Shown here piece by piece: positions 1 to 34,515 of a stretch of DNA of 34,515 nt. The position numbers and the translations under genes are program-made. Positions within the stretch are counted from its first letter, which is position 1; each line of letters begins with the position of its first letter. The notes under the pieces are model-generated. The model was not told the origin of the DNA. It did not search any database and saw only the letters and a list, made by a program, of their open reading frames with translations. Origin of the DNA: Nitrospira sp. (GTDB taxonomy: Bacteria; Nitrospirota; Nitrospiria; Nitrospirales; Nitrospiraceae); the NCBI GenBank assembly GCA_029881435.1, contig JAOUMR010000027.1:1-34515 (forward strand), given 5' to 3'.

Positions 1-1
1 G

Positions 2-76
2 ATTGCGCAGGTCATGGCAACTATTGAGGCGGTGCACGCGGAGCCGCAACCGATTCAGACAAAAAAGGCCGCGTGA
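2..76 (+). CDS. 3' end of an unidentified gene (partial)
   Basis: An open frame runs from the window edge to a TGA at 74-76 and gives 24 residues ending in QPIQTKKAA. It has no in-frame stop and ends in a basic, low-complexity tail of the kind often seen at protein C-termini. The rest of the gene lies outside the window, so the product cannot be named. It converges on the minus-strand vapBC block. It may be a chance open frame, because only 75 bases are visible. Confidence 0.35.
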   Translation: MAQVMATIEAVHAEPQPIQTKKAA

Positions 77-127
77 GACAACCATGGAAGCCGCTCAGGA
101 TATTTCAACGGATTTATTGACAACTTC

Positions 128-213
128 CCTGAAACAGCTGATTCATGATCTGATTTCCCCTTTCGGGGTCCTAATAGTACTTCAACGCCTTGGAATAGTT
201 TTCCATTGCGCTC
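128..213 (-). pseudogene. Duplicated fragment of the TPR gene 3' end
   Basis: This 86-bp stretch matches 998-1083, the codons for about residues 309-338 of the TPR protein, at a constant offset of 870 bp. I count six differences (positions 158, 160, 165, 168, 173 and 210), about 93% identity. In the TPR frame one difference changes the codon for Gln323 to TAG (plus-strand cta at 171-173), so the copy cannot encode the tail. The match ends at the stop codon of vapC: bases 212-213 are shared by the repeat and the vapC TGA. It is best read as a decayed duplicate left by the rearrangement that placed vapBC here. Confidence 0.75.
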
Positions 214-613
214 AGCCTGAAAAGGTCTGCGGCGAGACAGCGAGGCTGGGAAAAGCTTTCAGAATCTGCTGGTCGTTGGTGACTAAAGGCACTCCCAAAT
301 CCTGAGCCAGGGCGACAAACTCACAGTCATAGGCTGACCTTCCGGACTGATCGGCAAGTGTCAAAACATGGCGAGAGACCACGCTGTATTCGTGTCCAGC
401 CAACCATCGCTCTGCTTCCTCGACCATGGATAGTGCTTTATCCAGAGACACTAACTCTTTTCGGACCAGGCCGATCAGCGCATTCCGAAATTCGGAACGC
501 CACAACAACGGAACCGTCCATGTGGCATCGTGCCTGAGTACGGCCTCGCTCTCCTCAGTTCTCTCACCCTGGACATAGAGATAGATCAATAAATTCGTAT
601 CGGCCACGATCAT
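212..613 (-). CDS. vapC: PIN-domain toxin of the VapC family
   Basis: This 133-residue protein is a typical PIN-domain ribonuclease, the toxin half of a type II toxin-antitoxin pair; VapC proteins usually cut tRNA or rRNA with Mg2+. The acidic residues are in place: Asp5 in the opening VADTNLL, Glu41 in RSEFRNAL, Asp96 in SAYDCEFVALA and Asp114 in VTNDQQIL. The length is normal for the family. Its ATG overlaps the stop codon of the upstream antitoxin by four bases (ATGA), showing translational coupling. The TGA stop sits at the edge of the duplicated TPR fragment. The RNA target cannot be told from sequence. Confidence 0.88.
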   Translation of the reverse strand: MIVADTNLLIYLYVQGERTEESEAVLRHDATWTVPLLWRSEFRNALIGLVRKELVSLDKALSMVEEAERWLAGHEYSVVSRHVLTLADQSGRSAYDCEFVALAQDLGVPLVTNDQQILKAFPSLAVSPQTFSG

Positions 614-852
614 AGCCGACCAACCACCTTCAGCTCATTGAGGAGGCGATCGGTTAACTTCCTCCCTTTTGGGATTTGGCGAAGAGCTCGCGCCCTTGCC
701 AGCAACGTGTCGGCATCTACCGGCACGCTCAGTGTCATCTGTTCCAGATATGAGATAACCTGAAAATTCAGGCTCCGGTGTTGAGCTGCCGCCTGCTGCT
801 TGAGTCGCTTCACCAACGGCTCTGGAATGTTCTTGATGGTCAAGGTCGCCAT
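610..852 (-). CDS. vapB: Ribbon-helix-helix antitoxin of the VapB/FitA type
   Basis: An 80-residue protein beginning MATLTIKNIPEPLVKRL, the usual N-terminal beta strand and helix of an Arc/FitA-type ribbon-helix-helix DNA-binding antitoxin. The C-terminal half would bind and inhibit VapC. I chose the ATG at 850-852 because GGAG lies six bases upstream; an in-frame ATG at 862-864 would add four residues but would destroy that spacing. It overlaps vapC by four bases. Two short palindromes just upstream (867-876 and 882-894) are likely sites for autoregulation by the VapBC complex, as is usual for this family. Confidence 0.85.
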   Translation of the reverse strand: MATLTIKNIPEPLVKRLKQQAAAQHRSLNFQVISYLEQMTLSVPVDADTLLARARALRQIPKGRKLTDRLLNELKVVGRL

Positions 853-866
853 AGCTTTCTCCATTT

Positions 867-894
867 ATGGTTCCATATCGAATCCATTATGGAT
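867..894 (-). promoter_or_regulatory. Candidate VapBC operator (two palindromes)
   Basis: Two inverted repeats built from the same ATGG/CCAT arms lie just upstream of vapB: ATGG-tt-CCAT at 867-876 and ATCCAT-t-ATGGAT at 882-894, centres about 16-17 bp apart. Ribbon-helix-helix antitoxins bind such paired palindromes and repress their own operon. Binding is inferred from position and symmetry. Confidence 0.5.
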
Positions 895-977
895 GCTACC
901 CTGGCAGCATGATTCCGTCAAGAGCGAGCAGGCATTCCGCATCACCTAGACCTAAAAAGTAGTATGGCCGTGACTCT

Positions 978-2009
978 TTAATCCCCCACTTGCCCTTCCT
1001 GAAACAGCTGATTCATGATCTGATTTCGCTTTTCAGGTTCCTGATAGTACTTCAACGCCTTGGAATAGTTTTCCATTGCACTCTGGCGTTTCCCGCGAAT
1101 CGCATAGATTTCCGCGATGCCGTGATAGGCCCGTGCGTCTTCCTCATTACACTTGAGCGCCCGGCTGAAGATGTCCGCGGCTTCTTGCAGTCGATGTTTG
1201 CCTAGCGCGAGCCACCCGAGGGCGGAATGGGCTACGCCAAAGTCCGGATTGGCGACGAGTGCATCTTGATAGCTCTTTTGCGCCAGATCCAGACGACCGC
1301 GTGTTTCGTACAGACCGCCCAGGGCGAAATGCACTTCGGCATCCTGTGGGTTCAGCTTCAAGGCGGTCTTGTAGGATTGCACAGCCGGTTCCAATTTCCC
1401 CTGTTCCGCAAGGGCGCACGCCAGGTTGGAATGAGCCGCTGAATCGTTGGGGGTGAGCTTGATCACCTCACGGTATTCCTTGATCGCCATTTCCAACCGC
1501 CCTTGGTCTTGGTAGGCGACTCCCAGATTCATTCGAGCCGGTGGAAAATCCGGAGCAAGCCGGACGGCTTCACGATACGCTTTGATCGCCATCTCAGGGT
1601 GACCAGCCCGTTCGTGAATCTGTGCCAGAAAGTAATGCGGGTAGGCGGATTGCGGAAGTAACCGCGCAGCTTCCGCGTATGGCCGCATGGACTGGTCGGA
1701 TTGACCAGATTGCGCGAGAAAGAGACCCATGATGAGATGGGCGTAGCCGCAGTCCGCGTGTCGAGCGAGCAGATCGTTTACCCAACTCCCCACTACTGCA
1801 ATGTCTTGCTGAGCTTCGAGGCAGAGCGTATGGGCTTTCCAGGCATCGGCGAATCGACCCTGGAGAAGATAGACGACGTTACGCGCAAACAGAGGACGCG
1901 GGTCCTTCGCCCCCTCCGGATCGCGACTCCAGGCCATCGACTCGGCGTAGACGGTATCCCAGGCGCCGGCCACGATGGCGGCTTCGCATGGTTGCTGATG
2001 GGTGCTCAT
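978..2009 (-). CDS. Tetratricopeptide-repeat protein
   Basis: A 343-residue protein with seven contiguous 34-residue TPR units at about 87-120, 121-154, 155-188, 189-222, 223-256, 257-290 and 291-324, each with the A..YREA.KL.P..A..H..L pattern. The first 85 residues are also helical but less regular. There is no signal peptide or membrane segment, so it is probably a cytoplasmic scaffold for protein contacts; no catalytic domain is present. It starts 16 bp after the ThyX-like gene on the same strand, so the two are probably cotranscribed. No clear Shine-Dalgarno precedes its ATG, which fits translational coupling. The codons for about residues 309-338 are duplicated beyond vapBC. Confidence 0.85.
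   Translation of the reverse strand: MSTHQQPCEAAIVAGAWDTVYAESMAWSRDPEGAKDPRPLFARNVVYLLQGRFADAWKAHTLCLEAQQDIAVVGSWVNDLLARHADCGYAHLIMGLFLAQSGQSDQSMRPYAEAARLLPQSAYPHYFLAQIHERAGHPEMAIKAYREAVRLAPDFPPARMNLGVAYQDQGRLEMAIKEYREVIKLTPNDSAAHSNLACALAEQGKLEPAVQSYKTALKLNPQDAEVHFALGGLYETRGRLDLAQKSYQDALVANPDFGVAHSALGWLALGKHRLQEAADIFSRALKCNEEDARAYHGIAEIYAIRGKRQSAMENYSKALKYYQEPEKRNQIMNQLFQEGQVGD
998..1083. repeat. 86-bp direct repeat, intact copy inside the TPR gene
   Basis: This is the coding partner of the degenerate copy at 128-213, in the same orientation and 870 bp away. The vapBC module and its upstream region lie between the two copies. Such repeats could support excision of the intervening segment by recombination, although at 93% identity over 86 bp this would be inefficient. 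Confidence 0.75.
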
Positions 2010-2025
2010 GGGTGGTGCGAGGCTC

Positions 2026-3513
2026 TTATCGAGTCAGCGCGTCTTCGACATCAGGTGGCGTCGCTTGGACACCTTCGCCGAGAAATGGATATTTCTTGGC
2101 CAGCTGCTGCTTCATCTGCCAGGCAATCGTTCGGTAGGACCAATGGCCCTTCACCCCGGAACGGAGCTTGGCGATATATTCCGCCTCGGCATAATCCATT
2201 TTAAACAGACAGCGCACCTTGAACCCAAACGGAATGGCGTAGAGTGATGCTTCCTGATCCTTTTTCTTGAGCAACTCGATGTCATGACGCACGGCGTCCA
2301 TCGCCTGCCGGTATTCCTGATCGAGCCGCGCATCGACGAGCAGTGGTGGGACGTCATAGCCGTGAACCGTCGTGAAGTTTTGCTGCACTTGCTGACACCG
2401 CCGGTGGCGGTGCATGTCGCGCCAGGCACCGATGTCCATCAGAATATCGAAATTGAATGCATAGCCGCTGCGGAACTCTTTGATGAGTTCATCGTAGGGT
2501 CCGCGCTGTCTTGTGGCCACTTCGATGGTCGCGTGCTTCTCCTTCTCGGACCACGCTCGCACAACGTCGAGTATCTTCCGGTACGGGGCTTGCGACACAC
2601 GATACAGCAGTGTCGTCACGATTTCGTCGAGCGGATGATGTGGGTCAATCAGCTCGACCGTTTCCACGGCACCCCACGTATCAGGCTGATCCAACCCTGT
2701 TCCCCGTAATGCCTCTTTCGCATGGCGAGCCAAATCAGAGTAGACTGACTCTTGATAGGCATTCGCCTTTGCATGCCGCGCCAGCGTTGGCGCCAGCGGA
2801 TCGTTCACGCCGGAAGTCTGACCGCAGAGCTCGCTCCACAGATTGACCGGCGCACGTTGGCACGCCACTTTCAAATCCTCCCCAATCCCTCGTAACTCGG
2901 GGAGCTGAGAAGACAGGAGACGCGTAATCTGTTTTTCCAATGTCCGGATGCTGACGACTTGCCCGACGTTGGTCTTTGCCGCAAGGGGAAGCAGGTACCG
3001 AGTGACGTCGAACGCCCGCGCCGCGATCGTCCGTTGATAATCAGCCGGTTTCATGGAATCCGGACGTGGGTCTCGATCAGAGAGGTACGCAATCAAGGGA
3101 TCGTGCAGTAATCGATAGATTTCGGAGAGACTGCGGAGAACGCCTTCATAGATCGCCTCGGTTTCGCTCCCTCGAATCTGGCCCGGCACAAACCATCGGC
3201 TCGAGGCAAAGTTCTGATAGCGGCTCGATTTCGCCTGCCCGTCCCAGAGCGGCTCGTCCTCCAGGCGAATGGCGGCCAATTCCGAAATCTCTTCAAAACA
3301 GACGATGACATGGCCAAGGTCGGCGATCGAGGCATGACCGTAATCGAAATAAAACTGCTCCCAGAACTTTTCCGAGGAGTGACCATGGACCCACCGGATG
3401 CTCTCTTCGATGGAGTCCGGTGATCGGCTATAGCGCGCCAGTGCGTAAGCGGATTTCTCCGGCGGCATGGGAGCGATGGCGACAACCCGGCGACCTGATT
3501 GATCCTGGCTCAT
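2026..3513 (-). CDS. thyX: Tandem-domain ThyX-like protein (FAD-dependent thymidylate synthase family)
   Basis: This 495-residue protein is about twice the length of ordinary ThyX (220-260 residues) and appears to hold two ThyX-like domains, about 1-230 and 250-495. ThyX converts dUMP to dTMP using FAD, NADPH and methylenetetrahydrofolate. The first domain has YGHASIADLGHV at 58-69 and SSRYQN at 96-101, like the end of the family motif RHRxxSxNxxSxR(Y). The second has RHRR at 369-372, like its beginning, but the Ser and Asn positions are Gln374 and Val376. Neither copy keeps the whole motif. Activity as a thymidylate synthase is therefore likely from family membership but not certain. It is the first gene of a unit with the TPR gene and diverges from hisS. 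Confidence 0.75.
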   Translation of the reverse strand: MSQDQSGRRVVAIAPMPPEKSAYALARYSRSPDSIEESIRWVHGHSSEKFWEQFYFDYGHASIADLGHVIVCFEEISELAAIRLEDEPLWDGQAKSSRYQNFASSRWFVPGQIRGSETEAIYEGVLRSLSEIYRLLHDPLIAYLSDRDPRPDSMKPADYQRTIAARAFDVTRYLLPLAAKTNVGQVVSIRTLEKQITRLLSSQLPELRGIGEDLKVACQRAPVNLWSELCGQTSGVNDPLAPTLARHAKANAYQESVYSDLARHAKEALRGTGLDQPDTWGAVETVELIDPHHPLDEIVTTLLYRVSQAPYRKILDVVRAWSEKEKHATIEVATRQRGPYDELIKEFRSGYAFNFDILMDIGAWRDMHRHRRCQQVQQNFTTVHGYDVPPLLVDARLDQEYRQAMDAVRHDIELLKKKDQEASLYAIPFGFKVRCLFKMDYAEAEYIAKLRSGVKGHWSYRTIAWQMKQQLAKKYPFLGEGVQATPPDVEDALTR

Positions 3514-3592
3514 AGAGAGTCGTTCACGTTTTCGTTGAACCGTAAGCCGCGCACTATACCTCTCACGTCAGGATGGCGCAAGCTCGGGTCCG

Positions 3593-3622
3593 TTGACTTG
3601 CCGCAGAAAGCGCCGCTATAGT
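3593..3622 (+). promoter_or_regulatory. Sigma-70-type promoter for hisS
   Basis: TTGACT at 3593-3598 and TATAGT at 3617-3622 are separated by 18 bp. The predicted start near 3629 would leave a leader of about 47 bases before the hisS ATG. Confidence 0.55.
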
Positions 3623-3675
3623 CCGCCGAATCGCGAGGTGAGTATGGGCTCGCGCATGGGAACTGAGCATTTTTT

Positions 3676-4938
3676 ATGATCAGGGGCATCAAAGGCGTAA
3701 AGGATCTGTTGCCAGAAGAGACACCCCGTTGGCGTTTCATCGAGGAGACGGCCAGGCGGTGGGCGGACCGGTATGGATTTCATGAAATTCGCATTCCGAT
3801 CTTTGAAGTGACGACCTTGTTTGCGCGGAGCATCGGTGCATCGACCGATATCGTTGAGAAGGAAATGTACACGTTCCAGGATCGGGACGGCAGCTCGCTG
3901 ACCCTGCGACCTGAAGGGACTGCAGGGACAGTCCGAGCCTATATCGAGCACAATCGGGCCGCGGTTCCGGTCCCTCAGAAGTATTTCTACTTCGGGCCGA
4001 TGTTTCGGCATGAGCGGCCTCAAGCTGGGCGGCTTCGACAATTCCACCAGTTCGGCGTGGAGTCACTTGGGATGGCTGATCCCCGAGCCGATGTCGAAGT
4101 GATCGCTCTCCTGTGGCGGATCCTCAGTAACCTTGGGCTCCAGGGTCTCACGTTGGAGATCAATAACCTGGGGTATCCCGCCGATCGAGATTCCTATCGT
4201 CCTCACCTTGTGACATATCTCCGACAGTATGAATCCAGCCTGTGTGCAAATTGCCAGCGTCGGATCGAAGCCAATCCCCTCCGCGTTCTTGACTGTAAAG
4301 TCCCTGAGTGTCGCGCAATGACGGAGACGGCTCCTCGACTCGCTGATTCGCTCTCCGAAGCCGCTCAAGCATACTTTACCGGGGTTCTACACGGCCTTGA
4401 TGTCATCCACATTCCGTATTCCTTGAACCATCGACTTGTGCGTGGGTTGGACTATTACAACCTGACGACTTTCGAGGTCACGGCGACGAATCTCGGAGCT
4501 CAGAACGCGGTCGGGGCAGGTGGACGGTATGATGGCCTCGTCGAAACCCTGTCGGGACCTCCGACGCCAGCTATAGGTTTCGCGGTTGGTCTGGAACGCA
4601 TCGCGATGTTACTCCCGGAGTCAGCGCTGCGGACAACTGCTGCCAATGTCGTTGTCTATATCGCAGCATTTGGAGACCAAGGCTCGGGTGTCGGTCTCTC
4701 TGCTCTGGAGGACCTTCGTGCTTCTGGAATCCCAGCTGTGTCGGACTTTCGTTCCTCGACATTGAAGTCTCACTTACGGCAAGCCGATCGGCTTGCCTGT
4801 GGTTTCACTCTCATCCTCGGTGACGACGAGGTACAGAAAGGCACTGCTATCCTTCGAAACATGGTGACGAAGAGCCAGTACGATCTCCCTCTATCCTCAC
4901 TCCCAGTTGCGATTCAGCCGCTTCTCAGAAGCTCATAA
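3676..4938 (+). CDS. hisS: Histidine--tRNA ligase
   Basis: A class II aminoacyl-tRNA synthetase of 420 residues, normal for bacterial HisRS; it charges tRNA-His with histidine using ATP. It opens with the family's IRGIKGVKDLLPEE. Motif 2 is GPMFRHERPQAGRLRQFHQF around residues 107-126. The histidine-specific signatures GLDYYNLTTFE (257-267) and GGRYDGL (282-288) are present, followed by the motif 3 region IGFAVGLERI and a C-terminal anticodon-binding domain. The ATG at 3676 gives the canonical N-terminus. A TTGACT/TATAGT promoter lies upstream. The next gene starts about 93 bp downstream, with no strong terminator between. Confidence 0.97.
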   Translation: MIRGIKGVKDLLPEETPRWRFIEETARRWADRYGFHEIRIPIFEVTTLFARSIGASTDIVEKEMYTFQDRDGSSLTLRPEGTAGTVRAYIEHNRAAVPVPQKYFYFGPMFRHERPQAGRLRQFHQFGVESLGMADPRADVEVIALLWRILSNLGLQGLTLEINNLGYPADRDSYRPHLVTYLRQYESSLCANCQRRIEANPLRVLDCKVPECRAMTETAPRLADSLSEAAQAYFTGVLHGLDVIHIPYSLNHRLVRGLDYYNLTTFEVTATNLGAQNAVGAGGRYDGLVETLSGPPTPAIGFAVGLERIAMLLPESALRTTAANVVVYIAAFGDQGSGVGLSALEDLRASGIPAVSDFRSSTLKSHLRQADRLACGFTLILGDDEVQKGTAILRNMVTKSQYDLPLSSLPVAIQPLLRSS

Positions 4939-5031
4939 GGGCCATTTTTCGCATTGACTTTCCCCTTCAAACCTCTTACTCTCTGTAAGTCTGATAGGTT
5001 CTAACCTGCTGAATATTTAAGATAAATTCCT

Positions 5032-5361
5032 GTGGATTCACGACACTCACACAAGATCGGGTTCCTCCTAGCTTTGCCTCCATCGCATGCGAGCGCTTCA
5101 ACGGTTTACGGACTGGCTCAGGCCGCTCTCACCGCTGGTCATGAAGTCTACCTCTACCTCATTGATGAAGGTGTCAAAAACATGCCCACTGGCCAATATC
5201 GAGAGCTCGCTCACGCTGGTGCAAAGGTTTTTGTCTGTGCGTATGGTTGCCAGCAGCATAATGTACCGACCACGGACACAGATCCACGTATGTCTCTCTG
5301 TGGGCTAGTGGTGCTTTCTGGACTTATTGATACCTGTAAGCCATTCCTATCATTTACCTGA
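5032..5361 (+). CDS. DsrE/TusD-like sulfur-relay protein
   Basis: A 109-residue protein starting at GTG. KIGFLLALPP, then TVYGLAQAALTAGHEVYLYLIDEGV, is the beta-alpha-beta opening of the DsrE/TusD fold. The VFVCAYGCQQHNV segment places Cys69 and Cys73 where family members carry the persulfide-bearing cysteine. Relatives pass sulfane sulfur for tRNA thiolation (TusBCD) or in sulfur oxidation (DsrEFH). It is the first of three small genes in DsrE-DsrF-DsrH order, 17 bp before the next. No clear Shine-Dalgarno precedes the GTG, so the start is uncertain. The fold is fairly safe; the pathway is not. Confidence 0.7.
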   Translation: MDSRHSHKIGFLLALPPSHASASTVYGLAQAALTAGHEVYLYLIDEGVKNMPTGQYRELAHAGAKVFVCAYGCQQHNVPTTDTDPRMSLCGLVVLSGLIDTCKPFLSFT

Positions 5362-5378
5362 CACGATACGAATCTTTT

Positions 5379-5720
5379 GTGGCTAAGAATATCGCGGTTG
5401 TCATTCAAGAAGATCCTCGCAACACACACAGGCCTGTTGAAGCACTGAGGATTGCACTCGGCCTGGTTGCGGGATCGCATCAAACCACTGTGATTCTTCT
5501 TGGGGAAGCTTTTCGCCTTCTCACTGAAGATATAGATGACATCATCGACGTAGATATCCTTGAAAAGTATCTCCCATCGATCACACAGCTGAAGATTCCA
5601 TTCATCCTCCAGTCCACAGCGGATCAGCCGAAAGTCCGCGGTGAGTTTCAAGTCGAACATAAAACAGACGAAAACATCGGAGTTTTTGTCAGATCGATGG
5701 ATTCCACGCTCGTTTTCTAG
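5379..5720 (+). CDS. DsrF/TusC-like protein
   Basis: A 113-residue protein starting at GTG. KNIAVVIQEDP, then EALRIALGLVAG and TTVILLGEAFRLL, followed by a DIDDIIDVD segment, follow the TusC/DsrF pattern of a DsrE-superfamily subunit. It contains no cysteine, consistent with a structural rather than sulfur-carrying role in a DsrEFH/TusBCD-type heterohexamer. It lies 17 bp after the DsrE-like gene; the DsrH-like gene follows almost at once. Similarity was judged by eye, so the subunit assignment rests partly on gene order. Confidence 0.65.
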   Translation: MAKNIAVVIQEDPRNTHRPVEALRIALGLVAGSHQTTVILLGEAFRLLTEDIDDIIDVDILEKYLPSITQLKIPFILQSTADQPKVRGEFQVEHKTDENIGVFVRSMDSTLVF

Positions 5721-5735
5721 GTGAGGTTTCGACGC

Positions 5736-5957
5736 ATGTGTCCAATTGTCTATATCTCTCGTCCTTCCTCGCAAACGATTGCTCGTTCTATATGTCTGGA
5801 AGGGGATTCTGGGATGGTACTTTCTTTGGATGATACGCTTCCTCCGGGAAAGGTTGAACGCACCACCAACGTGCCATCTCCCCAGTTAGAGGAGAAGTTA
5901 TCCTATGATCAGGTGCTGATGGTGCTGCTTAATGCTGACAAGGTTATCACTCTGTAA
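5736..5957 (+). CDS. DsrH/TusB-like protein
   Basis: A 73-residue protein whose PIVYISRP start, GDSGMVLSLDDT middle and closing SYDQVLMVLLNADKVITL match the small DsrH/TusB subunit. I chose the ATG at 5736 because AGGTGAGG lies nine bases upstream; a GTG directly after the previous stop (5721) would add five residues. Cys20 (counted from this ATG) is a candidate for the conserved DsrH cysteine. It completes a trio in DsrE-F-H order and is the last gene before the origin-like region. Short length and modest motif strength leave some doubt. Confidence 0.6.
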   Translation: MCPIVYISRPSSQTIARSICLEGDSGMVLSLDDTLPPGKVERTTNVPSPQLEEKLSYDQVLMVLLNADKVITL

Positions 5958-6279
5958 CTCCGAAGGTTCTAGCTAAAGAAGATTCGGAGTAGTCGGATTA
6001 GGAGTAGTAACGTGAAGAGTGAGGATAAGAGATAAGACTTTGAATTTATAAGAAGAATAATGTGCTGAAACAGATGGATAAGTTTGGGGATACCTTGTTT
6101 CTGACTGAGTACAACGTGTGGAGAATCTTTCTTAGGATCTCGCAAAGTGAGTCGGTATTGACTCTGTAGCGCGATAAGTAGTCAGGTTATGCACTACTGT
6201 TCATCGTGAGATGGAATGATAAGAAAAATGAGTTATACACAGGTGTGAATAATCCTGTGTATAGGGATTTTAGTAGGTT
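5958..6279. other. Candidate chromosomal replication origin (oriC) upstream of dnaA
   Basis: This 322-bp gene-free stretch is clearly AT-richer than its surroundings and lies directly before dnaA. It has two perfect DnaA boxes, TTATACACA at 6233-6241 and, inverted, TTATTCACA at 6244-6252. One-mismatch boxes lie at 6256-6264 (inverted), 6187-6195, 6117-6125 (inverted) and 6020-6028 (inverted). The hexamer GATAAG occurs five times (6024, 6031, 6077, 6173, 6218). An AT-rich run at about 6025-6062 could be the unwinding element. GGAGTAGT occurs twice (5986-5993, 6001-6008). Box density and position make this the best oriC candidate here; GC skew was not computed. Confidence 0.65.
6233..6264. promoter_or_regulatory. 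Cluster of three DnaA boxes before dnaA
   Basis: Two perfect 9-mers face each other (TTATACACA at 6233-6241 and TGTGAATAA at 6244-6252), followed by TGTGTATAG at 6256-6264 with one mismatch. The dnaA start codon is only 15 bp further on. The cluster could act in origin recognition and in dnaA autoregulation. Confidence 0.75.
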
Positions 6280-7623
6280 ATGAGTCTAAACAGAGTTTGG
6301 GAAGAAGCGCTTCACTATATTCAAGGTCGGGTACCGAAGCAGGTGTATGACACGTGGTTTATGCCGGTACACCTCGATAGGATCGAAAACTCGACCGCCC
6401 ATATCGGGGTCCCGAATAAATTTTTTGGGGAGTGGTTAGATGCACACTATGCCTCTCTCCTTGCTGAGGCGGTATCAACGGCCCGAGGAGGGGGACAGAC
6501 AACGGTGGCCTTCACCGTCCGTGAGAAGGCGGCTCTCCCCCAAGGTGAAGTATCGGCTCCTAGTAGCCTCCAGCGGGCAGGAAACCAATCGAAAGGCCGC
6601 CGCGGGATCCAACTGAATCCAAAATATACATTCAAGAATTTTGTCGTCGGTGCCGGTAATCAATTCGCACACGCAGCATGTATGGCGGTTGCTGAACAAC
6701 CAGGGCAGACGTATAACCCACTCTTCATCTACGGTGGGGTTGGACTTGGGAAAACACATCTCCTGAACGCAATAGGGAACCACGTTGCTGAACAGAGTGA
6801 TCTCCGCATCGCATACTTAACTACTGAGCAGTTCACGAACGAAGTGATCAACTCCATCCGGTACGACAAAATGATGGACCTTCGGAAGCGGTATCGACAC
6901 ATCGATATGCTGATGATCGATGACATCCAATTCCTCGTCGGAAAAGAACGAACACAGGAAGAATTTTTTCACACATTCAACGCGTTGTACGAGGGACATA
7001 AACAGATCGTCCTCTCCAGCGATCGTTTTCCAAAGGACATGCCGGATATTGAGGAACGCCTGCGATCGCGATTCGAGTGGGGACTCATCGCGGATTTACA
7101 GCCCCCCGACGTGGAAACGCGCATCGCAATCTTGAGAAAGAAATCGGAGGACGAGGGCGTCAAATTGCCGGAAGATGTCATTCAGTTTCTCTCGGTTAGC
7201 ATGAAGAGCAATATTCGGGAGCTCGAAGGGAGTCTCGTTCGACTAGGTGCCTATGCCTCCCTCACTGGGCAGGTCATCACCCTTGAGCTCGCAAAAAACC
7301 TCCTTCGGGACCTCATCGGCGACAAGAAAAAGGTTGTTGCTATGGATGATATTCAAGAGGCTGTCTGTACTAAGTTCCACGTTAAGTTGACGGAATTGAA
7401 ATCGCGGCGCCGGAGCAAAACGCTTGTGCAGCCTCGACAGATTGCCATGTATCTTTGTCGGGAGCTGACCGACTCATCGTACCCCGAGATTGGACGACAG
7501 TTTGGAGGGAAGGATCATACGACCATCATTCATGCCTGTCGCCAGGTTGCCAAAGCCAGGGAGGCGGACGCCGTGCTGCAGACAACGATTGAAACGTTGA
7601 AGGAACAGATTCTTCGAAGTTAA
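6280..7623 (+). CDS. dnaA: Chromosomal replication initiator protein DnaA
   Basis: A 447-residue AAA+ initiator that binds DnaA boxes, opens the origin and recruits the helicase. Domain I covers about residues 1-80, a short variable linker follows (about 81-112), then the AAA+ core with Walker A GGVGLGKT (152-159) and Walker B LMIDDIQFLVGKE. The C-terminal DNA-binding domain carries the signature GGKDHTTIIHACRQV. Length and architecture are standard, with a rather short domain II. The ATG follows a weak TAGG ribosome site. It is preceded by the DnaA box cluster and followed 23 bp later by dnaN, probably cotranscribed. Confidence 0.98.
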   Translation: MSLNRVWEEALHYIQGRVPKQVYDTWFMPVHLDRIENSTAHIGVPNKFFGEWLDAHYASLLAEAVSTARGGGQTTVAFTVREKAALPQGEVSAPSSLQRAGNQSKGRRGIQLNPKYTFKNFVVGAGNQFAHAACMAVAEQPGQTYNPLFIYGGVGLGKTHLLNAIGNHVAEQSDLRIAYLTTEQFTNEVINSIRYDKMMDLRKRYRHIDMLMIDDIQFLVGKERTQEEFFHTFNALYEGHKQIVLSSDRFPKDMPDIEERLRSRFEWGLIADLQPPDVETRIAILRKKSEDEGVKLPEDVIQFLSVSMKSNIRELEGSLVRLGAYASLTGQVITLELAKNLLRDLIGDKKKVVAMDDIQEAVCTKFHVKLTELKSRRRSKTLVQPRQIAMYLCRELTDSSYPEIGRQFGGKDHTTIIHACRQVAKAREADAVLQTTIETLKEQILRS

Positions 7624-7646
7624 CGACTTGGCCGGGGGAGTACGCT

Positions 7647-8774
7647 ATGAAAGTACGCATCGGGCGGGATGAATTGTTGACAGGACTCCAGCGCGTACAA
7701 GGTGTCGTGGAAAAGCGCAACACGATGCCGATTCTGTCGAACATTTTGTTGGAGGCCAAACAAGACGGAGTCGAGATTGTCGCAACCGATCTCGAGATCG
7801 GGTTGAGAGGCCTCTACAAGGCAACCGTGCTGACTCCGGGAGGCGTGACCATCTCGGCTCGAAAGCTGTTCGAGATTGTGAAAGAGTTACCATCTGGGGA
7901 CATCGAGCTGACATCCGCAGACAATAATTGGACGACGATCCAAGCTGGAAAGAGCCAATTCAAAGTTGTGGGTCTCCCCAGTCACGAGTACCCGGCGCTC
8001 CCGACGATCGATCGCGAAGGGTTAACGCCTCTCTCTGGAGACGGACTACTGGAATTGATTCGCAAGACGCTTTTTGCAGCCGGTGACAACGATGCCCGAT
8101 ATATCTTGAACGGCCTTCTCGTCACGTTGCTGGGGACTGAGAAGAAAACCTCCCTGCGATTGGTCGGTACGGACGGTCATCGTCTCGCAGTGGCGGAACA
8201 GGAAGTCGGAAAAGCCGGGTCCAAAGGGATGCCGTTGGAAATGAAGGCCATTATTCCCAAAAAAGCTGCCCATGAGATCAGGCATCTCCTGGAAGAGGGC
8301 GGAGACGGTGAACCGCTGATCGGCTTCTCGAAGAATCTGATGATCTTCCGAAAAAGCGGTCTCCTCCTGACGTCCAGGCTGATGGAAGGCAATTATCCGA
8401 ACTATCAGCAGGTCATTCCCAAAGAAAGCGGCAAGCCGATCAGTGTGGATCGAGCCGAACTGGAGAGCGCGCTTCGTCGGGTATCGGTATTGTCGAAGGA
8501 TAAGTCCAGCGCGGTGAAGGTATCGTTTGCATCCGGCAAGATGACGCTCTATTCCAGCAGCCCGGACTATGGAGAAGCCACAGAAGAGTTGGCCGCGCAA
8601 TACGAGGGAGAGCCGATGAATACCGGCTTCAATGCCCGATACCTGTTGGATGTGTTCAATGTGATGGATGGGGACACGCTCTCTCTTCAGATGGAGACAC
8701 CCTTGAGCCCCTGTCTGGTTCAGGAGCCGGAAAGTCCGGGCTTCAAGTGTGTGGTGATGCCCATTAAAATCTAG
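7647..8774 (+). CDS. dnaN: DNA polymerase III subunit beta (sliding clamp)
   Basis: A 375-residue beta clamp that encircles DNA and tethers the polymerase and other replication proteins. MKVRIGRDELLTGLQRVQGV and TMPILSNILLEA are typical N-terminal clamp sequences, FNARYLLDVF falls in domain III, and the protein ends CVVMPIKI, close to the classic VMPMRL-type C-terminus. GGGGAG precedes the ATG. It is 23 bp after dnaA. The next gene is gyrB, not recF, after a 145-bp gap containing a hairpin. Confidence 0.97.
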   Translation: MKVRIGRDELLTGLQRVQGVVEKRNTMPILSNILLEAKQDGVEIVATDLEIGLRGLYKATVLTPGGVTISARKLFEIVKELPSGDIELTSADNNWTTIQAGKSQFKVVGLPSHEYPALPTIDREGLTPLSGDGLLELIRKTLFAAGDNDARYILNGLLVTLLGTEKKTSLRLVGTDGHRLAVAEQEVGKAGSKGMPLEMKAIIPKKAAHEIRHLLEEGGDGEPLIGFSKNLMIFRKSGLLLTSRLMEGNYPNYQQVIPKESGKPISVDRAELESALRRVSVLSKDKSSAVKVSFASGKMTLYSSSPDYGEATEELAAQYEGEPMNTGFNARYLLDVFNVMDGDTLSLQMETPLSPCLVQEPESPGFKCVVMPIKI

Positions 8775-8831
8775 CATGATGATGTTCTCCAGCATGGTCT
8801 TCGCATCACACAGAGGTCCAGTAGAGCAACA

Positions 8832-8859
8832 GGTGAGCCTTGCTTTCTTCGGGCTCACC
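8832..8859 (+). other. Stem-loop between dnaN and gyrB
   Basis: GGTGAGCC at 8832-8839 and GGCTCACC at 8852-8859 form a perfect 8-bp stem with a 12-base loop. No run of T follows, so it is not a standard intrinsic terminator. It may be an mRNA processing or stability element in the 145-bp gap before gyrB. Confidence 0.4.
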
Positions 8860-8913
8860 GCCGTGCAATTTCGACTGAAGCAACGCAAGGGTAGCCTCTT
8901 ACCAGACTGTTAG

Positions 8914-11388
<2,475 letters not shown>

Positions 11389-11459
11389 CGAACACGTTGG
11401 CCTCTGCACGTGTCATCGAAGACGTGGATCTGGATGGTTGAGGAAAACGAGGAGTTGTC

Positions 11460-13937
11460 ATGCCCCCTGACGAGCGTTTAGGCCATATCGCGATCGAAGA
11501 CGAGATGAAGTCGTCGTACCTCGATTACGCCATGAGCGTGATCGTAGGGCGGGCGCTTCCCGACGTTCGTGACGGCCTCAAACCGGTTCATCGCCGCATC
11601 TTGTTCGGCATGAATGAAATGGGGCTCGCTTCAAATCGGGCCTACCGGAAGTCGGCCAAGATCGTGGGCGAGATTATGGGGAACTACCATCCCCACGGCG
11701 ATTCGGCCATTTATGACACCCTGGTGCGGATGGCGCAGAACTTCAACATGCGCTATCCCCTCGTCGATGGTCAGGGCAATTATGGATCGATGGATGGCGA
11801 CTCAGCGGCGGCCATGCGCTATACCGAAGCGCGCATGACGAAACTGGCTGAAGAGATGCTGGCCGATATCGACAAGGAAACGGTCGACTTCAGTCCTAAC
11901 TATGATGAATCGAGGCAGGAACCGTTGGTCCTGCCGACCCGAGTGCCGAATCTTCTCGTCAACGGAGCCGGTGGCATAGCAGTCGGCTATGCCACCAATA
12001 TCCCGACCCACAACATTACCGAAGTCATTGACGGATTACTCCTCCTGTTGGAGAACCCTGAGGTGACGATCACCGAGTTGATGAAGAAAATACCCGGTCC
12101 CGATTTTCCAACGGCCGGGTTCATTTACGGCGTGAGCGGCATCAAGGAAGCCTATGAGACCGGGCGAGGCCTCCTCACATTGCGCGCAAAAGTTGTGGTG
12201 GAGACCGATGAACGAACCGACCGGGAGCGCCTGATCGTCACGGAGATTCCCTACCAGGTCAACAAAGTGAGCTTGATCAAGAAGATTGCTGAGTTGGTTC
12301 AGGAAGACCGGATCAAGGGCATCTCGGACCTACGAGACGAGTCATCGGATCGGGAAGGGGTACGGGTGGTGATCGAGCTAAAGCGGAATGAAATTCCGTT
12401 GGTGGTGTTGAACAACCTCTACAAGCACACTCCACTCGAAACGACGTTCGGCGTCAATATGCTGGCGCTGGTCAACAATAGGCCTGAGGTTCTGAACCTC
12501 AAGCGGATCCTCCATCATTTCCTCGAACACCGACGCGAAGTCATCGTGCGACGAACGGTCTTCGAGCTCAGAAAAGCAGAGGAACGGGCGCATATTCTCG
12601 AAGGACTCAAGATTGCGCTCGACAATCTCGATGCCGTCATCACGCTCATCCGAGCGTCCCGGTCGCCGGACGAAGCGCGCGCGGGGTTGATGCGACAATT
12701 CGGCCTCACCGAAATTCAGGCCACGGCCATCCTCGAGATGCGACTTCAACGCCTGACGCAGCTTGAGCGGACGAAGCTCGTCGAAGAGTACCAGGACGTG
12801 CTGAAGCAGATCGAATACCTGAAGTCCGTGCTCGCGAGTGAAGCACTGGTCCGAACCATCATCAAAGACGAGCTGACGGAAATTCGCGAGGCCTATAAGG
12901 ACGAGCGCCGCACGCAGATCGTCAAAGAAGAGGCGGAGATCAGTCTGGAAGATCTCATCGCAGAAGAAGAAGTGATTGTGAGCATCTCACACGCCGGATA
13001 CATCAAGCGAAATGCCGTGTCGCTGTACCGCGCCCAACGCCGAGGGGGGAAGGGCAAGATCGGCATGGGCATCAAGGAGGAGGACTTCGTTGAAGATCTC
13101 TTCACCGCCTCCACCCATGATTCGCTTCTCTTTTTCACGGATGCGGGAAAAGTGTTTTGGTTGAAGGTCCATGAAATTCCTGAGGCCAGCCGGGCTGCGA
13201 AAGGCAAAGCGCTGGTCAATCTCCTGGCCTTATCGAGCAATGAAAAAGTGACGGCGACCTTGCCGGTCAAAGAGTTTCGGGATGATCGGTATATCATCAT
13301 GGGAACCAAAAAGGGCATCATCAAGAAGACGGAACTGTCCGCGTTCAGCAACCCAAGACAAGGCGGGATTATTGCGTTAGGGCTGGAGAGTGGGGACAAG
13401 CTGATCGGAGTGCAGTTGACCGATGGACAGCGAGAGATCCTTCTCGGAACACGACAGGGCATGACGATCCGATTTAAAGAAGAAGAAGTCCGGCCGATGG
13501 GGCGGACCGCCTACGGCGTCAAGGGGATCACGCTGGAAGAGGGAAACGAAGTCATCGGTATGGAAACCATCACGCCTGATTCCACCACATCCATATTAAC
13601 CATCACAGAGGGTGGTTACGGGAAACGGACACCGGTCGGCGAGTATCGCGTGCAGGGGCGTGGCGGGAAGGGCATTATCAGCGTGAAGACCACGGAGCGA
13701 AACGGCCTTGCCATTGGATTTCTGCAAGTTCGAGACGATGATGAGATCATGTTGATGGCCGCCCAGGGAAAAGTGCTCCGGTGCAAGGTGGACGACATCC
13801 GCGAGATCGGTCGGAATACGCAAGGTGTTCGTATTCTCGACCTCGATGGCGAAGGAGACCGAGTCGTGGGCGTTGCCAGACTGGCGGAAGTCGTCGAACG
13901 AGAGGATGTGCCATCGGACAACACCCCCGAGGCCTAA
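11460..13937 (+). CDS. gyrA: DNA gyrase subunit A
   Basis: The 825-residue breakage-reunion subunit of gyrase. The catalytic tyrosine is Tyr121 in AMRYTEARM. The quinolone-determining region keeps Ser82 and Asp86 (Ser83 and Asp87 in E. coli numbering), the usual susceptible residues. The GyrA box QRRGGKG is at 526-532, so this is gyrase rather than topoisomerase IV, and the C-terminal beta-pinwheel repeats follow. The tail is acidic. The ATG is preceded by a purine-rich GAGGAG. It follows gyrB by 71 bp. Confidence 0.98.
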   Translation: MPPDERLGHIAIEDEMKSSYLDYAMSVIVGRALPDVRDGLKPVHRRILFGMNEMGLASNRAYRKSAKIVGEIMGNYHPHGDSAIYDTLVRMAQNFNMRYPLVDGQGNYGSMDGDSAAAMRYTEARMTKLAEEMLADIDKETVDFSPNYDESRQEPLVLPTRVPNLLVNGAGGIAVGYATNIPTHNITEVIDGLLLLLENPEVTITELMKKIPGPDFPTAGFIYGVSGIKEAYETGRGLLTLRAKVVVETDERTDRERLIVTEIPYQVNKVSLIKKIAELVQEDRIKGISDLRDESSDREGVRVVIELKRNEIPLVVLNNLYKHTPLETTFGVNMLALVNNRPEVLNLKRILHHFLEHRREVIVRRTVFELRKAEERAHILEGLKIALDNLDAVITLIRASRSPDEARAGLMRQFGLTEIQATAILEMRLQRLTQLERTKLVEEYQDVLKQIEYLKSVLASEALVRTIIKDELTEIREAYKDERRTQIVKEEAEISLEDLIAEEEVIVSISHAGYIKRNAVSLYRAQRRGGKGKIGMGIKEEDFVEDLFTASTHDSLLFFTDAGKVFWLKVHEIPEASRAAKGKALVNLLALSSNEKVTATLPVKEFRDDRYIIMGTKKGIIKKTELSAFSNPRQGGIIALGLESGDKLIGVQLTDGQREILLGTRQGMTIRFKEEEVRPMGRTAYGVKGITLEEGNEVIGMETITPDSTTSILTITEGGYGKRTPVGEYRVQGRGGKGIISVKTTERNGLAIGFLQVRDDDEIMLMAAQGKVLRCKVDDIREIGRNTQGVRILDLDGEGDRVVGVARLAEVVEREDVPSDNTPEA

Positions 13938-13983
13938 CCGAGTCCGGATGGACGGTTCCTGTATCCAACGGGTAGTTTCTTCC

Positions 13984-14571
13984 ATGCCTCCCGCCGATCC
14001 CACAACCAAGAAGCCGCTGGATATCGTCGTCAAATTTGCGCTCAGTGTGTTTGTGGGATCTTTCGCACTGATTTGGGGGGGCATGTATCTCAGCCGTCCA
14101 GACCGCTCGATTCCACCCTACACGGTAGGGTCGCAGGCCGATCATTTCGTGGCGACCTATGTTCCTCGGGATACCCAAGATGAACAGATCGAACGATTGG
14201 TGAAGCGGTTTCGAAAGGTCGGCCACGAGACGCGCGATTTCGGTCCTATGAAAATCTATCCCACAACTACAGGTGATCCCGGAGGACGGTACAGGCAGAT
14301 CGTGATTTACGTGTTCGCCGACCATCTCAAAACCAATCCAGAAGTGCTGGCAAAGTATCTGGCGGGCGATGCGGCGACGATGAAGGATTATGAACAATCA
14401 ATGCGCGGATACTATCGATTGCAAGATCAGAATGAGGAAGGCGGCACCGGCCCCATGCCTCACGATGGAAACATGTCCAGCGACACACGGATTCTGTTCA
14501 AGGGGCTTGTGACGGATCCCTTGCCGGTTGAGGATGAACCTGAGCCAAATATTTCGATATCACCTCTCTGA
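13984..14571 (+). CDS. Hypothetical single-pass membrane protein
   Basis: A 195-residue protein with one predicted membrane helix near the N-terminus (about residues 12-32, IVVKFALSVFVGSFALIWGG) and a long polar C-terminal part. QADHFVATYVPRDTQDEQIERLVKRFRKVG suggests an alpha/beta domain outside the helix. No known domain was recognised. I chose the ATG at 13984 because it gives a short N-terminus before the membrane segment; the frame is open further upstream into gyrA, and an ATG at 13948 is another option. It may be cotranscribed with gyrA. Its 3' end overlaps the convergent dciA-like gene by 74 bp. Confidence 0.6.
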   Translation: MPPADPTTKKPLDIVVKFALSVFVGSFALIWGGMYLSRPDRSIPPYTVGSQADHFVATYVPRDTQDEQIERLVKRFRKVGHETRDFGPMKIYPTTTGDPGGRYRQIVIYVFADHLKTNPEVLAKYLAGDAATMKDYEQSMRGYYRLQDQNEEGGTGPMPHDGNMSSDTRILFKGLVTDPLPVEDEPEPNISISPL

Positions 14572-15010
14572 ATCGCTCGCGCAACGAAGGGTCTTGGATC
14601 GCCGCGGTATGCGAAACCACTTCAGGCAAGGGTTCAGCGAGATGAGAGGACTGGGGGCTGGCGACGAGAAGGTCGGATGCGGCCGTGGTTGAATCGGGAA
14701 TCTCCCCGACACGAAACGCAATGTCCGTCACACATTCCGGCCCGGATTCTGCCTGCAACTTTGTTAAGAGCGCGGGTTTGAGGTACGTCAGTTGTTGCAG
14801 CCAGACAGGATTTCTGACGAGGAGATACAGTTTCTTGAAGCGAATCTGAGCCGGCCAGGTATGGCTTGCCATGGGCTCGCCGACGAGATCGTGCCAGCGA
14901 TGTTGTAAGCGAAGTTCGATCAACCTCGGCTCCAGACCAAGACGTTTGGAAACCCCCGAGAGGATGCTGCCGAAGGAGTCGAGCGTACCAGAGCCCATGG
15001 TGGGCATCAT
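14498..15010 (-). CDS. dciA: DciA-family (DUF721) helicase-loading protein
   Basis: A 170-residue protein whose N-terminal half fits the DUF721/DciA family: LIELRLQHRWHDLVGEPMASHTWPAQIRFKKLYL with breaks, then VRNPVWLQQLTYLKPALLTKL. DciA is the widespread bacterial loader or partner of the replicative helicase DnaB, replaced by DnaC or DnaI in some lineages. The C-terminal half is low in similarity and probably disordered, ending with a short helix FREVISKYLAQV. The first ATG (15008-15010) was used; Met5 is also possible. It lies head-to-head with smpB (41 bp apart) and close to dnaA-gyrA, which suits its role. Confidence 0.78.
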   Translation of the reverse strand: MMPTMGSGTLDSFGSILSGVSKRLGLEPRLIELRLQHRWHDLVGEPMASHTWPAQIRFKKLYLLVRNPVWLQQLTYLKPALLTKLQAESGPECVTDIAFRVGEIPDSTTAASDLLVASPQSSHLAEPLPEVVSHTAAIQDPSLRERFREVISKYLAQVHPQPARDPSQAP

Positions 15011-15051
15011 AGGCGGTATCTAAGAACAAGATCAAGGCGCTGCTTCCCACT

Positions 15052-15525
15052 ATGACCAAAGAGACAGAAGATCAGTACCAAGTCGTGGCCACGAATCGGA
15101 AGGCCTATCACGACTACTTTATCGAGGAAAAGTTCGAGGCGGGGATGGTCCTGAAAGGCACCGAGGTGAAATCGCTGCGTGATCGGCGCGTGAACTTACA
15201 AGACAGTTACGCCAGCGTCAAAGAAGGGGAGGTCTTTCTTCATCACTGCCACATCAGTCCGTATAGTCATGGCAATCTCATGAACCATGATCCGATCAGG
15301 ACCCGTAAACTGCTTCTGCATCGCAAGGAGATCAACAAGCTTCTTGGCAAAACGCAGCAGAAAGGTCTCACGCTCGTTCCTCTCCGGATCTACTTCTCAG
15401 CGCGAGGTCGGGCCAAGGTCGAACTGGGGTTGGCAAAAGGAAAGAAGCAACACGATCGTCGCGCGTCGATCAAGGCTCGAGAGGCGGGACGAGAGGTGGA
15501 ACGGGCCATGAAAGAGAGAAAATAG
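15052..15525 (+). CDS. smpB: SsrA-binding protein SmpB
   Basis: A 157-residue protein that binds tmRNA and brings it to stalled ribosomes for trans-translation. VVATNRKAYHDYFIEEKFEAG (broken here for length), then GMVLKGTEVKSLRDRRVNLQDSY, SPYSHGN and the RTRKLLLHRKEI segment are classic SmpB signatures. The C-terminal tail AKGKKQHDRRASIKAREAGR is the basic helix that enters the mRNA channel. Length is normal. It diverges from dciA. The tmRNA gene itself was not found in the window. Confidence 0.97.
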   Translation: MTKETEDQYQVVATNRKAYHDYFIEEKFEAGMVLKGTEVKSLRDRRVNLQDSYASVKEGEVFLHHCHISPYSHGNLMNHDPIRTRKLLLHRKEINKLLGKTQQKGLTLVPLRIYFSARGRAKVELGLAKGKKQHDRRASIKAREAGREVERAMKERK

Positions 15526-15657
15526 AGCGGTACATATTCGTCGCTCTCTCTATCGACCATTCCTCTATCGTCCTCCGCCCCACACCCAAACACGATTGTC
15601 CAAACACAGACGCCCGTCAACAGCAGGTCTTCCCACCCGATCTGGACGTCGGTCTGG

Positions 15658-15738
15658 CTACCGACTCGTGACCTGCATCATCGCGTACAACACGCTAAAT
15701 ATGGAGACCAATAAGAACATTTCGATAAAGGAAATCAT
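15658..15738 (-). CDS. Possible 26-residue single-span membrane peptide
   Basis: A short open frame ATG...TAG encodes 26 residues: MISFIEMF, a hydrophobic stretch LLVSIFSVLYAMM and a short polar end QVTSR. It looks like a one-helix membrane microprotein of the kind that modulates larger membrane complexes. A strong GGGGGTGAG ribosome site lies eight bases before the ATG, and phased ATGAA/TTCAT repeats lie 49-87 bp upstream. It is on the same strand as, and 172 bp downstream of, the histidine kinase gene. No homolog could be checked; a chance open frame remains possible. Confidence 0.45.
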   Translation of the reverse strand: MISFIEMFLLVSIFSVLYAMMQVTSR

Positions 15739-15786
15739 AATAGTTGCTCACCCCCTTTCACTTTCCTACATATATACGCCTCGAAT

Positions 15787-15825
15787 ATGAAGCGACCATG
15801 AGGGGATCATGAAGAGTTCTTCATG
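15787..15825 (-). promoter_or_regulatory. Phased TTCAT repeats with a palindrome (candidate response-regulator site)
   Basis: On the minus strand TTCAT, CTCAT and TTCAT begin at 15813, 15802 and 15791, exactly 11 bp apart, so they lie on one DNA face. The first also forms an arm of the perfect inverted repeat CATGAAGA-gt-TCTTCATG at 15808-15825. OmpR-type regulators bind direct repeats spaced 10-11 bp, and an OmpR-type regulator gene is nearby. A TATATA sequence follows on the minus strand before the small membrane peptide gene. The link to that regulator is inferred. Confidence 0.5.
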
Positions 15826-15910
15826 GAGGTGTGGCTGAACAATGCGTAAGAAGGGGTATTCGAACGTAGGTTTTGGGTGAGAGGAAATCTCGGGTACGAA
15901 CGAGAAACTG

Positions 15911-17347
15911 CTACGCAGGAATCCTGTGCTGCGTGAACGCTGGTAAACGCAGGGTGAAGACGGAGCCTTTATTGACCTCGCTCGTGACGGAAATGCTTCC
16001 GCCGTGGGCTTCCATGATTTCCTTTACAATGGGGAGTCCGAGCCCCGTCCCGGCAGTATCCTTCGCACGGGCCCAATCGGTTCGATAGAATCGCTCGAAC
16101 AGGTGAGGAATATGTTCCGGTTCGATCCCATGACCTGTGTCCTCGACCGCTACCGCGACCTCATGATCGACCGTCTGCAATCGAACCGTGACGGAACCGC
16201 CGGCTGGTGTGTACTGCAGGGCATTATCAAGAAGATTGATGAGCGCTTGTTTGAGCCATTGCGCGTCGCCGAGTACAGGGGGAACCGGCTGAGACTCGAA
16301 CCTCAACGCGATCTGATGGTCATCGGCCAGAAGTGTCAGCTCTTCCACGATTTCTTGTATGAGCGGCTCCAGCGCGAGTGGCATGAGATTGACCGGAGGC
16401 TTGCTGCTGGTGAATTTTGCGAGGGTCAATAGGGGACGGGTTAAGGCAATGAGTCGTTCGACTTGCTGGAGATTATTGAGAAGCACCTCGTGGTATTCTT
16501 CCACCGTCCTTGCTTTCATCAGAGCGACTTCGAGGTTCCCCTGCAGAATGGTCAGCGGTGTCTTCATCTCATGAGCGGCGATTTCGCAAAAGTTCCGTTG
16601 GACTTCACTGCCTCGCTGGAACTGATCCAGCACGGCATTTACGGCCTGAGTGAGTCGGCGAAACTCCTGATAGGGTGAATCCATCGGCAGTCGCTTTCCA
16701 AGGTCGGCTTCCGACATCGTTTCGGCACCAGTGCACAAGGCTTCGATTGGCGCCAGGACTTTCTTGGACAGCCAGTGGCTGCCGACCCACGCAAAAAACA
16801 AAGTCGCTGCGGATCCGAGCGCCAGGAGAAACACAAGCCCATTCAGAGTCTCTTGGTAATGGAGCAAGGACGTTTCGGCCTGCAGAACATACTGCACATG
16901 ACTTTTACTGACGAGGAAGAGAAACAGATGACGTGCTGGTATCCCATCGGGCGCCTTCAGAGTTTCGAATAGGAGGGTCTTGAGGCGAACCTGTTCGAGT
17001 ATGCGCGGCGGGAGCGACTCCCGCCCGCCTGCATGAGGGCTCCTCCATACGAGCGAGCCATCGGTGGAAAAGACCCGAAGGGCGTGAGTGACGTCGGGCA
17101 AGATGTGCTGTTCCGTTGTGCTCTGAGTCAACTCGCTCGTTGGCGGAATGTCCTGCTCACGGTGTTCGAAGAGCTCAGGCTGCCGCTCCACGAACTCTGC
17201 CAATGTTTCTCCCAATACGAGCAGGCGTCCGTCCACAAAGCGTTGAAGCAAAACCTCACTTGCGGCATACACCAGGGCGGAGAACAGGAGCAGTCCGGCC
17301 ATCAAGACAAAGGTGGACCAGCTGATCAAGTTGCGCAAAGATTTCAT
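15911..17347 (-). CDS. Two-component sensor histidine kinase
   Basis: A 478-residue membrane kinase. TM1 is at about 9-30, a periplasmic sensor region spans about 31-167, TM2 about 168-192, then a HAMP linker with APIEALCTGAETM. The H box is AAHEMKTPLTIL with phosphoacceptor His259. The ATPase has the N box NLLDNALQYTP (Asn375), DTGHGIE (403-409) and GTGLGLPI (433-440). The layout resembles CusS/heavy-metal-type sensors, but the signal is not known. It overlaps the response regulator stop by four bases (ATGA) and therefore pairs with it. Confidence 0.93.
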   Translation of the reverse strand: MKSLRNLISWSTFVLMAGLLLFSALVYAASEVLLQRFVDGRLLVLGETLAEFVERQPELFEHREQDIPPTSELTQSTTEQHILPDVTHALRVFSTDGSLVWRSPHAGGRESLPPRILEQVRLKTLLFETLKAPDGIPARHLFLFLVSKSHVQYVLQAETSLLHYQETLNGLVFLLALGSAATLFFAWVGSHWLSKKVLAPIEALCTGAETMSEADLGKRLPMDSPYQEFRRLTQAVNAVLDQFQRGSEVQRNFCEIAAHEMKTPLTILQGNLEVALMKARTVEEYHEVLLNNLQQVERLIALTRPLLTLAKFTSSKPPVNLMPLALEPLIQEIVEELTLLADDHQIALRFESQPVPPVLGDAQWLKQALINLLDNALQYTPAGGSVTVRLQTVDHEVAVAVEDTGHGIEPEHIPHLFERFYRTDWARAKDTAGTGLGLPIVKEIMEAHGGSISVTSEVNKGSVFTLRLPAFTQHRIPA

Positions 17348-18027
17348 GCAGGAGCGTCCGGCTCTTCGAGCATGTACCCGGCACCGCGTACCGTGGCGAT
17401 CAAGGGTGGGGAGAAGTCCCGGTCGATCTTTGCGCGGAGGGCCCGAATATGGGCGTCGACGATATTGGTCATGGGGTCATAGCTGATGTCCCACACATGT
17501 TCAATGATCGCGGTTCGCGTCAGTACACGATTCTTATTCCGTAACAGAAACTCGAGCAGGGCGTATTCTTTGTTCGTCAGAGCGATCTCTTGTCCGGCCC
17601 GCCAGACCCGATGAGAAGCCGGATCCAACCGCAGATCCGCTGCCTGCAATTGGACGATTTGCTGTGTACTGCCTCGACGCAGAAGCGCCCGTATTTGGGC
17701 CAACAGTTCCACGAAGGCGAACGGCTTCGGCAGAAATTGGTCCGCCCCGGTGTCAAAGCCCGAGACCTTATCCTCCACCGTGTTGCGCGCGGTCAAGAGC
17801 AACACCGGCGTCGTGTTCCCTTTGGCTCTGATGCGTCGGCAAAGGGTGAGACCGTCGAGCTTGGGCAGCATGATGTCGAGAATCAGGAGATCGTACGCGT
17901 TGTTCAACGCGAGCTCCAATCCCTCTTCACCGTCGGTTGCCACGTCAACCGCGTAGTGCTCTTCTTTCAAACCTTTTCGGATGAATTGCGCGAGATCCGC
18001 GTCGTCTTCAACCAAGAGAATTCGCAT
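17344..18027 (-). CDS. OmpR-family response regulator
   Basis: A 227-residue regulator with an N-terminal receiver domain and a C-terminal winged helix. The acidic pocket is Glu7, Asp8 and Asp9, the phosphoacceptor is Asp51 in LLILDIMLPKLDG, and Thr79 and Lys101 complete the switch. The effector domain shows LTNKEYALLEFLLRN, VLTRTAIIEHVWD and VDAHIRALRAKID, typical of OmpR/PhoB transcription factors. The partner kinase follows with a four-base overlap. The secreted-protein gene lies 64 bp upstream on the same strand, so all may share one transcript. The phased repeats at 15787-15825 are a candidate target. Confidence 0.95.
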   Translation of the reverse strand: MRILLVEDDADLAQFIRKGLKEEHYAVDVATDGEEGLELALNNAYDLLILDIMLPKLDGLTLCRRIRAKGNTTPVLLLTARNTVEDKVSGFDTGADQFLPKPFAFVELLAQIRALLRRGSTQQIVQLQAADLRLDPASHRVWRAGQEIALTNKEYALLEFLLRNKNRVLTRTAIIEHVWDISYDPMTNIVDAHIRALRAKIDRDFSPPLIATVRGAGYMLEEPDAPA

Positions 18028-18091
18028 GGTTCTCCTTACGCCTCAGGGATGAACGCTCAACGAGACCAGGCGGTGACCGGGGTGCTGTCGG

Positions 18092-18709
18092 TCAACAGAG
18101 ACCGCTCCTACAGTCCGTGACGACAAGGTTTGTCGCTTTCTCTCCTGCGTCCAAGTCCAGGGTAGCCCAGGCAATTCCACTCTGACGCTCGTCCTGGTGT
18201 GCCCCGCTGCCTCCCTCGAGAAGGCTGACTACATAATAGCGTCCGGCGGGAATTTTCGTGAACCAAAAGTGACCAGTTGGGTTTGCCCGTGTTATGCGGA
18301 GATAGGGAGCAAGGCGTTTGTCCGTCAAAATGTGGGACAGGGTGTCCCGAAGGCAATCAACAGGCGAAACTGGAGCAGCGGGGCTATCGGGAGACGGTGT
18401 GTCGCTTGTTGATGTGCAGCCACTCACTCGCACGTTTCGCTCGAACCAGTGGCGCGTGTAATGAACCCTGGGAATCAGATAGACCGGGATACCCGCCTGT
18501 GTGATGGCCTTGCCGGAGGGTGAACTGAGGAACACTTGGCCGGTTGCCGTTCCTCGCCCTTTAGGCTTGTAGGAGAAGAGCTCCTTTTCATTCAGTGGCG
18601 GTGGATTCGCTGGAGGCGGCTCGGCTGCCGGTACCGGCTGATAAGGAACCGTGCTGATCAGCAGCCAACAGGCGAACCACCAACGGAGCTTGGTCTGACG
18701 CCACGTCAT
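18092..18709 (-). CDS. Secreted protein of unknown function
   Basis: A 205-residue protein with a signal peptide: basic start MTWRQTKLR, hydrophobic WWFACWLLISTV, and a likely cut after PVPAA near residue 29. The mature part begins proline-rich, then has a beta-rich segment GTATGQVFLSSPSGKAI...AGIPVYLIPR and, near the end, HFWFTKIPAGRYYVVSLL. That pattern resembles carboxypeptidase-regulatory-like/transthyretin-type folds in exported proteins. Four cysteines remain after cleavage and may form disulfides. It overlaps the upstream FTR-like gene by four bases (ATGA), so both are translated together. The function is unknown. Confidence 0.75.
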   Translation of the reverse strand: MTWRQTKLRWWFACWLLISTVPYQPVPAAEPPPANPPPLNEKELFSYKPKGRGTATGQVFLSSPSGKAITQAGIPVYLIPRVHYTRHWFERNVRVSGCTSTSDTPSPDSPAAPVSPVDCLRDTLSHILTDKRLAPYLRITRANPTGHFWFTKIPAGRYYVVSLLEGGSGAHQDERQSGIAWATLDLDAGEKATNLVVTDCRSGLC

Positions 18710-19146
18710 GTCGGAGAGGTTGACGCCGCGGGGGAGTCGTCCGGAACGGTTGGAGATGAGACGGCCTTGTGTTTGAGTGCGCGGCCTTTGTCCGGTGTCG
18801 GATCCGTGACCACACCATAGACCTCACGACCTTCGTGGCCTTCAGGCAAATATTCCGTGATCGGCATCCCATCTTCGCGAACAAACAGGAGACAGTGACA
18901 GTACTTGTAGATCTGCATTTCGTCGCAGGCGCAGATCCACCGTCGGAGCTTGGCTTCAGCCTGTTTGTCCTTATAGAAATTACACGGACAGAGGGGCTTC
19001 CCTAGTTCATCAATGTGCATCGCCAGCCCGTTGACGACCGCCTCCGTCACGGCCGGGGTGGGATGCATCGCGGTCCCACTTTTCTCTGCAAACCCCTGCA
19101 CGAATTTCCGCATTTTTTCGAGGCTTTCCTGCGTCGGTTCAGCCAT
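18706..19146 (-). CDS. Ferredoxin:thioredoxin-reductase-like catalytic subunit
   Basis: A 146-residue protein with the exact cysteine spacing of the FTR catalytic chain: C53-P-C55, sixteen residues, C72-A-C74, eight residues, C83-H-C85. In that family four cysteines hold a [4Fe-4S] cluster and two form the active disulfide that ferredoxin electrons reduce. I start at the ATG 19144-19146 because a very strong GGAGGAGG precedes it; the frame runs further upstream but without support. The C-terminal 40 residues extend beyond the classical domain. No FTR variable chain is visible. It overlaps the secreted-protein gene by four bases and heads the minus-strand cluster. Confidence 0.85.
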   Translation of the reverse strand: MAEPTQESLEKMRKFVQGFAEKSGTAMHPTPAVTEAVVNGLAMHIDELGKPLCPCNFYKDKQAEAKLRRWICACDEMQIYKYCHCLLFVREDGMPITEYLPEGHEGREVYGVVTDPTPDKGRALKHKAVSSPTVPDDSPAASTSPT

Positions 19147-19183
19147 GGACCTCCTCCTACGAGCGATGAAAGGTAGATCCGCT

Positions 19184-19213
19184 AGTTTACAAGGGGAATT
19201 CGCTGCTTTACAA
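19184..19213 (-). promoter_or_regulatory. Candidate promoter for the FTR-like gene
   Basis: On the minus strand TTGTAA (19213-19208) and TAAACT (19189-19184) are spaced by 18 bp, 38 bp before the start codon. The elements lie inside a 13-bp direct repeat (CGCTNNTTTACAA on the plus strand at 19180-19192 and 19201-19213, 11 of 13 identical, 21 bp apart), which could instead be an operator in this divergent intergenic region. Confidence 0.4.
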
Positions 19214-19248
19214 TCCGGCTCTTCGTCCGATTCTCGTTGCCAAATCTT

Positions 19249-22242
19249 ATGGACATGTCCATTCGACAGATCTTGCACCAACGACTGGTTCCCGAAGTGG
19301 GTGCAGCAGTCGCGGAAACGCTTATACTCCGCTTGCCTCAGGCCACGGGCAAACCCAATGCGGAAGCACGAGTACTAACCCTGCTCGAGGAACTCCAGGA
19401 ATTATCAGGGAAAATAGCCAGTGCGGCGGTGGCAGCTCTCCCCGAGCTTGACCGGCGCGCTAGGCTGGGGGATATCCTTCTGTGGCTTGATCTAGGAGTT
19501 GCTTTGGCTGAATCTTCCGGCGCGTCCGCACTCAAATATTTCAAGGATAGCCCTCTGGTGCTTGGGCTCATCGAATCGGCTGATGCGCGATCGGAGGTGC
19601 TGACGATTGGTCTGGAAGTTGCCGAGCAAGATGCCAACGTGGCGCTCGAGTACATTCGACATGCGCCGCAGATTCTGTCAGACGTGCCCACAATCCAATT
19701 GCGCCCATGGCTCGACATCGGCATTGAACTCACGCAAGTCAACGTGGTCGTCGGGCTTGAGTTCATCAGGCAAATCTCCACGCTTGCCGCCGTTTTGCCT
19801 ATGGAGAGCGTGCGTGACTGGGCCACAGTAGGCATGAAATTGATTGTGCCGAACAGCCTCGGGAAGCCGGACTACGTGGCGACGATGGAATTTCTCAGGA
19901 CCAGCCCCGCCATTCTCGGCCACATTGAACACCCCGCTGTTCGAACGAAGGTTGTGTCCCTGTGCCGCTTGTTGGCTGAGCACTCTCCAGAGTCCGGCAT
20001 CACGTGGCTGTCAGAGTCACCCGACCTTTTGCGAGCGGTGCCGTCGGTGGAATGGCGGATCAAGCTGTTGCAGTACGGGTCCTTGCTTGCCGAGAAGCAT
20101 GCGGAGGCGACGGTTGGTTATCTGCGTCGTGCGCCGGAACTCGTCCAGCTGCTCGGGGAGGGTCCCGAGGCCGCTCAAAGGTTTGAAACCTGGTTTACGA
20201 CCGGAATGGAAGTGCTGGCCTACAGCCCGGATGGAGCACGAGCCTTTTTTTCAGTCGAGTCCCAGAAAGCGTTGGCCTCGGTCGAGCAGGCGTTAAGTGG
20301 GGTGCCGTTTCGACAGGTCGCGCGAAGGCTCAAGCTGTTCGTCCAGGGACTCGGTGGAACCAATGTCGCCGTGACGGCGCTTCCCGATTCGTTGGCGTCT
20401 CCAGCTCGCGCGACAGTCAGCGTAGATGGAAAGACCATTTCATTGCCGGCGCTGCTGCGTCGGTATCCGACGGCGGCGGAGAATGAACGCCTCTATCTGG
20501 TCATGGCGGCGCACCAGGCTGGGCATCTCGAGTTCGGTACCTATCGGCTCACGCTCGAATCGCTCGCCGATCTGATCGAAACCGTACGATGCCGCTACGG
20601 TCGATCCAATGCGGCAAGGCCCGAGACGCTAGCTGCCTTGTTTCAGTTGTATCCACATGCATCCTTGGTCAGGGATCTGTGGATTGTGTTGGAGGATGCG
20701 CGTATCGAATCTTTGCTGCAGGCCGAGTATCCTGGGCTTCGATCTGATTTGGCGCGGTTGGCTGCAGAATCCATCACTCCACGCGATCCCGCTCAAGGTG
20801 TGACGGTTAAGGAACTGATCGTGGATTGTCTCTTGAGACTCTCCACTGGCGAAACGGAAGCTGTCGTAGTGCCCGAGGCAGTGAGGGGGGAAGTCTCCAT
20901 CCTCTGGGGCATGAGTCAGGCCGTTCTGAAGCCGATGGCCACGGCGGAGGAAGTTGTTCGCGTGGTCGATGCCGTCTATGTGCAACTGGAAGAGCTGTTA
21001 GTTGCCCGTGGTGAAATGATCCCTGTGGAGCGTCACGAGGAGCCTGATGGTCAGAAGTCGGAACAGACGCAACCGGAACAACCGGGTGACCAGTATCGCC
21101 TGATGACCGATGTGGCCTATCGTGGCTCGATGAACCCGGAGGTCATCACGTGGGCTCAAGAACCACTGCTACAGAAATCTCAACCTGCGGCACAATCGGA
21201 CGGGGATATCACGCGACATGCCCCGAGCGGTGAGCGAGGGTCTGGAAACAGAGAACGGCTGAGCGAAGGGAGTTCTTTGCCGTCGATTGTGGAGGAATGC
21301 CTGGCGCTTGAGGCCGGCGCGCAATCGAAACAAGAAACAACGGCTCATGAAGGGCAAGCCGTCCTCTATCCCGAGTGGGACTACCGGATTGAAGACTACC
21401 GGATGAATTGGTGCCGCGTCGTGGAACGCTCTGCGGACCTTGGGTTTGACGAGTTCGTCACGGCGACATTGGCTACCCAGCAGAGTACCGTCCGGTCGCT
21501 ACGGCGGTTTTTCGAAGGGTTGCGTCCTCCGGCGTTTCGTCGCGTCACGGGGCAACCGGATGGGGATGAAGTGGATCTCGACGCTGTTGTCCGACGAGCA
21601 GGAGAGCAACGAGCGGGCATGCAAGGCGACGATCGAATCTACATCCGTCGAGAAAAACGAGCGCGCGACGTGGCCGTGGCCTTTCTTGTCGACATGAGTG
21701 GATCGACGAGCCGGGAACTCGAAAATGGGCGGCGAGTGATCGATATTGAAAAAGAAGCTCTGGTGCTGCTGTGCGAGGCCCTTGATGCCGTAGGCGATCA
21801 ATATGGACTGTTTGCCTACTCCGGCCAAGGGCGAGCAATGGTCGACTTTCTCACGATCAAAGATTTTGATGATCGGCTTGACGCATCGACCGCGCATCGG
21901 CTAGGGGGTCTCGCCCCGCAGCATCAGAATCGCGACGGAGCGGCGATCCGGCACGCCACGACCAAGTTGTTGAAGCGCGACGTGAAGAACCGCATTCTTA
22001 TACTGTTAAGTGACGGACGGCCCTTGGATGATCACTACAAGGACGAATACTCCCTGGAAGACACCAAGGCGGCCCTGCGCGAAGCGCGACATCGGGGAGT
22101 CGAGACCTTTTGCGTGACGATCGATCGGGAAGCGGAGAGCTATGTGCGCCGGATGTATGCGGAAGCGCGGTATTGCGTCATCAGTAGCGTCGAAACTCTT
22201 CCAACCAAGCTGCCCCGCATTTACAGGCAATTGACTGCGTAA
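19249..22242 (+). CDS. Large VWA-domain protein of the NorD/CbbO type
   Basis: A 997-residue protein. The N-terminal 350 residues hold about six to eight helical repeats of about 38-42 residues with the pattern ALEYIRHAPQIL, probably a HEAT-like solenoid. The middle has AAHQAGHLEFGTY and LWIVLEDARIESLL, seen in NorD/CbbO proteins. The C-terminal VWA domain has MIDAS residues DMSGS (Asp815, Ser817, Ser819) and LSDGRP (Asp922). NorD/CbbO proteins work with MoxR-type AAA+ ATPases to activate metalloenzymes such as NO reductase or Rubisco; no such ATPase is in this window. The ATG at 19249 was chosen over an upstream TTG. A small gene follows after 14 bp. Confidence 0.85.
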   Translation: MDMSIRQILHQRLVPEVGAAVAETLILRLPQATGKPNAEARVLTLLEELQELSGKIASAAVAALPELDRRARLGDILLWLDLGVALAESSGASALKYFKDSPLVLGLIESADARSEVLTIGLEVAEQDANVALEYIRHAPQILSDVPTIQLRPWLDIGIELTQVNVVVGLEFIRQISTLAAVLPMESVRDWATVGMKLIVPNSLGKPDYVATMEFLRTSPAILGHIEHPAVRTKVVSLCRLLAEHSPESGITWLSESPDLLRAVPSVEWRIKLLQYGSLLAEKHAEATVGYLRRAPELVQLLGEGPEAAQRFETWFTTGMEVLAYSPDGARAFFSVESQKALASVEQALSGVPFRQVARRLKLFVQGLGGTNVAVTALPDSLASPARATVSVDGKTISLPALLRRYPTAAENERLYLVMAAHQAGHLEFGTYRLTLESLADLIETVRCRYGRSNAARPETLAALFQLYPHASLVRDLWIVLEDARIESLLQAEYPGLRSDLARLAAESITPRDPAQGVTVKELIVDCLLRLSTGETEAVVVPEAVRGEVSILWGMSQAVLKPMATAEEVVRVVDAVYVQLEELLVARGEMIPVERHEEPDGQKSEQTQPEQPGDQYRLMTDVAYRGSMNPEVITWAQEPLLQKSQPAAQSDGDITRHAPSGERGSGNRERLSEGSSLPSIVEECLALEAGAQSKQETTAHEGQAVLYPEWDYRIEDYRMNWCRVVERSADLGFDEFVTATLATQQSTVRSLRRFFEGLRPPAFRRVTGQPDGDEVDLDAVVRRAGEQRAGMQGDDRIYIRREKRARDVAVAFLVDMSGSTSRELENGRRVIDIEKEALVLLCEALDAVGDQYGLFAYSGQGRAMVDFLTIKDFDDRLDASTAHRLGGLAPQHQNRDGAAIRHATTKLLKRDVKNRILILLSDGRPLDDHYKDEYSLEDTKAALREARHRGVETFCVTIDREAESYVRRMYAEARYCVISSVETLPTKLPRIYRQLTA

Positions 22243-22256
22243 CTATAGTATTGAGT

Positions 22257-22664
22257 ATGACGGACTCGATTGGAAAACCCACGGTTCCTCCATGGCTGTA
22301 TAAGCTCTTCACGGGCCATCAATATCCCTATGTCCGTCGCTTAGCCAAATTTGGACAGACAGTGAAACCTGGTGAAGACCGTCTCGAGCCGACGAAGGAG
22401 ATGATCGAGACCAAGTTCTGGGAGATCTATCCTCGGTGCCGGGTAAAGGTGTTGCAGGAAGTGAAGGAAGGGATGATCGTGGTCTTTCATGACCTGGGCG
22501 AATATCCACCCGGAGGTTATCAAGAGCTGGTCGACAATCCAGAGGAGTTTCTGGCAAAAACCTTCGGCAAGAAGAAGATCAAGGTCAATTTCTATGACGA
22601 TGAGAATTTCGTCTGTACCATCAACTTCAAAGTTGGGGGCTGGACTGAACACGAACATGCGTGA
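22257..22664 (+). CDS. Small hypothetical protein, likely partner of the VWA protein
   Basis: A 135-residue soluble protein of mixed alpha/beta composition with no signal peptide. LEPTKEMIETKFWEIYPRCRV, VLQEVKEGMIVVFHDLGEYPPGGY (written in parts) and KIKVNFYDDENF are well-ordered segments, and the tail contains EHEHA. No known family was recognised. It starts 14 bp after the NorD/CbbO-like gene, so the two are very likely cotranslated and may act together. The ATG at 22257 was preferred to a TTG six bases upstream; neither has a strong ribosome site. Confidence 0.7.
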   Translation: MTDSIGKPTVPPWLYKLFTGHQYPYVRRLAKFGQTVKPGEDRLEPTKEMIETKFWEIYPRCRVKVLQEVKEGMIVVFHDLGEYPPGGYQELVDNPEEFLAKTFGKKKIKVNFYDDENFVCTINFKVGGWTEHEHA

Positions 22665-22740
22665 GAGGGGAAGAAGGTGAGATGTCAGGACTGTGACACA
22701 CCACGCGTCCCATTCCACGTCTGAGGAGAGGGTTAGAATC

Positions 22741-23679
22741 ATGGCACGACCGAAAATTACAGTGGTAGGAGCAGGGAACGTCGGAGGGACGACAGCGCAA
22801 CGGTTGGCGGAGAAGGATCTGTACGACGTGGTGCTGGTCGATATTGCCAAAGGAGTCCCACAGGGCAAGGCGCTCGATATTTCTCAGGCCGGGCCGGTCT
22901 GCGGGTATAACACGCGAGTCGTCGGCACGAACGAGTACACCGCAACCGCCGGATCGTCGATCGCCGTCATCACGTCCGGCATGCCGAGAAAGCCTGGCAT
23001 GAGTCGCGACGAGCTGTTGGCGACGAATGCGAAGATCGTGAAATCGGTGGTGATGGAGCTGGTATCCCGCTCGCCAGAGATCATCCTGATCCTCGTCACT
23101 AATCCCTTGGATGCCATGGTTCATGTGGCGCGTACGGTCAGCGGTTTTCCCGCCTCGCGAATCATCGGCATGGCCGGCGTATTGGACTCGGCAAGGATGC
23201 GCACGTTCATCGCGGCGGAACTGAACGTGCCGGCGACGGATGTGCAGGCAATGGTGTTGGGCGGACATGGCGATACGATGGTGCCCTTACCGCGGTATAC
23301 GACCGTGAAGGGACGACCGGTGTCGGAACTCATGGCGAAGGAGAAGCTGGAGGCCATCGTCAAGCGCACGCGAGACGGAGGAGCTGAAATCGTCGGCCTC
23401 TTGAAAACGGGCAGTGCCTTCTATGCGCCGTCCGCCTCGGCCGTGGCCATGGTGGAGGCGATCCACAAGGACGAGAAGCATGTAATGCCCTGCGCGGTGC
23501 TGTGCGACGGGGAGTACGGGCTGAAGAACGTCGTGGTCGGCGTGCCGGTGAAGATCGGCCGAGGCGGGGCCGAACAGATTCTGGAGTACGAGCTGACCAG
23601 TGATGAACGAGCGGCGTTGGAAATGTCGGCCAACGCGGTGCGAGAACTCTGTGGCGCTGTCGATCGACTGATGGTATAG
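22741..23679 (+). CDS. mdh: Malate dehydrogenase (LDH-like type)
   Basis: A 312-residue NAD-dependent malate dehydrogenase; it interconverts malate and oxaloacetate in the oxidative or reductive TCA cycle. The nucleotide motif is GAGNVGG (10-16), with Asp34 ending strand 2, which favours NAD over NADP. Substrate-binding arginines lie in [12 protein letters not shown] (Arg83, Arg89) and the catalytic His is His176 in [10 protein letters not shown]. Arg83 in the active-site loop fits malate rather than lactate specificity. The ATG at 22741 has GAGAGG upstream; the frame continues 48 bases further without a better start. It lies 76 bp after the VWA-partner gene. Confidence 0.95.
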
Positions 23680-23839
23680 GCTCACCGCACGCGTCAGAAA
23701 CCACGCATCGACTACCATCATCTCGCGCATGTTCGGCGAATGAAGGATGTTGAGTCACGACGTGCGTGGCTTGACATTCGGAGAAACGCTGCAGTAGAGG
23801 TACAAGCTTAGGCAGTTAACCGTTTGAAGAGAGGGAGCT

Positions 23840-24427
23840 ATGAAATTTCTTGAAAATCCGATGCAGACGATGGCGGCGGGGTTTGTGCTCTCCATCGTGC
23901 TGATCGTCGTATATTTGGGTTTGACCGGGGTTGAGGTGAATGGAGGTGAGTGGTTCAGTATGCTCATTCGCTGGATTCACTTCCTGGCTGGTATTACGTG
24001 GATCGGGCTCTTGTATTTCTTCAACTTTGTCAATGCTGCCTTCTTGAAAAGCCTGGATGGGCCGACCAAGAATATCGTGATTCCAAAACTGATGCCTGTT
24101 GCACTCAATTGGTTTCGGCACGGCGCAACCGTGACAGTGATTGCCGGGGTGTTGTTGTATGGCCACATGTATCACAGAGGCGGAACAGGAGCTGTTGCCT
24201 TGGCGATCGGTGGTCTGCTCGGCATCATCATGATGGGCAATGTCCATGGGATTATCTGGCCGAATCAGAAGAAGATCATTGCGGCCGCGGCCGCAGCGGC
24301 CCAGGGAACTCCGGCGCCTCCGGAGCTGGCTCAATGGGGTCGGACGGCACTGCTTGCCTCACGCGTGAACGTTATGCTCTCGATTCCAATGTTGTTTTTT
24401 ATGGGGGCCGGCAGCCATTTTGGGTAG
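23840..24427 (+). CDS. PuuD-like multi-span membrane protein
   Basis: A 195-residue integral membrane protein with about five helices, at roughly 11-30, 42-65, 88-108, 112-133 and 170-190. IRWIHFLAGITWIGLLYFFN with histidines at the helix ends resembles the membrane domain of PuuD-type urate hydroxylases, which is related to cytochrome-like integral domains. The cytochrome c domain that follows in PuuD is absent. His residues in HFLAGITW, WFRHGATV, GHMYHRGG and MGNVHGI could bind heme; that is inferred. GGGAG precedes the ATG, and a strong terminator ends the unit, so it is probably monocistronic. Confidence 0.7.
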   Translation: MKFLENPMQTMAAGFVLSIVLIVVYLGLTGVEVNGGEWFSMLIRWIHFLAGITWIGLLYFFNFVNAAFLKSLDGPTKNIVIPKLMPVALNWFRHGATVTVIAGVLLYGHMYHRGGTGAVALAIGGLLGIIMMGNVHGIIWPNQKKIIAAAAAAAQGTPAPPELAQWGRTALLASRVNVMLSIPMLFFMGAGSHFG

Positions 24428-24458
24428 AACAATATTTCTCTTTTCTCTCTTTTCCCCT

Positions 24459-24491
24459 CTCGCCGGGGAGTCAGCTCCCCGGCGAGGTTTT
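24459..24491 (+). terminator. Rho-independent terminator
   Basis: A perfect 12-bp stem CTCGCCGGGGAG / CTCCCCGGCGAG (24459-24470 and 24475-24486) closes a 4-base loop and is followed by GTTTTC. It ends the PuuD-like gene and separates it from the nuoF promoter. Confidence 0.9.
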
Positions 24492-24512
24492 CTATCGCTA
24501 ATGTGCCTATTT

Positions 24513-24539
24513 ACTTTACCTAGCCCACTTTACCCAGCC
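24513..24539. repeat. Tandem 14-bp direct repeat upstream of nuoF-like gene
   Basis: ACTTTACCTAGCCC (24513-24526) is followed directly by ACTTTACCCAGCC (24527-24539), differing at one base. It lies about 60 bp before the candidate promoter and has no known function. Confidence 0.5.
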
Positions 24540-24598
24540 TTGGAGTAGGTCCCCTAGCCCTAACTGCTTGAGATTCAGGCCTATTTCCACTCGTTGCC

Positions 24599-24628
24599 TT
24601 GACGGAGGAAGAGGCGGAGCCGTATAGT
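24599..24628 (+). promoter_or_regulatory. Sigma-70-type promoter for the nuoF-like gene
   Basis: TTGACG at 24599-24604 and TATAGT at 24623-24628 are spaced by 18 bp. The predicted start near 24635 gives a leader of about 33 bases. Confidence 0.6.
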
Positions 24629-24667
24629 ACGCTCTCAACATTGAGGATTTCCTGATCCAGGATTACG

Positions 24668-25972
24668 ATGCCTATTGCTGCGGAACCACGCCTTGTCCAA
24701 CAGATAGAGGGAGCCCCTTGGGAGATCGAGGGGTATCTCAAAGTCGGCGGCTACGAAGCCTGGAAGCGGTGTGTGAAAGAATTGAAGGCGGATCAGGTGA
24801 TTGATGAGCTGAAGAAGTCCGGGCTGCGGGGGCGAGGTGGTGCTGGATTTCCGACAGGCATCAAGTGGGACAAGGTGCTCAATCACCGGGTGAAAGAGCG
24901 CTATTTCGTCTGCAACGCCGGCGAACACGAACCCGGCACGTTCAAGGATCGCCATTTGTTGAGGACCTTGCCGCACCAATTAATTGAGGGCTGTTTGATT
25001 GCGTCGTATACGGTGCAGGCGAAAGCATCCTTCATTTACGTGAATCATGAGTACCACGAGGAACAGCAGAATCTGAAAAAAGCCTTAGCCCAAGCAAAAG
25101 AACAGGGGCTTCTTGGGAAGAATGTGCTCGGCAGCGGAATCGATATTGAATTGGAAATCTTTGACGGCCATGGCAGCTACGTGGCGGGTGAAGAAACAGC
25201 CATGTTGGAGTCGATGCAGGGCCGCCCGGCGATGCCCAGGCAGAAGCCTCCGTTCTATCCGACGGACTTTGGCCTCTATGGCAAGCCGACTCTCGTCAAT
25301 AACGTGGAGACACTCTGCAACATTCCTCGTATTCTCCATAAGGGCGCCTCGTGGTTTACGCAGGTGGGGACGGAGAAATGTCCAGGCACCATGATGTTCT
25401 CGCTAAGTGGAGCGGTCAATCGACCTGGTGTGTATGAGATGCCGATGGGTGTGACGATCCGTGATTTGATCGAACAATGCGGGGGTGGCGTACCCAATGG
25501 CCGCAAGATCAAGGCGGTCTTTCCGGGTGGGCCGGCGTTTTCCATGGTGACAGCGGATCAGCTTGATCTTCCCATGGACTTTGATTCGTTGAAGAAGGCC
25601 GGGACGGGCTTGGGGTCAGCCGGCGTCATCGTTGTCGACGATGCGACGTGCATGGTGGCTAGGACGCTGCACTTTTCAAATTTTTTCAAGGATGAGAGTT
25701 GTGGTCAGTGTCCTCCCTGTCGAATGGGAACCATGAACTTAGCCGCACTGATGACGAAAATTGAAACAGGACAGGGCACTCAAAAGGATCTCGACAGCAT
25801 GTTGCAGCTCTGTGGCTTTGTGAAAGGAACCGGGTACTGTACGTTGGTCACCGGTGCATCGGTCTTGGTGCAAAGTAGTCTGAAATTATTCCGGCACGAA
25901 TACGAAGATCATATTCGGCTGCAGCGGTGTCCCTATCAGGAGGCACCGGTTGGAATCGTCGCTCACTCTTAG
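24668..25972 (+). CDS. NuoF-like NADH-binding flavoprotein (diaphorase subunit)
   Basis: A 434-residue protein of the NuoF/HoxF/FdsB family, which takes electrons from NADH through FMN to a [4Fe-4S] cluster. The FMN/NADH region has LRGRGGAGFPTGIKW (53-67), CNAGEHEPGTFKDR (82-95) and GSYVAGEETAMLESMQGR (169-186). The cluster cysteines are Cys345, Cys348 and Cys351 in SCGQCPPCRMG, plus Cys391. In CNAGEHEPG the usual Asp of CNADExEPG is Gly85. No nuoE or nuoG is adjacent; a [2Fe-2S] ferredoxin gene follows at eight bases. It may be a stand-alone NADH:ferredoxin oxidoreductase or part of another redox enzyme. AGGA precedes the ATG. Confidence 0.88.
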   Translation: MPIAAEPRLVQQIEGAPWEIEGYLKVGGYEAWKRCVKELKADQVIDELKKSGLRGRGGAGFPTGIKWDKVLNHRVKERYFVCNAGEHEPGTFKDRHLLRTLPHQLIEGCLIASYTVQAKASFIYVNHEYHEEQQNLKKALAQAKEQGLLGKNVLGSGIDIELEIFDGHGSYVAGEETAMLESMQGRPAMPRQKPPFYPTDFGLYGKPTLVNNVETLCNIPRILHKGASWFTQVGTEKCPGTMMFSLSGAVNRPGVYEMPMGVTIRDLIEQCGGGVPNGRKIKAVFPGGPAFSMVTADQLDLPMDFDSLKKAGTGLGSAGVIVVDDATCMVARTLHFSNFFKDESCGQCPPCRMGTMNLAALMTKIETGQGTQKDLDSMLQLCGFVKGTGYCTLVTGASVLVQSSLKLFRHEYEDHIRLQRCPYQEAPVGIVAHS

Positions 25973-25980
25973 GAGCAATC

Positions 25981-26316
25981 ATGCCACGAGTGACCTTCCT
26001 CCATTCAAACGGGCGAAGCGGAGAAGTAGACGAGAACATTTCGCTCCTTGATGCGGCAAAGGAAGTGGGTTTTCGGTTGAACCATGACTGTGGAGGGAAT
26101 GCCTCCTGCACGACCTGCCGTGTCGAGGTTCAGGCAGGCCATGAGCATCTCTCGGAGATCGATTTCGACGAGCAAGACCTGCTTGATCGGGAAGCGTTGA
26201 CGGAAGCACACCATCGATTGGCCTGCCAGGCACGTGTGCTAGGCGATGTCGTCGTGCGTGTCCCGGAAGCCAAATGGGAGAACCAAAAAACAACGGCGAC
26301 AGAAGCGTGGGGTTGA
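25981..26316 (+). CDS. [2Fe-2S] ferredoxin
   Basis: A 111-residue plant/adrenodoxin-type ferredoxin with cluster ligands Cys37, Cys43, Cys46 and Cys82 (C-x5-C-x2-C-x35-C) in NHDCGGNASCTTCRVEV and RLACQARV. The ATG at 25981 has AGGAG five bases upstream, overlapping the end of the nuoF-like gene (stop at 25970-25972), so the two are tightly coupled. It probably exchanges electrons with the NuoF-like protein. The last 18 residues are polar and possibly disordered. It could also serve Fe-S assembly, since an A-type carrier gene follows 80 bp on. Confidence 0.9.
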   Translation: MPRVTFLHSNGRSGEVDENISLLDAAKEVGFRLNHDCGGNASCTTCRVEVQAGHEHLSEIDFDEQDLLDREALTEAHHRLACQARVLGDVVVRVPEAKWENQKTTATEAWG

Positions 26317-26396
26317 TATTCGAGAGAGAGGTGTTAGACTAACATTCTAGCTAACTCGCGAGTGCGGGATAAGCCGATCTATAGAGGAGGAGAACA

Positions 26397-26717
26397 ATGG
26401 TTACAATTACGTCGGTGGCGGAACAGAAGATCAAGGAGTTGATGGCCGAGGAAAAAGATATAGTCGGGTTGCGAGTGTATGTGCGTGGCGGCGGGTGCCA
26501 TGGTTATCAGTACGGAATGGCGTTTGAATCCAAAATGGCCGAAGACGATACGATCATTGAAAAAGGCAATGTGAAACTCATCATGGATTCACAAAGCGCT
26601 CCCTTGCTGCAGGGCGCCGAAGTCGATTACGTGGACAGCGTGCAAGGCTCGGGCTTCTCGATCAAGAATCCTCAGGCCAAAACAACGTGTGGCTGCGGCA
26701 GCTCGTTCAGCGCGTAA
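26397..26717 (+). CDS. erpA: A-type iron-sulfur carrier protein (ErpA/IscA family)
   Basis: A 106-residue HesB/IscA-type protein that carries Fe-S clusters to apoproteins. The three conserved cysteines are Cys34 in GGGCHGYQYGM and Cys98 and Cys100 in TTCGCGSSF. The fold elements ITSVAEQKIKELM and LRVYVRGGGC are standard. A very strong AGGAGGAG lies before the ATG. It could be named ErpA, IscA or SufA; ErpA is chosen for its resemblance and lack of isc/suf neighbours. A hairpin with a T-rich tail follows, so its transcript probably ends there. Confidence 0.88.
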   Translation: MVTITSVAEQKIKELMAEEKDIVGLRVYVRGGGCHGYQYGMAFESKMAEDDTIIEKGNVKLIMDSQSAPLLQGAEVDYVDSVQGSGFSIKNPQAKTTCGCGSSFSA

Positions 26718-26764
26718 GCGTCGCTACGGGAATGTCGGTGCAAATGCCGACGCGGCACCTCCAG

Positions 26765-26807
26765 GCTGGGGCCCTCGGACTTCGAGCGGTCCCAGCTGGT
26801 TCTTTCT
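26765..26807 (+). terminator. Probable intrinsic terminator after erpA
   Basis: GCTGGGGCC (26765-26773) pairs with GGTCCCAGC (26788-26796) with one G-U pair, and an inner CTCG/CGAG stem closes a GACTT loop. TGGTTCTTTCT follows. The T-run is broken, so termination may be partial. Confidence 0.55.
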
Positions 26808-26829
26808 ACTCCAAGAGATACCAGCTCGT

Positions 26830-27252
26830 ATGCCGCAGACACATGTGACCAAGCGCTATCGCTTTTGCGCCGCTCATAGGCTTCACACCGATCAGCTCTC
26901 GCCCGAAGAGAATTGGGCTGTATTCGGAAAATGTAATAACCCGAACGGCCACGGGCATAATTATGTGGTGCTGGTCACAGTCGAGAGTGGAGCGGCAATG
27001 GGTAGGTACGATCTGGACCAGCTGGACCGAGTGGTTAGCGAGAGAATCATCGAGCGTTTTGATCATTTCGACCTCAATTGTGATCCCGCCTTTGCCAACC
27101 TCACGACCACGGGGGAAAACCTCGTCAAAGTGATCTGGGATATCTTAGAACCGGTTCTGCCGTCAGGCGGTCTGCAAAAGGTCGGTGTGATCGAGACGAG
27201 AGACAACTATTTTGAATATGCGGGCGTCGCCTCAACACGAAGGGGAACGTAG
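26830..27252 (+). CDS. 6-pyruvoyl-tetrahydropterin synthase / QueD family protein
   Basis: A 140-residue T-fold enzyme acting on 7,8-dihydroneopterin triphosphate. Zinc ligands are His16 in CAAHRLH and His41 and His43 in GHGHNY; the catalytic cysteine is Cys35 in [14 protein letters not shown]. The spacing C-x5-HGH is that of animal-type PTPS, whereas QueD usually has C-x3-HGH, so biopterin-type synthesis is more likely than queuosine. The ATG at 26830 gives the family's usual N-terminus; the open frame runs on upstream through the terminator. Its stop shares one base with the folE start, and folE supplies its substrate. Confidence 0.85.
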
Positions 27253-27899
27253 TGAGGAAGCAACGGAAGATAGAAAAAGGACGGGAATCTGTGGAAGACA
27301 CCAGCGGGAGTGGAACGCCTGCGGACCTGCCAGCTCTTCAATCGCTGGTCACTGAAATGTTGCTCGCCCTTGGAGAAAAACCGGGTCGCCACGGTTTGCT
27401 CAAGACGCCTGAGCGTGTGGCCAAAGCGCTGGCCTTTATGACGCAAGGCTATCAGCGCAATATCGATCATCTGCTGAACGGAGCGCTCTTTCCGATCGAA
27501 TACGACGAAATGGTCATCGTGAAAGACATCGATTTCTTCAGCATGTGCGAGCATCACCTGCTCCCGTTTTTTGGCAGAGTCCATGTCGGCTATTTGCCGA
27601 ATAAGAAAGTCGTCGGCCTCAGCAAAATTCCGCGTATCGTGGATACCTTTGCCAGACGGCTTCAAGTTCAAGAACGTCTGACGGTTCAAATCGCCGAAAC
27701 CCTACGCTCCAAGTTGAACGCGCATGGCGTCGGGGTGGTGGTCGAAGCGCGACATCTCTGTATGATGATGCGGGGAGTAGAGAAACAAAACACCGTGGCC
27801 GTTACTAGCTCGATGTTGGGGGCGTTCCGTAGCCAATCACAGACGCGCGTGGAGTTTCTCAAATTGATTCGCCACGGGAGCGTCAGCGATCCAGACTGA
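27252..27899 (+). CDS. folE: GTP cyclohydrolase I
   Basis: A 215-residue enzyme that turns GTP into 7,8-dihydroneopterin triphosphate, the first step of folate and biopterin synthesis. The zinc ligands are Cys99 and His102 in [10 protein letters not shown] and Cys170 in [25 protein letters not shown] and [19 protein letters not shown] are family signatures. It starts at GTG, overlapping the PTPS stop by one base (TAGTG), so the two are translationally coupled. The first 25 residues are polar and beyond the usual core. The unit ends by converging on the alpha/beta hydrolase. Confidence 0.95.
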
Positions 27900-27931
27900 G
27901 CTGTCAGCAAGTGTTCGTGTCGCCACGCCGG

Positions 27932-28738
27932 TTATCTCGCGAGAGTCGAAACAAAAGAGCGGACCGTCTCATTAAATAGTTCAGGCTGTTCCAAGTTCGC
28001 GAGGTGAGCGGCTCCAGGGATGATGGTTAAACGGGCATCGGGGATCCTATCTGCTATGAGTTTGGCATCGGAAGGCGGCGTTGGAAGATCAAGCTCACCG
28101 ACGATGACCTGAGTGGGACAGGAGATCTGATCGAGGAGCGGCAGTGAATCCGGCCGAGCAGCCATTGCCATCAAGTCCCCCACGATACCGCTGATTTCAT
28201 TGCCCTCGATCATCGTGCGCACTCGTTGAACAAGCTCCGGTCTCGCCTGAGTCGTTGCGGGACTCAGCAACTTTGGTATCATGATGTCGGCGATCGCCCG
28301 TGCATCTTGCTTGTAGGCGATCTGGGCCATTTCAAACCGTGCCTGCTTTCCTTCGGCGGTATCTGCCTGGGCTCTGGTGTCCGCCAACACCAATCCTTTC
28401 ACACACTCGGCGTACTTTCGATAGAATGCGAAGAGGATGTACCCTCCCATTGACAGTCCGACGAACACCGCGCGATGGATCGCCAAGTGATCCAGCAGAC
28501 CGCGGACATCGTCGGCGGCTTGCTCAAGGGAATAGTGCCAGAGCGGCGCATCGGATTCACCGTGCCCACGCAAATCGAGGGTGACGATACGAAAATCTTG
28601 GACGAGTGCCGCTTCTTGGGGAGCCCACATCATCCGGCTGAGGGGAAAGGCGTGTAGAAAGACGATTGGGAACCCATTCCCCTGATCGGTATATGCGATC
28701 GAGATCCCGTTGATCTTCGCCTGCACACGTTCCTCCAT
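27932..28738 (-). CDS. Alpha/beta-hydrolase fold protein
   Basis: A 268-residue hydrolase. The oxyanion region is FLHAFPLS, the nucleophile is Ser96 in VGLSMGGY, and the acid and base are likely Asp217 in GELD and His245 in GAAHLANLEQPE. DLRGHGESD matches esterase, lactonase and haloperoxidase relatives. The substrate is unknown. I used the ATG at 28736-28738, which starts the usual distance before the first strand; an ATG at 28757-28759 would add seven residues. It diverges from rarA and converges on folE. Confidence 0.85.
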   Translation of the reverse strand: MEERVQAKINGISIAYTDQGNGFPIVFLHAFPLSRMMWAPQEAALVQDFRIVTLDLRGHGESDAPLWHYSLEQAADDVRGLLDHLAIHRAVFVGLSMGGYILFAFYRKYAECVKGLVLADTRAQADTAEGKQARFEMAQIAYKQDARAIADIMIPKLLSPATTQARPELVQRVRTMIEGNEISGIVGDLMAMAARPDSLPLLDQISCPTQVIVGELDLPTPPSDAKLIADRIPDARLTIIPGAAHLANLEQPELFNETVRSFVSTLAR

Positions 28739-28836
28739 AATTGAAGCTGTTCGTAGCATCGACGGCGCTCATGGTCAAGCGCCCATTTGCGTACACCCTC
28801 ACGGGTAGATACAATTCTTCGATTTATGGAGATGGG

Positions 28837-30132
28837 ATGGCGATGTCGCGTGACCCACGCCCCGATCTATTTACGGTATCAGAGACAGGCCCCATCGTAG
28901 CTGCGCCTCTCGCGGAACGGATGCGGCCGCAAGATTTCGGAGATTTCGTCGGTCAGGACGACATTGTCGGACCCGATCGTCCCTTGCGAAAAGCGATCGA
29001 GGCGGACCGACTGTCGTCGGTGATTTTCTGGGGACCGCCGGGATCCGGAAAAACCACACTCGCCCATCTCATCGCACGACACACCAAGGCTCACTTTGTG
29101 CCGTTTTCGGCGGTGACCGGAGGTATCCCTGAGCTGCGTGAGATCATTAAGGCCGCTGAACACCGGCTGTCCTTGCAGCAACAGAAGACCGTGTTGTTCG
29201 TCGATGAGATTCACCGTTTTAATAAAGCGCAACAGGATGCATTTCTCCCCCATGTGGAGCGTGGTACCGTGGTGTTGGTCGGTGCAACCACGGAAAATCC
29301 TTCCTTTGAGGTCATCAGCCCTCTCTTGTCACGCTCTCTGGTCGTGGTGCTGAAGCCCCTGGGCGAAGCGGCATTGGGAGAAATCATCGATCGAGCATTG
29401 GAAGACCAAACCGTCGGACTGGGTGGAAAGCACGTTCGCATCGCACCGGAAGCCAGACGACGATTAGTCTCCTATGGCAACGGCGATGCTCGTTCGCTCT
29501 TGACGGCAATGGAGTTCATCGTCGAGCAGTGCGAAGCAGGACCGGATGGAACCAGGGAGATCGATGTCCAGGTGCTCGAGTCCGGACTACTCGCACGATC
29601 GTTGCGGTACGATAAATCAGGCGAAGAACATTACAACATAATCTCCGCGTACATCAAAAGCCTTCGGGATTCCGATCCGGACGGAGCGCTCTATTGGTTG
29701 GCTCGTATGCTCGATGCTGGCGAAGATCCAAAATTCATTGCCCGTCGGATGGTTATCTTTGCATCGGAGGACATCGGCAACGCTGACCCATTCGCCATCG
29801 TTGTCGCCACGTCAGTCGCGCAGGCAGTCCAGTTTGTGGGACTTCCAGAGGCGCAGATCAACCTCGCTCACGGCACCACGTACCTGGCGTCACGATGCAA
29901 GGAGAATGCGTCCTATATTGGTCTCCTGGAAGCGCTCAAGGACGTGAAAGCCCATGGCAATCTAGGGGTTCCGCTGCACCTCAGGAATGCCGTGACCTCG
30001 CTCATGAAGGAACTGGGGTATGGAACGGATTACCGCTATGTTCATGACGACCCGTCAGCTCGGGAAGACCAAACTCATCTTCCGCCGCCACTGAGAGATC
30101 GTCGGTACTACCGCCCAAAGCCTCTGGAATAG
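28837..30132 (+). CDS. rarA: Replication-associated recombination protein A (RarA/MgsA)
   Basis: A 431-residue AAA+ ATPase of the RarA/MgsA/WRNIP1 family, which acts at stalled replication forks. PLAERMRPQDFGDFVGQ opens the ATPase; Walker A is GPPGSGKTT (66-74) and Walker B FVDEIHRF (121-128), with the sensor region GATTENPSFE. The C-terminal tetramerisation part contains DKSGEEHYNIISA, IKSLRDSDPDGALYWLARML and ASEDIGNADP, all typical. The ATG at 28837 follows GGAG by five bases; the frame extends 96 bases upstream without support. Confidence 0.95.
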   Translation: MAMSRDPRPDLFTVSETGPIVAAPLAERMRPQDFGDFVGQDDIVGPDRPLRKAIEADRLSSVIFWGPPGSGKTTLAHLIARHTKAHFVPFSAVTGGIPELREIIKAAEHRLSLQQQKTVLFVDEIHRFNKAQQDAFLPHVERGTVVLVGATTENPSFEVISPLLSRSLVVVLKPLGEAALGEIIDRALEDQTVGLGGKHVRIAPEARRRLVSYGNGDARSLLTAMEFIVEQCEAGPDGTREIDVQVLESGLLARSLRYDKSGEEHYNIISAYIKSLRDSDPDGALYWLARMLDAGEDPKFIARRMVIFASEDIGNADPFAIVVATSVAQAVQFVGLPEAQINLAHGTTYLASRCKENASYIGLLEALKDVKAHGNLGVPLHLRNAVTSLMKELGYGTDYRYVHDDPSAREDQTHLPPPLRDRRYYRPKPLE

Positions 30133-30146
30133 GGCCAATTGTCCTA

Positions 30147-30174
30147 TTTACATTCTATTCTAATCGGTTATACT
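30147..30174 (+). promoter_or_regulatory. Sigma-70-type promoter for the PilZ gene
   Basis: TTTACA at 30147-30152 and TATACT at 30169-30174 (each 5 of 6 to consensus) are 16 bp apart. The predicted start near 30181 is only about three bases before the first ATG, so the mRNA could be nearly leaderless. Confidence 0.6.
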
Positions 30175-30183
30175 TAGAGAATA

Positions 30184-30576
30184 ATGAAGCGAGGAGAAAC
30201 AAAGCAGTCGGCAAGCATGGCCGCCCTGAGCGAACGAAGAAAATTCGTGCGGGCTATGTTGGTTGGATCTGCCTTGATGTCGCCGAAGAGTGGAGGGCGT
30301 GCCTGTACCGCGGTCCTCGACAATGTAAATAAGATCGGAGCCGGCCTCCACACCAAAGATCGTTTCCCGCCGAACGAAAAAGTCACCGTCTCGCTTGCTT
30401 TCCTGGATTCTGACCGAGTCGAGCAACAGGAGAAGCTTGATGGGACCGTCGCCTGGGTCAAGCCTTGGGATAAGAAAGGATTCTTGATCGGTGTGGTATG
30501 GGATGAATTGGTGACGAAAGAAAAAACTCGCTGGCTGTACTACTATCTTGAAGAAACCCTCAAAGCTTCCGTCTAA
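30184..30576 (+). CDS. PilZ-domain protein (putative c-di-GMP receptor)
   Basis: A 130-residue protein with a PilZ-like domain: the arginine motif RRKFVR (18-23) and, later, DNVNKIGAGLHT, which fits the (D/N)xSxxG element with Asn49 in the Ser position. A beta-barrel pattern follows (KVTVSLAFLD, LDGTVAWVKPW, GFLIGVVWDEL). Such domains bind c-di-GMP and act as small adaptors; the Asn may weaken binding. If translation starts at the ATG 30184 the mRNA has almost no leader; Met12 (30217) is an alternative start with a 36-base leader. It converges on the ABC-F gene with only three bases between. Confidence 0.75.
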   Translation: MKRGETKQSASMAALSERRKFVRAMLVGSALMSPKSGGRACTAVLDNVNKIGAGLHTKDRFPPNEKVTVSLAFLDSDRVEQQEKLDGTVAWVKPWDKKGFLIGVVWDELVTKEKTRWLYYYLEETLKASV

Positions 30577-30579
30577 GTG

Positions 30580-32421
30580 CTATCCCAAGGCAACGAGCTG
30601 TTGCTTCACGTTCTCCAATTCAGCTGAGAGTGATTCCCAACGCGCGGTCAATCGCTCAAGATCGCGCTTCCATTCTGCCTGTTCTTGATGGAGGACGTTC
30701 CAGCGATCAAACTGCTCATAAAGTTTCGGATCGGCCAGTTCTACCTCGCGCGTCTTGATCTTCGCTTCGGACTCCGTCACCTCCGTTTCCGCTCGGGACA
30801 CCTGCTTTTCCAATCTAGCCTGGGTCTTGGTCAAGTCACGACGCTCGCCTCCTCGCCCTTTTGTCTGGACTTGTTGGGCCATCGCGCGGGTTGGGCCTGA
30901 AGAAGTGGGTTGCGAGGCGCGTTCCAGCTCCTCGCTTGTTTCCTTGATCGATTCGAATTCTTGGGCCTTCTTCCAGAGATAATACTCGTAATCGCCGATG
31001 AAGTTCCGAGCCTGCCCCTCCTCGATCTCCACAACTCTGCTGGCGATTCGCGACAAAAACGTCGGGTCATGCGAAATGAAGATGATGGTCCCGGGAAATG
31101 CCGCCAATGCGTCCGTGAGGACATCGACCGAGGCTGGATCCAAGTGGTTGGTCGGCTCATCAAGCAGCAAGGTATTGGCGGGCTCAACGAGCATGCGAGC
31201 CAAGGCGACCCGGTTCCGCTCACCGCCGCTCAAGGCTTTGATCGGTTTTTTCTGATCCTGGCCGGAAAATAAGAAGGCCCCCGCGATCCCTCGCAAGAAA
31301 TTCATCTCGGCATGTTTGGTGACCTCTTCGAGTGATTCAAGAACCGAGTGCTCCGGGTTCAGAGTCTCGGCTTGATGCTGGGCGAAGTAGTGCACACTGA
31401 CCCCGTGCCCTACGGTTCTGGTGCCGGTATCGGGAGGAAGCACGCCCGCGAGCATCTTCAGGAGTGTACTCTTTCCAGCTCCGTTTTCTCCGACCAGCGC
31501 AATACGTTGTCCTCGCTCCACGGAAAAATCGAGCGTCTTATAGACCACCTTTTCGCCATAGCGCTTACTGGCTCCAGCCAGGTCCAACACCTGACGACCA
31601 CTGGCCGATGGATGGGGAAACCGGAACTTGACTCGCTTCGGATCTCGCTGGATTTCAATCCGTTTCACCTTGTCCAATTGCTTGAGGCGAGACTGAACCT
31701 GGCTGGCCTTGTTGGCTTGATATCGGAAGCGATCGACGAATTTCTGAACCCGCGCGATCTCTTTGGACTGGCGAGCCGCCGAAGCGTGTAATTGGGTATC
31801 TTTTTCAGCTTTCAGCTTGCAGAACAGCGAGTAGTTGCCACGGTACTCCTCGATCTTATGGTGCCGTAGTTCCCAGATGTGCGTGACGACTCGATCCAGA
31901 AAGGCAGTGTCGTGGCTGATAATCAGGAGCGTCATGCCGGATTGAAGTAGAAACTGTTCGAACCAGCGCTGGGTCGGTTTATCCAAGTGGTTGGTCGGCT
32001 CGTCCAGCATCAGCACGTCTGGATTCGATAAGAGCAGATGCGCCAGAGCCACCCGCATCCGATAGCCGCCGGATAGCTTCTCGACGAGACGGTCGAAATC
32101 CACCTCCGTAAACCCTAACCCCATCAGGATGCGCTTGGCTTCATGTTCAGGGTACTCGTCACGATGTGTGGCGTCGAGGACGGTCTTGCCGGTGATGGTT
32201 TCCAGTTCCTGCGGAAGATAGCCGATCCGAAGCCGAGGCCGCTTGCGGATCGAGCCGTCATCGGGTGATTCTTCGTCGAGGATCATACGGAAGAGCGTGG
32301 TCTTTCCAGCGCCGTTGGGTCCGACCAGCCCAACTCGTGAATTGGGGCGAAGATGCGCAGAGGCCTCAGTGAGCAAAACCTTCGTAGAATATTGTTTACA
32401 AATTGACTCGATTTGGAGCAT
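30580..32421 (-). CDS. ABC-F family ATPase (Uup/YheS-like)
   Basis: A 613-residue protein with two ABC ATPase domains and no membrane segment, the hallmark of ABC-F ribosome-associated factors. Domain 1 has Walker A GPNGAGKTT, signature LSGGYRMRVALA and Walker B VLMLDEPTNHLD; domain 2 has GENGAGKST, LSGGERNRVALA and LLLDEPTNHLD. A charged linker rich in Lys and Arg joins them, and about the last 90 residues form a coiled coil, as in Uup. It probably helps ribosomes or DNA-repair processes, as relatives do. I start at the ATG 32419-32421 with GGAAGG nine bases upstream; a GTG six bases earlier is less likely. Confidence 0.93.
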   Translation of the reverse strand: MLQIESICKQYSTKVLLTEASAHLRPNSRVGLVGPNGAGKTTLFRMILDEESPDDGSIRKRPRLRIGYLPQELETITGKTVLDATHRDEYPEHEAKRILMGLGFTEVDFDRLVEKLSGGYRMRVALAHLLLSNPDVLMLDEPTNHLDKPTQRWFEQFLLQSGMTLLIISHDTAFLDRVVTHIWELRHHKIEEYRGNYSLFCKLKAEKDTQLHASAARQSKEIARVQKFVDRFRYQANKASQVQSRLKQLDKVKRIEIQRDPKRVKFRFPHPSASGRQVLDLAGASKRYGEKVVYKTLDFSVERGQRIALVGENGAGKSTLLKMLAGVLPPDTGTRTVGHGVSVHYFAQHQAETLNPEHSVLESLEEVTKHAEMNFLRGIAGAFLFSGQDQKKPIKALSGGERNRVALARMLVEPANTLLLDEPTNHLDPASVDVLTDALAAFPGTIIFISHDPTFLSRIASRVVEIEEGQARNFIGDYEYYLWKKAQEFESIKETSEELERASQPTSSGPTRAMAQQVQTKGRGGERRDLTKTQARLEKQVSRAETEVTESEAKIKTREVELADPKLYEQFDRWNVLHQEQAEWKRDLERLTARWESLSAELENVKQQLVALG

Positions 32422-32642
32422 CGGCACAAACCTTCCATGTGAGATAGAACGACTGAATCAACGAAGACCAACGCAAACGGGGTGAATAGTTAGCTGGTCG
32501 GGAGGCGAGGAAATTGAAGAAAACAGAAGACGAATGATACGCGCAGCAGTTTCATTCTATAGCCCCAAACGCTTGCGGGTTTTATCTGCCGGCTCAATCA
32601 GCAAAATCTTAAAATAGCCAACGGGACACACTACGTGCTGTT

Positions 32643-32718
32643 TGGTGGAGCTGGCCGGGATTGAACCGGCGACCTCGTGAATGCCATTCACGCGCGCTCC
32701 CAACTGCGCCACAGCCCC
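32643..32718 (-). tRNA. tRNA-Ala (anticodon GGC)
   Basis: A 76-base cloverleaf. The acceptor stem GGGGCTG pairs with CAGCTCC (one G-U), the anticodon stem CGTGA/TCACG holds the loop ATGGCAT with anticodon GGC, the T arm has GGTTCGATCC, and CCA is encoded. It lies between the ABC-F and purA genes on the minus strand. Confidence 0.97.
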
Positions 32719-32780
32719 ACCCTGCGAGAAGAAGAAAGAGAAATTATCTCGAATAATGAAGGCGTTGAGAACAGGGAGGC

Positions 32781-32809
32781 ATGCTAACACGCAGGTACAG
32801 CCCAGTCAA
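32781..32809 (-). promoter_or_regulatory. Candidate promoter for tRNA-Ala
   Basis: On the minus strand TTGACT (32809-32804) and TAGCAT (32786-32781) are separated by 17 bp. The predicted start near 32774 leaves a precursor leader of about 55 bases. Confidence 0.5.
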
Positions 32810-32902
32810 GAAAGCGACGAGGGAATTTGTCGTGGTCGTGGTAGGCGTCATGGCAGTCAAACGACCGGAAGGTTGAGGATTGAATTCTCCGGGATAACCG
32901 GC

Positions 32903-32931
32903 TTGACAAAAGGAGAGGTCGCACCTACCAT
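32903..32931 (+). promoter_or_regulatory. Candidate promoter for purA
   Basis: TTGACA (32903-32908) and TACCAT (32926-32931) are separated by 17 bp. The predicted start near 32938 lies just four bases before a terminator-like hairpin. The -10 is 4 of 6 to consensus. Confidence 0.5.
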
Positions 32932-32941
32932 GTGGACCGTT

Positions 32942-32977
32942 GGCTCTGATCTCCTCATCCGGTCAGAGCCATTTTTT
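32942..32977 (+). terminator. Terminator-like hairpin in the purA leader
   Basis: GGCTCTGA (32942-32949) and TCAGAGCC (32963-32970) form a perfect 8-bp stem with a 13-base loop, followed by ATTTTTTC. It has the form of an intrinsic terminator but lies between the candidate purA promoter and the purA ATG, so it would act as an attenuator or as a 5' stabilising hairpin. No upstream plus-strand gene needs a terminator here. Confidence 0.7.
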
Positions 32978-33010
32978 CGTGCCGAGACGGGCTGGGAGCT
33001 TCCACTATTT

Positions 33011-34333
33011 ATGGGCAATCTCATTATCATCGGGGCTCAATGGGGCGACGAAGGCAAGGGCAAGATCGTCGATATCTTAGCCCGCGATGCCGATATTGTC
33101 GTACGGTATCAGGGCGGCTCCAATGCCGGGCATACGGTCATTAATGAACGTGGAACCTATATTTTTCATCTCATCCCGTCGGGGATCTTATACCGAGGGA
33201 CGACGTGCGTCATCGGAAACGGCGTCGTCGTAGATCCCGGGTCCCTGATCGAAGAGATGGATCAGCTCCAGACTAAGGGAATTGCAATCGACAAGAACTT
33301 CGTAATCAGTCAGCGGGCTCACTTGATCCTGCCGTACCATAAGGCGATCGACCGAGCGTCCGAGCAGTCAAGAGGGTCACGGAAGATTGGAACAACCGGG
33401 CGGGGGATTGGGCCATCGTATGCCGACAAGATGGCACGGATTGGGATTCTTGTGGGTGATCTGCTGAACCCGCCGTTGTTCAAAAACAAGCTCGACGAGA
33501 ACCTCGTCGAGATGAATTGGTTTCTAGAGCGACTTCATAAGGTCGAGACCTTCCAGGTTGACAAAGTGTTCGATCAATATATGGGTTATGCCGATCGGCT
33601 CAAGAGCCATATCGTCGATACGACTATGTTGCTGAATCGTGCGATCGAAAAAAACAAAACGGTCATATTTGAGGGCGCTCAAGGTACGAACCTGGATGTG
33701 GACTTCGGCACCTATCCCTATGTCACCTCGTCCAGCGCGGCGGCGGGCGGAGCCTGCACCGGTACAGGCGTGGGTCCCACGATGATCGACGCAGTGATGG
33801 GCATCGCAAAGGCCTATTCCACGAGAGTGGGCAGTGGCCCGTTTCCGACCGAACTGACCGATGAGGACGGGCGGGGTCTCCAAGAGCGAGGGCGGGAGTT
33901 TGGATCGACCACCGGACGGGCGAGGCGCTGTGGGTGGTTTGATTCAGTTGTAGTTCGTCATGCGACGGTGGTGAACGGCCTCACCTCGCTGGCGCTGACC
34001 AAGCTGGACGTGCTCGACGGCTGTAAGGAACTCAAGCTCTGTACCGGCTACAGACATGGGAACACACTGTATAAAACCATGCCGGCGGATCTTGATGTGT
34101 TGACCAACTGCGTGCCGGTCTATCAGCGGATGAAAGGGTGGACGACCGCCACAACAGGGACCACCCGCTACACGAAACTTCCGGTTGAAGCGAAACGATA
34201 CGTGGCACGCATCGAAGAATTGGCGCAGTGCCGAATCGACATGATTTCGACCGGTTCCAAACGCGCACAAACGATCATGCTTCGCAATCCCATGGACTGT
34301 TCTCGCCGACGCCCAAAACGCTCCGGAAAATAG
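33011..34333 (+). CDS. purA: Adenylosuccinate synthetase
   Basis: A 440-residue enzyme that joins IMP and aspartate using GTP, the first committed step to AMP. The P-loop GAQWGDEGKGK (8-18) with Asp13, GGSNAGHTV with His41, TTGRGIGPSYADK and the GTP-binding STGSKRAQTI region are conserved; SSSAAAGGACTGTGVGP is the IMP-binding stretch. The ATG at 33011 gives the family N-terminus MGNLIIIGAQWGDEG; an open frame runs 330 bases upstream through the tRNA and leader but is not coding. The leader has a promoter and a terminator-like hairpin, suggesting transcriptional control. Confidence 0.96.
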   Translation: MGNLIIIGAQWGDEGKGKIVDILARDADIVVRYQGGSNAGHTVINERGTYIFHLIPSGILYRGTTCVIGNGVVVDPGSLIEEMDQLQTKGIAIDKNFVISQRAHLILPYHKAIDRASEQSRGSRKIGTTGRGIGPSYADKMARIGILVGDLLNPPLFKNKLDENLVEMNWFLERLHKVETFQVDKVFDQYMGYADRLKSHIVDTTMLLNRAIEKNKTVIFEGAQGTNLDVDFGTYPYVTSSSAAAGGACTGTGVGPTMIDAVMGIAKAYSTRVGSGPFPTELTDEDGRGLQERGREFGSTTGRARRCGWFDSVVVRHATVVNGLTSLALTKLDVLDGCKELKLCTGYRHGNTLYKTMPADLDVLTNCVPVYQRMKGWTTATTGTTRYTKLPVEAKRYVARIEELAQCRIDMISTGSKRAQTIMLRNPMDCSRRRPKRSGK

Positions 34334-34438
34334 TCGATGGTCATCTATTATTGGTCAATGCTATGATACGGCACTGTCATTGACTGGTGTCATCCCAGTT
34401 GCTTCAGATAGACGGTTAGAAATCCCATCGTCTACGGT

Positions 34439-34514
34439 GAGCCGGTAGCTCAGTCGGTAGAGCATCGCCCTTTTAAGGCGAGGGTCCTGGGTTCGAGTCC
34501 CAGCCGGCTCACCA
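34439..34514 (+). tRNA. tRNA-Lys (anticodon TTT)
   Basis: A 76-base cloverleaf. The acceptor stem GAGCCGG pairs with CCGGCTC, the D arm is GCTCAGTCGGTAGAGC, the anticodon stem TCGCC/GGCGA holds the loop CTTTTAA with anticodon TTT, the T arm is CTGGGTTCGAGTCCCAG, and CCA is encoded. It ends one base before the window edge. Confidence 0.97.
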
Positions 34515-34515
34515 A

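Follow-up and report, generated by a model that had tools for sequence, protein, structure and literature searches.

Few small membrane proteins are known to tune sensor kinases, and most of these come from enterobacteria. Among other small proteins, KdpF is a single-helix protein of approximately 30 residues. The closest described case is MgrB, which belongs to the PhoQ/PhoP system of Escherichia coli. It is described as a membrane-bound, regulon-controlled protein that inhibits its own kinase (PMC2789325), and as having approximately 47 aa, conserved polar residues in its helix and a periplasmic region with two conserved, needed cysteines (PMC8404706). Small single-helix proteins with variable sequence, CydX, CydY and CydZ, are described for cytochrome bd (PMC4325964), and the E. 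coli CusR site is given as AAAATGACAAnnTTGTCATTTT (PMC11195947). Here we compare with these systems a 26-aa one-helix microprotein gene, which lies beside a CusRS/CopRS-like two-component system in a contig of Nitrospira sp. (the window, i.e. the whole analysed stretch of 34,515 nt).

The gene is located on the minus strand (15658..15738, from ATG at 15738 to TAG at 15658), in the 385-bp gap between smpB (15052-15525, plus strand) and the histidine kinase gene (15911-17347, minus strand), and its product is MISFIEMFLLVSIFSVLYAMMQVTSR. The ATG is preceded by the strong Shine-Dalgarno sequence AAAGGGGGTGA (15748..15758, minus strand), and a purine-rich site akin to it is found ahead of nearly all orthologues. 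The peptide contains a single hydrophobic stretch with a best 17-residue Kyte-Doolittle mean of 2.33. Thus, the ATG-to-TAG frame, the strong ribosome site and the hydrophobic helix, which an earlier note on this DNA had listed with the strand unstated, are all present. When the gap was resampled 2000 times with a first-order Markov model, a single resample contained a hydrophobic frame of 24 aa or more preceded by a Shine-Dalgarno sequence.

The search for the peptide in relatives, suggested in the earlier note, revealed matches to MISFIEMFLLVSIFSVLYAMMQVTSR in 43 of the 79 genomes that represent the genus. The other 96 genomes of the family gave no match at E up to 10, as far as the depth of this search allows. 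When 395 genomes of the phylum were searched with a profile of 20 members of the family (SFIE), three genomes outside the genus matched, with E 0.001 to 0.01. The proposed synonymous-rate bias was also found: pN/pS is 0.268 (codon bootstrap 0.16-0.40) for the orthologues (n=39 distinct DNA sequences) and 0.295 for the paralogues (n=17). Stops or frameshifts among relatives had been named as grounds for dismissing the gene. The frame survives, with in-frame stops in 0/39 distinct orthologues and 0/17 paralogues. The other two coding-strand frames of the orthologues have pN/pS of 0.90 and 2.22, with stops in 20/39 and 18/39, respectively. One antisense frame is also stop-free in the orthologues (ratio 0.48); it is broken in 14/17 paralogues. 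Because of this conservation, which is far stronger evidence than the resampling chance, we conclude that the frame 15738..15658 is a real, easily overlooked protein-coding gene under purifying selection. Alternatively, the frame could be open by chance and the upstream operator (see below) alone could have a function, such as driving a small RNA; in favour of this, operator DNA is the most widely recurring part of the locus in our DNA search. However, the selection on codons, the lack of stops in all 56 distinct sequences, the conserved start offset and Shine-Dalgarno sequence and the outcome of the resampling led us to reject this explanation as extremely improbable.

The alignment of the 20 SFIE members shows the invariant residues M1, E6, I13 and Q22 and no cysteine in any of them, and at most three to four residues follow the helix in SFIE peptides. 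With E up to 10, no Pfam family was found for the 20 members and no NCBIfam family for seven peptides, the HMMER filters being weak for 26 aa. A PDB sequence search with the microprotein revealed no relative; its sole match was a de novo designed helix (E 2.3). No published description of this family was found in the openly available literature searched. KdpF was considered and rejected, since there was no Pfam or NCBIfam match (with the same weakness of the HMMER filters at this length) and no kdp genes were seen by eye in the window. In the genome G063 (locus L048), the Shine-Dalgarno sequence and the first codons of the peptide are partially duplicated in tandem ahead of the intact gene.

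The phased-repeat region noticed earlier upstream of the frame is real: after a palindrome, the repeats TTCAT, CTCAT and TTCAT follow at a spacing of exactly 11 bp. Judged by its sequence, this region is a fixed-spacing operator and a predicted response-regulator site (15787..15824, minus strand), with the CusR-box-like palindrome ATGAAGA-AC-TCTTCAT (15824-15809) and two more TCA half-sites at the 11-bp period, followed by the -10-like element GGCGTATATATGT (15768..15780, minus strand). An alignment of 52 sites of the genus has 58 columns, of which 17 are invariant. They correspond to the ATGAAG...TCTTCA palindrome, to TCA and TTCA half-sites in 11-bp steps and to a GNGTA element, and the columns G46, G48, T49 and A50 of the -10-like element are at least 90% conserved. 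The median distance from the operator to the start codon is 86 nt (5-95%, 80-112). Elsewhere in the gap a sigma-70 scan gave one weak match only, and there is no good -35 ahead of the -10-like element, which fits an activator-dependent promoter.

In the source genome the window site is the best-scoring operator (E 4e-16), and two further sites have E values of 2e-6 and 7e-5. The second-best site (L103, C177:340-393, minus strand) is located approximately 380 nt ahead of a contig-cut protein start, MASDRGYDISQWYDSKPVKIGWFAMLAI, which is AmoC-like by eye when compared to the AmoC of L246. No such operator above threshold was found before the AmoC genes of the genomes G033 and G077.

Size and hydrophobicity, and nothing more, would also suit a small toxin-like peptide of the type I kind. 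The strong Shine-Dalgarno sequence, the regulator-type operator and the conserved polar residues E6 and Q22 are unlike a repressed toxin, and the Rfam scan of the window, which detected two tRNAs and nothing else, gave no antitoxin RNA. We consider a toxin very improbable.

The kinase (15911..17347, minus strand) is CusS/CopS-like with HAMP, HisKA and HATPase_c domains, and the gene ahead of it encodes an OmpR-type, CusR/CopR-like response regulator (17344..18027, minus strand; both by Pfam). Further upstream in this row of minus-strand genes are a protein with a signal-like N-terminus (18092..18709), which belongs to no Pfam or NCBIfam family and is kept in L080, and, as the first of the row, a ferredoxin-thioredoxin reductase beta-chain-like protein (18706..19146, the longer frame; PF02943, E 7.7e-23). 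The best NCBIfam models are TIGR01386 for the kinase, with 245 bits under a cut-off of 292.55, and TIGR01387 for the regulator, with 260.9 bits under a cut-off of 279.2. The kinase core is 40% identical to that of CusS (7zp0); the AlphaFold model of the kinase is moderate (mean pLDDT 73.6, pTM 0.39), and the kinase core alone was used. No metal-efflux neighbours were recognised by eye among the frames of the window. The source genome contains an ammonia monooxygenase family gene (L273, C152:280-987; PF02461, E 7.8e-102), which places it with the complete ammonia oxidisers. Since ammonia monooxygenase is a copper enzyme, a copper-type sensor matters in such a genome.

Presence of the operator follows presence of the kinase. 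Kinase homologues were found in 59 of the 79 genus genomes at E 1e-120 or better and in five more when the threshold was relaxed to E 1e-70. All 64 of these genomes harbour the operator (E 0.01 or better) vs 5 of the 15 genomes without the kinase (Fisher 2e-9, uncorrected for relatedness). The five are G006, G029, G036, G043 and G058; the operators are strong in G029, G036 and G058, and the latter two genomes are fragmented or incomplete. In 50 of the 59 genomes with the stricter kinase match, an operator follows the kinase gene on the same strand at a distance of up to 1.6 kb. Among the matches listed for the remaining nine, the distance is 4-11 kb in five genomes; in three, no operator follows the kinase on its contig, and in G030 none is listed, with a weaker operator match in the per-genome tally. 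When all loci are considered, an operator is located no more than 1.5 kb from the kinase in 59 of 63 homologues, whose identity goes down to 41%, vs 0/1260 shuffles. The count of 50/59 is the fairer one, because the set of 63 was partly collected via the operator or the peptide.

The operator is present behind kinases of merely 41-51% identity, where several operators head other small one-helix proteins. In the distant relatives L159, L161 and L166 it precedes a PepSY-like gene (named by eye) followed by the response regulator in one operon, in L199 it lies upstream of regulator and kinase, and in the outgroup matches L191 and L195 it adjoins regulator or kinase. Of all features, the kinase-adjacent operator with a small membrane gene is kept best, and this extends to other genera.

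At some loci (L246, L247, L248) other genes lie between the kinase and the operator-peptide unit. In G033 and G077 the two are separated by an AmoC-type gene (recognised by eye in G077) and a membrane protein of 650-680 aa, and in G007 by a membrane protein and other genes. This large membrane protein of G033, G077 and G007 looks bd-like by eye, and no NCBIfam match was found for it. Such neighbours would suit a microprotein that serves a respiratory or monooxygenase complex as a small accessory subunit, in the manner of CydX in cytochrome bd, and its core LLAxxFGVxxA resembles the CydX sequence by eye. The intervening clusters look like insertions, however, because 50/59 genomes have operator and kinase side by side and no such cluster, and neither the paralogues nor the microprotein in the window have such neighbours, by eye. 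Membership in the CydX family was rejected, as neither the 20 members in Pfam nor the seven peptides in NCBIfam gave a match at E up to 10, with HMMER filters that are weak for 26 aa. Taken together, a subunit role seems quite improbable.

To see what the operators head, 84,980 species genomes were scanned with the operator pattern. The 78 resulting stretches are nearly all labelled Nitrospira or other Nitrospirota, and two are labelled uncultured Nitrosospira. Four stretches are labelled otherwise (L191, L195, L238 and L231), of which L231, carrying a Nitrospira-type peptide, is probably misbinned. Of 81 pattern-found operators with enough downstream sequence (three were dropped), 58 head a one-helix frame of up to 40 aa with a Shine-Dalgarno sequence; of 1620 random positions, 22 do so. 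In the full set of loci, a microprotein follows 105 of 144 distinct operator sites (eight sites with too little sequence were dropped). The 88 distinct peptides fall into at least four families, with 47 in SFIE, 25 in FG..YK, eight in MVAL and seven in FWG, and one other peptide. The remaining operators are followed by larger proteins, among them PepSY-like and Slp-like ones (by eye), by frames of another kind, or by no clear frame (13 sites). The names nucleoside transporter, MarR and DctA-like, given to other proteins, are by-eye readings as well. Many genomes contain additional copies of the peptide gene far from the kinase, and the 19 paralogue stretches examined showed no kinase or regulator match. 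Thus, the microprotein, which the earlier note had presented as a single candidate, is a real gene and very probably a member of a large, genus-wide, operator-linked family.

Some operator-led genes are longer. A second family of 75-79 aa (MANIIxASMVCFPYVMVGLGQAII...) is located right behind the kinase in L028, L242, L251, L200 and L248, ahead of the 26-aa peptide where the latter is present, and in L028 and L200 the kinase is followed by up to three successive operator-led small membrane genes. In L253, L254, L156 and L258 the operator leads proteins of 199-220 aa that share the conserved part AHGNV...VHFNAYQPQNEAKAQYCT, and in the first three of these the N-terminus is a microprotein-like helix. 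In L149-L154 the operator leads a gene for an Slp-like lipoprotein, in most cases with a 5' extension resembling a decayed microprotein (MMxIFLALSPTVVFGVL).

Because the operator tracks the kinase, adjoins it and usually heads one-helix frames, the neighbouring response regulator very probably has the microprotein among its outputs, and we are highly confident that its gene is controlled by the adjacent CusRS/CopRS-like system. The earlier proposal of an output or feedback element of the kinase is thus well supported in its first half, including by the operator that precedes a regulator operon in distant relatives; its second half, the feedback, is plausible but unproven, given the stand-alone paralogues and a covariation signal that does not exceed the controls.

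The following sequence of events can be imagined. The kinase would sense an envelope signal, perhaps a metal, and the phosphorylated regulator would bind both the palindrome and the half-sites phased at 11 bp, recruiting RNA polymerase to the -10-like element, as expected from the known biology of CusR/OmpR-type regulators. The peptide would then enter the membrane as a single helix, its invariant E6 lying close to the outer face and its basic C-terminus on the inner side. In the least certain step, it may touch the transmembrane part of the kinase and tune its activity in an MgrB-on-PhoQ-like negative feedback, a proposal that rests on this very precedent. For the whole chain, an inner-membrane microprotein switched on by the CusRS/CopRS-like system and feeding back on its kinase, we see the chances as even, and by analogy kinase feedback may be the main job of the microprotein, which we hold to be a shade less probable than that. 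Covariation between peptide and kinase peaked at r 0.58 at kinase residues 163-189 (TM2) for 21 non-redundant rows, and an earlier run on a redundant 44-row set had given a partial r of 0.42 at TM2. Since pseudo-peptides from smpB reach 0.605, this test does not discriminate and was not used as evidence.

Several operator targets are not microproteins, and three genomes (G029, G036 and G058) have strong operators with no kinase detected; both observations speak against the proposed chain. Alternatively, the microproteins could be envelope-stress effectors of the regulon that adjust transporters, the membrane state, or respiratory or ammonia-oxidising complexes, with the kinase-adjacent one merely one among several. 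The lone paralogues far from the kinase would suit such a general membrane effector, as would the non-microprotein targets, the rows of up to three small membrane genes behind the kinase and the second-best operator of the source genome with its AmoC-like neighbour. On the other hand, it is the kinase-adjacent pair of operator and small membrane gene that is best kept, even in other genera. We regard the effector role as a serious competitor, though on balance somewhat doubtful. Returning to kinase feedback, an extended version appears rather unlikely at present: Nitrospira and its relatives might run one CusRS-like regulon with dozens of undescribed, rapidly diverging one-helix proteins of 24-37 aa as main products, and unlike families might swap behind the same operator as interchangeable helices acting on the kinase, so that a changing panel of the sensor's own microprotein outputs would tune it.

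These observations are important for several reasons. The conserved operator is a sequence tag by which microprotein genes can be found independently of the peptide sequence, and in Nitrospira-type bacteria one sensor may control an entire set of microproteins that are so far undescribed. Were the feedback reading true, nature would provide many one-helix regulators of differing sequence for a single kinase family, on which helix-helix specificity could be tested directly.

In comparison with the known systems, the microprotein shares similar size and the single helix with KdpF. It is likewise small and single-helix when compared to CydX, CydY and CydZ, which are encoded in cydAB operons, whereas the microprotein has its own regulator-type operator and, in the window, a kinase gene and smpB as neighbours, with no oxidase. 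The two-component system resembles CusRS/CopRS in the closest NCBIfam models for kinase and regulator, in the CusS-like kinase core and in the operator, which shares the ATGA-N8-TCAT geometry with the E. coli CusR palindrome. It differs in that both proteins score under the curated cut-offs, the Nitrospira operator adds phased half-sites, and the main targets are microproteins instead of efflux genes. With its 26 aa, no cysteine and no periplasmic tail, the microprotein was rejected as a homologue of MgrB, and unlike MgrB it is encoded right behind the kinase and has several unlike families at its side. Still, like MgrB it is small, with one predicted inner-membrane helix that carries conserved polar residues, and it very probably belongs to the regulon of a two-component system whose kinase is membrane-bound. 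As to the MgrB trait of control by the regulator of its own kinase, the operator here tracks the kinase and is predicted to be bound by its regulator.
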